In this document: in pieces, positions 1 to 64,000 of the stretch
Numbering within the stretch: the first letter of the stretch is position 1
Layout: each line of letters begins with the position of its first letter
NCBI RefSeq assembly: GCF_003568865.1
Contig: NZ_CP031115.1
Location: 806,001-870,000 of the forward strand
Length of the DNA stretch: 64,000 nt
Source: Rubrobacter indicoceani
GTDB taxonomy: Bacteria; Actinomycetota; Rubrobacteria; Rubrobacterales; Rubrobacteraceae
Direction of reading: 5' to 3'
Translations under genes and position numbers: made by a program
The notes under the pieces: model-generated
The model's database searches: none
What the model saw: the letters and a program-made list of their open reading frames with translations, nothing else
Told to the model about the DNA's origin: nothing

Positions 1-89
1 TACCGATGTTCGGGGAGGTATCATCGCTCAACGTTTCGGCGGCGGCGGCGGTTCTCCTTTACGAGGCGCGGCGGCAGCGGGGGGGATAG
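1..89 (+). CDS. rlmB: 23S rRNA methyltransferase of SpoU/TrmH family, C-terminal fragment
   Basis: Only the last 28 codons are in the window (reading phase begins at base 3, stop TAG at 87-89). The tail contains SLNVSAAAAVLLYEARRQ, the hallmark motif 3 of SpoU/TrmH knotted SAM-dependent RNA 2'-O-methyltransferases, where the Ser-Leu-Asn-Val-Ser segment helps form the trefoil-knot SAM pocket. In many Gram-positive genomes rlmB sits directly before yacP and the rpmG-secE-nusG group, as here. The family is clear from the motif. The exact member (RlmB rather than another SpoU protein) is inferred from gene order. Confidence 0.8.
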   Translation, partial: PMFGEVSSLNVSAAAAVLLYEARRQRGG

Positions 90-95
90 CCGGAG

Positions 96-608
96 GTGGC
101 CGAACGCTCGTATATGATCTTCGACGGCTACAACGTTATCGGCGGGACGGAGCGTTACCGGACGAACTCCACCGGGAGCCTCGACGATTCGCGGGAGCTT
201 TTTATCTCGGACTGCCTCAAGGCCGCTGGGTGGACCGGGGCCGAGATCTTTATCGTTTTTGATGCGCGGGGTCCGTCGGAGAACCACGAGATACGGGCCG
301 GGGGGGCTGCGAGGATCATATACAGCCCATCCGGCCAGTCGGCCGACGACGTGATTGAACGCCTTCTCGCCCACTTGACGGGCAACAAAACCGTCTACTC
401 CGCCGACTTCGCCCTTCAGCGCACCGCCCTTGCAAGGGGGGCGAAGCGCGCCACGCCGGGCGAGTTTCAGGCGCTGCTGAACGAACTCCCCGCCGTAACA
501 AGGAACCCGAACAAACGAGCGAGAAGCCGGATAGTGGACCGGCTCTCCCGCGAGACCCTTGAGAGCCTGGAGGATGTCCGGCGCCGGGCCGGGGAGCGCG
601 AGGAGTAG
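96..608 (+). CDS. YacP/Rae1-type NYN-domain ribonuclease
   Basis: A 170-residue single-domain protein. It opens with the NYN (PIN-like) nuclease signature FDGYNVIGG (Asp10) and keeps further acidic residues at Asp56 in IVFDARGP, Asp84/Asp85 and Asp104 that would form the metal-binding pocket. The Bacillus homologue Rae1 (YacP) enters the ribosomal A site and cleaves mRNA during translation. The gene follows rlmB by 6 nt and precedes the tRNA and translation gene cluster, the same order as in Firmicutes. The GTG start at 96 has a G-rich stretch about 8 nt upstream; an in-frame ATG at 114 is the alternative but lacks a well-spaced ribosome site and would cut into the first beta strand. The C-terminal 35 residues are basic. 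Confidence 0.85.
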   Translation: MAERSYMIFDGYNVIGGTERYRTNSTGSLDDSRELFISDCLKAAGWTGAEIFIVFDARGPSENHEIRAGGAARIIYSPSGQSADDVIERLLAHLTGNKTVYSADFALQRTALARGAKRATPGEFQALLNELPAVTRNPNKRARSRIVDRLSRETLESLEDVRRRAGEREE

Positions 609-684
609 AGAAGGTACCGGCTCTTCTCTGTGCCTTGCAGGGCCGGCAGGAGACGGACGAGGGTCAGAGCGCAGGAGGCTGAGA

Positions 685-690
685 TATAAT
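685..690 (+). promoter_or_regulatory. TATAAT -10 element before the tRNA cluster
   Basis: A perfect TATAAT lies 14 nt before the first base of tRNA-Thr, a distance fitting a start point a few bases upstream of the mature tRNA. I see no good TTGACA-like box 16-18 nt upstream, so only the -10 is claimed. It probably drives the tRNA-Thr, Tyr, Thr run. Confidence 0.55.
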
Positions 691-703
691 CGCCGCGAGT
701 CGT

Positions 704-775
704 GCCCGGGTAGCTCAGTGGTAGAGCAGCCGCCTTGTAAGCGGCCGGTCGGGGGTTCAAATCCCTTCCCGGGCT
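704..775 (+). tRNA. tRNA-Thr (anticodon TGT)
   Basis: Acceptor stem GCCCGGG (704-710) pairs with CCCGGGC (768-774), discriminator T775. The D arm is TAGCTCAGTGGTAGAGC. The anticodon stem GCCGC/GCGGC encloses loop CTTGTAA, giving anticodon TGT (reads ACA/ACG Thr). The T arm contains GGTTCAAATC. CCA is not encoded. First gene of a tRNA-tuf cluster. Confidence 0.95.
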
Positions 776-868
776 CTTTTACGCCCGGAGTACGGGCGCG
801 TTGAAAACCGTCCGGTGTTTGTTAACATATCCGGCGCGCTCCGTAGCGGGTTACGGGTCGTGAGGTCC

Positions 869-950
869 GGGGGTGTGCCCGAGCGGCCAAAGGGAGCAGA
901 CTGTAAATCTGCCGGCTTCGCCTACGGAGGTTCGAATCCTCCCGCCCCCA
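869..950 (+). tRNA. tRNA-Tyr (anticodon GTA)
   Basis: An 82-nt class II tRNA with a long variable arm. Acceptor GGGGGTG (869-875) pairs with CGCCCCC (943-949, one T-G pair), discriminator A950. The anticodon loop reads CTGTAAA with GTA at 903-905. The variable arm (about 912-926) and the T arm GGTTCGAATC are intact. CCA is not encoded. Confidence 0.95.
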
Positions 951-962
951 TACAACCTGTTT

Positions 963-1034
963 GCCCCTGTAGCTCAGTGGTAGAGCACCTCCATGGTAAG
1001 GAGGGGGTCAGCGGTTCAAGTCCGCTCGGGGGCT
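963..1034 (+). tRNA. tRNA-Thr (anticodon GGT)
   Basis: Acceptor GCCCCTG (963-969) pairs with CGGGGGC (1027-1033, one T-G pair), discriminator T1034. Anticodon stem CCTCC/GGAGG encloses ATGGTAA, giving GGT (reads ACC/ACU Thr). Its position 12 nt after tRNA-Tyr suggests a shared transcript. Confidence 0.95.
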
Positions 1035-1036
1035 CT

Positions 1037-1055
1037 GGGACGGTACAATCGTCCC
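1037..1055 (+). promoter_or_regulatory. Hairpin enclosing a TACAAT box between tRNA-Thr and tRNA-Met
   Basis: GGGACG (1037-1042) and CGTCCC (1050-1055) form a perfect 6-bp stem whose loop is GTACAAT, with TACAAT at 1044-1049 resembling a -10 box 23 nt before tRNA-Met. It may be a processing hairpin between tRNAs, a second promoter, or both. No clear -35 box is visible. Confidence 0.35.
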
Positions 1056-1071
1056 GTGCGGTAACATGCGT

Positions 1072-1145
1072 GGCGGTGTAGCTCAGTTGGTTAGAGCAGC
1101 GGAATCATAATCCGCGTGTCACAGGTTCGAGTCCTGTCACCGCTA
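1072..1145 (+). tRNA. tRNA-Met (anticodon CAT, elongator type)
   Basis: Acceptor GGCGGTG (1072-1078) pairs with CACCGCT (1138-1144, terminal G-T pair), discriminator A1145. Anticodon stem GCGGA/TCCGC encloses ATCATAA, giving CAT. The three G-C pairs of initiator tRNA at the base of the anticodon stem are absent, so it is not tRNA-fMet. A tRNA-Ile with lysidine-modified CAT is possible but less likely. It lies 56 nt before tuf. Confidence 0.9.
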
Positions 1146-1190
1146 CTTACCCTTGTCGGTGATGCCGAAGGTAATAACGAGAAAGGAACG

Positions 1191-1199
1191 ATGAACTAA
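1191..1199 (+). other. Two-codon open frame (ATG AAC TAA) in front of tuf
   Basis: The purine-rich AAAGGA motif at 1182-1187 is about 14-19 nt from the tuf start at 1202 but only 3 nt from an ATG at 1191 that is followed at once by AAC TAA. A ribosome may therefore start on this minimal frame and restart at tuf, or the feature may be chance. The second tuf copy has no such element; it has a normal ribosome site. Confidence 0.25.
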
Positions 1200-1201
1200 C
1201 T

Positions 1202-2404
1202 ATGTCGCGCGGAGTATACGAGAGGAACAAGCCACACCTGAACGTGGGGACGATCGGGCACGTGGACCACGGCAAGACGACGCTTACGGCAGCCATAACG
1301 AAGGTTCTTGCAAAGACCTACCCGAACGACCCGGCAAACCGGGAGATTGCCTTCGATCAGATAGACAACGCCCCCGAGGAGCGTCAGAGGGGCATCACGA
1401 TTGCAACGTCTCACCAGGAGTACGCAACGGAGAACCGCCACTACGCACACGTTGACTGCCCGGGTCACGCCGACTACGTGAAGAACATGATCACCGGAGC
1501 GGCGCAGATGGACGGGGCGATCCTCGTTGTAAGCGCGGCGGACGGCCCGATGCCGCAGACCCGCGAGCACATCCTGCTTGCGCGTCAGGTAGGGGTGCCC
1601 TACATCGTGGTCTACCTCAACAAGGCGGACATGGTGGATGACGAGGAGCTTCTTGAGCTTGTAGAGATGGAAGTGCGCGAGCTGCTCACCGAGTACGAGT
1701 TCCCCGGCGACGACATCCCGGTAATAACCGGCTCTGCTCTAAAGGCGCTAGACGGCGACGAGTCGGAGATCGGCGAGGCGTCGATAGTGGCGCTTATGGA
1801 AGCGGTAGACGAGTATGTACCGGAGCCCGAGCGGGAGACCGACAAGGACTTCCTGCTTGCAGTAGAGGACGTCTTCACGATCCAGGGCCGTGGCACGGTT
1901 GCAACGGGTCGGATAGAGACCGGGAAGCTCAAGGTCGGCGACGAAGTAGAGATGGTCGGCATCAGGAACACCACGAAGACCACGGTCACGGGTGTAGAGA
2001 TGTTCAACAAGTCGATGGACTCTGCTCAGGCCGGGGACAACATAGGGGCACTGCTAAGAGGGACAAAGCGCGACGACATAGAGCGCGGGCAGGTTTTGGC
2101 AAAGCCGGGGAGCATAACGCCGCACACGAAGTTCAAGGCCGAGGTGTACGTGCTCAGTAAAGAAGAGGGTGGCAGGCACACGCCGTTCTTTTCCAACTAC
2201 CGGCCGCAGTTCTACTTCAGGACAACGGACGTGACGGGGGAGATCCGCCTGGAAGAAGGCGTGGAGATGGTCATGCCGGGTGACAACACGATCATGAACG
2301 TGGAGCTCATAAACCCGATAGCGATGGATGGTGGGCTTAACTTCGCCATACGCGAGGGTGGGCGGACCGTTGGTGCTGGCGTCGTTACCGAGATCGTAGA
2401 GTAG
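1202..2404 (+). CDS. tuf: Elongation factor Tu (copy 1)
   Basis: A 400-residue EF-Tu that carries aminoacyl-tRNA to the ribosome in a GTP-dependent way. G motifs are clear: GHVDHGKTT (P loop), RGITI in switch I, DCPGHADY (G3), NKAD (G4) and GSAL (G5), followed by beta-barrel domains 2 and 3 ending in [10 protein letters not shown]. The gene stands alone after tRNA-Met, in the position of tufB in E. coli, and is followed by rpmG. Its protein is identical to that of the copy at 16739-17941, and the DNA agrees from codon 3 almost to the stop, which points to recent gene conversion. The ribosome site is oddly placed (see the two-codon frame at 1191). Confidence 0.98.
1208..2397 (+). repeat. tuf long direct repeat, copy A
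   Basis: A stretch of about 1,190 bp that matches 16745-17934 base for base wherever I compared them. Differences appear only in codon 2 (TCG against AGT), the last two codons and the stop (GTA GAG TAG against GTG GAA TAA). The flanks are unrelated. Confidence 0.9.
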
Positions 2405-2417
2405 TTTAACCGGGGTT

Positions 2418-2443
2418 CGGGCGCGGGGTCTTCTCCGCGCCCG
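2418..2443 (+). terminator. GC-rich hairpin after tuf
   Basis: CGGGCGCGG (2418-2426) pairs with CCGCGCCCG (2435-2443), a 9-bp stem 13 nt after the tuf stop. No U-run follows, so it may be a weak terminator, a processing site or an mRNA-stabilising end between tuf and rpmG. Confidence 0.4.
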
Positions 2444-2476
2444 GAGTCCCATTTAGCTGTATGTGGAGGATAGGCC

Positions 2477-2626
2477 GTGAGGCAACTGGTAACTCTGGCT
2501 TGCGAGGAATGCAAGCGCAGGAACTACAATACGCGCAAGAACCGTCGGAACACGCCGGATCGGGTGCAGCTCAAGAAGTTCTGTCCGTGGTGCCGGGAGC
2601 ACACGTCGCACCGCGAGACGCGGTAG
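2477..2626 (+). CDS. rpmG: 50S ribosomal protein L33 (zinc-binding form)
   Basis: A 49-residue protein from a GTG start at 2477, 6 nt after GGAGGA. It reads [20 protein letters not shown] and keeps two CxxC pairs (Cys9/Cys12 and Cys36/Cys39), so it is the zinc-ribbon (C+) form of L33 in the large subunit near the E site. It is placed just before tRNA-Trp, secE and nusG, the standard Gram-positive order. Confidence 0.95.
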
Positions 2627-2648
2627 ACTAGGCGGGCGGCGTTTGCAA

Positions 2649-2721
2649 AGGGCAGTAGCTCAGCTGGAAGAGCAGCGGTCTCCAAAACCGCAGGTCGTGG
2701 GTTCGAGTCCCTCCTGCCCTG
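2649..2721 (+). tRNA. tRNA-Trp (anticodon CCA)
   Basis: Acceptor AGGGCAG (2649-2655) pairs with CTGCCCT (2714-2720), discriminator G2721, the usual bacterial Trp identity base. Anticodon stem GCGGT/ACCGC encloses loop CTCCAAA, giving CCA. It is embedded between rpmG and secE, as in many actinobacteria. Confidence 0.96.
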
Positions 2722-2754
2722 CTCCATACAGAGGTAAGCCAGGCGAGGAAGAAA

Positions 2755-2997
2755 TTGGCTAAGAAACAGAGCGCTCAGGCGGAAGCGTCGAAGTCCGGGG
2801 CGAAGCCGCAGAAGAAGGGCGGTCCGGTGAAGTTCGTAAAGGACGTCCGGAACGAGCTTCGGAAGGTCAGCTGGCCGGACAGGTCGCAGTTGCGACAGAG
2901 CACGGCCATCGTGATAATCGTGGTGATCGCGCTGATGTTGTACGTGGCCGCGTGGGACTTTGTGTTCCGCAACGTAGCGAACTTTATATTCGGTTAG
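2755..2997 (+). CDS. secE: Preprotein translocase subunit SecE
   Basis: An 80-residue single-span SecE. A Lys/Ala-rich cytoplasmic tail (1-25) leads to the conserved amphipathic segment FVKDVRNELRKVSWPDR and one membrane helix (about 49-70), matching the short SecE of Gram-positives. It clamps SecY in the SecYEG channel. The TTG start at 2755 follows AGGAAG about 5 nt upstream. The secE-nusG order is near universal. Confidence 0.95.
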   Translation: MAKKQSAQAEASKSGAKPQKKGGPVKFVKDVRNELRKVSWPDRSQLRQSTAIVIIVVIALMLYVAAWDFVFRNVANFIFG

Positions 2998-3040
2998 CCC
3001 GAATAAACCGAAATACGGCAGTTCAGGAGAGATTCAAGTC

Positions 3041-3586
3041 GTGAAGAAGTGGTACGTCGTAAACACATACTCCGGACACGAGAACAAGGTCAGGACGACG
3101 ATGCAGCGTCGCATCGAGACGCTCGGGCTCGGCCGCCTGTTCGGGGAGATCAAGATCCCGACCGAGCAGGTCATCGAGATCAAGAACGGCAAAAAGGAAC
3201 CGAAGACGCAGCGTCAGTTTCCCGGTTACATCCTTGTGAACGCCGACATGAACGACGAGAACGCCTGGCATCTCATTCGCCAGACGCAGGGCGTTACCCA
3301 GATAGTCGGCTCCGGCGAGAAGCCGACGCCGCTCTCCCGGGGCGAGGTCAAGAAGCTTCTGAGCGACGGGGTGGAGCCCGAGACCGAGGACGCCCGCGAG
3401 AAGGTCAAGACCACCGTTGACTACGACATCGGGGAGACGGTCAGGGTTATCGGGGGGCCGCTTTCGGACTTCACGGGTTCGATCTCGGACATCAACCTCG
3501 ATCAGTCGAGGGTGAAGGTTCTGGTTTCGATCTTCGGTCGGGAGACCCCGGTCGAGCTTTCGTTCGGCCAGGTCGCGAAGCTCTAG
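3041..3586 (+). CDS. nusG: Transcription termination/antitermination protein NusG
   Basis: A 181-residue protein. The NGN domain starts [16 protein letters not shown] and contains the FPGYILV motif that contacts the RNA polymerase clamp; the KOW domain (about 130-181) has [15 protein letters not shown] and ends in [11 protein letters not shown]. It couples polymerase to the leading ribosome or Rho. The GTG start at 3041 has AGGAGA about 10 nt upstream. The length is normal, without the long N-terminal extension seen in Streptomyces and mycobacteria. Confidence 0.97.
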
Positions 3587-3626
3587 TTTAAAGTCAAGCA
3601 AAGAAAAGTTCCAAGAGAGGTTTTTC

Positions 3627-4061
3627 ATGGGTAGAGGACGCGGCAGGCGCGTTGCACGTAAGTTGAAGTTGCAGATCACGGGCGGTCAGGCCAACCCCGC
3701 TCCGCCGGTCGGGCCGGCCCTAGGTCAGGCGCAGGTGAACATCGGGGAGTTCGTCAAGCAGTTCAACGACGCGACCCGGGAGCAGATGGGACAGCTCGTC
3801 CCGGTCGAGATCACGGTCTTTGAAGACCGCTCGTTCACGTTTGTCACGAAAACGCCGCCCGCCTCGTTTCTGCTGAAGCAGGCCGCCGGGGTTCCGAAGG
3901 GTTCCGGCACGCCGAACACGAGCAAGGTCGCGACGGTGAGTCAGGCCCAGGTTGAAGAGATAGCAAGAACAAAGATGCCGGACCTCAACGCCGCCGACGA
4001 AGCCGGAGCGGTCAAGATCGTTGCTGGAACGGCCCGAAGCATGGGGATTACGGTTCAATAA
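3627..4061 (+). CDS. rplK: 50S ribosomal protein L11
   Basis: A 144-residue L11 with the proline-rich N-terminal signature [18 protein letters not shown] and the C-terminal RNA-binding domain with GTARSMGI. It binds the GTPase-associated centre of 23S rRNA and is needed for the RelA response. The first nine residues (MGRGRGRRV) are a small basic extension. It overlaps rplA by one base (TAATG). Confidence 0.97.
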
Positions 4062-4750
4062 TGGGCAAAAGACTACTGGAACAGAAACAGCGCATAGACA
4101 GCGAGAGGCTCTACCCGCCGCGCGAGGCGATAGAGCTCCTGAAGGCGCTCGACGGGGCGAAGTTCGACGAGAGCTTCGAGGTCCACATGCACCTCAACGT
4201 TGACCCGCGCAAGGCTGACCAGCTTGTCCGCGGAACGATGATGCTCCCGAACGGCACGGGCAAGTCCCAGCGCGTCGCGGTGTTCGCGGTCGGCGAGAAG
4301 GCCGTCGAGGCCGAGAACGCCGGGGCCGACGTCGTCGGTTCGGACGACCTTGCGGCGAGGGTTCAGAACGACAATTTCATGGACTTCGACGTTGCGGTCG
4401 CGACACCGGACCAGATGGCAACGGTCGGGCGTCTCGGGCAGATTCTCGGGCCGCGCGGCCTGATGCCGAACCCGAAGAGCGGCACGGTGACGATGGACGT
4501 GGCGAAGGCCGTCGAGGAGATCAAGCGCGGCAAGATCGAATACCGCGTCGACCGGTACGGGATCATCCACGGCATCATCGGCAAAAAATCGTTTGATGCC
4601 GACAGCCTCGTTCAGAACTACTTCTCCCTGCGCGACGAGCTCGTAAGGGCGCGTCCGTCGGCGGTCAAGGGACGCTACGTCAAGTCCATCACCGTAACGA
4701 CGACGATGGGACCGGCGATAAAGGTTGACCCCTCGGTCGAGAGGGAGTAG
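4061..4750 (+). CDS. rplA: 50S ribosomal protein L1
   Basis: A 229-residue L1 with the conserved motifs [30 protein letters not shown] and [10 protein letters not shown]. It forms the L1 stalk that controls E-site tRNA release and can repress its own rplK-rplA mRNA. Its ATG shares a base with the rplK stop, so the two are translationally coupled. C-terminal residues [16 protein letters not shown] are typical. Confidence 0.97.
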
Positions 4751-4964
4751 TATCTCCCGGCCCGCGCAGGCGGGCTTGGCTGAAAAACTTACGGGCCAGA
4801 GACAACCGGGACAAGAGTTTAATGGCGGCAATCGCCAGCCCCCGGTCGAGGTCGTAGAAGCACTACCGGAGCGATCAGAGGAACTTACCCTGAACCCGGA
4901 CGCCTTCTGCGGCGTTCGGGGTTTTCTGCTGTCGGTACGAATATCCATGGAGAGGAGGTTGAGA
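4751..4964 (+). ncRNA. Ribosomal protein L10 leader
   Basis: The 214-nt untranslated gap before rplJ matches the position and build of the known L10 leader, in which the L10-L7/L12 complex binds a kink-turn RNA and represses its own operon. The leader holds several pairing segments and ends in a strong terminator-like hairpin with a T-rich tail at 4895-4925, followed by the rplJ ribosome site. The assignment rests on context and the terminal hairpin; I have not folded the full RNA. Confidence 0.7.
4895..4925 (+). terminator. Attenuator hairpin in the L10 leader
   Basis: CCCGGACGCC (4895-4904) pairs with GGCGTTCGGG (4911-4920) through 10 pairs including one G-T, with a 6-nt loop, then GTTTTCT. 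It lies 40 nt before the rplJ start and would stop transcription ahead of rplJ-rplL when L10 is in excess. Confidence 0.75.
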
Positions 4965-5486
4965 ATGAACAGAGAAGAGAAAGCTCAGGTGATAGACCGC
5001 ATCGCCGGGAAGCTCCAGTCGGGTTCCGCCGTCCTCGTGGATTATCAGGGGATGAACGTGGCCCAGTCCACCGATCTCCGTCGCAGGAGCCGCGAGTCGG
5101 GCGTTGAGTTTATCGTTGCAAAGAACACGCTGACGCGTATGGCCGCCGAGAAGGCCGGGGTAAACGGGCTGAACGATTACCTTGTCGGGCCGACGGCCAT
5201 CGCCTTCAGCGAAGACCCGGTCGCCAGCGCAAAGCTGATGGCGGAGTTCGCGGGTCTCGTCGAGAGCTTCGACCTGAAGGCCGGGCTCTTGGACGGCGGA
5301 ACGATACTCGGTGAAGCCGATGTCGTTGCGCTGAGCAAGCTCCCGAGCCGCGAACAGCTTATCGCCCAGATTGTCGGCGGTATAGGCTCGCCGCTCACAA
5401 GCTTCGTTACGGTCCTGAACAACACTATTCAAGGTCTCGTCGTTGCACTCGGGCAGATCGCCGAACAGAAAGACCAGCAGCAGTAA
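4965..5486 (+). CDS. rplJ: 50S ribosomal protein L10
   Basis: A 173-residue L10. The frame is open far upstream, but the start chosen is ATG 4965 because AGGAGG lies 6 nt before it and the protein then opens [16 protein letters not shown] as in the family. It has [11 protein letters not shown] and the RNA-binding stretch [18 protein letters not shown]. The C-terminal helix carries the L7/L12 dimers. Expected to be under autogenous control through the leader upstream. Confidence 0.96.
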
Positions 5487-5529
5487 CCAGCGTCATAAAG
5501 TAACGCAACAACGTATCAAGGAGAAGGAA

Positions 5530-5904
5530 ATGGCTGTAACCAAAGAAGAGATGATGGAGTCGATCGAGAACATGACCGTTCTCGAGCTTTCGGAGCTGGT
5601 GAAGGCCCTTGAGGAGCGCTTCGGCGTCTCAGCGACCGCCGTTGCGGCCGCGCCGGCCGCCGGTGGTGGCGAGGCGGCGGTCGAGGAAGAGCAGACCGAG
5701 TTCGACGTGGTGCTTACCGGCGCCGGGGCAAAGAAGATCCAGGTCATCAAAGAGGTCCGTGCGGCGACCGGTCTCGGTCTCAAGGAAGCGAAGGCTCTTG
5801 TGGACGAGGCTCCCAACCCGGTCAAGGAGGGTCTGGACAAGGACGAGGCCGAGGCTCTCAAGGCCAAGCTCGAAGAGGCCGGTGCGAGCGTCGAGCTCAA
5901 GTAG
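5530..5904 (+). CDS. rplL: 50S ribosomal protein L7/L12
   Basis: A 124-residue stalk protein: N-terminal dimerisation domain ([21 protein letters not shown]), an Ala/Gly-rich hinge (about 40-52), and a C-terminal factor-binding domain with [20 protein letters not shown]. It recruits EF-Tu and EF-G. AAGGAGAAGGA precedes the ATG at 5530; the upstream open frame is not the true start. Confidence 0.97.
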
Positions 5905-5955
5905 CTTCACCAACAGCGGGTGTAGCTAGCGTAAAGTGGCTGTGCTACACTTCCG

Positions 5956-5996
5956 GGCGTCGGTCGGGGATCAATCCGGTCGGCGCCTGAATTTTT
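5956..5996 (+). terminator. Hairpin with T-run between rplL and rpoB
   Basis: GGCGTCGGTCGG (5956-5967) can pair with CCGGTCGGCGCC (5976-5987) through a mostly GC stem with several G-T pairs, and ATTTTT follows at 5991-5996. In other bacteria a partial attenuator at this spot cuts the flow of transcripts from rplJL into rpoBC. Confidence 0.65.
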
Positions 5997-6017
5997 CATA
6001 CGCATCCTACCTGCAGG

Positions 6018-6046
6018 TTGACGACCCGTGCATTAGCCTGTAAGAT
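6018..6046 (+). promoter_or_regulatory. Promoter for rpoBC
   Basis: TTGACG (6018-6023) and TAAGAT (6041-6046) are separated by exactly 17 nt, an excellent sigma-70/SigA-type promoter. It starts transcription about 48 nt before the rpoB start, downstream of the attenuator, giving rpoBC its own promoter. Confidence 0.8.
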
Positions 6047-6100
6047 ATTGGACTGCGTGATTATCCGTTCTTCAACTAATCTCTTTGGAGGAGAACTAAT

Positions 6101-9100
6101 TTGGTGACCCCTGTCGTGCGCCGTGAGCGGCACTCCTTCTCGCGTGTCCAGACGTCTGATATCCAGCTACCGGACCTTGTCGAGATACAGAAACAATCAT
6201 TTGAGAAGTTTTTAAACGAAGGGATCGGGAAGACCCTGAGGGATATATCCCCGATCAACGATTACACGAACTCCTACGCCGTCGAGTTCGGCGAGCACCA
6301 CTTCGAGGAGCCGAAGGACTCCGTTGACGAGTGCATGTCAAAGGACAAGACTTACGCCGCGTCGCTTTCGGTGCGGGTACGGGTGCACATAAAAGAGACG
6401 GGGGAGATCCGGGAGCAGGACGTGTTCATGGGCGACTTTCCGCTTATGACCGACTCGGGGACCTTTATCATCAACGGCACGGAGCGCGTCGTCGTTACGC
6501 AGCTTGTCCGGTCGCCGGGCGCGTACGTGATGGAGCCGAAGGACGCGACAAAGCAGGTTCTGACGGCGAGCCTCATGCCGAGCCGGGGTTCGTGGCTTGA
6601 GTTCGAGGTCGAGACCAAGGGCTTTGTCTCGGTCAGGATAGACCGGAAAAGGAAGCTGCCGGTAACGGTGCTGCTAAAGGCTCTGGACATGGGCGGACCG
6701 CAGGAGATATTGGAGCGGTTCAACGACTCGTGGCTGATCCGCAACACGCTCGAGAAGGACGACAAGGCCAGCCGTGAGGACGCTCTTATCGAGGTCTTCA
6801 AGCGTCAGCGTCCGGGTGAGCCGGTCAACGTGGACAACGCCGAGAGCCTTATAGAGACGCTTTTCTTTGACCCGAAGCGTTACGACCTCTCGCGGGTCGG
6901 GCGTTACAAGGTCAACAAGAAGCTCAAGGTGGACGCGCCGGAGGATCAGCTCACGCTGACCGTCGAGGACATCGAGGCGCTTCTGAAGCGGCTGCTCGCC
7001 ATCTCCGAGGACGTTGCGGAGCAGGAGGAGTTCGGGCGCATAAACTACGACCGCATCCGGCACCGCCTGGACGAGTACGAGCACTTCGGGAACCGTCGTC
7101 TGAGGACGGTCGGGGAGCTTATCCAGGAGTCGTTCCGCATCGGGATGTACCGGATGGAGCGCGTCGTCCGGGAGCGGATGACAAGCCAGGACGAGGAGAA
7201 CATCACCCCGCAGACGGTGGTGAACACAAAGCCGGTCTCGTCTGCGATCAAGGAGTTCTTCGGTTCCTCGCAGCTCTCGCAGTTTATGGATCAGACAAAC
7301 ACGCTCTCGGGGCTTTCGCACCGGCGGCGTTTGAGCGCGATGGGTGCCGGTGGTCTGAGCCGGGAGCGGGCACCGATAGAGGTTCGCGACGTTCACCCGA
7401 CGCACTACGGCAGGATGTGTCCTATAGAGACGCCGGAAGGTCCGAACATCGGGCTTATCGGGCAGCTCTCGACGTTCGCTGCGGTGGACGAGTACGGTTT
7501 CCTTCAGACCCCGTACCGGCGGGTCGTCGAGGGACGGGTAACGGAGGAGATAGTCTTCCTGTCTGCGGACGAGGAGGAAGAGCTCATCATCGCGCAGGCC
7601 AACACGCCGCTCGACCCGGAGACGGGTGAGATCACGGAGGAGCAAGTCCTCGCCCGCGAGCGTGGCGGCGACGTCTCGACCGTTGACCGTACCGCCGTCG
7701 ACTACATGGACGTTGCCCCGCTTCAGGTTGTCTCGGTCGGCACGGCGCTTATACCGTTTCTGGAGCACGACGACGCAAGTCGCGCGCTCATGGGGGCGAA
7801 CATGCAGCGTCAGGCCGTGCCGCTTCTCAGAAGCGAGGCCCCGTACGTCGGAACCGGGATGGAGTTCCGGGCGGCTACCGATACCGGCGACGTCGTGCTG
7901 GCGAAGAACGCCGGGACGGTGGAGAAGGTAACGGCGGCCGAGATCAAGGTCCGGCTCGAGGACGACTCGTTTGACACGTACACGCTCAGGAAGTTCGGTC
8001 GGTCAAACCAGGGTACGCTCGTAAACCAGCGCCCGCTCGTGAAGGAAGGCGAGAAAGTCGAGGCCGGGACCATCATGGCCGACGGCTCCTCCACCGAGCA
8101 GGGCGAGCTCGCGCTCGGCAAGAACATGCTCGTCGCGTTCATGGCGTGGGAAGGGTACAACTTCGAGGACGCCATCATCATAAGCGAGCGCATCGTCAAG
8201 GACGACGTGCTCTCCTCCATACACATCGAAGAGTACGAGGTTCAGGCCCGGGACACCAAGCTCGGGCCGGAGGAGATCACCCGCGACATCCCCAACGCCT
8301 CCGACGAGGTCCTGATGAACCTCGACTCCGACGGCATCATCCGCATCGGGGCGGAGGTGAATTCCGGCGACGTTCTGGTCGGGAAGGTGACGCCGAAGGG
8401 CGAATCCGAGCCGACCCCGGAGGAGAAGCTCCTTCGGGCTATCTTCGGTGAGAAGGCCCGCGAGGTGAAGGACTCTTCGCTCAAGGTTCCTCACGGCGAG
8501 GGCGGCGTTGTTATAGACGTCAAGCGGTTCAGCCGCGACGAGGGTGACGATTCCCTGCAGCCGGGTGTCAACGAGCAGGTACGCGTGTTCGTGGCGAAGA
8601 AGCGGAAGATCTCGGAGGGTGACAAGCTCGCCGGACGGCACGGAAACAAGGGCGTCATCTCGAAGATCGTCCCGGAAGAGGACATGCCGTACATGGCCGA
8701 TGGTCGTCCGGTGGATGTGATCCTGTCGCCTCTGGGGGTGCCGAGCCGTATGAACATCGGGCAGATCCTCGAGACGCACCTCGGGTTTGCGGCCAGCCGC
8801 GGGCTCGGGGAGAACGACGGGAAGCCGGTGCACGTGGCGACCCCGGTCTTCTCGGGCGCGGAGACAAAAGACATCGACGCGGCGATAGAAAAGGTCAGAA
8901 CGGAGATCGCACCGGAGATTGGGATGGGCAAGGGCGGAAAGGTAACGCTCTACGACGGTCGCACCGGGGAGCCGTTCGACGGGCGGATCACCGTCGGATA
9001 CATGTACATACTGAAGCTGCTTCACCTTGTGGACGACAAGATCCACGCCCGCTCGACGGGACCGTACTCGCTTGTAACCCAGCAGCCGCTCGGTGGCAAG

Positions 9101-9481
9101 GCCCAGTTCGGTGGTCAGCGGTTCGGTGAGATGGAGGTGTGGGCGCTTGAAGCCTACGGCGCGGCGCACACCCTGCAGGAGCTTCTGACCATCAAGTCGG
9201 ACGACCGGGTGGGACGGGTCAAAAGCTACGAGTCCATCGTCAAGGGCGAGAACATACCGGAGCCGGGGGTACCCGCAAGCTTCAAGGTCCTGCTCAAGGA
9301 GATGCAGTCGCTCGGGCTCTCGGTCAAACCGATCTACGACGCCGCTGCGGCGGTCGAGGGCGACACGGAGCGGCGTGACTGGGACGAGGCCGCCCGCGCA
9401 CTGGGCATCAACCTCCAGCGCGACGAACCGACGGGCAACCTCGACGACGTGCCGGACCGTTTCTCTGAAGGAGGTATGTAA
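6101..9481 (+). CDS. rpoB: DNA-directed RNA polymerase subunit beta
   Basis: A 1,126-residue beta subunit, close to the compact actinobacterial length. Landmarks: the rifampicin pocket at about 389-416, [23 protein letters not shown], the [10 protein letters not shown] stretch, [13 protein letters not shown] and the C-terminal [24 protein letters not shown] at 6101 is 9 nt after GGAGG and is preferred; GTG at 6104 is also possible. Within the rifampicin region Asp397, His407 and Ser412 (E. coli D516, H526, S531) are kept, but residues matching N518, P520, L533 and P535 are Thr399, Thr401, Met414 and Ala416. The gene ends 3 nt before rpoC and its last codons hold the rpoC ribosome site. Confidence 0.98.
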
Positions 9482-9484
9482 GCG

Positions 9485-13354
<3,870 letters not shown>

Positions 13355-13379
13355 TCCGGGTCACCGATCAGTTCCGTCG

Positions 13380-13407
13380 AGCCGGGGTGCAGTCCGCCCC
13401 GGCTTTT
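13380..13407 (+). terminator. Terminator of rpoBC
   Basis: AGCCGGGG (13380-13387) pairs perfectly with CCCCGGCT (13397-13404) around a 9-nt loop, followed by a short T-run (13404-13407). It starts 25 nt after the rpoC stop. Confidence 0.85.
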
Positions 13408-13435
13408 CGGTTCCTGCGACAGCGGAACGCCCGCC

Positions 13436-13464
13436 TTGATATAGCGGTGCCGCAGTAATATACT
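13436..13464 (+). promoter_or_regulatory. Promoter of the rpsL (str) operon
   Basis: TTGATA (13436-13441) and TATACT (13459-13464) are separated by 17 nt. It is well placed after the rpoC terminator and gives a leader of about 135 nt before rpsL. This is likely the main promoter for rpsL-rpsG-fusA-tuf and possibly the S10 block. Confidence 0.85.
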
Positions 13465-13522
13465 CACTCGTCGCGGCCACGAATGGTCTATCAATGCTGG
13501 TAGACAGGTTCGGGGCGGCGCT

Positions 13523-13545
13523 ACGTTTTCCTGAGCGGAAGACGT
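13523..13545 (+). promoter_or_regulatory. Leader hairpin before rpsL
   Basis: ACGTTTTC (13523-13530) pairs with GAAGACGT (13538-13545) through 8 pairs with a 7-nt loop, within the rpsL 5' leader. A second small hairpin (TCTATC/GGTAGA) precedes it. They may serve feedback control by a ribosomal protein, but no known leader family is recognised. Confidence 0.35.
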
Positions 13546-13605
13546 GAACAAGCGGTAGCTTAGTAGTAGAAATCCTTTTCCACAGAGATGAGAATGGAGG
13601 CGCGT

Positions 13606-13971
13606 ATGCCGACGACGAACCAACTCGTCCGCTCCGAGCGGACGCTGCAGAAGAAGAAGACGGCGACCCCGGCCCTGCAGGGTTCGCCGCAGAAGCGCGG
13701 GGTCTGCACCCGCGTCTCCACGACGACCCCGAAGAAGCCGAACTCGGCCCTTCGGAAGATCGCCCGCGTAAGGCTGGTGAACGGGATGGAGGTTACGGCC
13801 TACGTTCCGGGTGAGGGGCACAACCTCCAGGAGCACTCCGTGGTGCTGGTGCGTGGCGGCCGGGTGAAGGACCTGCCGGGTGTTCGGTACAAGGTCGTAC
13901 GCGGCGCGCTCGACACGCTCGGGGTCAACGACCGCAAGCAGGGTCGTTCCAAGTACGGTACGAAGAAGTAG
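13606..13971 (+). CDS. rpsL: 30S ribosomal protein S12
   Basis: A 121-residue S12 from ATG 13606 (GGAGG 5 nt upstream; an earlier in-frame ATG at 13588 is rejected). It sits at the decoding centre and includes [17 protein letters not shown] and [15 protein letters not shown]. The lysines where streptomycin-resistance changes arise in other species (PKKPN and the RVKDLPG region) are wild type. Confidence 0.97.
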
Positions 13972-14008
13972 CGAGAAACAGAGAAGTTAGCAGGAGACGA
14001 GGAGAGAG

Positions 14009-14479
14009 ATGCCGAGGCGAGCAGCCCCACCGAAAAGAGAGATACCGGCGGACCCGAACTACGGGAGCGTCGTCGTTCAGCAGCTTATCAACAAGATCAT
14101 GTTGGACGGCAAGAAGTCCACGTCCGAGAGGATCGTCTACAACGCCCTCTCGCTGGTCGAGGAGCGCACGGGCGAGAACCCGTCGGTTGTTTTGAACCAG
14201 GCCCTGGACAACATTCGTCCGAGGCTGGAAGTCCGCAGTCGCCGGGTCGGTGGCGCAACGTATCAGGTCCCGGTGGAGGTCCCGCAGCGTCGGGCCAACA
14301 CGCTGGCTCTCCGGTGGATGATCCGCTTCGCCCGTGAGCGCCGGGAGAAGGCGATGGGGGCGCGGCTGGCGGCTGAGATCCTTGACGCGAAGGACAACGT
14401 CGGCGCGAGCATCAGGCGCAAGGAAGAGACGCACCGCATGGCCGAAGCCAATCGTGCGTTCGCACATTACAGGTGGTGA
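14009..14479 (+). CDS. rpsG: 30S ribosomal protein S7
   Basis: A 156-residue S7, the normal length, with [19 protein letters not shown], the conserved [12 protein letters not shown] stretch and the ALRWMI helix. It is a primary 16S rRNA binder at the 3' major domain and E site. GGAGAGAG precedes the ATG. Between rpsL and fusA, the str operon order. Confidence 0.97.
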
Positions 14480-14490
14480 TGGAGTAGATC

Positions 14491-16653
14491 ATGGCAGTAT
14501 CAGTGGCTAAAAAGACCCCGCTGCGGCGGGTCAGAAACATCGGGATCATGGCGCATATCGACGCCGGGAAAACAACGACGACGGAGCGCATCCTGCTCTA
14601 CACGGGCCTGACCCACAAGCTGGGCGAGGTCCACGACGGCAACGCCGTAATGGACTGGATGGCTCAGGAGCGCGAGCGCGGCATCACCATAACGTCCGCT
14701 GCGACAACGGTCTTCTGGGGCGGTGCGGATACCAAATCCAAGAACGGCAAGGGCGCGGTCAAAGAAGGCGTCCACAGCCGCATCAACGAGCAGCACCGCA
14801 TAAACATCATAGACACGCCCGGACACGTGGACTTCACGGTAGAGGTCGAGCGATCGCTGCGGGTTCTGGACGGTGCGATCGCGCTGTTCGACTCGGTGGC
14901 GGGTGTAGAGCCGCAGTCCGAGACGGTGTGGCGTCAGGCCGACAAGTACGGGGTTCCGAGGATCGCGTTCGTCAACAAGATGGACAGGATCGGGGCTAAC
15001 TTCTACAACGCGGTGGATACGATGGTCGACAGGCTCGGGGCGAACGCCGTTCCGGTGCAGTTGCCCATCGGGGCGGAGTCCGAGTTCCAGGGCATCGTCG
15101 ACCTTGTAGAGATGAAGGCGATCAACTACCTCGACGACCTCGGCGCGGAGTGGGAAGAGACGGAGATCCCCGAGGACATGCAGGATCAGGCCGAGGCGTA
15201 TCGGGAGCAGCTTCTCGAGGCCATCGCCGACTACGACGAGGACATCATGATGGCCGTTCTCGAGGGCGAATCTATCGAGGTGGAGCAGGTCCGGGCCGCT
15301 ATTCGCAAAGCGACGCTCGACAACAAGATGACCCCGGTCTTCGTGGGTTCGGCGTTCAAGAACAAAGGCGTTCAGCCGCTTATAGACGGCGCGATAGATT
15401 ATTTGCCGAGCCCGCTCGACGTGCCGCCGATCAAGGGCGTCAACAAGGACGGTGAGGAGATAGAACGGCCCGCCGACGAGGACGCTCCGCTTTCGATGCT
15501 GGCGTTCAAGGTTCAGACGGACCCGCACGTCGGGAAGCTGACCTACGCCCGGATCTACTCGGGGACGCTCAAGGCCGGTTCCTACGTGATGAACACCACG
15601 AAGGACAACCGCGAGCGCGTCGGCCGCATCCTCCAGATGCACTCCAACACCCGCGAGGCGCGGGACGAAGTCTATGCCGGGGAGCTTGTTGCGCTGATCG
15701 GCCTGCAGAACACCGGTACGGGCGACACGCTCGTCAGCGAGGAAGACACCGAGCGTCCGGTGCTGGAGCAGATGACGTTTGATGAGCCGGTGATCCACCA
15801 GGCCATCGAGCCGAAGACAAAGGCGGACCAGGAGAAGCTCTCCGCCGCGCTTCAGAAGCTCGCCGAAGAAGACCCGACGTTCACCGTTCACGGGGACGAG
15901 GAGACCGGGCAGACGCTTATCGGCGGGATGGGTGAGCTTCATCTGGAGATCATCCTCGACCGGCTTCTGCGCGAGTTTCGGGTTGACGCGAACATTGGCA
16001 AGCCGCAGGTCGCGTACCGCGAGACGATCCGCAAGCGCGTCGAGAACGTCGAGGGGCGCTTCGTGCGGCAGACGGGTGGTCGTGGTCAGTTCGGACACGC
16101 CGTTATCAACGTCGAGCACCAGGAAGACCCGGAGGCCGAGAACTACACCTTCGAGAACAAGATCGTCGGTGGCGTCATCCCGAGGGAGTACATCCCGAGC
16201 GTTGACAAGGGGATTCAGGGCTCGCTCGATTCGGGCGTTGTCGCCGGGTTCCCGGTCGTGGACATCAAGGTCGAGCTGGTGGACGGTTCGTTTCACGAGG
16301 TCGACTCCAACGAGATGGCGTTTCAGATCGCCGGCAGCATGGCGATTCGGGAGGCCCTCAAGCGGGCGAACCCGGTGCTTCTGGAGCCGATTATGGCCGT
16401 CGAGGTCGTGATGCCGGAAGAGTTCATGGGCGACGTGATGGGCGACCTGAGCTCGCGGCGCGGACAGATCCAGGGAATGGACAGCCGGGGCAGCGGACAG
16501 GTTATCCGGGCGATGGTCCCGCTCTCCGAGATGTTTGGTTACGCGACTACGGTGCGCTCCAAGACGCAGGGTCGGGCGACGTTCTCGATGCAGTTCGACC
16601 ACTACAACGAGGTCCCGAAGAGCATCGCCGAGGAGATCTCCGAGAAGCGGTAG
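14491..16653 (+). CDS. fusA: Elongation factor G (with an insertion in the G domain)
   Basis: A 720-residue translocase GTPase. P loop AHIDAGKTT, switch I with ERGITI, G3 DTPGHVD, G4 NKMD, then domains II-V with GMGELHLEI and the domain IV loop region [10 protein letters not shown]. Between FW (residues 75-76) and [10 protein letters not shown] (from 102) lie about 25 residues in a segment where common EF-Gs have about two, so roughly 23 extra residues ([20 protein letters not shown] and following). The insert is polar and charged and sits between switch I and G3. Length 720 against about 700 for typical bacterial EF-G agrees with this. Confidence 0.97.
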
Positions 16654-16671
16654 CACCAGCGGCAAAGAAAG

Positions 16672-16702
16672 CGGCGGGCGCGTCAAAGCAACGCGTCCGC
16701 CG
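16672..16702 (+). terminator. Strong hairpin between fusA and tuf
   Basis: CGGCGGGCGCGT (16672-16683) pairs with ACGCGTCCGCCG (16691-16702), 12 pairs with one G-T, loop of 7 nt, followed only by GGGTTTAAAA. The T-run is weak, so it is more likely a partial attenuator or RNase-resistant/processing hairpin adjusting tuf output than a full terminator. Confidence 0.5.
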
Positions 16703-16738
16703 GGGTTTAAAAGAAAAATCAGAGGAGGAAAGGAAGAT

Positions 16739-17941
16739 ATGAGTCGCGGAGTATACGAGAGGAACAAGCCACACCTGAACGTGGGGACGATCGGGCACGT
16801 GGACCACGGCAAGACGACGCTTACGGCAGCCATAACGAAGGTTCTTGCAAAGACCTACCCGAACGACCCGGCAAACCGGGAGATTGCCTTCGATCAGATA
16901 GACAACGCCCCCGAGGAGCGTCAGAGGGGCATCACGATTGCAACGTCTCACCAGGAGTACGCAACGGAGAACCGCCACTACGCACACGTTGACTGCCCGG
17001 GTCACGCCGACTACGTGAAGAACATGATCACCGGAGCGGCGCAGATGGACGGGGCGATCCTCGTTGTAAGCGCGGCGGACGGCCCGATGCCGCAGACCCG
17101 CGAGCACATCCTGCTTGCGCGTCAGGTAGGGGTGCCCTACATCGTGGTCTACCTCAACAAGGCGGACATGGTGGATGACGAGGAGCTTCTTGAGCTTGTA
17201 GAGATGGAAGTGCGCGAGCTGCTCACCGAGTACGAGTTCCCCGGCGACGACATCCCGGTAATAACCGGCTCTGCTCTAAAGGCGCTAGACGGCGACGAGT
17301 CGGAGATCGGCGAGGCGTCGATAGTGGCGCTTATGGAAGCGGTAGACGAGTATGTACCGGAGCCCGAGCGGGAGACCGACAAGGACTTCCTGCTTGCAGT
17401 AGAGGACGTCTTCACGATCCAGGGCCGTGGCACGGTTGCAACGGGTCGGATAGAGACCGGGAAGCTCAAGGTCGGCGACGAAGTAGAGATGGTCGGCATC
17501 AGGAACACCACGAAGACCACGGTCACGGGTGTAGAGATGTTCAACAAGTCGATGGACTCTGCTCAGGCCGGGGACAACATAGGGGCACTGCTAAGAGGGA
17601 CAAAGCGCGACGACATAGAGCGCGGGCAGGTTTTGGCAAAGCCGGGGAGCATAACGCCGCACACGAAGTTCAAGGCCGAGGTGTACGTGCTCAGTAAAGA
17701 AGAGGGTGGCAGGCACACGCCGTTCTTTTCCAACTACCGGCCGCAGTTCTACTTCAGGACAACGGACGTGACGGGGGAGATCCGCCTGGAAGAAGGCGTG
17801 GAGATGGTCATGCCGGGTGACAACACGATCATGAACGTGGAGCTCATAAACCCGATAGCGATGGATGGTGGGCTTAACTTCGCCATACGCGAGGGTGGGC
17901 GGACCGTTGGTGCTGGCGTCGTTACCGAGATCGTGGAATAA
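16739..17941 (+). CDS. tuf: Elongation factor Tu (copy 2)
   Basis: A 400-residue EF-Tu identical in translation to copy 1, in the classical tufA place after fusA. AGGAGGAAAGGA precedes ATG 16739; the frame is open further upstream but that part is antisense/out-of-frame overlap with fusA. It ends 2 nt before rpsJ, so tuf joins the str operon directly to the S10 operon. Codon 2 (AGT) and the last codons differ from copy 1. Confidence 0.98.
16745..17934 (+). repeat. tuf long direct repeat, copy B
   Basis: Partner of 1208-2397; about 1,190 bp with no difference seen in the stretches compared. It is a same-strand repeat 15.5 kb apart and a substrate for homologous exchange. Confidence 0.9.
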
Positions 17942-17943
17942 CG

Positions 17944-18255
17944 ATGGCCGTATCGAAGATCCGCATAAAGCTCAAAGCCTATGACCACGAGGTCATAGAC
18001 AAGACGGCGAAGAGCATCGTGGAGACGGCGGAGCGGACCGGGGCTTTTGTCTTCGGCCCCGTTCCGCTACCGACAAAGAAGAGCCGCTACACCGTGATCC
18101 GAGGTCCCTTCAAGGACAAGGATTCGCGCGAGCACTTCCAGCTCCACACGCACAAGCGCCTCATTGATATCCAGCAGCCCACGCCGAGGACGGTTGATTC
18201 GCTACAGCGGCTCGACCTCCCCGCCGGGGTGAACATCGAGATAAAGGCGAACTAG
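17944..18255 (+). CDS. rpsJ: 30S ribosomal protein S10
   Basis: A 103-residue S10 (NusE) beginning [20 protein letters not shown] after a five-residue lead. It has the typical [18 protein letters not shown] loop. Beside its ribosomal role it joins NusB in antitermination and contacts NusG. Starts the S10 operon. Confidence 0.97.
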
Positions 18256-18259
18256 AGCG

Positions 18260-18877
18260 ATGGCAACGGCAGTTTTCGGAAAAAAGAAGCACATGACCCA
18301 GGCCTTTCAGGATGACGGCACCGTGGTCGGTGTGACCATCTTGGAGGTCGAGCCGAACTACGTGACCGCCGTCCGCACCGGCGAAGCTGACGGCTACGAG
18401 GCCGTTCAGGTCGCTTTCGGGCAGGTGAAGTCCAGCCGCGTCAGGAAGCCGATGGCCGGTGTCTTCGCCAAGCTCGACACTCCGGCGCGGCGGCACGTCA
18501 AGGAACTCCGGAACGTCAGCGCGGAGCAGGGTTCGTCCCTTGCGGCGGACGTGTTCGAGGTCGGCGACAGGGTTCACGTAAGTGCGACGGGCAAGGGCAA
18601 GGGCTTTCAGGGGACGGTGAAGCGGCACAACTTCGGTCGCGGGCCGGTCTCTCACGGTTCGCACAACGTCCGCGCACCGGGTTCAGTCGGCGCTTCGGCC
18701 GATCCGGCGAGGATTTTCAAGGGTCAGAAGATGCCCGGACAGATGGGTAACAGGGCCGTCACCGTGCAGAACCTTGAAGTCGTCAACGTGGACATGGAGA
18801 AAAACGAACTCTGGGTCCGGGGCGGCGTACCGGGCGGCAAGGGTACGGTCGTGAGGATCCGAAAGGCGGGTGAGTAG
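18260..18877 (+). CDS. rplC: 50S ribosomal protein L3
   Basis: A 205-residue L3 with [19 protein letters not shown] at its start, the [18 protein letters not shown] loop reaching towards the peptidyl transferase centre, and [16 protein letters not shown]. It is 4 nt after rpsJ. Primary 23S assembly protein. Confidence 0.96.
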
Positions 18878-18878
18878 C

Positions 18879-19532
18879 ATGGCAGAGGCAAGGCCTCAGG
18901 CCCAAGTTTTCGATGCCCGCAGCGGTGACAGTTCCAGGCTCGACCTCTCGGGTATTCGCTTCGAAACGGAGCCGAAGGAGCACGTTATCCACCGGGCCGT
19001 TGTTCAGGAGCTCGACTCGAAGCGCCGCTGGACGGCGTCCACGAAGGGTCGCAATGAAGTGCGTGGTTCCGGGGCGAAGCTCTGGAGGCAGAAGGGGACG
19101 GGCCGCGCCCGCGTAGGCGACGCTCAGTCCCCGACCCGCTACGGCGGTGGCACATGGGGCGGTCCGAAGCCCAAGCACGCAAGGTTCGGGAAGAGGATCA
19201 ACCGTAAGGAAGCCGCAGCGGCCTTCAACGGTGCGCTCTCCGCCAAGGCGGCGGACGGTGAGGTCTTTGTCCTTGATTCCCTGTCCTTCGACGCGCCCTC
19301 CACGAAGGTCGCGAGGGAGCTTGTCGGGAGGATGGACCTGAACGGTCCGGTGCTTCTCGTGCTGACCGACGACGACGCGAACGCCGCACTCTCGTTCAGG
19401 AACCTGCCGGAGTTTGCGGTGGTCACCCGGCGCGAGCAGTACGGTGTATACGAGCTGCTCCGGGCGCGCGAGGTCGTGTTCTCGCGGGCCGCTTACGAGA
19501 AGCTCATCAGGGAACCGGGAGGTGAGGTGTAG
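18879..19532 (+). CDS. rplD: 50S ribosomal protein L4
   Basis: A 217-residue L4. ATG 18879 is taken as the start; a GTG three codons earlier is possible. It has the exit-tunnel loop GSGAKLWRQKGTGRARVGD and the conserved GGGTWGGPKPKHA. In some bacteria L4 represses the S10 operon. Overlaps rplW by one base. Confidence 0.96.
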   Translation: MAEARPQAQVFDARSGDSSRLDLSGIRFETEPKEHVIHRAVVQELDSKRRWTASTKGRNEVRGSGAKLWRQKGTGRARVGDAQSPTRYGGGTWGGPKPKHARFGKRINRKEAAAAFNGALSAKAADGEVFVLDSLSFDAPSTKVARELVGRMDLNGPVLLVLTDDDANAALSFRNLPEFAVVTRREQYGVYELLRAREVVFSRAAYEKLIREPGGEV

Positions 19533-19819
19533 TGGATCCGCACCAGGTAATAATTCGTCCGGTCATCTCGGAGAAGAGCTACACGCTTATCGAGACGGAG
19601 GGCCAGTACACCTTCCAGGTTGACAAGCGGGCGAACAAAAACCAGATCAAAGCCGCCATCGAGAGCGCCTTCGACGTTTCCGTACACAAGGTGAACACGT
19701 CGAACGTGAAGAGCAAGCCGAAGAGACAGGGCCTCACCCGCGGACGCACCGCGACGTGGAAGAAGGCCGTCGTAAGGCTGGCCGAGGGCGATACCATCGA
19801 ACTGTTCGAGGGAGTCTAA
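19532..19819 (+). CDS. rplW: 50S ribosomal protein L23
   Basis: A 95-residue L23 at the exit of the nascent chain tunnel and docking site for SRP and trigger factor: IIRPVISEKSY, FQVDKRANKNQIKAAIE, VNTSNVKSKPKRQGL. GTG start overlapping the rplD stop by one base. Confidence 0.96.
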   Translation: MDPHQVIIRPVISEKSYTLIETEGQYTFQVDKRANKNQIKAAIESAFDVSVHKVNTSNVKSKPKRQGLTRGRTATWKKAVVRLAEGDTIELFEGV

Positions 19820-19823
19820 GTAG

Positions 19824-20663
19824 ATGCCAGCTATACGTTACAAGCCGACAAGCGCGGGGCGGAGGAACTCCTCCGTTCTGACGCGGGAGTCGGTAACCCG
19901 GGAGAGGCCGGAGAAGAAGCTCGTCAAGAAGCTTCACAAGACCGGCGGACGAAACAACCACGGGCGCATCACGACCCGTCATATCGGCGGCGGTCACAAG
20001 CGTCGTTACCGCCTTATAGACTTCAAGAGGCGCAAAGACGGCGTTCCGGCGACGGTCGCGACCATCGAGTACGACCCGAACCGCTCGGCGAACATCGCGC
20101 TGCTTCACTACCACGACGGTGAGAAGCGCTACATCCTCGCCCCGCGCAACCTGACCGTGGGCTCGATAGTCGAGTCCGGCCCTGAAGCGGACGTGGACGT
20201 GGGGAACACTCTGCCGCTCTCGCGGATTCCGGTCGGTACGGTTATCCACGCGGTGGAGTTGCAGCCGGGACGCGGCGCTCAGATGGCCCGTTCTGCGGGC
20301 GTGAGCGCCCAGCTTGTAGCTCGCGAAGGGAAGCTCGTAACGCTGCGGCTGCCCTCGGGTGAGCGGCGGCGGGTTCAGGCCGAATGCCGGGCCACGGTCG
20401 GGGTAGTCGGGAACCAGTCGCACCAGAACGTCAGGTGGGGCAAGGCCGGACGGAAACGTCACCTGGGGATTCGTCCTACCGTTCGCGGTACGGTGATGAA
20501 CCCGGTGGACCATCCGCACGGTGGTGGCGAGGGCAAGTCAACGCCGGGTCGCGCCCCGGTTACGCCGTGGGGGAAGATCACACAGGGGTCGCCGACCCGC
20601 AAGAAGCACAAGCCTTCGGACGCGATGATCGTGCGCCGCAGGCGGAAGGGCAGGAGACGCTAA
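19824..20663 (+). CDS. rplB: 50S ribosomal protein L2
   Basis: A 279-residue L2 with [22 protein letters not shown] and the C-terminal [16 protein letters not shown] motif that carries the essential histidine next to the peptidyl transferase centre. Normal length, 4 nt after rplW. Confidence 0.98.
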
Positions 20664-20945
20664 ATGACGCGATCTGCAAAGAAAGAACCGTTTGTCGAGG
20701 AACGCCTCATGGAGCGCGTCCTCCGCATGAACGAAAACAACGAGAAGCGGATGCTGAAGACCTGGAGCCGGGCGTCGGTTATCTACCCGGAGTTTGTCGG
20801 TCACACTATCGCCGTCCACGACGGGCGCAAGCACGTGCCCGTCTTCTGCACGGAGAACATGGTCGGCCACAAGCTCGGGGAGTTCGCCCCGACGCGCACC
20901 TTCAGGACGCACCGCAAGGACGACCGCTCGGCGAGAAGGAGGTAG
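20664..20945 (+). CDS. rpsS: 30S ribosomal protein S19
   Basis: A 93-residue S19 of the small-subunit head: [20 protein letters not shown] and [15 protein letters not shown] are diagnostic. The ATG directly follows the rplB stop. Confidence 0.97.
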
Positions 20946-20946
20946 T

Positions 20947-21333
20947 GTGAAGGCGATAGCCAGGTACGTCCGCATCGCACCACGCAAGGCCCGTCTCGTC
21001 GCCGACCAGGTTCGGGGCAAGAGCGTACCCGTAGCGATAGCGGAACTCGAGTACACAAACAAGAAGGCCGCCGGAATAGTGAGCGATGTCGTCAGGAGCG
21101 CCGCCGCCAACGCGGAGCACAACGACGGCTTCGACCCGGACGAGCTTTTTGTTACCGAGATCCGGGTGGACGAAGGCCCGACCATAAAGAGGTTCAGGCC
21201 ACGCGCGATGGGTCGGGCGACCATGATCCGCAAGCGTACGAGCCACGTCAGCGTAAAGCTCGGTGACTCGCCGAAGGTCCGCGTCGTGGCAGGCAGGATA
21301 GTAGACACGCCCGGACGCGAGGAGGAGAATTAG
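20947..21333 (+). CDS. rplV: 50S ribosomal protein L22
   Basis: A 128-residue L22 from GTG 20947, directly after the rpsS stop: KAIARYVRIAPRKARLVADQ, then the tunnel-lining loop RFRPRAMGRATMIRKRTSH. The longer open frame upstream is antisense noise and ignored. Overlaps rpsC by one base. Confidence 0.96.
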   Translation: MKAIARYVRIAPRKARLVADQVRGKSVPVAIAELEYTNKKAAGIVSDVVRSAAANAEHNDGFDPDELFVTEIRVDEGPTIKRFRPRAMGRATMIRKRTSHVSVKLGDSPKVRVVAGRIVDTPGREEEN

Positions 21334-22001
21334 TGGGTCAGAAAGTACATCCCGAGGGATTTCGTCTAGGCGTAGCCCGCAAGGGAGAGAAGGTTGACTT
21401 CAAGAGCGCGTGGTACTCGGACAGGGACTTCGCCGAGCTTCTCGGCGAGGACCTGAAGGTTCGGGCGCACATCGAGAAGAAGCTCAGCCGCGCCGGAATA
21501 GCCGATGTCCAGATCCGCAAGGCCGCCGAGCAGGGTGAGATCGTCATAGACATCCACACCGCCCGGCCGGGCATCGTCATAGGCAAGGGCGGCAGCGAGG
21601 TCGATGCGCTTCGCGGCGAGCTTGAGAAGCTGACAAAGAAAAAAGTCCAGGTCAACGTCCGTGAGGTATCCAGGCCGGAGCTGAACGCGGCACTCGTTGC
21701 GGAGTCAATCGCCGAGCAGCTCGTGGGCCGGGCGGCGTTCCGGCGCACGATGAAGCGGGCGCTCACGAGCGCGATGCGCTCCGGTGCCAAGGGTGCTCGG
21801 ATACAGTGCGGCGGCAGGCTCGGCGGCATCGAGATGAGCCGGCAGGAGACCATCAGCGAGGGTCAGGTCCCGCTGCACACGCTCGACGCGGACATCCAGT
21901 ACGGGTTCCGCGAGGCAAAGACGCAGATGGGTCAGATCGGTGTGAAGGTCTGGATAAACCACGGCGTTGCGGACGACACGCCGGAAGCAGTGAGGCGATA
22001 A
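21333..22001 (+). CDS. rpsC: 30S ribosomal protein S3
   Basis: A 222-residue S3 with the KH domain ([20 protein letters not shown]) and C-terminal [13 protein letters not shown] and [15 protein letters not shown]. Lines the mRNA entry channel. GTG start overlaps the rplV stop. Confidence 0.97.
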
Positions 22002-22003
22002 GG

Positions 22004-22420
22004 ATGCTCGTACCCAAGAAAATGAAGTACCGCAAGCCGCATCGCGGCAAGCGGCGCGGAAACGCCAAGGGCGGGACGGAGATCGAGTTCGGCGAGTACG
22101 GGCTTCAGGCCCAGGACCGGGGCTGGATCACGAACCGCCAGATAGAGGCCGCCCGAATCGCGATGACGAGGAAGATCCGTCGTGGCGGTAAGGTCTGGAT
22201 CAACATCTTCCCGCACAAGGCCGTGACAAAGAAACCCGCCGAGACCCGCATGGGGAGCGGCAAGGGTTCGCCGGAGGAGTACGTGGCCGTTATCAAGCCG
22301 GGCCGCGTCATGTTCGAGATGAGCGGCGTGTCCGAGGAACTCGCTCGCGACGCCATGAGGCTCGCGGCGCAGAAGCTCCCGATAAAGACCCGCTTCATCA
22401 GCCGGGGAGGTGTCCAGTAG
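22004..22420 (+). CDS. rplP: 50S ribosomal protein L16
   Basis: A 138-residue L16 from ATG 22004 just after the rpsC stop (AAGG overlap acts as ribosome site). Motifs: [47 protein letters not shown]. Binds near the A-site tRNA elbow. Confidence 0.96.
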
Positions 22421-22614
22421 TGAAGGCCGCCGAGGTAATGGAGCTGGACGTTACGGAGATAGAGAAGAGGCTCGCGGACACGCGTCGGGAACTCTTCAAC
22501 CTCCGCTTCCAGCACGCAACGGGACAGCTGGAGAACACGGGCCAGATCAAGGAAGTTCGCAAGAACATCGCGCGGCTTCTGACCGTACTGAACCGCAAGC
22601 AGCAGGAGAACTAG
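22420..22614 (+). CDS. rpmC: 50S ribosomal protein L29
   Basis: A 64-residue two-helix L29 at the tunnel exit: ELDVTEIEKRLADTRRELFN, LRFQHATGQLENT and IARLLTVLNRK. GTG start overlaps the rplP stop by one base. Confidence 0.95.
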   Translation: MKAAEVMELDVTEIEKRLADTRRELFNLRFQHATGQLENTGQIKEVRKNIARLLTVLNRKQQEN

Positions 22615-22615
22615 G

Positions 22616-23089
22616 ATGACCGAAGAAGAAAAGAACCCCCAGGCCGGGGCTTCGCCGGAGGAGACTCCCGCCGACGCTCCCGAGGCCGCCGGGTCAGAGG
22701 AAGAAGAACGTGAGGTTGTAGAAGACCTCGCGGGCGAGGAAGCCGTAGCCGAAGGTGAAGTCGCCGAAGACCTCGGTACGACGGCGGTCAAGGGCCCGGC
22801 TTTCGATCAGGACGAAGGGCAGATACAGACCGACACCGAGCGCAACCGTCGCAAGGAGCGCGTCGGGCTGGTCGTCTCGGACGCCTCGGAGAAGACCGTA
22901 ACGGTTACCGTCGAGACGCTTATCCGGCACAAGAAATACAAGAAGCGCACCCGCCGGACAAAGAAGTTTATGGTCCACGACGAGCAGAACGCCGCTCACG
23001 TCGGGGATACGGTGAGGATCATCGAGACTCGCCCGCTCTCCAAGCGCAAGCGCTGGCGTCTCGCGAACGTTATATCGAGGGCCGAGTAA
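22616..23089 (+). CDS. rpsQ: 30S ribosomal protein S17 with long acidic N-terminal extension
   Basis: A 157-residue protein. The last about 80 residues are a normal S17 ([53 protein letters not shown]). Before it lie about 75 residues rich in Glu, Asp, Ala and Pro (for example [19 protein letters not shown]), with no recognised fold and a strong negative charge, unusual for an rRNA-binding protein. ATG 22616 shares the GGATG after the rpmC stop and no internal start with a ribosome site is obvious at the S17 core, so the extension is probably translated. Confidence 0.93.
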
Positions 23090-23457
23090 TGATCCAGAAC
23101 GAATCCAGGCTAAGGGTCGCGGACAACTCGGGGGCGAGGAGCATCCTGACCATCCGTATACTCGGAGGCAGCAAGCGCCGTAGCGCGGGCGTCGGAGACG
23201 TGATCGTGGCGACCGTCAAGGAGGCGACTCCGGGCGGTGCGGTGAAGAAGGGCGAGGTTGTCCGGGCCGTCGTGGTCCGCACGGCCAAAGAAACCCGGCG
23301 CGACGACGGCTCCTACATCCGCTTCGGCGAGAACGCAGGCGTCATCATCAACCAAGACGGCGCGCCGCGCGGGACGCGCATCTTCGGGCCGGTGGCCCGG
23401 GAGCTGCGCGAGAAGGGGTACACGAGGATCATCTCGCTTGCCCCGGAGGTGCTTTAG
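23089..23457 (+). CDS. rplN: 50S ribosomal protein L14
   Basis: A 122-residue L14: [76 protein letters not shown]. It contacts S12 across the subunit interface. Overlaps rpsQ by one base. Confidence 0.97.
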
Positions 23458-23460
23458 AAC

Positions 23461-23775
23461 ATGGGACTCAAGATAAAAAAAGGCGATCAGGTCGTCGTCA
23501 TCTCGGGCCGCGAGAAGGGCAAGCGCGGCGAGGTCGAGCGTGTGATCCCGAAAAAGGATCGCCTTGTGGTGGAGGGCGTCAACACCCGCAAGCGGCACGC
23601 GCAGCCGAGCCAGAACAACCCGCAGGGGATGTTCGAGTTCGACGCGCCGATACACGTCTCGAACGTCATGCTCATAGACCCGTCGAGCGACGAGCCCACG
23701 CGGGTCGGATACCGCTTCGACGACGCCGGCAAGAAGGTCCGGGTCGCGAAGCGTTCCGGGAAGGACATTGACTGA
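23461..23775 (+). CDS. rplX: 50S ribosomal protein L24
   Basis: A 104-residue L24 with the KOW motif ([20 protein letters not shown]) and the [16 protein letters not shown] stretch. Early assembly protein. Overlaps rplE by one base. Confidence 0.96.
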
Positions 23776-24320
23776 TGGCTAGCAGGCTGAAAGAGAAATA
23801 TCGGGCGGAGGTCCGGGAAAAGCTCAGGGACCGCTTCGAGATCCAGAACCCCATGCGCATCCCGACCATCGAGAAGATCGTGGTCAACATGGGCGTCGGC
23901 GAGGCCGCCGTGGACGCGAGAAAGATGGACGGCGCGCTTGCGGACCTCGCGAAGATCACGGGCCAGAAGGCTCAGGTCCGTCGCGCCCGGAAGTCCATCG
24001 CCGGGTTCAAGATCCGCGAGGGGATGCCCGTCGGCGCAAGGGTCACGCTTCGCGGCGAGAGGATGTGGGAGTTCTTTGACCGGCTCGTAACGGTTGCGCT
24101 CCCGAGGGTCAGGGACTTCCGGGGCATCAGCCCGAGGTCGTTTGACGGCAAGGGCAACTACGCGCTCGGGCTTCGGGAGCAGATTATCTTCCCGGAGATA
24201 AGCTACGACGAAATAGACGCGACACGCGGCCTCGACGTGGCGATAGTCACAACGGCGGAGACCGACGACGAGGCACGGGAGCTTCTTCGGATGCTCGGCA
24301 TGCCCTTCAGGGAAAACTAG
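23775..24320 (+). CDS. rplE: 50S ribosomal protein L5
   Basis: A 181-residue L5 that binds 5S rRNA and P-site t[55 protein letters not shown]. Normal length. Confidence 0.97.
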
Positions 24321-24333
24321 GGAAGGTTAGAGG

Positions 24334-24519
24334 ATGACTCGGAAGGCACTGCTAGTAAAGCAGAGGAAGCAGCAGAAGTTCTCCACGAGGGAGTACAACA
24401 GGTGCCAGCGTTGTGGGCGGGCGCACGGTTTCTACCGTAAGTTCGGTCTGTGCCGCATCTGCCTCAGGGAGCTGGCGCACGAGGGGAAGATCCCCGGCGT
24501 AAAGAAAGCGAGTTGGTAG
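24334..24519 (+). CDS. rpsN: 30S ribosomal protein S14, zinc-binding type (type Z)
   Basis: A 61-residue short S14 with the zinc ribbon CQRCGRAHG...[12 protein letters not shown] (two CxxC pairs) and the ending PGVKKASW. The ATG follows GGAAGG with suitable spacing. This is the C+ short form typical of Gram-positives. Confidence 0.97.
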
Positions 24520-24525
24520 GTCGAG

Positions 24526-24924
24526 ATGTCTGTAAATGATCCCATAGCGGACTTCCTGACCCGGATCAGGAACGCCGGGCTTGCAAAGCACGTAACCGTG
24601 TCCATCCCCTACTCGAAGATGAAGGCCGAGATAGCCCGCATCCTGAAAGAGGAGGGCTACGTCTCCGAGGTCTCCGAGACGGGGAACGGCCCGGAGCGCA
24701 AGATTGTCGTTGAACTGAAGTATGGCCCCGACGGGGACCGCGCCATTCACGGGATGCGCCGCGTCAGCCGTCCCGGTCGCCGGACGTACAGGAAGCAGCA
24801 GGAGATACCTCGCGTCCTTGACGGCCTCGGCGTCGCCATACTCTCGACCTCTCAGGGGATACTCACCGACCACAAGGCGCGCAGCCGTGGTATCGGCGGC
24901 GAGATCCTCTGCTTCGTCTACTAG
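24526..24924 (+). CDS. rpsH: 30S ribosomal protein S8
   Basis: A 132-residue S8: VNDPIADFLTRIRNAG at the start, HGMRRVSRPGRRTY and the C-terminal GVAILSTSQGILTDHKAR. Central rRNA binder and, in E. coli, repressor of the spc operon. Confidence 0.97.
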   Translation: MSVNDPIADFLTRIRNAGLAKHVTVSIPYSKMKAEIARILKEEGYVSEVSETGNGPERKIVVELKYGPDGDRAIHGMRRVSRPGRRTYRKQQEIPRVLDGLGVAILSTSQGILTDHKARSRGIGGEILCFVY

Positions 24925-24945
24925 AGCAGAGAAGAGGATAGGGAT

Positions 24946-25479
24946 ATGTCGAGAATTGGAAAACTCCCGGTAGAACTGCCGCAGGGCGTGAAGGCCGAGG
25001 TCTCCGGCCGGGCGATAAAGGTAACCGGCTCCAGAGGTGAACTCACCGTACCCGTAGGTGAGGGAATCACCGTAAGGGAAGAGGAGAACCAGATCGTCCT
25101 TGAAAGAGCGTCGGAGTCCCCGAAGCACAAGGCGCAGCACGGCCTGACGCGGAGCCTGCTCTACAACGCCGTAGTTGGTGTTACGGACGGCTTCTCGAAG
25201 ACGCTCGTCATCGCGGGCGTCGGGTACCGGGCGCAGCTTCAGGGGCAGAACCTCGGGCTTCAGGTCGGGTATTCGCACCCGGTCAGCATCGAGCCGAGGG
25301 ACGGCGTTACGTTCGAGGTTCCGGCCCCGACGACCATCATCGTGCGTGGCATAGACAAGCAGACGGTTGGTCAGATCGCCGCCGAAATAAGGAAGACCCG
25401 TCCGCCGGAGCCGTACAAGGGCAAGGGCATTCGTTACCAGGACGAGGTTATCCGCCGCAAGGTCGGCAAGGCCGGATAG
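24946..25479 (+). CDS. rplF: 50S ribosomal protein L6
   Basis: A 177-residue L6, two related alpha/beta domains: MSRIGKLPVELPQGV, KHKAQHGLTRSLLYNAVVGV, IVRGIDKQTVGQIAAEIR, PEPYKGKGIRYQDEVIRRK. Binds the sarcin-ricin loop area. Confidence 0.97.
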   Translation: MSRIGKLPVELPQGVKAEVSGRAIKVTGSRGELTVPVGEGITVREEENQIVLERASESPKHKAQHGLTRSLLYNAVVGVTDGFSKTLVIAGVGYRAQLQGQNLGLQVGYSHPVSIEPRDGVTFEVPAPTTIIVRGIDKQTVGQIAAEIRKTRPPEPYKGKGIRYQDEVIRRKVGKAG

Positions 25480-25503
25480 GGAATCAGGAAAGGTTAACCA
25501 GAG

Positions 25504-25854
25504 ATGGCAGTAATGCAGAAAAGGGCGCAGCGGGAGAAGCGGCGCAACCGCATCCGGCGGACCATCGTCGGTACACCGGAGCGGCCCCGGCTCTCCGTCT
25601 ACCGCTCGAACACGAACATCTACGCGCAGCTTGTAGACGACCTCGACGGGCGTACCATCGCTTCGGCGGACTCGCGGCAGGTCGGGGATGCGGAGAGCCG
25701 GACCGACGCGGCCAGAAAGGTCGGAGAGCTGATCGCCTCTCGGGCGAAGGAGGCAGGCATCGAGCGTGCCGTCTTCGACCGGGGCGGAAACAAATATCAC
25801 GGTCGCGTTGCGGCACTCGCTGAGGGTGCGCGCGAGGCCGGACTGAAACTTTAG
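25504..25854 (+). CDS. rplR: 50S ribosomal protein L18
   Basis: A 116-residue L18, 5S rRNA binder: [55 protein letters not shown]. Normal length. Confidence 0.97.
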
Positions 25855-25883
25855 GCAGAATTACCCTCTAGGAGGAATTTATC

Positions 25884-26537
25884 TTGGGTCGTCCAAGGAA
25901 CGACAATAGAAGTGGCGGGCCGGGCGGCGGTCCGGGAGGTCCCGGTGGAAACCGGGGCGGACGCGGGGGTGGCCCCGGCGGTCAGGGCGGCGGTCCCCAG
26001 GGGCGCGGCGGTCGTGGCGGCGGTCCGGGTGGCGGTCGTGGTCGCGGCGGTGGTCGTGGTCGCGAGCGCGATGAGTTCCAGGACCGCGTCGTGGAGATCC
26101 GCCGCGTCGCCACCGTCAAGAAGGGCGGCCGTCGGCTGAACTTCAGCGCGCTCGTCGTTGTCGGCGACGGCAACGGTCGCGTCGGGGTCGGGCTTGGGAA
26201 AGCCAATACCGTCCCGGCGGCGATAGCCAAGGGACAGGACCGGGCAAAGGCCGACATGTTCCAGGTTCCGATGCGGAACACGACCATCCCGCACGAGGTC
26301 ATCGGGAAGTTCCTTTCCTCGGACGTGCTTCTGAAGCCCGCTTCGGAAGGTACCGGGGTTATCGCGGGCGGCGGCGTCCGGGCGGTTCTGGAGCTTGCCG
26401 GGATCAAGGACATCCTGACAAAGGCGCTCGGTTCCACGACGCCGGTCAACCTTGTCCGGGCGACCGAGCAGGGGCTCAGGAGCCTCCGCACCAAAGACCA
26501 GATAGAGAAGTCGCGGGGGGTGAAGATCACGCTATGA
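25884..26537 (+). CDS. rpsE: 30S ribosomal protein S5 with Gly/Arg-rich N-terminal extension
   Basis: A 217-residue S5. The double-stranded RNA-binding fold begins about residue 64 ([19 protein letters not shown]) and is normal to the end. Before it lie about 60 residues that are nearly all Gly, Arg, Pro, Gln and Asn, including RGG and RGGG repeats, like RGG-box RNA-binding tails. The TTG start at 25884 follows GGAGGA about 8 nt upstream, so the extension is very likely translated. The low-complexity DNA (GGCGGTCGT repeats) probably expands by slippage. Confidence 0.94.
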
Positions 26538-26728
26538 GTCCTCTGAGGGTCACGCAGGCGAAGAGCATCATAGATTCGCAGGAGAAGCACAGGCGCACGG
26601 TCAGGGCGCTGGGCTTGAAGCGCATTCGCGACTCGCGGGTGCATCAGGACACGCCCCAGATACGGGGCATGCTCCACAAGGTCCGGCACCTCGTTACCGT
26701 CGAGGAAGTATCCGAGGTGAGTGAATAA
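26534..26728 (+). CDS. rpmD: 50S ribosomal protein L30
   Basis: A 64-residue L30: [55 protein letters not shown]. Overlaps rpsE by 4 nt and rplO by 1 nt. Confidence 0.96.
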
Positions 26729-27189
26729 TGAGGCTGAACGAGCTATCCCCGGCTCCCGGCTCGACGAAGTCGCGCAAGCGCGTCGGTCGGGGCATCGGGA
26801 GCGGGTTGGGCAAGACAAGCGGCAAGGGTCACAAGGGGGCGAACAGCCGTTCGGGCGCGAAGCGCAACTCCCGCTTCGAGGGTGGTCAGATGCCGCTCCA
26901 GAGGCGTCTGCCGCGGCTCAAGGGCATGGCGCGGGGCAGGCACACCGTCGCACGGCCCAAGAACTACGCTCCGGTAAACCTGAGCGACCTCGCAGAGATG
27001 TCCGGTGATACCATTGGACTCGACGAGTTGAGGACCGCCGGGCTTGTCAGAAAGAACGCTAACCTCGTGAAGATCCTGGGGAACGGGGAAGTAGGCCGGG
27101 CCATCAGCGTACAGGCTCACGCTTTCTCGGCGACTGCTCAGGAGAAGATAGAGGCGGCCGGCGGCAAGGTCGAAATACTGGAGAGCTAG
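26728..27189 (+). CDS. rplO: 50S ribosomal protein L15
   Basis: A 153-residue L15: LNELSPAPGSTKSRKRVGRG, GSGLGKTSGKGHKGANSRSG, FEGGQMPLQRRLPRLKG. Late assembly protein. The secY ATG begins directly after its stop. Confidence 0.97.
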   Translation: MRLNELSPAPGSTKSRKRVGRGIGSGLGKTSGKGHKGANSRSGAKRNSRFEGGQMPLQRRLPRLKGMARGRHTVARPKNYAPVNLSDLAEMSGDTIGLDELRTAGLVRKNANLVKILGNGEVGRAISVQAHAFSATAQEKIEAAGGKVEILES

Positions 27190-28482
27190 ATGCTAGGTTC
27201 GCTCGCGAACGCCTGGAAGGTAGCGGAGCTACGCCAGAAGCTGTTCTTTACGCTGGCGATGATCGCCGCTTACCGGCTCGGAGCTTTCGTTCCGCTGCCG
27301 GGGGTCAACCGCCAGGCGCTCGGGGCAAACGGCCTCGACACCGGCGGCAACGCGATAACCGGGCTCTTCGGGGTCTTTACGGGCGGGGCGTTCAACAACC
27401 TGTCCGTGTTCGCGCTCGGGATCATGCCGTACATCACCGCCGCCATTACGATGCAGCTTATGACGGTCGCTATCCCGCGCCTTCAGGAGCTTGCTCGCGA
27501 GGGCGAGCAGGGGCAGCAGAAGATAACGCAGTACACGCGGTATTTCACGCTCGTGCTGGCGTTCCTGCAGTCGATCGCGATGACGTTGTTCTTCAGATCC
27601 GGGGCGTTCGGGCCGGTGCTCGTCGGGGCGACGCCGATAGATATCTTCCTGATCATCCTGACGCTGACGACGGGCGTTATGCTCGTGATGTGGTTCGGGG
27701 AGCTTATTACGCAGCGCGGCCTCGGCAACGGCATATCGCTGATAATCACGGCCTCGATTCTGTCTCAGGCCCCGCTCGCCGTCCGGTCGCTCCTGGAGTC
27801 CGGGAGCGTCCTGATCGTCGTTGTTCTCGCTCTGCTTTTGATCCTTATCATCGCGGCCATCGTTTTCGTAAACGAGGGACAGCGGCGTATCCCGATCACC
27901 TACGCGAAGAGGCAGGTCGGGCGCAGGATGAGCCAGGGCGGTACGACGTACTTGCCGCTCAAGGTCAACATGGCGGGTGTTATCCCGATTATCTTTGCCT
28001 CGTCCATCCTGATCTTCCCGATAGTCCTGACGCAGTTTGCGGGTGGTCAGAGTCCTGATTCGGTCCTGAACCAGATAGCGCAGTTCTTTGCGCCGGGACA
28101 GCTTCCGTATCTGCTCCTGTTCGCGGTTCTGATCATCATGTTCACGTACTTCTACACTGCGGTTCAGTTCAATCCGGTCGAGCACGCCGACAACCTGAAA
28201 AAGCAGGGCGGCTACATACCGGGCATCCGTCCGGGACAGCCGACGGCTCTTTATCTGAACGGGGTTCTCACGAGGATCACGCTCTTCGGGGCGTTGTTCC
28301 TTGCGGCGGTGGCGGTGGTTCCGTATGCCATCACGCCTCTGCTCGGGCTTCCGAGTACGGTGTTCATCGGTGGTACTTCCATCCTGATCGTCGTCGGAGT
28401 TTCGCTGGACTTCGTCCGGCAACTCGAAAGCCAATTGATGATGCGCAACTACGAAGGCTTCTTGAAGAAGCAGGGGCGATAA
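27190..28482 (+). CDS. secY: Preprotein translocase subunit SecY
   Basis: A 430-residue, 10-span membrane channel. Features: AYRLGAFVPLPGVN in the plug region, LGIMPYITAAITMQL, GELITQRGLGNGISLIIT, the cytoplasmic loop QRRIPITYAKRQVGR that binds SecA and the ribosome, and NPVEHADNLKKQGGYIPGIR. It pairs with the SecE at 2755. Located after rplO, the standard spc position. Confidence 0.98.
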   Translation: MLGSLANAWKVAELRQKLFFTLAMIAAYRLGAFVPLPGVNRQALGANGLDTGGNAITGLFGVFTGGAFNNLSVFALGIMPYITAAITMQLMTVAIPRLQELAREGEQGQQKITQYTRYFTLVLAFLQSIAMTLFFRSGAFGPVLVGATPIDIFLIILTLTTGVMLVMWFGELITQRGLGNGISLIITASILSQAPLAVRSLLESGSVLIVVVLALLLILIIAAIVFVNEGQRRIPITYAKRQVGRRMSQGGTTYLPLKVNMAGVIPIIFASSILIFPIVLTQFAGGQSPDSVLNQIAQFFAPGQLPYLLLFAVLIIMFTYFYTAVQFNPVEHADNLKKQGGYIPGIRPGQPTALYLNGVLTRITLFGALFLAAVAVVPYAITPLLGLPSTVFIGGTSILIVVGVSLDFVRQLESQLMMRNYEGFLKKQGR

Positions 28483-28504
28483 GAACACAAAGGAAAGGGG
28501 AATC

Positions 28505-29140
28505 TTGAAGATCATCCTTCTGGGGCCACAGGGTGCAGGGAAAGGCACCCAGGCCAGCCGCCTCTCCGAGAGGACGGGGGCAAAACACATAGCGACGGGC
28601 GACATAGTGCGGGCCGAGATCAAATCCGGCTCCGACCTCGGCAAAAAGGTTCAGGAGTACAACGACCGGGGCGACCTGGTACCGGATGAAATAATCGTCG
28701 AGATGTTCAAGCCGCACCTCGACGGCGCGGACAGCTGGATCCTCGACGGTTTCCCGCGCAATGAGTCGCAGGCGAAGGCTCTTGAGGAGGCTCTTGAGGA
28801 ACTCGGTCTCGAACTCGACGGCGTAATCGCCCTTGAGGCGTCGGACCAGGAGCTTGTAGAACGGCTCTCCGGCAGGCGTCAGAGCGAAGCTACGGGAAAG
28901 ACCTACCACATCCAGCATGACCCGCCGCCGGAGGATTCCGACAGAGACCCCGGGCCGTTCGTGCAGCGCAAGGACGACACGGAGGAGTCCATCAAGAACC
29001 GCCTGAATATCTATCACAAGCAGACCGAGCCGCTCAAGGACTACTACGCCGAGCGCGACCTCCTGACGACGGTGGACGCAACTCAAGCTATCGAATCCGT
29101 TACAAAGGACGTGCTCGCTGCGGTCGGAGAGAAGGTCTAG
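28505..29140 (+). CDS. adk: Adenylate kinase
   Basis: A 211-residue nucleotide kinase converting AMP and ATP to two ADP. P loop LLGPQGAGKGTQ, AMP-binding LDGFPRNESQA, and a lid (about 125-160) that holds no zinc cysteines. The TTG start at 28505 has AAAGGGG 5-9 nt upstream. Follows secY, as in most Gram-positives. Confidence 0.96.
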   Translation: MKIILLGPQGAGKGTQASRLSERTGAKHIATGDIVRAEIKSGSDLGKKVQEYNDRGDLVPDEIIVEMFKPHLDGADSWILDGFPRNESQAKALEEALEELGLELDGVIALEASDQELVERLSGRRQSEATGKTYHIQHDPPPEDSDRDPGPFVQRKDDTEESIKNRLNIYHKQTEPLKDYYAERDLLTTVDATQAIESVTKDVLAAVGEKV

Positions 29141-29143
29141 GTC

Positions 29144-29947
29144 GTGATCGTTCGCAAGAGCAGGGGTGAGCTTGAGGCGATGCGCGAGGGCGGCAAGATA
29201 ACGGCCGCCTGCCACAAGCTTATCGCCGAGAACATCCGTCCCGGCGTCACGACCAAAGAACTCGACGCGCTCGCCGAAGAGTTCATCCGCTCGAAGGGCG
29301 GGACGCCGGAGTTTCTCGGGTACCCCGGTCAGCCGGGCGCACCGGACTTCAAGGGTTCCATCTGCGCGTCGCCGAACGCCATGATCGTCCACGGAATCCC
29401 GGGGCCGTACCGGCTTGAAGAGGGCGACATCATCTCCATAGATATCGGCACGCGCTTCGAGGGTTTTGTAACCGACAGCGCGTGGACGCACCCCGTCGGG
29501 GAAGTCTCCGACGAGGCGAAAGCCCTGCTCGACGTTACCGAGCGCTGCCTGTATGCGGCGACCGAGGAGATGCGCGTCGGGAAGCGGTTCGGGGATGTCG
29601 GCTGGGCGATACAGTCAACCGCCGAGGCAGAGGGCTACGGGGTCGTACGCGACCTTGTCTCGCACGAAGTCGGACGGGAGATGCACGGAACGCAGCTGCC
29701 GAACTACGGAGAGCCGAACACCGGGGTCAGGCTCAAAGCAGGCATGACCTTCGCCATCGAGCCGATGATCACCCTCGGGGGCTACGAAATAGACCTCGAC
29801 GAGAAGGATCTGTGGTCCATCTACACGGCGGACCGCTCACTTGCGGCGCACTTCGAGCACACGATAGCGGTCACGGAGAACGGCCCCTGGGTTATAACCG
29901 CCGACGAATCCGGTGCGGTGCGGGTGGGAGAGCGGGAGTCAGCATGA
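29144..29947 (+). CDS. map: Methionine aminopeptidase, type I
   Basis: A 267-residue type Ia enzyme removing N-terminal Met. Metal ligands are visible in [39 protein letters not shown], the [11 protein letters not shown] Glu and the final [13 protein letters not shown] Glu. No N-terminal zinc-finger extension. GTG start 3 nt after adk. Confidence 0.97.
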
Positions 29948-29956
29948 TAATATACT
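29946..29956 (+). promoter_or_regulatory. Possible -10 element for infA
   Basis: GATAATATACT spans the map stop codon and contains both GATAAT and TATACT boxes, about 86 nt before the infA start. No convincing -35 hexamer is present, so confidence is low. Confidence 0.35.
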
Positions 29957-30041
29957 CGTTTGGCTCCAGTTATATCGTAACTTCCGAGTAGCGAGACAGA
30001 GAGACCGGAGAACAAAAGCAGAGAAAGGAATCCGTAGGTTC

Positions 30042-30263
30042 TTGGCTAAAGAAGACGTCATTGAGGTCGAAGGCACGGTCGTAGAGGCTTTGCCGAACAC
30101 CCAGTTCCGGGTAGAGCTGGAGAACGGGCATGAAGTTCTGGCCCACATCTCCGGGAAGATGCGGATGAACTACATCCGAATACTTCCGGGGGATCGGGTC
30201 AAGGTCGAGATGAGCCCGTACGACCTGAGCCGGGGCCGGGTAACCTACAGGTTCCGCACCTAG
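30042..30263 (+). CDS. infA: Translation initiation factor IF-1
   Basis: A 73-residue OB-fold protein: [59 protein letters not shown]. The TTG start at 30042 gives the family-standard N-terminus; the frame is open further upstream but has no homology there. GAAAGGA lies about 14 nt upstream. Confidence 0.96.
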
Positions 30264-30368
30264 CGGGATCAAACACACCAGGATCAGACGACGAAGCTAC
30301 GCGGCTGCGGTTTTGTCGGTACTTTGCAGAGAGTAATTCAGGGCGGAAGATCACAGGAGACAAAAGTC

Positions 30369-30485
30369 GTGAAGGTAAGAGCGAGCGTAAAGCCGATTTG
30401 CGAGAAGTGCAAGGTGATAAAGCGCCGGGGCGTCGTCCGGGTCATCTGCTCCGCAAACCCGAGGCACAAGCAGAGGCAGGGATAG
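30369..30485 (+). CDS. rpmJ: 50S ribosomal protein L36 (zinc-binding form)
   Basis: A 38-residue protein from a GTG start, reading [20 protein letters not shown] and ending NPRHKQRQG. The zinc ligands CxxC (Cys11, Cys14), Cys27 and His33 are all present, so it is the C+ form. It is too short for usual ORF cut-offs and lies between infA and rpsM, the conserved order. Confidence 0.96.
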
Positions 30486-30486
30486 C

Positions 30487-30858
30487 ATGGCGCGTATAGC
30501 AGGGATAGACCTTCCGAGGGAGAAGCGGGCCGAGATCGGCCTGACGTACATCTACGGAGTAGGCCGTTCGAGGTCCCAGAAGATTCTTGACGCATGCGGG
30601 GTGGACCGGAACACAAAGATCCGGGACCTCGCCGAGGGTGAAGTGGCCCAGATCCGCCGCTACCTCGACGAGAACTACGAGGTGGAGGGGGATCTTCGCC
30701 GCGACCAGAACCAGAACATCCGCAGGCTCATGGAGATCGGCTGCTACCGGGGGATTCGTCACAGGCGCGGGCTTCCGGTCCGCGGACAGAGGACAAAGAC
30801 CAACGCCCGGCAGCGCAAGGGACCGAAGCCGTCAATCGGCGGAAGGAAGAGAAAGTAG
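30487..30858 (+). CDS. rpsM: 30S ribosomal protein S13
   Basis: A 123-residue S13: [58 protein letters not shown]. Head-to-subunit bridge protein with a basic C-terminal tail. Confidence 0.97.
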
Positions 30859-31287
30859 ATGGGCAGGCAGAGGCAGCAGCAGCGGGGCGGAGGTCGTGGT
30901 CGTCAGGGAGCGAGCCGTTCGCGTAAGCGCGTACGGAAGAACATCTCGACGGGCATCGTCCACATCAAGAGCTCGTTCAACAACACCATCGTCACGGTAA
31001 CCGACACCGAGGGGAACGTCATCGCCTGGGAGTCGGCGGGCGCGCTCGGGTTCCGGGGCAGCCGTAAAAGCACGCCTTACGCGGCCCAGATGACCGCCGA
31101 GAGCGTGGCGAACAAGGCGATGGAGCAGGGTATGCGGCGTGTGGACATCCACGTCAAGGGACACGGCTCGGGCCGGGACATGGCCGCAAGGACGTTCCAG
31201 AGCATGGGAATCGAAGTACTCGGCATCAAGGACGTAACGGGACAGCCGCACAACGGCTGCCGTCCGCCGAAGCGAAGGAGAGGGTAA
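30859..31287 (+). CDS. rpsK: 30S ribosomal protein S11
   Basis: A 142-residue S11: [56 protein letters not shown]. It has a Gln/Arg/Gly-rich first 25 residues, slightly longer than usual. Directly follows rpsM. Confidence 0.97.
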
Positions 31288-31290
31288 CAA

Positions 31291-31893
31291 GTGGCGCGTT
31301 ACACGGGACCGAGGGGGAGGCGCGACCGCCGGGCGGGCGTGATGCTCTCCTCAATGCGGAAGAACCCGCTCGAAAAGAAGCCTTATCCCCCCGGCGAACA
31401 CGGACGGGGCAGACAGCGGCAGACCGAGTACGGGATGCGGCTCCTTGAAAAGCAGAAGGCCCGCTGGTTTTACGGCGTCTCGGAGAAGCAGTTCCGCAAG
31501 GCGTACGACCGGGCGAGCCGGATGCAGGGCGTTACCGGTGAGAACCTTCTCAGGCTGATGGAGCTCCGGATGGACAACGTCGTCTACCGGATGGGCTTCG
31601 CTACGAGCCGTCCGCAGGCGCGGCAGCTCGTGGTTCACGGTCACTTCTTCCTTAACGGTCGGAAGCACAACATACCCTCGGCTATTCTGAAGCCGAACGA
31701 CGTGCTGACGGTCAAGGAGAAGAGCCGGCAGCTTGAGCCGGTCGTGAACGCGGTGGAGCAGGTCGTGTCGGTGCCGGCGTGGCTGGAGGCCGACCACGAG
31801 AACTTCACGGGGCGTTTGCTTCACTCTCCGGCGCGGGATGAGATCGAGGTTCCGGTAGAGGAACAGCTCATCATCGAGTTCTACAGCCGATAG
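31291..31893 (+). CDS. rpsD: 30S ribosomal protein S4 (no zinc site)
   Basis: A 200-residue S4: RYTGPRGRRDRRAGVM, KKPYPPGEHGRGRQR, and the S4 RNA-binding domain MGFATSRPQARQLVVHGHFF. The N-terminal cysteine cluster of C+ S4 proteins is missing, so it is the C- form. GTG start. Primary 16S rRNA binder. Confidence 0.97.
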   Translation: MARYTGPRGRRDRRAGVMLSSMRKNPLEKKPYPPGEHGRGRQRQTEYGMRLLEKQKARWFYGVSEKQFRKAYDRASRMQGVTGENLLRLMELRMDNVVYRMGFATSRPQARQLVVHGHFFLNGRKHNIPSAILKPNDVLTVKEKSRQLEPVVNAVEQVVSVPAWLEADHENFTGRLLHSPARDEIEVPVEEQLIIEFYSR

Positions 31894-31936
31894 TCCGGGC
31901 CAGAATAACTTGGAATACGAGCAGGTGATTGCGTAG

Positions 31937-32875
31937 ATGTTGGATATAGCGCCACCCCGTTTCAGGGTGGAAGAAGAAGACGAACGGCGCGGGGTTTTCG
32001 TAGCCGAACCGCTGCCGAGGGGGCTCGGGCATACGCTCGGGAACTCCTTGAGGCGGGTAATGCTCTCCGGGCTTACGGGCGCGGCGGTGACGAAGCTCCG
32101 CATCGAGGGCGTGCAGCACGAGTTCTCGACGGTCGAGGGCGTCCGGGAGGACGTGGTGGATATCATCCTCAACCTCAAGGGCCTGAAGTTCCGCCTGGAG
32201 CGCGAGGAGCCGATAGAGCTCGAGATCCTCAAGAGCGGGCCCGGGGACGTTACCGGAGCCGACATCGAGCTCAAGGCCGACGTGGAGGTCGTCAACCCGG
32301 ATATGTACATCGCGACGCTCTCTCAGGGCGCGACGCTTGACATGAGGCTCACGGTCGAGCAGGGTCAGGGCTACGTGCGGGCCGAGCAGAACAAGAGCGA
32401 TGCCGACCCGATAGGGGTCATCGCGATAGACTCGCTGTTCTCGCCGGTCCAGCGGGTCAACTACTCGGTTTCGGAGATCCGGGCCGGGGCGCGGGCCGAC
32501 CTCGATTCGCTCACGATAGAGGTCTTTACGGACGGCAGGATAGAGCCGCGCGACGCGCTCAACGAGGCATCCCGGCAGCTTATAGATATCCTCGGGCTGT
32601 TCTCGGACGGCTATCAGGGGAGCGGAGCGGTAACGAGCGAGGCCGCCGTCAGCGGCAGGCGCAACGTTATAGACGACGTGCGGCCCATCGAAGACCTTGA
32701 ACTCACGGTCCGGTCGTACAACTGCCTCAAGCGCGAGGGCGTGGACACCATCGGGCAGCTCGCCACGATGACCGAAGAAGAGTTGATGAACATAAGGAAC
32801 CTGGGGATGAAGAGCGTTGATGAGATCCGCTCGAAGCTCCTGGAACTCGGATACCCGATCGAAAGCGACCAGTAA
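31937..32875 (+). CDS. rpoA: DNA-directed RNA polymerase subunit alpha
   Basis: A 312-residue alpha subunit: N-terminal dimerisation domain (GLGHTLGNSLRRVMLSGLTG), and C-terminal domain (about 240-312) with IEDLELTVRSYNCLKREGVD and IRNLGMKSVDEIRSKL for UP-element and activator contact. The last A of its stop is shared with rplQ ATG. Confidence 0.98.
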   Translation: MLDIAPPRFRVEEEDERRGVFVAEPLPRGLGHTLGNSLRRVMLSGLTGAAVTKLRIEGVQHEFSTVEGVREDVVDIILNLKGLKFRLEREEPIELEILKSGPGDVTGADIELKADVEVVNPDMYIATLSQGATLDMRLTVEQGQGYVRAEQNKSDADPIGVIAIDSLFSPVQRVNYSVSEIRAGARADLDSLTIEVFTDGRIEPRDALNEASRQLIDILGLFSDGYQGSGAVTSEAAVSGRRNVIDDVRPIEDLELTVRSYNCLKREGVDTIGQLATMTEEELMNIRNLGMKSVDEIRSKLLELGYPIESDQ

Positions 32876-33258
32876 TGAGACACGGTAGAAAGGGCCGCAA
32901 GCTCGGCCGCGATTTCCAGCACCGCAAGGCGATGCTCGGCACGATGGCCGGACAGGTCATTACGCACGGGCGGATAAAAACCACCGAAGAGAAAGCCAAA
33001 GAGGTCAGAAGCCTCGTTGATAAGCTGGTCACGAAGGCCAAGAAGGACGACCTCCATGCACGCCGCGAGGTGGTCAAGGTGATCAAAGACAAAACCATAG
33101 TCAGGCATCTCTTCGAGGAGGTCGCCCCGGCTCTGAACGACCGCGACTCGGGCTACACGCGCATCCTGAAGCTCGGGCCTCGTCCGGGTGACGGAGCGTC
33201 GAGCGTCTACATCCAGCTCGTCAACTACGATGCCGTCGCCGTTGCGGAGGGCGCGTAA
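32875..33258 (+). CDS. rplQ: 50S ribosomal protein L17
   Basis: A 127-residue L17: MRHGRKGRKLGRDFQHRKA, MLGTMAGQVITHGRIKTTEE, KEVRSLVDKLVTKAKK. Last gene of the alpha operon. Confidence 0.97.
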   Translation: MRHGRKGRKLGRDFQHRKAMLGTMAGQVITHGRIKTTEEKAKEVRSLVDKLVTKAKKDDLHARREVVKVIKDKTIVRHLFEEVAPALNDRDSGYTRILKLGPRPGDGASSVYIQLVNYDAVAVAEGA

Positions 33259-33294
33259 GACCTGACGGGTTACTGTGGCCCGCAGGATAACTTT

Positions 33295-34146
33295 ATGAAC
33301 GAAGGCGAAAAGACCCGCTCCGGCCCCGAACCGGACGGGTCTTTCGTTGTTTCTTTGAGGGATGCGACTTTTCTGTATCCCGGTTCGGAGGGTCCGGCCG
33401 TCTCCGACATTTCGCTCGGGGTGCGGGCCGGGGAATACGTTGGGGTCGTCGGGGCGAACGGCGGGGGGAAGTCTACGCTGGTGAGGCTCCTGAACGGTCT
33501 GCTCGCTGCCGACTCTGGTGAGGTGAGGATCTTCGGCCTCGACCCGGTGGTGGACGTGCACAGGGTGAGGCGGCGGGTCGGGATGCTTTTTCAGAACCCG
33601 GACAACGGCCTCGTTGCGCCGTTTGTTCAGGACGACGTGGCGTTCGGCCTGGAGAACCTCGGCGTCGAGCGGGACGAGATGCGCTCGCGGGTTGCGGAGG
33701 CGATCGGAAGCGTCGGGCTTTCGGGCTACGAGCGCCGGGAGACGGCTACGCTCTCGGGTGGTGAGAAGCAGCGGGTCGCGCTCGCGGGGCTGCTAGCGGT
33801 GGAGCCCGACCTGCTTATCCTTGACGAGCCGACCTCGATGCTCGACCCCGCCGGAAGGCGCGAGGTTCTGTTGCGGCTGGACGCGCTGCGCGGGGAGAAG
33901 ACCATCGTCCACGTAACCCATCATCTGGAAGAGCTTGTAGACGCCGACCGGGTTATTGTTCTTGTTCGAGGCGAACTCGTCGCCGACGTTTCGCCGGACG
34001 AGCTTTTCTCCGACGCGGGGCTGATGCAGAAGGCCAGCCTTGCGCCTCCCGTCCTCGTACGCCTCGCCACCGAGCTCGGCCTCTCCCCGAGCCGCACAGC
34101 GGGGGAGCTTGCGCGGAATATCCTGAACCGACGGTCCCGGGCGTGA
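33295..34146 (+). CDS. ecfA1: ECF transporter ATPase EcfA1 (CbiO-like)
   Basis: A 283-residue ABC ATPase powering vitamin/metal uptake by ECF transporters. Walker A GANGGGKST (about 52-60), Q loop FQNPDNGLVAPFVQDDV, signature LSGGEKQRVALAG, Walker B LLILDEPTSMLDP, and H loop VTHHLEE. ATG 33295 has CAGGATA about 9 nt upstream, but the first 17 codons overlap a strong terminator hairpin; a TTG at 33355 (LRDATFLYP) would start the conserved domain exactly but has no ribosome site. Works with EcfA2 and EcfT downstream; no S component is adjacent, so the module is of the shared (group II) kind. Confidence 0.93.
   Translation: MNEGEKTRSGPEPDGSFVVSLRDATFLYPGSEGPAVSDISLGVRAGEYVGVVGANGGGKSTLVRLLNGLLAADSGEVRIFGLDPVVDVHRVRRRVGMLFQNPDNGLVAPFVQDDVAFGLENLGVERDEMRSRVAEAIGSVGLSGYERRETATLSGGEKQRVALAGLLAVEPDLLILDEPTSMLDPAGRREVLLRLDALRGEKTIVHVTHHLEELVDADRVIVLVRGELVADVSPDELFSDAGLMQKASLAPPVLVRLATELGLSPSRTAGELARNILNRRSRA
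33309..33352 (+). terminator. Terminator of the ribosomal operon inside the ecfA1 start
   Basis: AAAGACCCG (33309-33317) pairs with CGGGTCTTT (33336-33344) and an inner TCCGG/CCGGA (33319-33323 / 33331-33335) extends the stem to 14 pairs with one bulged C, followed by the T-rich CGTTGTTTCTTT. It lies 50 nt after rplQ. It is a classical rho-independent terminator, though placed in the first codons of the assumed ecfA1 frame. Confidence 0.8.
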
Positions 34147-34315
34147 GCGGGTGGTCGCGCAGAGGCGCGATACTTCGCGTTCGACGCGGACGCGGCGGTG
34201 CGGCGTACCACCGGTGCTCTGTTCTCTCTTACGGCCCCGTGCCGGGCCCGAGGGCCCTTGCAGGTTGCTTCGGTAGGCGCGGCGGGAGGCAGGTTTCGGA
34301 TGAGCCGGAGGTCGG

Positions 34316-35134
34316 ATGAGGATCGAGGTGAGAAACCTCCGGCACGTCTACTCGCCTGAAACGGACTCCGAGAAAGTCGCGCTCGACGATGTCTCGCTCA
34401 CGGTGGAGCCGGGTGAGATACTGGCCGTCGTCGGGGGGACGGGTTCGGGGAAGAGCACGCTCGTACAGCACCTGAACCTGCTTCTTAGGCCGACGGGCGG
34501 CGAGGTTCTGATAGACGGCGTGGACGCGGGCAAGCTGCGAAAAAGCGAGCTGCGGCGGCGGGTCGGTCTGGTGTTTCAGTTTCCGGAGGCCGCGCTCTTC
34601 GCCCCGACCGTCCGCGAGGACGTCGCCTTTGCTCCCGAGCAGATAGGGCTGCCGGAGAAGCAGGTCAGGGAGCGGGTGGACGGCGTGCTCGCGAGGCTCG
34701 GCATCTCGCATTTAGAAGACCGCTCCCCGTTTGCGCTCTCGGGCGGTGAGCGGCGGCGGGTCGCGATCGCCGGTATCCTTGCGATGGAGCCGGAGGTCGT
34801 AGTGCTCGACGAGCCGACCGCCGGGCTGGACCCGCACGCCCGCGACGGGCTTCTGGAGGTGGTGCGTTCCCTGACGCAGAACGGTGCTTCGGTTGTATTT
34901 GTCTCGCACGACCTCGACGAAGTCGCCGAGATCTCAGACCGGGTATGCGTTATGGAGGGTGGGCGAGTGCGATCCATCGGTGCTCCGGAGAAGGTCTTCT
35001 ACAAACCGGGCGTCGCGGCGCCGGAGACCGTCAGGGTGGCCTCGCTTGTTGGCGGGAAGCTGGAGGGTGTCGGCCATCCCGTTGCCTTTAAAGAGACCGT
35101 CGAGGCCCTGCGGCGAGCGATGGACAAGGCGTAA
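34316..35134 (+). CDS. ecfA2: ECF transporter ATPase EcfA2
   Basis: A 272-residue ABC ATPase: RHVYSPETDSEKVALDDVSL, Walker A GGTGSGKST, FQFPEAALFAPTVREDVAF at the Q loop, signature LSGGERRRVAIAG, Walker B VVVLDEPTAGLDP. The FPE in the Q loop is typical of EcfA2 against the FQNP of EcfA1. Heterodimer partner of EcfA1. A 169-nt gap with no gene separates it from ecfA1; its stop is 3 nt before ecfT. Confidence 0.95.
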   Translation: MRIEVRNLRHVYSPETDSEKVALDDVSLTVEPGEILAVVGGTGSGKSTLVQHLNLLLRPTGGEVLIDGVDAGKLRKSELRRRVGLVFQFPEAALFAPTVREDVAFAPEQIGLPEKQVRERVDGVLARLGISHLEDRSPFALSGGERRRVAIAGILAMEPEVVVLDEPTAGLDPHARDGLLEVVRSLTQNGASVVFVSHDLDEVAEISDRVCVMEGGRVRSIGAPEKVFYKPGVAAPETVRVASLVGGKLEGVGHPVAFKETVEALRRAMDKA

Positions 35135-35137
35135 GGC

Positions 35138-35923
35138 GTGGTGCGCGGGATCGGCCAGTTCCACCCGGGTGAGTCGGCGCTGCACGCGCTCGACCCGAGG
35201 GTGAAGATAGTCGCCTCGCTCGCGCTCGTCGTCGGGGTCTTCCTTGTCGGCTCGGCGTGGGGTTTTGCGTTCTTCGCCGGGTTCGTAGGGACCATGATCG
35301 CGCTAAGCCGCGTCCCGGTCGGGCTGTTTCTGGGCTTTCTGCGTCCGGTTTTCTTTATCGTGGCCCTGACGGTATTCTTTCAGGTTCTTTTCTCGCGGGA
35401 GGGAGCGCCGCTCCTTGAGTTCGGCTTCGTGAGCGTCTACACCGGCGGCATCGAGCGCGGGGCGTTTCTTGCGGCCCGAATCTTCGTGTTGGTACTCTCG
35501 GCCTCGCTGCTCACCGCCACGACGGCCCCGGTCGCCCTGACCGACGGCATAGAAGACCTGCTCTCGCCGCTCAAGAGGTTCTGGTTCCCGGCGCACGAGG
35601 TCGCGATGATGATGACGATAGCCCTGCGCTTCATCCCGACGCTCGACGAGGAGACGCGCAAAATAATGCGTGCCCAGGCCGCTCGCGGGGCCGATTTCTC
35701 CGAGGGCGGCCTGATAAAACGCGGCAGGGCCATCGTACCGATCCTGATCCCGCTCACCATAGGAGCTTTCCGCCGGGCCGACGAACTCGCCGAAGCGATG
35801 GAGAGCCGGGGCTACCGGGGCGGCGAGGGACGCTCGCGCTACCGCGAACTCAGGTTCCGCCTGCGCGACGCGACGGCCCTTGTCGTTGTGGCGGCGGTTG
35901 TTGTAACGGCGGCTTTTCTTTGA
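35138..35923 (+). CDS. ecfT: ECF transporter transmembrane component EcfT
   Basis: A 261-residue membrane protein with about five or six helices. After HALDPRVKIVASLALVV come the spans, then the two coupling-helix motifs AQAARGADF and ESRGYRGGEG (A-R-G family), which dock on EcfA1 and EcfA2. GTG start 3 nt after ecfA2. Overlaps truA by 4 nt. Confidence 0.95.
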   Translation: MVRGIGQFHPGESALHALDPRVKIVASLALVVGVFLVGSAWGFAFFAGFVGTMIALSRVPVGLFLGFLRPVFFIVALTVFFQVLFSREGAPLLEFGFVSVYTGGIERGAFLAARIFVLVLSASLLTATTAPVALTDGIEDLLSPLKRFWFPAHEVAMMMTIALRFIPTLDEETRKIMRAQAARGADFSEGGLIKRGRAIVPILIPLTIGAFRRADELAEAMESRGYRGGEGRSRYRELRFRLRDATALVVVAAVVVTAAFL

Positions 35924-36666
35924 AGCTCGCCGCCCTTGTCGAGTACGACGGAGCGGGATTTCACGGCTGGGCCGCCCAGCCCGGAAGGCGCACCGTCGAG
36001 GGGGAGATGGTCGGAGCGTTGCAGAAGATACTCCGCCACCCTGTCAAGCTCACCGTCGCCGGACGCACCGACGCCGGGGTCCACGCAAGCGGGCAGGTCG
36101 TCTCTTTTGTCTCCGACGGGGGGATGGGGCCGCAGGAGATCGCCTACCGGACGACCGCCGTCCTGCCGAAGGACGTCGCCGTCCGCCGCTGCGTCGCCGT
36201 CCCGGATACTTTCGACGCTCGCAAAGACGCAAGGAACCGCAGCTACGAGTACCGCGCCGTAAACAGCCCCGTCCGTCCGGCGCTGGACCGTTACTACGCG
36301 GCCTACATCGCCCGGAGGCTGGACTTCGAGCTGCTCTGCCGGGCCGCCGAACGCCTGAAAGGGACGCATGAGTTTACCGCTTTCACCCCGACCAACAGCT
36401 ACCACATCCGGTTCGAGCGCGACGTTTGCGAGTCCCGCTGGGAGCGGCGCGGTGACACGCTGACGTACAGCATCACCGCCGATTCTTTTCTGTACGGGAT
36501 GGTGCGTGCGCTTGTCGGGACGATGTTTGAGGTCGCAGATGGGACGCGCACCATGGATTCCTTTGCCGCGCTGCTGGAGCGGGGAGAACGCCGCAGGGCC
36601 GGCCCGTCTGCCCCGGCAAAGGGGCTGACGCTTGTCCGGGTCGGCTATGATGATCTTGGATTCTGA
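35920..36666 (+). CDS. truA: tRNA pseudouridine(38-40) synthase TruA
   Basis: A 248-residue TruA that makes pseudouridine in the tRNA anticodon arm. Catalytic Asp lies in AGRTDAGVHASGQV; VEYDGAGFHGWAAQP at the N-terminus and FLYGMVRALVGTMFEVADG near the end are diagnostic. TTG start overlaps the ecfT stop. The ecfA1-ecfA2-ecfT-truA-rplM-rpsI order is common in Gram-positives. Confidence 0.96.
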   Translation: MKLAALVEYDGAGFHGWAAQPGRRTVEGEMVGALQKILRHPVKLTVAGRTDAGVHASGQVVSFVSDGGMGPQEIAYRTTAVLPKDVAVRRCVAVPDTFDARKDARNRSYEYRAVNSPVRPALDRYYAAYIARRLDFELLCRAAERLKGTHEFTAFTPTNSYHIRFERDVCESRWERRGDTLTYSITADSFLYGMVRALVGTMFEVADGTRTMDSFAALLERGERRRAGPSAPAKGLTLVRVGYDDLGF

Positions 36667-36694
36667 CGCTGTAAGACCCGGCAGAAAGGACGAT

Positions 36695-37354
36695 ATGGAC
36701 GGCGCGAACCTCGGCGACATCGAAGCCTACGTGGAGGCCCTGTTTATCGAGCGGGACCCGGCCCTTGATCTGGCCCTCCTGGACGCTGAAGAGGCCGGGT
36801 TGCCGGAGATACAGGTCTCGGCGCTTCAGGGAAGGCTGCTGTACCTTATCGCCGCTCTGTCCGGGGCGCGACGTATCCTTGAGATAGGAACCCTCGGCGG
36901 CTACAGCGGCATCCATTTCGCCCGCGCCCTGCCCGAGACCGGCAGGCTCATCACCCTTGAGCTCAGCGAAAAGCATGCCGCAGTCGCGCTCGGGAACTTC
37001 AGGCGGGCCGGGCTGTCCGGCAGGGTCGAGGTGCGGGTTGGAGACGCAAAAAAGACGCTTCGGAACATGATCCACTCGGGCGAAGAGCCTTTCGACCTTG
37101 TCTTTATCGACGCGGAGAAGGAGGGTTACATCGAGTACCTCGACCTCGCGCTACGGCTCTCACGGGTCGGGACGGTCGTGATCGCGGACAACGCCATCCG
37201 GGGCGGGGCGGTGCTCGACCCCGACTCCGGGTACGGACGGGTCATGGACAGGTTCAACCGCCGGTTCGCCGCGCACGAGCGGCTCGAAGGGACGATACTC
37301 CCGATGCTCCGGCGAAGCGTGGACGGTATGGTCGTCGGGCGGGTCGTCGGCTGA
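36695..37354 (+). CDS. SAM-dependent O-methyltransferase (CCoAMT-like)
   Basis: A 219-residue class I methyltransferase. ARRILEIGTLGGYSGIHFAR is the SAM-binding motif I, LITLELSEKHAAVALGNF motif II, and DLVFIDAEKEGYIEYLDLAL with VVIADNAIRGG gives the metal-binding aspartates of catechol/caffeoyl-CoA O-methyltransferases. ATG 36695 has GAAAGGA 4 nt upstream; an earlier in-frame start inside truA is less likely. The substrate is unknown. Its insertion between truA and rplM, where most genomes have nothing, is unusual. Confidence 0.88.
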   Translation: MDGANLGDIEAYVEALFIERDPALDLALLDAEEAGLPEIQVSALQGRLLYLIAALSGARRILEIGTLGGYSGIHFARALPETGRLITLELSEKHAAVALGNFRRAGLSGRVEVRVGDAKKTLRNMIHSGEEPFDLVFIDAEKEGYIEYLDLALRLSRVGTVVIADNAIRGGAVLDPDSGYGRVMDRFNRRFAAHERLEGTILPMLRRSVDGMVVGRVVG

Positions 37355-37379
37355 CAGTATTGTAGCCGTATGCTACTAT
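37351..37379 (+). promoter_or_regulatory. Promoter for rplM-rpsI
   Basis: CTGACA (37351-37356) and TACTAT (37374-37379) lie exactly 17 nt apart, overlapping the stop of the methyltransferase gene. The result is a leader of roughly 110 nt before rplM, with a hairpin around 37389-37424 that could act in feedback control. Confidence 0.8.
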
Positions 37380-37493
37380 CTGCGAGTTTGCGTCTCCGGG
37401 CAACCGCTGAAGCCGGGGAGTCGCACAACGACGAAACGATAAACCGATTCACCGAAACCTTAAAGGAATCTGCAGGACTCCGGAGGACGTACT

Positions 37494-37931
37494 TTGAAGA
37501 GTTACATGGCCCGTCAGGGCGAGGTCGAGAGAAAGTGGCACGTCGTTGACGCACAGGGGGCCAACCTCGGGCGACTTGCCACGGAAGTTGCGATGGTTCT
37601 GCGCGGCAAGCGCAAGGCCCAGTACACGCCCCACGTCGACACGGGGGATTTCGTGGTCGTCGTGAACGCCGGAAAGGTTCAGGTCACGGGGCGCAAGGCC
37701 GAGCAGAAGATGTACCGCCGCCACACGGGTTACCCGGGTGGTCTCAAGGAGATGAACTACGAAGAGATGCAGCAGAAAAAGCCCGAGGAGATAATCAAGA
37801 AGGCTGTCAAGGGCATGATGCCCCGCACGCGCCTCGGGCGCCAGCAGTTAAAGAAGCTGAAGGTCTACGCCGGGCCGGAGCATCCGCACCGGGCGCAGGG
37901 ACCACAGGAACTCGAAATCGGGGTGAGGTAG
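37494..37931 (+). CDS. rplM: 50S ribosomal protein L13
   Basis: A 145-residue L13: [60 protein letters not shown] 37494 has GGAGG about 8 nt upstream. Early assembly protein. Confidence 0.97.
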
Positions 37932-37935
37932 TACG

Positions 37936-38328
<393 letters not shown>

Positions 38329-38354
38329 AGCCGCGGCTACACGGAAACAGCACA

Positions 38355-38387
38355 CGGACCCTTCCGAACTCCGGGAGGGTCCGTTTC
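38355..38387 (+). terminator. Terminator of rplM-rpsI
   Basis: CGGACCCTTCCG (38355-38366) pairs with CGGGAGGGTCCG (38372-38383), 12 pairs with one T-G, loop AACTC, then TTTC. Confidence 0.85.
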
Positions 38388-38428
38388 ACTACTCTGAACC
38401 ATGGCGAGAGCGACACCGGGGGGCCCGA

Positions 38429-39763
38429 TTGACCGACCTTGAAAAACGCAGCATCTCGTTTGGCACCGACGGCGTGCGCGGCGTGGCGAACCGGGATCTC
38501 CTCCCGGAGGATGCCTTTCTGATGGGGCTTGCGGCGGCCCGGGCTTTCGGCGGGAACATCCTTGTCGGACGGGACACGCGCCGTTCGGGCGGAATGCTCT
38601 CCTCGGCTCTTCTGGCCGGGATCTCCTCCGGCGGAGCCGGGGCGACAGACCTCGGGGTGGTGCCTACGCCCGGCGTAGCGGCCCTTGCTCCGAGGCTCGG
38701 GGCATCTGCGGCGATCGTGGTGAGCGCGTCGCACAACCCATATCCGGACAACGGCATAAAGTTCCTCTCGGGCGAGGGCAGAAAGCTCCCGGATGCCGAG
38801 GAGCGCGAACTCGAGCGGCTCATCGCGCGGTCGGGGGATGCTCGCCCCACGGGTGGCAGGGTCGGTCCGGTGGAGCTGTTCGCGGGGGCGGTGGGGCTCT
38901 ACGTGGACGCGCTGCTCGAAAAGCTCCGGCCCGACGCGGGCGGCATGAAGGTACTCCTTGACTGTGCCAACGGCGCGGCCTTTGAAGCCGCCCCGCTCGC
39001 CTTCCGGGAGCTCGGGGTCGAGCTAACCGTAACCGGAGACGGGCCGGACGGGGTCAACATCAACGCAGGCGTCGGCTCGACGCACGTCGAGAAACTCGAG
39101 GTTTCGGGGGGCGAGGATGTGGCCTTCGCCTTTGACGGGGACGCCGACCGGGTGCTGGCGGTGGACGAAACCGGCGGCATGGTGGACGGGGACAGGATCA
39201 TCGCCATCCTTGCCCGCGACCTGCACGAGCGGGGCCGCCTCGGGGGCGGGGCGGTCGTAACCGTGATGAGCAACCTCGGCTTCTTCAAGGCCATGGACTC
39301 GCTCGGGATACCGTGCAGGGTGACCCCGGTCGGGGACCGGCACGTTGCGGAGGCCATGTGGGGGTGCGGCGCAAAGGTCGGCGGGGAGCAGTCCGGCCAC
39401 GTCATACTCCCCGAGTACGTAACGACCGGGGACGGTCTCGCGACCGCGCTTGCGGTTCTGGACGTTATGGTGCGTTCGGGGAAACCGCTCTCGGAGCTTG
39501 CTAGAGTTATGGAGGTGTACCCGCAGCGGCTTATAAACGTACGCGTCCGGGAGGGCCGGTCGGCAAAGAAGGTCGCGGAGCACGAAGAGATAGCGCGGGC
39601 CGTTTCGGCGGCCCGGACGCGGCTCGGGGACGAGGGGCGGATACTCCTCAGGCCGAGCGGGACGGAGCCGCTTGTGCGGGTGATGGTCGAACACGAGAAA
39701 AAGGCCGTCTGCAACAGGGTCTGCGAGACCGTTGCAGAGGTTGTATCGGGCGTTGGCGGGTAG
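38429..39763 (+). CDS. glmM: Phosphoglucosamine mutase
   Basis: A 444-residue alpha-D-phosphohexomutase converting glucosamine-6-P to glucosamine-1-P for cell wall precursors. SFGTDGVRGVAN at the start, active-site phosphoserine Ser101 in SASHNP, magnesium loop DGDADR, sugar loop GGEQSGH and phosphate loop RPSGTEPLVRV. TTG start at 38429. Follows rpsI as in many actinobacteria. Confidence 0.97.
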   Translation: MTDLEKRSISFGTDGVRGVANRDLLPEDAFLMGLAAARAFGGNILVGRDTRRSGGMLSSALLAGISSGGAGATDLGVVPTPGVAALAPRLGASAAIVVSASHNPYPDNGIKFLSGEGRKLPDAEERELERLIARSGDARPTGGRVGPVELFAGAVGLYVDALLEKLRPDAGGMKVLLDCANGAAFEAAPLAFRELGVELTVTGDGPDGVNINAGVGSTHVEKLEVSGGEDVAFAFDGDADRVLAVDETGGMVDGDRIIAILARDLHERGRLGGGAVVTVMSNLGFFKAMDSLGIPCRVTPVGDRHVAEAMWGCGAKVGGEQSGHVILPEYVTTGDGLATALAVLDVMVRSGKPLSELARVMEVYPQRLINVRVREGRSAKKVAEHEEIARAVSAARTRLGDEGRILLRPSGTEPLVRVMVEHEKKAVCNRVCETVAEVVSGVGG

Positions 39764-39827
39764 TGCGACCCCGTGGGGGTCGGGAACGGCATAGGGCTGG
39801 AAGAGGTGTTTTCGTGAGGTTGGTATC

Positions 39828-40682
39828 TTGAGGTTCGTGGGTTGTGCTCCGGCGTGGAGGCCGGGCGAGTCGGGGGATAAGGTGTCCTGCGTGGTCGTGC
39901 TGGACGAGCGGGGCAGCATAGTCTCGAACTCTTTTGCGGGCGGGCCGAACGAGATCTCGGCGGCGGTAAAAGCTGCGGCAAACGGCGACGGGGTCTTTAT
40001 CGGGCTCGACGCGCCGCTCTCGGTGCCGAACGAGCGCGGCACAAGAAAGGTGGAGCGCGTCTTGGCCCGGCTCTCGCTACCGGCCTACTCGGCCTCGCGA
40101 AGGATGTTCGCCGGCGAACCGTTTATGGAGTCGGTGCTCGCCGCCCTCGAGAAGGCCGGGGTCGAGTACACCGACTACCCGCTGCCGGGGACAAAGGGAA
40201 GCCTTGCCGTAGAGGTTGCCTCCGCCGCGACGCTCAAGGTCCTTGCCCTTGAGCGCGAGGACGGACCCGACGAGCCTTCGGATGTGCCAGCGCGCCTGAA
40301 AGCGCTGCCGGAATCCGGGTACCGCAAGGGGAACAAGGGCGCCAGGGCCGAGGCCCTCAGAAACGCCATCGCCTTTCTCTGGGATACAAAGGGCCTCAGG
40401 CTCCGCACCGGGAACCTCTCGGGCGACCTCTCCGCCGGGGAGAACATAGACGTATCCAAGCTCGACGTCACGGAGAAGCTCTCGCACGCGCAGCTGGACC
40501 GGGTCGTCGGGCTGGTCGAGGGGATTCTTGCGGCCTACACCGTTCACCGCCACTGGAAGGGGCGCGACGGCTCGGTCGTTGTCGGGGTCGGCGACGAAGG
40601 CTCGGTCCTGCTCCCGGCAAACGACGCGCTGCGGGACGCGCTAGCCGAGGAGTGCCGCGTCTTCGAGGTCGCCTACGTCTAG
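39828..40682 (+). CDS. DUF429 domain protein
   Basis: A 284-residue protein of the DUF429 family, an RNase H-like fold of unknown function. Typical pieces are VGCAPAW, VFIGLDAPLSVPN, RKVERVLARLSLPAYSASR, EYTDYPLPGTKG, HAQLDRVVGLVEGILAAYT and the C-terminal FEVAYV. The conserved acidic residues (IGLDAPL; ALLD-like QLD) resemble a metal-dependent nuclease site, but no activity is known. TTG start with GAGGT upstream. It lies between glmM and hisF with no clear functional link. Confidence 0.8.
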   Translation: MRFVGCAPAWRPGESGDKVSCVVVLDERGSIVSNSFAGGPNEISAAVKAAANGDGVFIGLDAPLSVPNERGTRKVERVLARLSLPAYSASRRMFAGEPFMESVLAALEKAGVEYTDYPLPGTKGSLAVEVASAATLKVLALEREDGPDEPSDVPARLKALPESGYRKGNKGARAEALRNAIAFLWDTKGLRLRTGNLSGDLSAGENIDVSKLDVTEKLSHAQLDRVVGLVEGILAAYTVHRHWKGRDGSVVVGVGDEGSVLLPANDALRDALAEECRVFEVAYV

Positions 40683-40700
40683 GATGGGGGCTGTCTAGGG

Positions 40701-41459
40701 ATGGGACTTCTGGTTCGGGTTATACCCTGCCTCGACGTGAACGCCGGGCGGGTCGTGAAGGGGACGCAGTTCAAGGAGCTTCGAGACGCCGGGGACCCGG
40801 TGGAGCTCGCCGCGCTCTACGACCGGGAGGGGGCCGATGAGATAGTCTTCTACGACATCACGGCCTCGCACGAAAAGCGCAACACCGCCGTGGACCTCGC
40901 CCGCGACGCCTCAGAAGAGGTCTTTATCCCGTACACCATCGGCGGCGGGGTGAGAAGCGCGGACGACATGCGCGCCATGCTCCGCGCCGGGGCGGACAAG
41001 GTCTCTATCAACTCGCAGGCCGTCAGGACACCGGACATAATAGACGCCGGGGCCGAGCGGTTCGGGAGCCAGTGCGTGGTGCTGAGCGTGGACGTAAAAA
41101 GAAAAGAGTCCGGCGCGGGCTGGCTTGTCTACCTGAACGGCGGTCGGGTCAACACGGGCCTCGACGCAGTAGAGTGGCTTGTCGAAGGGGAGCGTCGCGG
41201 GGCGGGGGAGTACGTTCTGAACAGCATGGATTCGGACGGTATGGAGACGGGCTACGACCTCGAGCTTATCTCGGCGGTCTCGGAGAGGACGAGCCTGCCG
41301 GTAATAGCGTCGGGGGGTGCGGGGCATCCGGATCACATGATCGCCGCCGTAGAGGCCGGGGCGAGCGCGGTCCTGGCCGCGAGCATCTTTCACTACGGCG
41401 AGTACACCATCCGGGAGGTCAAGGATCACTTACAGAAAGCAGGGGTTCCGGTACGGTGA
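40701..41459 (+). CDS. hisF: Imidazole glycerol phosphate synthase subunit HisF
   Basis: A 252-residue (beta/alpha)8 cyclase. [19 protein letters not shown] places catalytic Asp11, and [12 protein letters not shown] carries the second catalytic Asp near 130; phosphate sites [11 protein letters not shown] and [12 protein letters not shown]. Makes IGP and AICAR with ammonia from HisH (not in the window). Overlaps hisIE by 4 nt. Confidence 0.97.
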
Positions 41460-42091
41460 GCGCGGCGGATAAGGTGAACTTCGACGAGAACGGCCTCGTG
41501 CCCGTGGTGATGCAGGACGCAAAGACGGGCGACCTACTGACCCTCGCCTACGCCAACCGCGAGGCGGTCGAGAGAACGCTTTCAACGGGCGAGGCGCACT
41601 TCTACTCTCGCTCCCGGCAGGAACTCTGGCACAAGGGCGCGACGAGCGGCAACACGCAGAAGGTCGTGGAGGTGCGCGTCGACTGCGACGGCGACGCGCT
41701 GCTCTACCGCGTCGACCCGGACGGCCCGGCCTGCCACACGGGCGAGTGGACCTGCTTTCACAAGACCCTTGCGGGCGACGGGGTCGGGGTGGCGAAAAGC
41801 GACTCCGAGCCTGCGTTCGGGACGATGGTCGAGCGGCTCGCGGGGGTTATAGCGGCGCGACACCGGGAGATGCCGGAGGGTTCCTACACGGCCTCGCTTT
41901 TTGACCGGGGGACGGAGCGCATAGCTCAGAAGGTCGGTGAGGAGGGCGTCGAGGTCGTTATCGCCGCGCTCACGGACGACAAGCTGGCCGAGGAGACGGC
42001 GGACCTTGTCTACCACCTGCTGGTGCTGCTGGAAGACCGGGGCCTCGGCCTCGATGAAGTGGCGAAGGTTCTTCAGGACAGACATGGCTAG
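41456..42091 (+). CDS. hisIE: Bifunctional phosphoribosyl-AMP cyclohydrolase / phosphoribosyl-ATP pyrophosphatase
   Basis: A 211-residue fusion doing steps 2 and 3 of histidine synthesis. HisI domain (1-about 115) has [20 protein letters not shown] and the zinc/metal cysteines Cys77, Cys93 and Cys100; HisE domain (about 122-211) has [20 protein letters not shown] and [18 protein letters not shown] start at 41456 overlaps hisF; the longer open frame upstream is spurious. Fusion of both domains differs from many actinobacteria, which keep them apart. Confidence 0.95.
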
Positions 42092-43619
42092 AACGCTCGG
42101 GGCGGAGCTTACGCCGTCGCTCGGGGAGGCGCGAAGGCTCGCCGGAGAGTACGAAGTCGTCCCGGTCTACGCCGAGTTTATCGGGGACCTCGAAACGCCG
42201 ATCTCGGCGGTGATGAAGTTCTCCGACGAAGAGAACGTCTTTCTGCTGGAGAGCGCGGAGGAGGCCGAGCGGTTCGGTCGGTATTCGTTTCTCGGCTTCG
42301 ACCCGAAGCGGACGCTCTCCTACAGAAACGGCGTCTACACCGTCGTTGACTCGGACGGGGTGCGCGAGGTAGCCGCGAGCGACCCGTTCCGGGGGCTGGC
42401 AGAGATAGTGGGCAGGAAATCCGTCGCGCCCCTGCCGAACCTCCCGGCCTTTGTCGGGGGGGCGGTCGGGTATTTCTCCTACGACGCGGTGCGCTACCTG
42501 GAGAACCTCCCCGACGCTCCGCCGGACAACCTCGGCGTGCCGGAGGCGTTCTTTCTTGTAACGGACACGCTCGTTGTTTTCGACCACCTCAGGCACAAAG
42601 TCCTTATCATCTCCCTCGTGGATGCCTCGCGCCTCACAGACGCCGAGGGCGAGGGGTTCGCCGCCGCCTACCGTCGGGCCGCCGACGACATACGGCGCGT
42701 CTCGGAGAAGCTCTCCGCGCCGCTTCGGGCCCGGCGGCTCCCGGACGGCCTCACAAACGGGGAGAAAGGCGAGGTAGAGGTCGCCTCCAATTTCAGCCGC
42801 GAGGGTTACATCTCGGCGGTGGAGCGGGCAAAGGAGTACATCCGGGCCGGGGATGCGTTTCAGGTCGTGCCGTCGCAGCGGTTTTCGGCGCCCGTCGGGC
42901 CTCTTGATCCTCTGCTCCTCTACCGGGGGCTTCGCACCGTCAACCCGTCGCCGTACATGACGTACCTGAAGATGGGGGATTTCACGATAGTCGGTGCTTC
43001 GCCCGAGCCGCTCGTGCGGGTGGAGGGAGAGCGGGTCATGACCCGGCCCGTAGCCGGGACGCGCGGGCGCGGGGCGACCGCCGAAGAAGACGCGCTGCTC
43101 GCCGAAGAGCTGCTCGCCGACGAGAAAGAGCGGGCGGAACACGTCATGCTCGTGGACCTCGGACGGAATGACCTCGGGCGGGTCTCCGAGATCGGCTCCG
43201 TAGAACTCGCGAGCTTCATGGAGATAGAACGCTACTCGCACGTTATGCACATCGTCTCGACGGTGGAGGGGAACCTTCGCAAGGACCTGACGGCCCTGGA
43301 CGCGCTCGCGGCGGCGTTTCCGGCGGGTACGGTCTCCGGCGCGCCAAAGGTCCGGGCGATGGAGATCATCGACGAACTCGAGCCGACCCGGCGCGGTCCC
43401 TACGCCGGGGCAACGGGCTACTACGGTATAGACGGTCGCCTCGATACCTGCATCACCCTGAGAACGTCGGTCGTGAAGGACGGAACGGTCTATTTTCAGG
43501 CCGGGGGCGGGGTCGTTGCGGATTCGGTGCCGGAACTTGAGTACGAGGAGACGCGTAACAAGGCCCAGGCGATAAGGCGGGCGATAGAGGTGGCCCGCAG
43601 CCGGACGATGTGGCTCTGA
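42084..43619 (+). CDS. trpE: Anthranilate synthase component I
   Basis: A 511-residue chorismate-using enzyme, first step of tryptophan synthesis. N-terminal region with [20 protein letters not shown], then the catalytic core: [102 protein letters not shown] 42084 overlaps the hisIE stop by 8 nt, so the his and trp genes are coupled. No leader peptide or attenuator is visible. Confidence 0.96.
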
Positions 43620-43974
43620 GAACCCCGGCGGAGCCTCCGGTTACGGGATGAAGCCGCCGAAGGCCGGGGGCGGTGAAGAGCCCGGCGAGGCCGGCGAACG
43701 TGGGGGCGGACCACCGGGCTTTGTCGGGCCGGTGCCTTCGGGAACCCTGCTCTCCTGCGCTGCGACCGTTGCGATGGCCCGGTCAGGCTTCAGGTGGCGC
43801 CGCGGACGGAACCCGAACGGTGCGCGAGAGGAGCATCGCGGCTGAGGCATAGGTAGAGGACGTAAAAGGCCGGGCGACCGTCGGGGCGTTGCGGCTGAGG
43901 GGGTAGTCGTGGAGAGGGTTGTGCCGGAACTTATCCATTCGGCTTCACCGTACAACCCACCAACGCAAGGTCCT
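43620..43974. other. 355-bp region without a confident gene
   Basis: Between trpE and the convergent response regulator gene. It contains an open frame of 65 codons on the plus strand (43648-43845, Pro/Gly-rich N-terminus then a short hydrophobic stretch TLLSCAATVAMA), but there is no ribosome site and no family resemblance, so I do not call it. A small hairpin (CGGAG/CTCCG) follows the trpE stop without a T-run. No RNA gene is recognised. Confidence 0.5.
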
Positions 43975-44415
43975 TCAGCGCGGGTGGGGCGGCGGCTGGT
44001 TCAGGACCGCCCAGAAAAGGCCGATCTCACGCACGGCCTCCACGAAATCCATAAAGTCCACGGGCTTCACGACGTAGGCGTTCGCGCCGAGATCGTAGCT
44101 CTTCATGAGATCCTTCTCCTCGCGGGAGGAGGTCAGCATGACGGTCGGGATCGTTTTAAGCCGGGGGTCGCCTTTGATCTCGGCCAGAACCTCGAGGCCG
44201 TCCACCTTCGGAAGCTTGAGGTCGAGCAGGATAAGCGAGGGTGAGTCGGGACCTTCCCGCCCGTCGGCCCCGAAAAGGTAGTCCAGAGCCTCAGCACCGT
44301 CGCGCAGGACAAAGATCTCATTCGATATCCTGTTCCGTCGGAAGGCTTCCAGCGTCAGGTCAACGTCGTTCTGGTCGTCCTCGACGAGGAGTATCTTGCC
44401 CGGAGCTTCCCGCAT
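43975..44415 (-). CDS. Single-domain response regulator (Rcp1-like)
   Basis: A 146-residue stand-alone receiver domain. KILLVEDDQNDVDLTLEAF gives the acidic pocket (Glu12, Asp13, Asp14), Asp65 in LILLDLKLPKVDG is the phosphate acceptor, with Thr95 (VMLTSS) and Lys117 (VVKPVD). The pattern (long insert before beta-3, VMLTSSREEKDLMKSYDLGA) resembles cyanobacterial Rcp1-type regulators paired with phytochrome-like kinases. ATG at 44415 is chosen since upstream residues are low in family likeness; AAGGGAAAG precedes it. No kinase is nearby. Confidence 0.9.
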   Translation of the reverse strand: MREAPGKILLVEDDQNDVDLTLEAFRRNRISNEIFVLRDGAEALDYLFGADGREGPDSPSLILLDLKLPKVDGLEVLAEIKGDPRLKTIPTVMLTSSREEKDLMKSYDLGANAYVVKPVDFMDFVEAVREIGLFWAVLNQPPPHPR

Positions 44416-44609
44416 TGCTTTCCCTTCGTACGCGCCGCATCCAGCCCCGCAGACCGACCTGTACTGAATGTATAGTCCGGGTATTCGGCATGGACGCGGC
44501 AGGTCCAACCCCACCAGAACCGAAAGATAGCACCGGAACCTCAGAGGATATATACAGCAAATGAGTGAGTTTCTGGTTTTCTCCGGGCTCAATTGTGAAA
44601 GAGAGCACG

Positions 44610-44643
44610 AAAAAGCCGTCGATCACGAACCGTGATCGACGGC
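44610..44643 (-). terminator. Terminator of the seleno-glutaredoxin gene
   Basis: A perfect 13-bp stem (44615-44627 with 44631-44643, loop of 3 nt) is followed on the minus strand by CTTTTTC. It is 20 nt downstream of the stop at 44663. It is among the strongest terminators in the window. Confidence 0.9.
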
Positions 44644-44662
44644 CCCGGTCTTGTTCTCCGGG

Positions 44663-44914
44663 TTAGAGCCCGAGTTCTTCCGAGAGTTTGTTCCGGTCGA
44701 AGCCGATGATTATGGTCTCACCGTCTATCACGGTCGTCGGGGTCGCCTGGGAACCCATCCTGACCATGTCCTGCATGGCATCGAGGTCGGTGCGGATGTT
44801 CTTGTCCGTGAACTCGACGCCGCTCTGAGATAGAAACTCCATCTCCTGATCGCAGGCCGGTCAACCGGGCTGGTGGTATACGATAACCTCGTGGGCCTCG
44901 GATTTCTCCGTCAT
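44663..44914 (-). CDS. Glutaredoxin-like protein, candidate selenoprotein (in-frame TGA = Sec18)
   Basis: An 83-residue frame: MTEKSEAHEVIVYHQPG, then TGA (44861-44863), then PACDQEMEFLSQSGVEFTDK, the glutaredoxin-like QATPTTVIDGETIIIGFD and a TAA stop. If TGA is read as selenocysteine the active site is P-G-U-P-A-C (Sec18, Cys21), exactly where glutaredoxin/NrdH-type proteins have CxxC; TPTTVIDG matches their cis-Pro TVP motif and IIGFDRNKL their C-terminal GF region. A consensus AGGAGG sits 7 nt before the ATG, and a strong terminator follows, so the whole unit is a well-bounded gene. A hairpin with loop GGAGTTTCT begins 16 nt after the TGA. Likely a thiol/selenol oxidoreductase in the cytoplasm; partner unknown. 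A nonsense mutation is the alternative, but all other features of the gene are intact. Confidence 0.85.
44827..44845 (-). promoter_or_regulatory. Candidate bacterial SECIS hairpin (glutaredoxin-like gene)
   Basis: On the minus strand GAGAT (44845-44841) pairs with ATCTC (44831-44827) around the loop GGAGTTTCT. It begins 15 nt after the TGA and the loop opens with GG at +21/+22, the position and guanines expected for SelB recognition. Confidence 0.6.
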
Positions 44915-45000
44915 TCTATCGCCTCCTGTGGACGAAACGGCTTGCAACTACACCGTTACTATTTCCCTTGAAGGCGGGCATTCTAACATCGGCTTTCGGC

Positions 45001-45006
45001 TATACT
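45001..45006 (+). promoter_or_regulatory. TATACT -10 element close to plsY start
   Basis: TATACT lies 9 nt before the plsY ATG. No ribosome site separates them, so a start point at or just before the ATG would give a leaderless or nearly leaderless mRNA, common in actinobacteria. No good -35 box. Confidence 0.4.
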
Positions 45007-45015
45007 TGTCGGGCT

Positions 45016-45627
45016 ATGTTGATACTCTCGCTTATATTGATCCTGGCCGGGTATCTGCTCGGGGCTATTCCGAGCGGCATCGTTGTCGGTCGGGCCTACG
45101 GCGTTGACGTTCGCTCGGTCGGGAGCGGCAACATCGGGACGGCGAACGTTCTGCGCGCCGCCGGCAAAGGGGCCGCCGCCCTGACGATGGTCGGGGATAT
45201 GCTCAAGGGCCTTGTGCCGGTGCTGCTCGCCCGGCTTCTCACCGACAACGAGTGGCTTGTCGCGGCGGTTGCGCTCGCGGCGGTCATCGGGCACTGCTGG
45301 CCGGTCTTTCTCGGCTTCAAGGGCGGCAAGGGCGTGGCGACCGGGGCCGGAACGGCCCTCGGGCTCGCGCCGCTCGTCGGGTTGCTGATGTTCGCGCTGT
45401 GGTGGGCGGTCGCGCTCATCACGAAGTACACCTCGCTTTCGGCGCTTGTGGTGATGCTCGTGAGCCCGCTTATCTTTATCCTTTTCGGACAGCCGTGGCC
45501 GTACGTTCTGTACGCCGTGCTCGGCGGGGCGGCGGTTATCTGGAGGCACCGGACCAACGTTCGGGCCTTGATGGCCGGGACGGAGCGCAAGGTCGGGGAG
45601 AAGAAATCGTCCGGGAGGGTGAAGTAG
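45016..45627 (+). CDS. plsY: Acyl-phosphate:glycerol-3-phosphate acyltransferase PlsY
   Basis: A 203-residue membrane acyltransferase with about five to six spans, first acylation of phospholipid synthesis. Motif 1 is DVRSVGSGNIGTANVLRA, motif 2 (glycine-rich phosphate loop) GHCWPVFLGFKGGKGVATG, and motif 3 near WRHRTNVRALMAG. ATG 45016 gives the usual N-terminus; an in-frame TTG at 44968 is possible. Divergent from the seleno-glutaredoxin gene and 1 nt before the reductase fusion. Confidence 0.93.
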   Translation: MLILSLILILAGYLLGAIPSGIVVGRAYGVDVRSVGSGNIGTANVLRAAGKGAAALTMVGDMLKGLVPVLLARLLTDNEWLVAAVALAAVIGHCWPVFLGFKGGKGVATGAGTALGLAPLVGLLMFALWWAVALITKYTSLSALVVMLVSPLIFILFGQPWPYVLYAVLGGAAVIWRHRTNVRALMAGTERKVGEKKSSGRVK

Positions 45628-45628
45628 C

Positions 45629-47854
45629 TTGGTCTCAGAGAACTTTTCGATGCGGGAGGCGTACCGGGGGAAATCCGTGCTGCTTACGGGCGGGACGGGC
45701 TTTCTCGGGACGGCGATGGTCGAGAAGATCCTCCGCTCCCTGCCCAGTATAGAGAAACTCTACCTTCTCGTGCGGCCCTCGGGCTCCAAGTCCGGTCAGC
45801 GGCGCATCGAGGAGGACCTGTTCGCCTCGCAGGCCTTTGCAAACCTCCGGGAGCAGAGGGCCGGCGACTTCGAGAGCTACGCGCGCGGAAAAGTGCGGGC
45901 CGTCGAGGGCGACACGCACCGCGCCGGGCTGGGGCTTTCGGACGGGGACCTCGCGGAGCTCTCGGAGAACGTGGACGTGGTCATACACTCGGCGGCGTCC
46001 GTGATGTTCGATGCGCCGCTCGACGCCGCCGTCGCCTCCAACGTACACGGGACGCTCGCGCTTCTCGAGCTCGCTAAAAAGTGGAGAAAGAAGCCGCTCT
46101 TTGTCCACGTCTCGACCTCGTACGTTGCGGGGAAAAGGCCCGGTCTGATCCCCGAGGAACCGCCGCGGGAGAGCACCCCGAACGCGACCTACCTCGACCC
46201 GGTCGCCGAACTCAAGCACCTCGATTCGATTATCCGCGAGGTGGAGGAGACGGCTCGCAGAAAAGACTTCGACACCGAAGAAGCCCGCACCGAGTGGCGG
46301 CAGGAGCGGCTCGTCGAGCGCGGCAACGAGCGGGCGCAGGAGTACGGCTGGCACGACGTCTACACCTTTACGAAGTCGCTTGCTGAACGGATGGTCCTGC
46401 GAGAGCGGGGCGAGGTCCCGGTCGTGATACTGCGGCCCGCGATCATCGAGAGCTCGCTTGCGGAGCCTTATCCCGGCTGGATCGTCGGTACCAAGATGGC
46501 CGACCCGATAATCATGGCCTTCGCTCGCGGCATCCTGCGCGAGTTCCCCGGTGACCCGGAGAGCCTGATAGATATAGTCCCGGTGGATCACGTCGTCAAC
46601 GCGACGCTCGCCGTCGGTGCGACGCGCCCGGAGAACCCGGAGGTCTTTCAGGTTGCTTCCGGACAACGCAACCCGCTTCGCTACCGGGACCTCTACGAGT
46701 ACGTCCGGGGCTACTTCCTCGACAACCCGCTGCGCGACTCCGGCGGTCGTCCGCTGCAGCCGCACGAGTGGAGCTTCCCGGGCAGCAAGGCCGTCGAGCG
46801 CGCCCTGAAGCTGGAGATGCTCGCGCTCAAGGCCGGGGGGTTTATCGTCTCGAAGCTGCCGGAGGGACACCTCGCGCTCGATCTCAGGCAGAAGCTCTCG
46901 CGGGCGGAGAAGCGCTCTACGATGAGCCTGTACTTCAGCCGCATCTACGGCGGGTACGCGAACATGGAGTCAACCTTCGCAAACGACCGGACCACCGCTC
47001 TCTACGAGTCGCTGTCGGAGGCCGAGCGGCGGGAATTCCCCTTCGACATAGGGCTGATGGACTGGGAGGGCTGGCTCTGGGGAGCGCACCTGCCCGCGCT
47101 CACGACGAGGCCGGACCGGAAGAAAAGGCGACGGTCGCTTGCAAAGCCGCGTCAGACGGCGGCGATCTTCGACGTGGACGGCACGCTTATAGATTCAAAC
47201 GTCGTGTCGTACTTCGCGTGGCTGAAGTTAAGGACGCTGCCGAAGGCGGTCAGGCCATTCTGGCTCGCCGGGTTTCTTGCAAAGGCGCCGTACTACTGGG
47301 GTCTGGACAAGATCAGCCGCGTCCACTTCAACCGGACTTTCTACAAAAACTACCGGGGCTGGGAGAAAAAGCGGGCTGCGCAGCTCGGCGCGGAGAGCTT
47401 TGCGGGATTCACCCTCGACCGCGTGCACCCCGAAGCCCTTGCACAACTCAGGCGACACAAAGATGCGGGCCACAAGGTTATCCTGCTCTCCGGCGCTCTG
47501 GACTTTATCCTTGAACCGATGCGCGACCTCGTGGACGACGTGGTGAGCGCGAAGCTCCGGGAAGAGAACGGCGTCTACACCGGAGAACTCGCCGGGATGC
47601 CGGTCGCCGGGGACGCCCGCGCCCGCATGCTCGCCTCCTACGCCCGCCGCAACGACATAGACCTCGAAAAGAGCTACGCCTACGCCGACTCGATCTCGGA
47701 CTTCCCGATGCTCGAGGCGGTCGGGAACCCGGTCGCGGTCAACCCGGACGGACGGCTCGAAAAGGCCGCCAGAGAGCGCGGCTGGCACGTGCGGGATTGG
47801 GGCCGGGAGGCGAGCCGGGTCCCGACGCCGGTCGAGATACCGGCCCTGCAGTAG
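45629..47854 (+). CDS. Fatty acyl-CoA reductase-like SDR fused to a HAD-IB phosphatase
   Basis: A 741-residue two-domain protein. Residues about 14-480: NAD-binding-4 (male-sterility/fatty acyl reductase) domain with SVLLTGGTGFLGTAMVEKI, VIHSAASVMFD, HVSTSYVAGKRPG, catalytic Y-x-x-x-K in DVYTFTKSLAER, and VILRPAIIESS. Residues about 508-735: HAD-IB phosphatase with FDVDGTLIDSNVVSYFAWL (Asp515, Asp517), VILLSGALDFIL and ADSISDFPMLEAVGNPVAVN. Such a protein could reduce activated fatty acids to alcohols and dephosphorylate a phospholipid intermediate (lyso-PA or PA). Sitting 1 nt after plsY it suggests a role in glycerolipids, perhaps alkyl-ether lipids or wax alcohols; this is inference. TTG start with GGAGGG about 10 nt upstream. 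Confidence 0.85.
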   Translation: MVSENFSMREAYRGKSVLLTGGTGFLGTAMVEKILRSLPSIEKLYLLVRPSGSKSGQRRIEEDLFASQAFANLREQRAGDFESYARGKVRAVEGDTHRAGLGLSDGDLAELSENVDVVIHSAASVMFDAPLDAAVASNVHGTLALLELAKKWRKKPLFVHVSTSYVAGKRPGLIPEEPPRESTPNATYLDPVAELKHLDSIIREVEETARRKDFDTEEARTEWRQERLVERGNERAQEYGWHDVYTFTKSLAERMVLRERGEVPVVILRPAIIESSLAEPYPGWIVGTKMADPIIMAFARGILREFPGDPESLIDIVPVDHVVNATLAVGATRPENPEVFQVASGQRNPLRYRDLYEYVRGYFLDNPLRDSGGRPLQPHEWSFPGSKAVERALKLEMLALKAGGFIVSKLPEGHLALDLRQKLSRAEKRSTMSLYFSRIYGGYANMESTFANDRTTALYESLSEAERREFPFDIGLMDWEGWLWGAHLPALTTRPDRKKRRRSLAKPRQTAAIFDVDGTLIDSNVVSYFAWLKLRTLPKAVRPFWLAGFLAKAPYYWGLDKISRVHFNRTFYKNYRGWEKKRAAQLGAESFAGFTLDRVHPEALAQLRRHKDAGHKVILLSGALDFILEPMRDLVDDVVSAKLREENGVYTGELAGMPVAGDARARMLASYARRNDIDLEKSYAYADSISDFPMLEAVGNPVAVNPDGRLEKAARERGWHVRDWGREASRVPTPVEIPALQ

Positions 47855-47861
47855 CCCCGAC

Positions 47862-49106
47862 GTGAGATCCCTCGTATACAGAAAGTCCGTCCCGAAATAC
47901 CTCCTTATGCGCCTCGGATCGAAACGAGTCGCCGGGCTCGAAACCGGGCGCCTCTCCCCGCTTCAACTCGAAAAGACGAGAGAACCCGAACTCCCGACCC
48001 CGGACTGGGTTCGGCTTAAGCCGCTAATGTCCGGCATCTGCGGCTCCGACCTCGGCACGCTCCTGTCCGAGAACTCGCCGTACTTCTCACCCCTGACCTC
48101 GCCGCCGTTTACGATGGGCCACGAGGTCGTCGGGAGGGTGGTGAGCGACAACTCCGGCTTCTCGGAAGGCGAACGGGTCGTCGTGGAACCGGCGCTCGGC
48201 TGCAAGGTGCGCGGCATCGAGCCGATGTGTCGTTTCTGCACTACAGGTAGACACTCTCTCTGCGTAAACACGACGGAGGGCGATCTTTCGCCCGGCATCC
48301 AGACGGGGTTCTGCAACTCTACGGGCGGGGGCTGGACGGACGGGACGCTCGTGGCGCATCCGTCGCAGCTTCACCGCGTTCCGGAAGGGATGCCGGACGG
48401 GGCGGCGGTCGCCGTGGAGCCGCTAGCCTGCGCAGTACACGCCGCGCTCTCGGCGAAGGTGGCGAACGGTGACACGGCGGTTGTAGTAGGGGCCGGGAGC
48501 GTCGGGCTTCTGACCGTCGCCGCGCTCAGGCACCTGACGGGGGCGGGGAGGGTGATCTGCGTCGCAAAGCACGACCGGCAGAGAAAAGAGGCTCTGCGGC
48601 TCGGGGCGGCGGAGGTTATCGGTCCGTCTGAGACGTACACAGAGTTGCCGGGGATGCTCGGCACGAGCGCGATGAAGCCGCCCCTCGGGAAGCCGGTCGT
48701 GCCGGGCGGGGCGGACGCCGTCTTTGACTGCGTCGGGGCTTCGGGGACGATAGAGGACGCGGTGAGGTTGACGAAGCCGGGGGGGCGGGCCGTGCTGGTC
48801 GGGATGCCGGCGCAGAAGACGAGCCTCGACCTGACCGCGCTCTGGCACAAGGAGGTCGCGCTCGTCGGGGCGTACGCGTACGGGGCGGAGACGTACCGGG
48901 GTGAAGAGACGACGAGCTTTGCGCTGGCGATGCGGCTGGCGGCGGAGATCGGGCTGGAGCGGCTCATCGGGCCGACGTTCCGGCTGTGGGAATACCCGGA
49001 GGCTATAAAGGCGGCCCGGTCTTCTGGGCGGAGTGGCAACGTGAAGGTCGTCTTTGACCTTCGCCTGACGGACGGGTCGCGCGGTACGCGGCTCCATCCG
49101 GCCTGA
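47862..49106 (+). CDS. Zinc-dependent medium-chain alcohol dehydrogenase
   Basis: A 414-residue MDR protein. Catalytic zinc ligands are Cys60 (MSGICGSD), His87 and Glu88 (MGHEVVG); structural-zinc cysteines appear around 114-134 (RFCTTGRHSLC). NAD-binding fold with VVVGAGSVGLLTVAAL. The end HPA is not family typical. GTG start 7 nt after the reductase fusion, so the three genes plsY, reductase fusion and this dehydrogenase probably form one operon. It could interconvert a fatty alcohol or other product of the fusion; substrate unknown. Confidence 0.85.
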   Translation: MRSLVYRKSVPKYLLMRLGSKRVAGLETGRLSPLQLEKTREPELPTPDWVRLKPLMSGICGSDLGTLLSENSPYFSPLTSPPFTMGHEVVGRVVSDNSGFSEGERVVVEPALGCKVRGIEPMCRFCTTGRHSLCVNTTEGDLSPGIQTGFCNSTGGGWTDGTLVAHPSQLHRVPEGMPDGAAVAVEPLACAVHAALSAKVANGDTAVVVGAGSVGLLTVAALRHLTGAGRVICVAKHDRQRKEALRLGAAEVIGPSETYTELPGMLGTSAMKPPLGKPVVPGGADAVFDCVGASGTIEDAVRLTKPGGRAVLVGMPAQKTSLDLTALWHKEVALVGAYAYGAETYRGEETTSFALAMRLAAEIGLERLIGPTFRLWEYPEAIKAARSSGRSGNVKVVFDLRLTDGSRGTRLHPA

Positions 49107-49150
49107 GCGCGTCCGGCCAGCATACTGCGTAGAATGATCCACAGCCAACC

Positions 49151-49156
49151 TATAAT
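49151..49156 (+). promoter_or_regulatory. TATAAT -10 element before the LarA-like gene
   Basis: Perfect TATAAT, 16 nt before the ATG at 49173, with GGGGAGTGA as ribosome site in between. The -35 region is not recognisable. Confidence 0.5.
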
Positions 49157-49172
49157 TCACGGGGAGTGACAC

Positions 49173-50768
49173 ATGCCAAGAGAAGGACAGGTCTACGCCG
49201 AGGGGCTTCAGATCACCCTGGATAAAAACAGCCCGCCGATGATGTTCAACGCGGGCGACGGCTTTCACTACGAGAAGCTCCCGGAAGGCACGCGGGTAAT
49301 TTATCCTCCCAAGCCCGTCGAGGCCGTCCCGGACGAGAACGTCGCCATCGAGCGCGCGCTTCTGGAGCCGCTCGACATGGAGCCGCTGCACGACCTCCTC
49401 ACGCCGGGCATGAAGCTCACCATCGCCTTCGACGACCTCTCGCTCCCGCTGCCGCCGATGCAGAAGCCGGACCTGCGCGAGCTCATCATCGGCAAGGTGC
49501 TGGAGAAAGCCGCTGCGAAGGGCGTAGAGGACATCCACATCATCGCCGCGCTCGGGCTGCACCGCCGGATGACGAAGAACGAGCTGACGCACCAGCTCGG
49601 CAAGAGGATCATGTCGGACTTCTACCCCGACCGGCTCTACAACTACGACGCCGAGGACCCGGACGAGAACGTCTTTGTCGGGGAGACGCCGCATGGCGAA
49701 GAGGTAACGGTAAGCAAACGCGTCATGGAGAGCGACCTGCTCATCTACGTGAACATCAACTACATCCCGATGGACGGCGGGCATAAATCCGTTCACACGG
49801 GCCTCTCACCGTACGCCTCCATCAAGCACCACCACACCCCCGAGACCCTGCGGAACACGAAGTCGCTGATGGACCCGGACAACTCCGCGCTTCACGGCTC
49901 GGTCGGTCGGATGGCGGAGGTCTTCAAGGAGCACGTAAAGGTCTTCCACATCGAGACGACGCTCAACAACGCCGCCTTTCCCCCGATGTTCGATTTCATG
50001 GCGAGGCCCGAACACGAGTGGAACCTTGCGACCAAAGCAAACTTCCTTGCAAACCACGCCGCCACAAAAAAGCTCCCGAACGCCGTACCGCACAGGATAT
50101 TCCACTCTATAAAAGCCCCGCACCGCATGACTTCGATACAGGCCGGGGCAACCGACCCGGTCCACGAAAGGACGCTTCGCAACTGCCACGAGCAGCAGCT
50201 TGTCCACGTCGAGGGCCAGACGGATGTCCTGATGGTGGGCTTGCCGTACGTCGGGCCGTACAACGTCAACTCCATAATGAACCCGCTCCTCGTCTACAAT
50301 ATGCTCCTCGGCTACCTCTTCAACCTCTACCGGGGGAAGCCGCTCGTCAGAAAAGGCGGGGTGCTGATCGGGACGCACCCGATGCCCGAGGCGTTCCACG
50401 AAATCCATCATCCATCGTACATAGACCTCTACCACGAGGCGTTTGCGGAGACAAAGGACATATACGAGATCGCCCGCAAATACGAGAAACGCTACGCCGA
50501 AGATCCCTGGTACCGGACGCTCTACCGCTCCTCCAACGCCTACCACGGCGTCCACCCGTTCACCGTTCTATACTGGGGCGCGCACGCCCTCGACCACGTC
50601 TCGGACGTTATAGTCGTCGGGGCCGACCCGAAGGTCGCCGAGCACATTGGACTGAAAAGCGCGCCGACCATCGCCGACGCTCTGGAGATGGCGAAGGATA
50701 AGGTCGGCCCGAGCCCGAGCAGCACCTACATGCATTTGCCTCCGCTGTTCATGTGCGAGGTGGAGTAG
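49173..50768 (+). CDS. LarA-like (DUF2088) protein
   Basis: A 531-residue protein resembling the nickel-pincer racemase LarA. The N-terminal domain has IAFDDLSLPLPPMQKPDLR in place of the LarA D-x-T-R-P loop, so Asp is kept but Thr-Arg is not. GLHRRMTKNEL (His130) matches the catalytic His108 motif; MDGGHKSVHTG (His204, Lys205) matches the lysine that binds the pyridinium-thioamide nickel cofactor. Length exceeds LarA (about 425) with an extended C-terminus (ending CEVE). Substrate unknown; changed loop suggests it is not lactate racemase. No larBCE cofactor genes are nearby. Confidence 0.75.
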   Translation: MPREGQVYAEGLQITLDKNSPPMMFNAGDGFHYEKLPEGTRVIYPPKPVEAVPDENVAIERALLEPLDMEPLHDLLTPGMKLTIAFDDLSLPLPPMQKPDLRELIIGKVLEKAAAKGVEDIHIIAALGLHRRMTKNELTHQLGKRIMSDFYPDRLYNYDAEDPDENVFVGETPHGEEVTVSKRVMESDLLIYVNINYIPMDGGHKSVHTGLSPYASIKHHHTPETLRNTKSLMDPDNSALHGSVGRMAEVFKEHVKVFHIETTLNNAAFPPMFDFMARPEHEWNLATKANFLANHAATKKLPNAVPHRIFHSIKAPHRMTSIQAGATDPVHERTLRNCHEQQLVHVEGQTDVLMVGLPYVGPYNVNSIMNPLLVYNMLLGYLFNLYRGKPLVRKGGVLIGTHPMPEAFHEIHHPSYIDLYHEAFAETKDIYEIARKYEKRYAEDPWYRTLYRSSNAYHGVHPFTVLYWGAHALDHVSDVIVVGADPKVAEHIGLKSAPTIADALEMAKDKVGPSPSSTYMHLPPLFMCEVE

Positions 50769-50772
50769 GCTC

Positions 50773-51918
50773 TTACCCTCTTCCGCGCGCGATCTTCCTC
50801 GCCTCCGGCAGCGACTTCAGGCGGAGCATTGCAACAAGGCCGAGAAGCGGGCCGGGAACCAGCAGGACAAAGGCAAACTGCCAGCCCACAAGGGTCTCCG
50901 CGAGCGGGACAAGCCAGATGGTCGCCACAGTCAGGGTGAAACCGAGGGCCAGTTGCAGGGTCAGGACGGTGCCGACGTAGCTCTGGTCCGCAAGCTCCGT
51001 ACACATGGTCGAGAACTGCGCCGAGTCTGCGACGACCGTGAACCCCCAGATAAGCCCGACTACGAGTATCATCCACGCCGGACCACCGAACAGCAGACCG
51101 ATGAACAGCGCGCACGCCCCCGAGACGCTCATCATGAGGGCCGTTGTCTTTGTGCGGCCCCACCGGTCGCCCAGCACCCCACCCGCTACGCACCCGAGGG
51201 CTCCGATGCATATAACCGCGAAGGTCGCGTACGCCGCCGTCGAGCCGGAAGTCACCCCAACCTGCGCCAGCGCGTCGGAGTAGAAAACAAGAAACCACGC
51301 CCACATCGCATAGAGTTCCCACATGTGCCCGAAGTATCCGAACGAAGCGAGCCTTACGCCCCTGTCGGTGAAGATCGCCGCCGCTCGTCGGGGGGCGAAG
51401 ACGGCCTTCGGAAACGGATTCGGCCCCTCACGCACGATAAACCCTGCGATAAAGCCTCCGGATAGCGTCAGGATGCTTGTTGCGTATATAACGACCCGCC
51501 AGTCGAGGCCACCGAGGCCGTTTACGAGGTGGGGCGTGGCGGAGCCGACCGTCAGGGCGCCTACAAGCACGCCGAGCGCGACCCCGCGCCCCGTTGTGAA
51601 CCACGTGGACATCAGCTTGAGCGCGGGGGGATACACCCCGGCCAGAAAGAACCCGGTCGCAAAGCGAAGTGGGATGCCCGCTGCCGCCCCGCTTGCAAAA
51701 CCGAGCAGGCCGTTCGCGAGGGCTGCGCCCGCCGTCCCTCCAAAGATAACGTACCTCGGAGGGACGATGTCTGCGAGGTTGAAGAGGCTCGATACAACCG
51801 CCCCGACAACAAAGCCCAGCTGAACGGCGATGGTCAGCCACGCGGCCGAACTGTCCGAGAGGTTCCAGTCGGTGCGGAGCTGCGGTACTACAGCGGAGGC
51901 CGAGAACCACGTAGTCAT
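50773..51918 (-). CDS. MFS transporter (start probably further upstream)
   Basis: A major facilitator carrier with about 12 membrane spans. Residues such as TTWFSASAVVPQLRTDWNLS (end of TM1), the motif A-like GGVLGDRWGRTKTTALMM between TM6-TM7 half and LIWGFTVVADSAQFS are typical of a nitrate/sugar-like MFS clade. The annotated ATG (51918) sits in the middle of TM1: the frame continues upstream as RWQALGLLALVLILA, completing the helix. Upstream of that there is no ATG, GTG or TTG before a stop at 52006-52008, but GGAGGT at 52008-52013 lies 5 nt before ACG at 52000-52002. So translation may start at ACG 52002. Substrate unknown; convergent with the LarA-like gene. Confidence 0.82.
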   Translation of the reverse strand: MTTWFSASAVVPQLRTDWNLSDSSAAWLTIAVQLGFVVGAVVSSLFNLADIVPPRYVIFGGTAGAALANGLLGFASGAAAGIPLRFATGFFLAGVYPPALKLMSTWFTTGRGVALGVLVGALTVGSATPHLVNGLGGLDWRVVIYATSILTLSGGFIAGFIVREGPNPFPKAVFAPRRAAAIFTDRGVRLASFGYFGHMWELYAMWAWFLVFYSDALAQVGVTSGSTAAYATFAVICIGALGCVAGGVLGDRWGRTKTTALMMSVSGACALFIGLLFGGPAWMILVVGLIWGFTVVADSAQFSTMCTELADQSYVGTVLTLQLALGFTLTVATIWLVPLAETLVGWQFAFVLLVPGPLLGLVAMLRLKSLPEARKIARGRG

Positions 51919-52030
51919 GGCGAGGATCAGGACAAGCGCCAGAAGCCCGAGAGCCTGCCACCTCCCGGTATCTTCTATGCTCTCTGTATCACTGGATGCC
52001 GTGGTTTACCTCCGAAATCCCCGGGGAGCA

Positions 52031-52681
52031 TTATACCGTGCGGGGTTTTCCGGACAGTTTCAGGCCGGATGCGAAAAACCACGTCAGCAGACAGGCGACG
52101 AAAAGGTAGTAAGCCGGTCCGCCGACGAGCAGGGACAACCCGGCAGTTATCCCGGTCGCGAGCGTGTACCGGGCGTGTCCCCGCCACGCAACCGACTTTC
52201 GCATCCTGCCCCGGAGAAGGAAAAGCGCCGGCAACACGCTCAGGGTAAAGGTCACGAAGGCCGCGTCGTGGATAAAGCCGTGCAGGCTTCTCGGGCCTTC
52301 GCGCAGTATCGGGTCGGTCTCGAAGGCGAGCAGGGCTATCGCCGCCGCGGAGACAAAGAGCAGCCCCGAATCGAGGCGGGGGCCGGGCGGCAGGCTCCGT
52401 TCCAGCCCGGCGGAGAAGACCGCCAGCAGCAACCCGCTTGCAAGGAAAGCGTCGTCCATTACCCGGCCGTAAGGGCCGAGGGCGAGGCCGCTCGGCCACG
52501 CGCCGCCGGGGTCCGAGAGCGGCCGCCAGCCGATGGAGAGCATGAACTCGTACTGGATGACGCTGAGCGATACAACGACCGCGAAAAGAAGGCCGCTTCC
52601 AGCGACGCCGGACACCGCCCCCGCCCGGATAACCGCAGGCTTCTGTACGACCGCAGACCGCTGTTTGTAGCCTTTCAGCAT
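52031..52681 (-). CDS. DUF998-family membrane protein
   Basis: A 216-residue integral membrane protein with about six helices, e.g. GLLFAVVVSLSVIQYEFML, FLASGLLLAVFSAGLERSLP and YYLFVACLLTWFFASGLKL. The conserved DUF998 asparagine/histidine-type region GFIHDAAFVTFTLSVLP is present. ATG at 52681 is chosen; a longer in-frame ORF reaches 52858 but its first 59 residues are Arg/Pro-rich without family likeness. A TAGAAT box lies just upstream, so it may be leaderless. Function unknown. Confidence 0.7.
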   Translation of the reverse strand: MLKGYKQRSAVVQKPAVIRAGAVSGVAGSGLLFAVVVSLSVIQYEFMLSIGWRPLSDPGGAWPSGLALGPYGRVMDDAFLASGLLLAVFSAGLERSLPPGPRLDSGLLFVSAAAIALLAFETDPILREGPRSLHGFIHDAAFVTFTLSVLPALFLLRGRMRKSVAWRGHARYTLATGITAGLSLLVGGPAYYLFVACLLTWFFASGLKLSGKPRTV

Positions 52682-52858
52682 GTACCGGGGTATTCTACGG
52701 CTTCGAGGTGCTTCGGTGTTCAGTGCCGGGCAAGGGAGTTGCGTCCCCTGAAACCCGCATCTCGCCGCCGGGATCAGCGTGAGACCGGACCCTCGCCTCC
52801 TGACCGCCGGAAGTCGCATCGTCTGCAAGCCCGAGAAGGTCCGCCATCCGGAGACCAC

Positions 52859-52887
52859 CCGGGGCGGAGGCCCGGCGCCCCGGTTTT
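52859..52887 (+). terminator. Orphan terminator-like hairpin
   Basis: CCGGGGCG (52859-52866) pairs perfectly with CGCCCCGG (52876-52883), loop of 9 nt, followed by TTTT. No plus-strand gene ends here, so it may stop an antisense transcript of the minus-strand genes or belong to a small RNA. Confidence 0.5.
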
Positions 52888-52958
52888 GTCCCCCGCTTTG
52901 TATTCCCGAGTTTCAGGCATGCGCTGTGAACCCGTCGCTTTCGGTTCTTTTTGCCTTC

Positions 52959-52988
52959 TTGCTGGAGGCCGGGGAACTCTGGTAGTAT
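52959..52988 (+). promoter_or_regulatory. Promoter of the seleno-SBP gene
   Basis: TTGCTG (52959-52964) and TAGTAT (52983-52988) are 18 nt apart, about 60 nt before the ATG at 53054. Confidence 0.6.
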
Positions 52989-53053
52989 TTGAATCGGGTA
53001 AACCGTAATCAAATGCGGTGGTTTGGGAATGTCTGGAAAGGAGAATCTGCAGT

Positions 53054-54652
53054 ATGGCTGAGGCTGTCCGGGAGGTCGGTCAGGAGGGTTACGTGCCAGC
53101 GGGCACGGTGCATGTGGTAGACCCACACCCCCTGAACTGGCTCTACATCACCTGGAACACCATGGAAGAACCGGTACGCACCGACGAGCGCGGCGAGATA
53201 GTCGGAGCGTGCATGGAGGATTCGCACTGGGAGGGTTCGACCCTTGTCGTCAAGGTGAGGCGCGGCATTCGTTTTCAGGACGGAACCGACCTCACTGCTC
53301 ATTCCATAAAGCGGGCGTTCGACGAGGTTCAGAAGTGGAAAGCCCCGCATCCGCCGGGGACGTACCTGAACTTCCACCCCGACACGACCGTTGATCTACC
53401 GGACGACTACACGATCCGGTTCAACTTTCCCGAGCCGGACGGGCTTGCGCTGGCGAAGTTCCGGGGCTTTCACATAGCAAGCGACCGCTTCTGGGACGAG
53501 GGCGGTTTCGGGAGCAAAACCTACGGCACCGCCGAAGGTCACTGGTGAGCGATTGACGAACCCGGCCCGTGGGGCTCGGGACCGTTCACCCTCGTCGAGG
53601 GCTACTCCACCCTTGAAAACGAGATCGCCATCATAGAGACAAACCCGTTCACGGCGGCCTGGGTCTTCACCGACCTGCCCCGGAGCGACCGCGTCGTGCT
53701 CGAAGCAAACCACGACCACTGGAACAAGGCACGGGGTCCGAGGCTTGAAAAGATCATCTACCTCAACGATATCCCGCAGGCCGAGGCCGTGGACAAGGTC
53801 TGCAACACCGAGGGCGAAATAGACATCGTCAGCGAGATCACCTGGGATCAGGCCGAGCAGGTCATCAACTCCGAGCACGCTAACCTCGTTACCATAGACG
53901 CCATGCGTATCGTCTCCGGCCTGATAAACCGCGACCGCGAGTTCATGGACGACGTAAACGTCCGCAAGGCCCTCAACCATGCCATAAACAAGGACGATCT
54001 CGTCAACAACGTCCTGAAGGGCTACGCGCACCCGGTCGCCGCGATGTCACCGCCGTACTCCGGCGCGCCGACCGACATCGAGCCGTACGCCTATGACCCG
54101 GATACGGCCAAAAAGCTTCTGGCCGAGGCCGGGTGGCCGCAGGACAAGCCGCTCGTCGTGGCAACGACCAGCGACGTAGCGAGCCTTGCGGATTATCTGG
54201 TCGCGAGCTTCGAGGACTCTCTCGGGATAAAGGTGGAGCTGGTCTCCGTGCCGGATGAGAAGCTCGCGGCGGCGCAGAAGGCTCTTGTGGAGAAGAAGAT
54301 CCCCCAGAACTTCGACGTTCTGGTGCACGCCTGGTTTGACCTGGCGGCGGGTTATCCTCCGGCGGTCATCCACCGCGAGTACTACCACTCCGGCGGCGCG
54401 TTCCGCCTCGGACCGCCGCTTGTAGAGTTCGAGAGCCTGATGGCCCGGTCCGCAATCGAGACCGACGCCGGCAAGCTCGGTGACCTCGGGCGCGACCTCG
54501 ACCGTCTGACCCACCGGGAAGCTCTAAGCGTCTTTCTCTGCTGCCCGATGGCTCTGGTAGCCGTGAACAAGCACGTGAAGTTCACCGGACACGCCGCTAC
54601 GCTCGAACTGTGCGAGACCGAGGTGGACGAGGAGCACTGGTCAAGGAGGTAG
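53054..54652 (+). CDS. Solute-binding-protein family 5-like protein, candidate selenoprotein (in-frame TGA = Sec165)
   Basis: A 532-residue frame with one TGA at 53546-53548. Before it: residues 1-164 like the DppA/OppA (SBP family 5) fold (GSTLVVKVRRGIRFQDGTDL, RAFDEVQKWKAP). After it the same frame goes on without a break: AIDEPGPWGSGPFTLVEGYS, EANHDHWNKARGPRLEKIIY, DDVNVRKALNHAINKDDLVN, down to TAG. Homologous oligopeptide-binding proteins have G-T-G-P-F and the strand order seen here, so both halves belong to one protein. The TGA sits in G-H-W-U-A-I. A ribosome site AAGGAG precedes ATG 53054 by 10 nt. There is no signal peptide or lipobox, so it looks cytoplasmic and is not a normal transport receptor. 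A hairpin begins 13 nt after the TGA. I do not know a described Sec protein of this type. Alternative: recent nonsense mutation. Confidence 0.75.
53561..53580 (+). promoter_or_regulatory. Candidate bacterial SECIS hairpin (SBP-like gene)
   Basis: CCCG (53561-53564) pairs with CGGG (53577-53580) and GCCC (53565-53568) with GGGC (53572-53575), with one bulged T (53576) and apical loop GTG (53569-53571) at +21 to +23 from the TGA. A bulged U in the stem and a G-containing apical loop are features of the E. coli fdhF element. Confidence 0.6.
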
Positions 54653-54684
54653 CCTGACCCTACACGTTTTACCCGCGCGTCACG

Positions 54685-54714
54685 GGCCGGAGAGATCACC
54701 CCTCCGGCCTTTCT
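54685..54714 (+). terminator. Terminator after the SBP-like gene
   Basis: GGCCGGAG (54685-54692) pairs with CTCCGGCC (54702-54709), loop of 9 nt, then TTTCT. It is 33 nt after the stop at 54652 and supports the reading of the whole gene as one unit. Confidence 0.8.
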
Positions 54715-54739
54715 CGCCGGGACGCCGGAGCCGGGCCCC

Positions 54740-55621
54740 TCAGACCGCCCCGGTAACGGCCTTCAGCACCGCGTCCGGCCTTTCGCGCTGCACGAAATGC
54801 CCGACCTCCGGCAGTACTTCGCGCCGGTAGCTGCCCGTAAAGAACAATTCCTTGCCTTCGGAGAGTTCCGGGAGCGTCGCGCCATCGTCTGCGCCCATGA
54901 GAACGATCGTCGGGACGGATATCTCCGGCGGGCCTGCAAGTTTCTCTTCCAGCGCGCTGTAGCTCGGGTCGGAAGGGGCGTTCCCCCAGCGGTGCCGGTA
55001 GGAATGAACGGCTATCTCCACAAAGTCCGGGTTTTCGAAGGAGCGGGCGGTCGCCTCGAACTCCCCGGCGGTGAAGCTCCAGCCCGGCGACCAGAGCCTC
55101 CAGAGGTAGCGGCAGAAATCGCGGCGGTTTTCTTTAAGCTCCCGGCTCCCTTTCCCGGTGTTCAGAAACCACTGGTACCAGTAGTTGCGGGTCTGGAGCA
55201 GGGGCAGGCGCTGATCCGGGTCGTTGGTTCCGTAGCCGACTGCGAGCGCCACCAGTTTTTCTACGCGCTCGGACATCAGGGCCGCCGCGATGTAGGCGGC
55301 CCGTGCGCCCCAGTCGTGGCCGACAAGGACGATGTCGCGCAGGTCCAGAGCCTCTATAAAGTCCATCAGGTCCTGCCCGAGAGCGGCTATCTGTCCGCTT
55401 CGCACCGTCCGGTTTTCAAGGAAGCGTGTCTGGCCGTAGCCTCGCAGGTACGGGGCGAGGGTCCGGTAGCCCGCCGCCACGAGCCGCTCCGAAACCCCGT
55501 TCCAGGTTGTGGCGTCGTCGGGGAAGCCGTGGACCAGGACAACGGTTTCAGCGTCTGGCGGGCCGTCTTCGAGGTAGGCGATCTCCAGCGTCTCTGTCCG
55601 GACTTTCCTGAGCTCGGGCAA
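54740..55621 (-). CDS. Alpha/beta hydrolase, epoxide-hydrolase-like
   Basis: A 293-residue hydrolase. VLVHGFPDDATTW holds the oxyanion hole, the nucleophile is Asp103 in VGHDWGARAAY (Asp instead of Ser marks epoxide hydrolases and dehalogenases), YLRGYGQTR is the cap approach, and the base is His in VGHFVQRERPD near the end. TTG start; 1 nt after the stop of the symporter gene, so both are probably in one transcript. Substrate unknown. Confidence 0.85.
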   Translation of the reverse strand: MPELRKVRTETLEIAYLEDGPPDAETVVLVHGFPDDATTWNGVSERLVAAGYRTLAPYLRGYGQTRFLENRTVRSGQIAALGQDLMDFIEALDLRDIVLVGHDWGARAAYIAAALMSERVEKLVALAVGYGTNDPDQRLPLLQTRNYWYQWFLNTGKGSRELKENRRDFCRYLWRLWSPGWSFTAGEFEATARSFENPDFVEIAVHSYRHRWGNAPSDPSYSALEEKLAGPPEISVPTIVLMGADDGATLPELSEGKELFFTGSYRREVLPEVGHFVQRERPDAVLKAVTGAV

Positions 55622-55622
55622 G

Positions 55623-57035
55623 TTACCTGACCTTCCGATCGTCTTTGCTGGCGGAACCCCAGACCTCGGCGTTTCTGATGGACGGTATGTTCGAGGCGTC
55701 GAAGTGCGGATCGAGGCCGCGCTTGCGCTGGGACTGATAGTCCTTGAGGACCCTGATGGCGATGGGGGCGAGGATGGCGATGGCCGCGAGGTTGACGAGG
55801 GCCATCGAGCCCATGAACAGGTCGGCGAGCGCCCAGACCAGCTCTATGCCGGCGAGGGAGCCGAAGAGCACGAGGGCCAGAACTGCGATGCGGTAGCCGA
55901 AGAGAACTCGCGGGCTGCCCGTCATGAACTCGATGTTCGTCTGACCGTAGTAGTAGTTGGCGATGATGGACGAGAACGCGAACGTAAAGACCGCAAACGC
56001 GATAAACGCCGAGGCCCAGCCCCCTATCTGGCTTGCGAGCGCCTGCTGCGTGAGGGCGATGCCGTCCGCCTCACCGGACTCGTAGATGCCCGAGAACAGG
56101 ATGATGAATGCGGTCGCCGAGCAGATCACGAGCGTGTCCACGAAGACGCCGAGCGACTGGACGAGGCCCTGCTTGACGGGGTGCGACACGGTGGCGGTAG
56201 CGGCGGCGTTCGGCGCGCTGCCCATCCCGGCCTCGTTCGAGAACAGACCGCGCTGCACGCCGATCAGGAGCGCGGCCCCGAACCCGCCGCCGAGGGCGGG
56301 CCGAAGACCGAAGGCGTCCGAGACTATAAGGAACAGGACGTTCGGGATCTGGGTGAAGTTCGTCACGATGATGAACAGAGCCATCAGAACGTAGGGGATG
56401 GCGAGAAGCGGTACGATGATCTGGGCGACCTGCGAGATGCGTTTGATCCCCCCGAAGATGATGGCCGCCGTTATGGCCGTTATGACCAACCCGAGCAGGA
56501 GACGGTTGACGCCGTACGCCTCGTTGAACGCCAGCGAGATGGTGTTCGACTGCACGGAGGAGAAGACCAGCCCGAAGGTGAAGGTTATAAGGATGGCGAA
56601 CAGAACGCCCATCCACCGCTGACCGAGGGCTCGCTCCATGTAGTACGCCGGGCCACCCCGGAACGTGTCGCCGTCGCGGACCTTGTAGACCTGAGCGAGC
56701 GTGCTCTCCACGAACGCCGAAGCCGCCCCGACAAGGGCTATAACCCACATCCAGAAGATAGCTCCCGGCCCGCCGATCCCGATAGCAAGCGCGACGCCCG
56801 CGAGGTTCCCGGTGCCGACCCTTGCCGCCGTCCCGACGCAGAAAGCCCCGAACGACGAGACCCCGCCGTCCCTGCCGCCCGAATCGCGCACGAGCAGCCG
56901 CACCATCTCCCGGAACATCCTGAACTGCACAAACCCCGTCCGAACGGTGAAGTACAGCCCGAGGCCGATCAAAAGCCCGACCAGCAGGTAGGTCCAGATG
57001 ATAGTGGTCAACCCACCGATAAGACCCTCGATCAA
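55623..57035 (-). CDS. Sodium:alanine symporter family protein (AGCS)
   Basis: A 470-residue amino acid carrier with about 11 spans. Family motifs: GTGNLAGVALAIGIGGPGAI and FWMWVIALVGAASAFVESTL (sodium/amino acid site), GGPAYYMERALG and FSNEAGMGSAPNAAATATV. It imports alanine or glycine with sodium. Upstream of the hydrolase in one operon. Confidence 0.93.
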   Translation of the reverse strand: MIEGLIGGLTTIIWTYLLVGLLIGLGLYFTVRTGFVQFRMFREMVRLLVRDSGGRDGGVSSFGAFCVGTAARVGTGNLAGVALAIGIGGPGAIFWMWVIALVGAASAFVESTLAQVYKVRDGDTFRGGPAYYMERALGQRWMGVLFAILITFTFGLVFSSVQSNTISLAFNEAYGVNRLLLGLVITAITAAIIFGGIKRISQVAQIIVPLLAIPYVLMALFIIVTNFTQIPNVLFLIVSDAFGLRPALGGGFGAALLIGVQRGLFSNEAGMGSAPNAAATATVSHPVKQGLVQSLGVFVDTLVICSATAFIILFSGIYESGEADGIALTQQALASQIGGWASAFIAFAVFTFAFSSIIANYYYGQTNIEFMTGSPRVLFGYRIAVLALVLFGSLAGIELVWALADLFMGSMALVNLAAIAILAPIAIRVLKDYQSQRKRGLDPHFDASNIPSIRNAEVWGSASKDDRKVR

Positions 57036-57133
57036 GACGGGCTCCCCTCGTACGATGACTGTCTACATAGCGATATGGAAGGCATGTTACACGCCGGGGT
57101 CTTTGATTTGCAAACGCCGGTTCCGGGCAGAAG

Positions 57134-57162
57134 AAAACCCGGTTTCTCAGAGGAGAACCGGG
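57134..57162 (-). terminator. Terminator of the PFK gene
   Basis: On the minus strand CCCGGTTCTC is followed by CTCT and GAGAAACCGGG, pairing through about 10 bp with one bulged A, then TTTTCTTCT. It is 20 nt beyond the PFK stop. Confidence 0.8.
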
Positions 57163-57181
57163 GTGGAGCCGGGGTGTAACC

Positions 57182-58219
57182 CTACCCGAAGAAGCTCTTG
57201 AGCATGGCGTAGGACTCCGGCGGGACGGTCTTTGTCTCGCTGACGGCTTCTTCCAGGCCGACGGTTACTATCCTGTCGCCTCGCAGGGCGACCATCTTGC
57301 CCCACTCGCCGTTTGCGACGGCCTCGGCGGCGCGGTAGCCGTAGCGCGTAGAAAGAATCCGGTCGTTGGCGGTCGGGGTTCCGCCGCGCTGGAGGTGTCC
57401 GAGAACGACGTGGCGGGTGTCTATGCCGGTGCGCTCCTTCAGCTCCGCCGCGAGGCCTTCCGCGACGCCGCCGAGCCGGACGTGCCCGAACTCGTCCTTC
57501 TCGGCGCTCTGGGTGACGAAGTCCGAGGAGAAGGTAACGCCCTCCGAGACGGCGACGAGGCCCCACTTATCGCCTCGGGCGGCGCGGGCCCTGAAGATAT
57601 CGCTTATCTCATCGAGGTCCGGTTCGACCTCCGGGATAAGGGTAACGTTCGCGGAGGAAGCGAGGCCGGAGGCGTAGGTGATCCAACCCGCATGCCGACC
57701 CATGATCTCAACGACGAGTATGCGCTCGTGGCTTTTCGCGGTCGTGCGAAGCTTGTCTATCGCGTCGGTGGCTATCGAGACGGCGGTGTCGAAGCCGAAG
57801 GTGGTGTCGGTGGCGGAGAGGTCGTTGTCTATTGTTTTCGGGCAGCCGATGATCTGCACCCCGAAGTCGTCGTGGAGCCTGCGGGCCACCCCGAGCGTAT
57901 CGTCCCCGCCGATGGCGACGAGCGCGTCTATTCCGAATTCCTCCATCTGCTTTACGACCTTCTCCGGGTCGCCCTCGTTCTTGTACGGGTTGGTGCGCGA
58001 GGAGCCGAGGATCGTTCCACCCTCCTCCAGAATAAGGCGCACGTCGTCCACCGAGAGCGGCATGAGCGTGTCCTCTTCCGGCGAGAGGAGGGCCTTCCAG
58101 CCGCGTTTCAGGCCGACTACCTCGTGACCGTACTCGGAGATGGAGCGCATCGTTACCGCCCGGATCACACCATTAAGCCCCGGTGCGTCGCCGCCGCCGG
58201 TGAGCATTCCTATCTTCAT
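57182..58219 (-). CDS. pfkA: 6-phosphofructokinase, predicted PPi-dependent (group III)
   Basis: A 345-residue phosphofructokinase phosphorylating fructose-6-P in glycolysis. MLTGGGDAPGLNGVIR start, GGDDT at 104-108 and PKTIDND at 127-133. Asp107 and Lys128 take the places of Gly in ATP enzymes (GGDGS and PGTIDND) and are the known signature of pyrophosphate use. MGRHAGW and HLQRGGTPTANDR are present. ATP-specificity is thus unlikely, though some family members accept both. AGGGACAGG precedes the ATG. Confidence 0.93.
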   Translation of the reverse strand: MKIGMLTGGGDAPGLNGVIRAVTMRSISEYGHEVVGLKRGWKALLSPEEDTLMPLSVDDVRLILEEGGTILGSSRTNPYKNEGDPEKVVKQMEEFGIDALVAIGGDDTLGVARRLHDDFGVQIIGCPKTIDNDLSATDTTFGFDTAVSIATDAIDKLRTTAKSHERILVVEIMGRHAGWITYASGLASSANVTLIPEVEPDLDEISDIFRARAARGDKWGLVAVSEGVTFSSDFVTQSAEKDEFGHVRLGGVAEGLAAELKERTGIDTRHVVLGHLQRGGTPTANDRILSTRYGYRAAEAVANGEWGKMVALRGDRIVTVGLEEAVSETKTVPPESYAMLKSFFG

Positions 58220-58296
58220 ATCCTGTCCCTCCGATATTCGCCAGCACCTTTCGGTCAGTCTAGCAAAAGAGGAATGCCGAACTTACCGTACGATCA

Positions 58297-58566
58297 CTAC
58301 ACAGTGCAGCCGCGCCCCATCCAGCCGATCTGCGGCTCTTTGTCTTTCTCGACGATGACGGGGACCGTTCGCTTGCCGCCGGTAATGGCAAGCATCCGCT
58401 CGTAGGCCTCGCGGTCTTTCTCCACGTCGTATTCAACGAAATCCACCCCGCGCCACTCGAGGTCTTCTCTGGCGGCCTCGCTGTACTGGCACCCTTCCGT
58501 CGTGTAAAGCTCCGTTGCGGGTTCCACAGGTTCTCCTTGCTTCTCTGTTGTTTCCCTCCGATTCAT
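58297..58566 (-). CDS. Glutaredoxin-like protein, UXX-star-type family (Cys form)
   Basis: An 89-residue thioredoxin-fold protein. ELYTTEGCQYSEAAREDLEW carries active-site Cys26 in C-x-x-S form, VEYDVEKDREAYERMLAITG and GKRTVPVIV give the cis-Pro TVP motif, and the tail is IGWMGRGCTV with Cys87. Related families in other bacteria, named UXX-star, often carry Sec at the active site; here it is Cys. ATG 58566 preferred; GTG 58590 possible. Upstream of PFK by 77 nt. Confidence 0.75.
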   Translation of the reverse strand: MNRRETTEKQGEPVEPATELYTTEGCQYSEAAREDLEWRGVDFVEYDVEKDREAYERMLAITGGKRTVPVIVEKDKEPQIGWMGRGCTV

Positions 58567-58627
58567 TCTAGCCTCGCTTGCTGCGACCACCCGACGGCTG
58601 ACGCCCCGTGGTCGGGGTACAACCCGC

Positions 58628-59317
58628 TCAATCCTCCTTCTGGTCCAGGAGCCTCTTTTTGAGCCGGGTGGAGATCATAGAGACGAGCACAAAGAACACC
58701 GCTGCTATCCCCAGGTATACAAAGGCTCTCGTTATGCCTCCGCTCGTCAGGGAGCCGCCCGCGAAAGCGTAGATCGCCACCCCCGGCGTCATGCAGATCG
58801 CGGAGACCGTTACATAGGTGCCCAGCTTGATCCTGGTGACTCCGTAGGCGTAGTTCTGGAGGTTGAACGGGAAGAGGGGGACCAGGCGGGTGACCACGAG
58901 TATCCTCCAGCCCTGCCTCTCGACCTTTTCGTCCAGCTGCCTGAGGCGTTCGCTGCCCTCCGCCCAGGACTCTACCGCATCGCGAGCTACGTACCTCCCG
59001 GAGAGAAAGGCAAGGGTCGCTCCTGCGATGGCCCCCGTCAGAGCCCACACGGTTCCCCAGAAGGGGCCGAAGGCCAAACCCGCGATAAGCGTAAGGGGAG
59101 TACCCGGCAGAAAGGCCACGGCCGCTGCGGCGTAGACTGCGATGAAGATCAGGGGCGCAGCGGGACCGAGGCCCTCGATCCAGTCTTCAAAGTTCCCCAT
59201 CTCACCCGGGTTCAGGTACTCCGCCAGACCCGTACTCCTCGTGATTATGATGAGAACCCCCAGAAGCGTGGCGGCACCGACGAGCTTGACCAGCAAGCTT
59301 TTATTCGCTGGTTTCAT
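58628..59317 (-). CDS. TVP38/TMEM64 (DedA-like, SNARE-associated) membrane protein
   Basis: A 229-residue protein with about 5-6 spans. Family landmarks: FLPGTPLTLIAGLAFGPFWG, GATLAFLSGRYVARDA, and VVTRLVPLFPFNLQNYAYG (the re-entrant G-x-x-x-(V/I/L)-x-x-R region) followed by GTYVTVSAICMTPGVAIYAF. Members are thought to be lipid scramblases or undecaprenyl phosphate flippases. ATG at 59317 chosen; the extension to 59410 is not conserved. Confidence 0.88.
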   Translation of the reverse strand: MKPANKSLLVKLVGAATLLGVLIIITRSTGLAEYLNPGEMGNFEDWIEGLGPAAPLIFIAVYAAAAVAFLPGTPLTLIAGLAFGPFWGTVWALTGAIAGATLAFLSGRYVARDAVESWAEGSERLRQLDEKVERQGWRILVVTRLVPLFPFNLQNYAYGVTRIKLGTYVTVSAICMTPGVAIYAFAGGSLTSGGITRAFVYLGIAAVFFVLVSMISTRLKKRLLDQKED

Positions 59318-59404
59318 TTCGCGGCCCTCACCCGCAGACTCGAACCGCGCCCTGAGTTCAGAGATGATAAGATACTTGTGTAGCGAGACAGGAGGAGGGC
59401 GACC

Positions 59405-59737
59405 ATGCAAGAGATAGAACCCGGCAAGACAAAGTCCGCGCTGGAACGCCTGTCTCCGGGCCCGGCGTTTTGCGCCGCCCCCGCAGGGGGCGGAACGGCG
59501 GTTGGTGGCAGTTCGGTCGGATCGGGACCGATGGGTTCGGCGGAGCTCTTCGGGAGCATCACGCTGGCAGAGGCTTTACCTCTGACTCTGGCGTTCGTGG
59601 TGTTCCTTGCCGTCGGCATGTGGATGTTCCACCGCTTGGGAAGTACTCCCGCGCCGCAGGCTCCACCGAAAGCCCCCGCCGTGGAAGTCGCCGGGGTACC
59701 CGAAGAAGAGCGGGAGCGCGAGCTCATAAACGCCTAA
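59405..59737 (+). CDS. Small single-span membrane protein of unknown function
   Basis: A 110-residue protein. Gly/Ala/Ser-rich segment (18-47), one hydrophobic helix about 56-76 (ALPLTLAFVVFLAVGMWMF), then a Pro-rich stretch (APQAPPKAP) and an acidic end (PEEERERELINA). GGAGGAGG 7 nt before ATG and a terminator after the stop make it a solid gene, but no family is recognised. Divergent from the TVP38-type gene. Confidence 0.7.
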   Translation: MQEIEPGKTKSALERLSPGPAFCAAPAGGGTAVGGSSVGSGPMGSAELFGSITLAEALPLTLAFVVFLAVGMWMFHRLGSTPAPQAPPKAPAVEVAGVPEEERERELINA

Positions 59738-59751
59738 GTCCGACAGAAGGA

Positions 59752-59785
59752 AGGGGCGGAAAATGGTTTTCTTCCGCCTCTTTTC
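59752..59785 (+). terminator. Terminator after the small membrane protein gene
   Basis: AGGGGCGGAA (59752-59761) pairs with TTCCGCCTCT (59772-59781), one G-T, then TTTTC. It also lies next to the convergent gene at 59797. Confidence 0.8.
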
Positions 59786-59796
59786 GTGCGCTCTTT

Positions 59797-60735
59797 TCAA
59801 GTTCCGCCGGGCCCGCTTGCCCTTGCCGTTGCTCTCCGGGTGATGCTGTGCACGAGCCCTGCGATGACGATCAGGACGGCCGAGAGCAGCGAGAGATAAG
59901 CTGCAAAGCCGATGTTCGCGCCGTCACTAAACGGTGGTTCGATGATTCGGAAGAAGATCCGGTACGCCGAGACGAGCCCCAGAAAGGCTATGAGACCACC
60001 GAAAGCCATCGGGTTCAACGGTGCCTTCCCGCGCGACGCATACAACACGAGAGCGACGACCGCCACGGTGAGCCCGAGGATGACGCTGCTCGTGTGCGGG
60101 GTCGGCAGCCACCCGCTCCAGTACGTCTCCCCGCCGGAGTCGGCGGGCGTGATGTAGAAGGTGAAGAAGGTGTACCCGAACACGAACTGACCTATCGCCC
60201 CCAGAGCTGCCAGCCCCAGCCAGGGCGTCGTTCCGGTCTGGGAGCGTGCGATCCAGGGATTGGCCTGCGTACTTCGGGCCTTGTCGCTGAAAGCGTGGAC
60301 GAAGCCGCCCACCGCCACCGCGAGGCATCCGACGAAGCCGATCCAGATCCCCGGCAAAAGCTGCGCGTCAACGGCCTGCGACGGCAGACAGTAGAACAGA
60401 CATCCACTGCCGACGATGTTCGAGTTCGGCGGTACAAACCCGTCAAACGGCGGCACTATCATCCGGTACCCGAGCTGCAAGGTGGCGAGTGAACCTACTA
60501 TCCCAATAAACAAACCGATGCCACGGCCGCTCAGCGGGTTGCGGCCGATGATCGTCAGAACGGCCAGCACGACCGCCACGAGGGCCGACAGCACGAGGAG
60601 GTCCGAGGCGTGCGGGATGCCAAACCATGCATCTTTCGTCTCCCCCTCAAACACGTAAAAGTCAGAGCTTATAGCATAAAGCTGCAATGCCGCCCCTGTC
60701 ACCGCGAGCCCCAGCCACAGCGTCATCCTTTGCAT
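59797..60735 (-). CDS. Eight-span membrane protein with internal duplication
   Basis: A 312-residue protein, two repeats of about 150 residues each with four hydrophobic helices. Both halves end in a similar pattern: LGYRMIVPPFDGF in the first and SAYRIFFRIIEPPFSDG in the second (Y-R-x-I-x-P-P-F), after a matching basic turn (GRNPLSGRGIGLF / SRGKAPLNPMAFGGL). I do not recognise a family name. No catalytic or cofactor-binding motif is evident. ATG start at 60735. Confidence 0.7.
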   Translation of the reverse strand: MQRMTLWLGLAVTGAALQLYAISSDFYVFEGETKDAWFGIPHASDLLVLSALVAVVLAVLTIIGRNPLSGRGIGLFIGIVGSLATLQLGYRMIVPPFDGFVPPNSNIVGSGCLFYCLPSQAVDAQLLPGIWIGFVGCLAVAVGGFVHAFSDKARSTQANPWIARSQTGTTPWLGLAALGAIGQFVFGYTFFTFYITPADSGGETYWSGWLPTPHTSSVILGLTVAVVALVLYASRGKAPLNPMAFGGLIAFLGLVSAYRIFFRIIEPPFSDGANIGFAAYLSLLSAVLIVIAGLVHSITRRATARASGPGGT

Positions 60736-60925
60736 AGTGTTTCGGATCCTCAGAAGAAGTCATCTACGAAGACCCTTCACCTCCCAACATCTATACTCGA
60801 CAACTCTCCCTGACCTCCAGTCTACCGGAACCTTCGGGCTCTTTATAGAGAACTCGCGCTTCAGAGGAAGAGAAAGCATAGTGTGACGGGATCGAAGCCT
60901 AATTCTACGAGATCTCGTCAACCAC

Positions 60926-60956
60926 TTACCTTCCAGTAAGGTGGAAGGTCTACAAT
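60926..60956 (+). promoter_or_regulatory. MerR-type promoter/operator
   Basis: TTACCT (60926-60931) and TACAAT (60951-60956) are 19 nt apart, the over-long spacing used by MerR-family activators. Within the spacer lies the inverted repeat ACCTTCC (60928-60934) and GGAAGGT (60943-60949), 7+7 bases with 8 between. CueR-type sites have the same CCTTCC/GGAAGG arms. It precedes the merR gene itself (ATG 60990) and may drive the whole downstream operon. Confidence 0.85.
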
Positions 60957-60989
60957 GTAGCAAGTGTTACCGGAGAAGGGGTTCTCTGT

Positions 60990-61544
60990 ATGTCAGAGAC
61001 GGCTCTGAGGATAGGAGAAGTAGCTAAGCTGGTGGGGTTGCCGGCTAAAACGCTCCGGTACTACGAGGAGTTGGGTTTGATCTCCCCTTCCAGGCAGGAG
61101 AACTCCGGCTACCGGGTCTTCGGTTGGCGCGAGATGGAGCAGATCGAGTTCGTGAAGCGGGCGAAGCTGATGGGTCTTTCGCTGGAGCAGATCCGGACCC
61201 TTGTCGAAGCCGCAGAGGATGGTGTGCGGAGTGGCGTTCTTCACCGCCTGGAAGACATGCTTGATGAGAAGCTCTCGGAGACCGAGCGGAAGCTCGTAGA
61301 GCTTCGCGCCTTTCGGGAGAGCCTCCTCGAATACCGGGGGCTGGTGGCCGTTGCGGAAGAAGAGAGCCTTTGCCGCTGCTCCGAGCTTGGAGCGACCGAA
61401 TTCTGCGGGTGCGTCAGCGCCGCCACCGAGGGCGTTACACCGCCCGTGATGCGGGTAGTCGAAGAAAACGGGCTTCCGAAACGGAGCGTCGGGGAGCCCT
61501 GTCGGTGCGGGTGCTGCGATCCCACGCCGGGCAGGGTCTCGTAA
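60990..61544 (+). CDS. MerR-family regulator with Cys-rich C-terminus
   Basis: A 184-residue regulator. N-terminal winged helix (LRIGEVAKLVGLPAKTLRYY, EELGLISPSRQENSGYRVF) and dimer helix about 80-115. The C-terminal part has eight cysteines at 128, 130, 139, 141, 171, 173, 175 and 176 as CRC, CGC and CRCGCC, suggesting metal or redox sensing. ATG 60990 follows GGAGAAGGGG. It is 34 nt before the CooC-like gene and probably regulates it and the hydrogenase through the operator upstream. Confidence 0.9.
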   Translation: MSETALRIGEVAKLVGLPAKTLRYYEELGLISPSRQENSGYRVFGWREMEQIEFVKRAKLMGLSLEQIRTLVEAAEDGVRSGVLHRLEDMLDEKLSETERKLVELRAFRESLLEYRGLVAVAEEESLCRCSELGATEFCGCVSAATEGVTPPVMRVVEENGLPKRSVGEPCRCGCCDPTPGRVS

Positions 61545-61578
61545 TAGATTCCGTAATGAGGGGAAGAGGGGTGAGGCT

Positions 61579-62400
61579 GTGAAGGTAGCGGTAGCGGGAA
61601 AAGGCGGCTCGGGGAAGACTACGATCTCGGCGACCCTGTCGCGGCTTCTGGCGCGCCGGGGGCACCCGGTGATAGCTGTTGACGGAGACCCGAACCCGAA
61701 CCTCGGGGTCGCGCTCGGCATGAGCCGCGAGCAGCGCGAGAGCCTCGTCAGGGTCCCGAAGGACATCATGGAGATAAAAGAGGAGGGCGACACCCGGAGG
61801 CTCGTCATGGCCCGTCCGATCGAAGAGGTGACCTCCGAGTACGCGGTGGAGGGGCCGGACGGTGTGAGCCTGATGGTGATGACGGGGGTGGACCACGCCG
61901 GAGCCGGGTGACTGTGCGCGGCGCACGCCAGAGTGCGCGGCCTGCTCGGTGAGCTGGCGACGGGAAATAACGGAGCAAACGGAGAGACCGTGACCCTGAC
62001 GGACATGGAAGCCTCCATCGAACACATGAGCCGGGCGACCATCCGCCACGTAGACGCGGTGCTCATGGTGACCGAGCCGTATTTCCGGTCGCTGGAGACC
62101 GTCGGACGGATGGCGCCGCTGGCGAAGGAGCTCGGCATCCCGCACATCTGGGCGGTTGCAAACAAGGTGCGGAGCGCGAGGGACGAGGAGATCATCCACT
62201 CGTACTGCGCGGAGCACGGGATCGAGGTCGGTGGCCTCGTCCCGTGGGACGAGGCGATACAGGAGGCCGACCGGGAAGGACGGGCTCTGATGGACTACGA
62301 ACCCGCCGCCCCGGCGGTCGTATCCATCGAGGGGATCGCTGACCTCTTAGAAGGTCGGGTCGGCGGCAACGGGGGTAACGGAACGGGAGGGCAGGGATGA
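61579..62400 (+). CDS. CooC/MinD-like ATPase, candidate selenoprotein (in-frame TGA = Sec111)
   Basis: A 273-residue frame with TGA at 61909-61911. The N-half has the deviant Walker A VAGKGGSGKTTISATL and DGDPNPNLGVALG; the C-half has TLTDMEASIEHMSRATIRHV, VLMVTEPYFRSLET and AVANKVRSARDEE, all typical of CooC (P-loop ATPases inserting nickel). Across the TGA the protein reads DHAGAG-U-LCAAHARVRGLL. CooC proteins have G-x-x-C-x-C here, a dimer-interface Ni/Zn site (Cys112-x-Cys114 in a well-studied CooC1); Sec111 and Cys113 fall at the same place. A 6-bp hairpin starts 9 nt after the TGA. GTG start; overlaps the hydrogenase small subunit by 4 nt, so both halves are in one translationally coupled unit. 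Role: probably nickel-handling or maturation of the hydrogenase. Confidence 0.82.
61921..61938 (+). promoter_or_regulatory. Candidate bacterial SECIS hairpin (CooC-like gene)
   Basis: GCGCAC (61921-61926) pairs with GTGCGC (61933-61938) around loop GCCAGA at +16 to +21 from the TGA. A competing hairpin GTGCG/CGCAC (61914-61926) shares part of the stem. Confidence 0.55.
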
Positions 62401-63710
62401 CCACTCACGCGCCGGCAGGCGCACCAGCAGGCGTCGAGGAGGCCCCGCCGGGACGGGTTCAGGAGCCGGAGGCCGAACGGAGAAGGGTTCCAGAAGGTCC
62501 GGTGAAGGTGGTCCACGCCTTCTGGATGGCGGGGATGAGCTGCGACGGATGCTCCATCTCCGTGACCGGGGCGACGAACCCGAAGGTGGAGGATCTCCTG
62601 GCGGGGATCATCCCCGGCCTTCCGAAGGTCGTGCTGCACCACCCGGTCCTTGCAGAAGCGGTCGGGGAGGAGTTCATACACCCCTTCAAGCTGGCCGAAG
62701 AGGGGAAGCTCGACGCCCCGTACGTGTGCGTCTACGAAGGCTCCATAGCGGACGAGCGGATCGCCGCCGCGACCGGCGGGTACTTCTCGGCGATGGGCAT
62801 GCAGGCCCTAGGGGACGATGAGGAGGAAGGCGGCACGCCACTCTCGACCGCCGACCGGATGAGGCGGATGGCGCCGGGTGCGGCGGCGGTTATAGCGATC
62901 GGGACCTGCGCGACGTGGGGCGGTATCCCGGCCGCCGCCGGCAATCCGACCGGTTCGATGAGCCTTATGGACTTTCTCGGCAAGGATTACCGGAGCGCGC
63001 TGGGGTTGCCGATCATCAACATACCCGGCTGCGCCCCCGTAGGGGACAACTTCACCGAGACGGTAGCTGCGATCCTGATGTTCCTGCAGGGCATCGGGCC
63101 GCTGCCGGAGTTCGACGAGCTCGGTCGTCCGGCCTGGCTTTTCGGCGAGACCGTCCACCGCGGCTGCACGCGGGCGGGCTACTACGAAGAAGGTGTCTTC
63201 GCCGAGAACTTCGGCGACAAGGAGTGCCTGGTCGAGATCGGCTGCTGGGGGCCGGTGGTGAACTGCAACATCGTCTCCCGAGGGGCTCAGTCACACATGG
63301 GCGGCTGTATGGCGGCGGGCGGACCGTGCATTGGATGCACCATGCCGGGCTTCCCGGACAAGTTCGCCCCGTTCTACACGGCCCCGCCCGGCTCCGCAGT
63401 CTCAAGCACGGCCTCGCGGACGCTCGGGTTCGGCATCCGACGGCTCCGCGCCCTGAGCAACCACGACCGGAACCGGGAGCCCCGGTGGGACGCGGTGGCC
63501 GGCGGCGAAGTCCCTTCGGGTTGGGGTGAGATCGAGAAGCCGGGCTTGTTAGATAAGACGATGCACTTCTTCTACGAGAAGTTGCAGTTTTCCGGCAACA
63601 AGAGGAAGCCGGGGCGAAACGACTCACGCAAGTACTTCATGGATATGCCGCCCCGAACGGAGGGTATGGAAGCCCTCCGCGACACCGACGAGACGGCGGA
63701 GAGGAGCTAG
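62397..63710 (+). CDS. hhyS: [NiFe] hydrogenase small subunit, group 1h/5 type
   Basis: A 437-residue iron-sulfur subunit passing electrons from the NiFe centre. FWMAGMSCDGCSISVTGATN holds Cys49, Asp50 and Cys52 of the proximal cluster; AIGTCATWGGIPAA and NIPGCAPVGDN complete it. Medial and distal cluster ligands lie in VHRGCTRAGYYEEGVFAENF, GCWGPVVNCNI and GGPCIGCTMPGFPDKF. There is no twin-arginine signal, and the C-D-G-C form with a non-Cys ligand is typical of the oxygen-tolerant actinobacterial hydrogenases that scavenge atmospheric hydrogen. The first 34 residues are an Ala/Pro/Glu-rich extension. The large subunit is expected just beyond the window. Confidence 0.92.
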   Translation: MTTHAPAGAPAGVEEAPPGRVQEPEAERRRVPEGPVKVVHAFWMAGMSCDGCSISVTGATNPKVEDLLAGIIPGLPKVVLHHPVLAEAVGEEFIHPFKLAEEGKLDAPYVCVYEGSIADERIAAATGGYFSAMGMQALGDDEEEGGTPLSTADRMRRMAPGAAAVIAIGTCATWGGIPAAAGNPTGSMSLMDFLGKDYRSALGLPIINIPGCAPVGDNFTETVAAILMFLQGIGPLPEFDELGRPAWLFGETVHRGCTRAGYYEEGVFAENFGDKECLVEIGCWGPVVNCNIVSRGAQSHMGGCMAAGGPCIGCTMPGFPDKFAPFYTAPPGSAVSSTASRTLGFGIRRLRALSNHDRNREPRWDAVAGGEVPSGWGEIEKPGLLDKTMHFFYEKLQFSGNKRKPGRNDSRKYFMDMPPRTEGMEALRDTDETAERS

Positions 63711-63713
63711 GCC

Positions 63714-64000
63714 GTGACGGACGCGCAACTTTACGCGGTATGGGGCTGGAGCCTGGTCGTGGCGGCGGTCGTGGTGGTTCTCGCTGCGGCCCTGCTTATA
63801 GCCATCCTGATCGTCACCCGGCGCATCCTGGCCCACGCCCGTCAGGCGCTCGCGGCGGCGGAGGCCATCGCCGAGGATACGAGGATCATCTGGAAGCTGG
63901 ACGACACCAACCGCCTCGCCGAGGAAGTCCTCGACGCGGCAAAGAGCATCGAGGAACGCGGTGGACACATCGCGGGAACATTGCAGGGTGACCGGGCGGC
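63714..64000 (+). CDS. Membrane protein of hydrogenase operon (partial, runs off the window)
   Basis: Open to the window edge from GTG 63714 (95 full codons). It reads TDAQLYAVWGWSLVVAAVVV with one long hydrophobic helix (residues about 11-34) followed by a charged helix (RRILAHARQALAAAEAIAED, RIIWKLDDTNRLAEEVLDAA) like a coiled coil. Such small single-span proteins occur next to hhyS in hydrogenase loci and may link the soluble subunits to the membrane; this is inference. It begins 3 nt after hhyS. Confidence 0.75.
   Translation, partial: MTDAQLYAVWGWSLVVAAVVVVLAAALLIAILIVTRRILAHARQALAAAEAIAEDTRIIWKLDDTNRLAEEVLDAAKSIEERGGHIAGTLQGDRA

Follow-up and report, generated by a model that had tools for sequence, protein, structure and literature searches.

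The window, a 64,000-nt stretch of Rubrobacter indicoceani DNA, contains two plain open reading frames (53018-53548 and 53696-54652) that share one frame of the forward strand and join when the single TGA at 53546-53548 is read through. The joined frame runs from an ATG at 53054 to a TAG ending at 54652 and is open over 532 residues, codon 165 being its sole in-frame TGA. Its translation matched the SBP_bac_5 family (PF00496) with 180 bits (gathering threshold, 32.4; E-value, 1e-52) over residues 60-429, a span that includes the TGA. The match on both sides of this codon bears out the original prediction, which had described one protein cut by a TGA in the sequence GHWUAI; the positions given there for the start, the TGA, and the stop were all correct. 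We refer to the gene, with the TGA read as selenocysteine (Sec) at residue 165, as the Sec-SBP gene. A ribosome binding site-like AAAGGAG (53039-53047, forward strand) precedes the ATG, and in the alignment GGA-rich sites precede the start in most homologues. The gene had also been credited with a promoter and a terminator of its own. Only the ribosome binding site was fully upheld: the promoter scan gave no sigma-70-type promoter, and the strict scan rule gave no terminator. A candidate terminator hairpin, seen by folding, lies downstream on the same strand at approximately 54685-54714 (GGCCGGAG, a loop of 9, and CTCCGGCC, followed by TTTCT).

A six-frame search of 39 genomes of the order revealed 27 homologous places in 24 of them, each with an internal TGA. 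All 27 TGAs fell into one alignment column, within the motif GEGHWU[AVI]ID[AE]PGPWG[ST]GPF. Twelve further loci with a TGA at the same codon belong to Solirubrobacterales, Dormibacteria, Pseudonocardiaceae, Geodermatophilaceae, Chloroflexi, Rhodospirillales, Methylobacterium, and a further Rubrobacter. A scan of a species-genome collection supplied the members of the first six groups, those of Chloroflexi and Rhodospirillales being MAGs. The homologue on a plasmid of Methylobacterium radiotolerans (NZ_CP090580.1, 9971-11541) shows 35-38% identity and has the motif SAEGHWUVIDAPGPWGTGPF with the same TGA. This copy carries no annotated feature, and an annotated selB directly follows, approximately 85 nt past its end. 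Together, 39 of 39 loci from four bacterial phyla have TGA at the Sec column; Cys, Trp, TAA, and TAG never occur there.

Cys homologues had been expected at residue 165. This expectation failed: none was found in the contig scan of species genomes, in 396 genomes of the phylum, or among plasmids, and every homologue has Sec. Absence of Cys homologues does not exclude Sec. One genome (G014), a congener of a carrier, has an empty site with approximately 200 nt between the isomerase gene described below and the next gene, showing that gain or loss concerns the whole gene. Sec165 seems not to be replaceable by Cys, since lineages retain Sec or lose the entire gene. That Sec is never swapped for Cys points to chemistry beyond that of sulfur.

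In the closer pairs, the sequences 5' and 3' of the TGA both had dN/dS values of approximately 0.05-0.28, indicating purifying selection on either side. A long frame interrupted by a stop codon is also what a pseudogene would look like, here an ordinary binding-protein gene with a nonsense mutation. This reading is refuted by the restriction of the TGA to one column across several phyla, by the absence of TAA and TAG, and by a dN/dS far below 1 after the TGA, and its probability is negligible. The original prediction had itself named the marks of a pseudogene, namely, a residue other than Cys or Sec at this place and a decayed 3' half; an invariant TGA and a downstream half under selection were found instead. 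The presence of two plain open reading frames would also suit a split binding protein, with residues 1-164 and the product of a downstream restart as two separate proteins, and scarce selenium could release the first half. However, the 49 residues that lie 3' of the TGA and upstream of the restart at 53696 are as conserved as the rest, the Sec motif is invariant, and two lineages have the gene next to sel genes. A split was rejected on this conservation and is very improbable.

Extra interruptions or frame shifts were present in a few MAG copies (L024, L040, L044, L045, L084, and L089) and are likely sequencing errors or decay. In L024, a second in-frame TGA stands at residue 429, where the Trp codon is conserved (HAW to HAU); it was seen in this one MAG and is probably a TGG-to-TGA error or decay. 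L044 and L045 are remoter paralogues with Sec (45-46% identity) from two MAGs, each of which has a closer copy as well; both paralogues appear damaged.

The selA, selB, and selD genes and tRNA-Sec, which bacterial selenoproteins require, are all present in the source genome. There, selA and selB adjoin the tRNA-Sec gene at approximately contig 1:1758637-1762009, and selD (contig 1:1785967-1786893) has an in-frame TGA of its own in an AGUASK motif, identifying a Sec-type selenophosphate synthetase. Use of Sec was already known for Rubrobacter xylanophilus (PMC1794560, PMC5330540). Among 22 good genomes of the order, selB was found in 21 and tRNA-Sec in 19; a Sec-SBP carrier of 98% completeness, G006, gave no match to selB or tRNA-Sec. 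A Rubrobacteria genome without the Sec-SBP gene, G015, has two tRNA-Sec genes, on contigs C49 and C19. In a Geodermatophilaceae MAG (L081), the order is tRNA-Sec (5537-5632), Sec-SBP gene, selA, and selB, with selD nearby. Given its place amid Sec-insertion genes in this MAG and in M. radiotolerans, the Sec-SBP gene may be a main reason why some soil bacteria retain selenocysteine.

Decoding of the TGA as another residue, e.g., as Trp by near-cognate readthrough, would likewise yield the full-length protein, and a Trp flanks the TGA. Yet no homologue has Trp or any other sense codon at the site, nearly all good carrier genomes have the selenocysteine machinery, and the gene occurs in sel clusters. 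In addition, several Sec-SBP members terminate in TGA, showing that the genetic code is not generally altered. Reading as Trp was rejected on conservation, and insertion of any residue other than Sec is highly unlikely. The alignments establish, or come very close to establishing, that UGA codon 165 is a sense codon, which selection maintains in genomes possessing the selenocysteine machinery. On this evidence, it is nearly certain that the Sec-SBP gene encodes a selenoprotein.

A SECIS-like hairpin directly follows the TGA (53549-53586, forward strand). It folds with a lower stem GACG/CGUU, an upper stem CCCGGCCC/GGGC-U-CGGG, and the apical loop GUG. In the window and the homologues, the upper stem has approximately 8 pairs and the GUG loop begins 20 nt past the UGA. 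The arrangement is that expected of a SECIS element, with the hairpin right after the UGA and a G early in the apical loop. Compared to synonymous shuffles, the free energy of the hairpin showed a small excess (mean z, -0.58), and at a mean z of approximately -0.6 we rejected energy as standalone proof of a SECIS element. Codon choice is a better test, phylogenetically dependent though it is. On average, 7.47 of 8 upper-stem pairs were observed versus 6.57 +/- 0.15 in 500 synonymous shuffles, a figure that exaggerates significance because it comes from related, nonindependent sequences. Gly171 is encoded by GGC or GGT in all members and Gly176 by GGA in most. In the window, Pro170 is CCC opposite Ser175 TCG, and many other members have CCG opposite C; these codons indicate a compensatory change at synonymous positions. 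Since the conserved GPWGTGP codons dictate most of the hairpin bases, the independent support for the SECIS element is moderate.

Structure prediction for the joined protein, which had been proposed as a check, returned the SBP family 5 fold. The AlphaFold model (pLDDT, 86; pTM, 0.85) has the cluster C binding-protein fold, and its best PDB match was 5u4o (Z, 34.0; 448 residues; 2.4 A). The glutathione-related YliB and GbpA came next, followed by numerous binders of peptides and nickel, at Z values of 28-34 over 430-467 residues. In a tree with six ordinary SBPs, the Sec-SBPs formed a separate clade with 100/100 support. Alignment to the same six proteins placed Sec in a loop of approximately 12-15 residues, absent from ordinary SBPs, directly before a shared GTGPF motif; most of the loop has no counterpart residues in the ordinary proteins. 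In the window, this loop, which is specific to the family and bears the invariant Sec motif, occupies 53522-53578 on the forward strand and runs into the GSGPF motif of SBP_5. Because the Sec loop is among the lowest-confidence parts of the model, with low confidence at residues 150-170, we infer the position of Sec at the cleft from the flanking motifs. Invariant in 13 diverse members were N28, W29, T33-E39, H99-G102, R137, H140, and W147, as well as W164, U165, D168, P170-G174, D429, H440, and R451; H163 was nearly invariant. This pattern appears to resemble an active site more than a generic peptide cleft. There was no conserved partner Cys near Sec, which argues against a thioredoxin-like mechanism.

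Binding proteins of ABC importers have an export signal or lipobox and permease genes nearby; both were missing here. The 24 members with a mapped start lack a hydrophobic N-terminal stretch, which ordinary SBPs have, and their maximum 12-residue hydropathy was 0.4-1.0, compared to 1.9-2.2 in ordinary SBPs. The earlier claim that the protein lacks an export signal was thus confirmed. Ordinary relatives have OPP-type permease genes next door. Near Sec-SBP genes, tblastn gave no match to such permeases in 31 homologue loci, the flanks being short in some.

In Rubrobacteria, the Sec-SBP gene lies just 3' of a conserved block of genes for a plsY-like protein, an acyl reductase/HAD fusion, a Zn-dehydrogenase, and a LarAH14/15/16-type isomerase. 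The fusion protein of the window (45629-47854) joins a fatty acyl reductase-like (Male sterility) domain to a HAD phosphatase domain. The isomerase (49173-50768; 853 bits) is a nickel-pincer-dependent hydroxyacid isomerase of the LarAH14/15/16 family that belongs to the Rubrobacteria core and keeps synteny with the Sec-SBP gene. The LarA homologue was present in 21 of the 22 good genomes versus 14 for the Sec-SBP gene, and since the block is nearly universal and the Sec gene is not, their shared position alone is no proof of a link. A functional tie of Sec-SBP to the LarA homologue or the block was rejected on these counts. Outside the Rubrobacteria block, the compared loci had no conserved partner genes. 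Neighbors in other lineages are amidases, hydrolases, GST, FAD oxidase, or sel genes, and they indicate no substrate. The window also encodes, at 58300-58590 on the reverse strand, a glutaredoxin-like protein of the Uxx-star family (NF041212; 92.7 bits versus a cutoff of 66). It has Cys where Sec forms carry Sec and is another relative of a selenoprotein family in the window.

Taken together, we favor a genuine selenoprotein with a cytoplasmic SBP_5 fold, in which Sec acts directly on the ligand in the cleft, as a soft-metal ligand or a redox nucleophile; we consider this reading reasonably probable. SelB would act on the hairpin 3' of the UGA to insert Sec, and the protein would remain in the cytoplasm. 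A small ligand would occupy the interlobe cleft typical of the fold. A loop at the cleft mouth would carry Sec165 together with His163, Trp164, and Asp168, and from there Sec165 could act on the ligand as a soft-metal ligand or redox nucleophile. The chances are about even that the family is a new selenoenzyme class or Sec-dependent receptor, that is, a cytoplasmic binding-protein fold with an obligatory Sec on a new cleft loop and a reaction or metal new to the fold.

In the first of these roles, Sec would bind a metal or metalloid, and the cytoplasmic protein would be a receptor or chaperone of the NikA kind that handles nickel, mercury, or some other soft metal. A soft-metal role is favored by the nearest named NCBIfam models, which are NikA-type nickel binders (TIGR02294 and NF045468; E-values, 2e-24 and 3e-22). 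The nickel-pincer-dependent isomerase encoded nearby in the window and the invariant His residues (H140 and H440, with H163 nearly so) point in the same direction, and Sec favors soft metals. On the other hand, SBP_5 structures all match the model about equally (Z, 28-34), and the LarA homologue occurs irrespective of the Sec gene, making that link positional only. We regard a metal role as possible but rather unlikely. General Sec chemistry favors a redox role, in which Sec would catalyze a redox or nucleophilic reaction of a bound thiol, peptide, or disulfide. The top structural matches include glutathione-binding SBPs (1uqw and 3m8u), and a glutathione S-transferase gene lies near the Sec-SBP gene in some carriers. 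Redox activity is presumed for the majority of Sec residues (PMC13188914). The missing partner Cys speaks against such catalysis, the association with GST is a loose one, and the structural matches hardly differ in rank; a literature search on thiol biology in Rubrobacter yielded nothing of use. We regard this role, too, as possible but rather unlikely. A soft-metal and a redox role of Sec165 are about equally probable.

A Sec-containing member of the SBP_5 fold had been thought undescribed, and our search agrees: no published PF00496 selenoprotein family was found. Of the 119 families of prokaryotic selenoproteins tabulated in 2026, none belongs to PF00496, which the accompanying text does not name either (PMC13188914), deep-Sep does not mention an SBP_5 selenoprotein (PMC12013277), and NCBIfam 20 has no model naming the family. 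The literature search for SBP_5 selenoproteins also found none, and absence from these sources is no proof of novelty. Sec-SBP is apparently an undescribed selenoprotein family. The prokaryotic selenoproteome would thereby gain an apparently unlisted family, on a fold without recorded Sec. Automatic annotation probably splits or misses the gene, and the M. radiotolerans plasmid copy is wholly unannotated.

Binding proteins with Sec have been described in other families. SaoX and SaoB are Sec-containing ABC-type binding proteins with the motifs UxP and CUxxT, and a selenoprotein form of BtuF (cd01144), of the cobalamin-binding family, has a CxxU motif (PMC13188914). Because these are already listed, the novelty is confined to the SBP_5 family and to a cytoplasmic location and does not extend to Sec-containing binding proteins generally. 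SaoX (NF040735) and SaoB (NF040727) belong to other families, and neither model matched Sec-SBP at E-values up to 1; the Sec-SBP motif is GHWU. BtuF differs in that Sec-SBP is an SBP_5 protein and not a member of the cobalamin-binding family. Compared to the NikA-type proteins, Sec-SBP carries Sec, lacks an export signal, and scored below the curated equivalog cutoffs (85.7 bits versus 393 for TIGR02294 and 78.9 versus 600 for NF045468). With SBP_bac_5 cluster C (NikA, GsiB/YliB, DppA, and OppA), it shares the whole fold and the Pfam family. It differs from these proteins by lacking a signal peptide or lipobox and an adjacent permease, by the Sec loop before GTGPF, and by forming its own fully supported clade.
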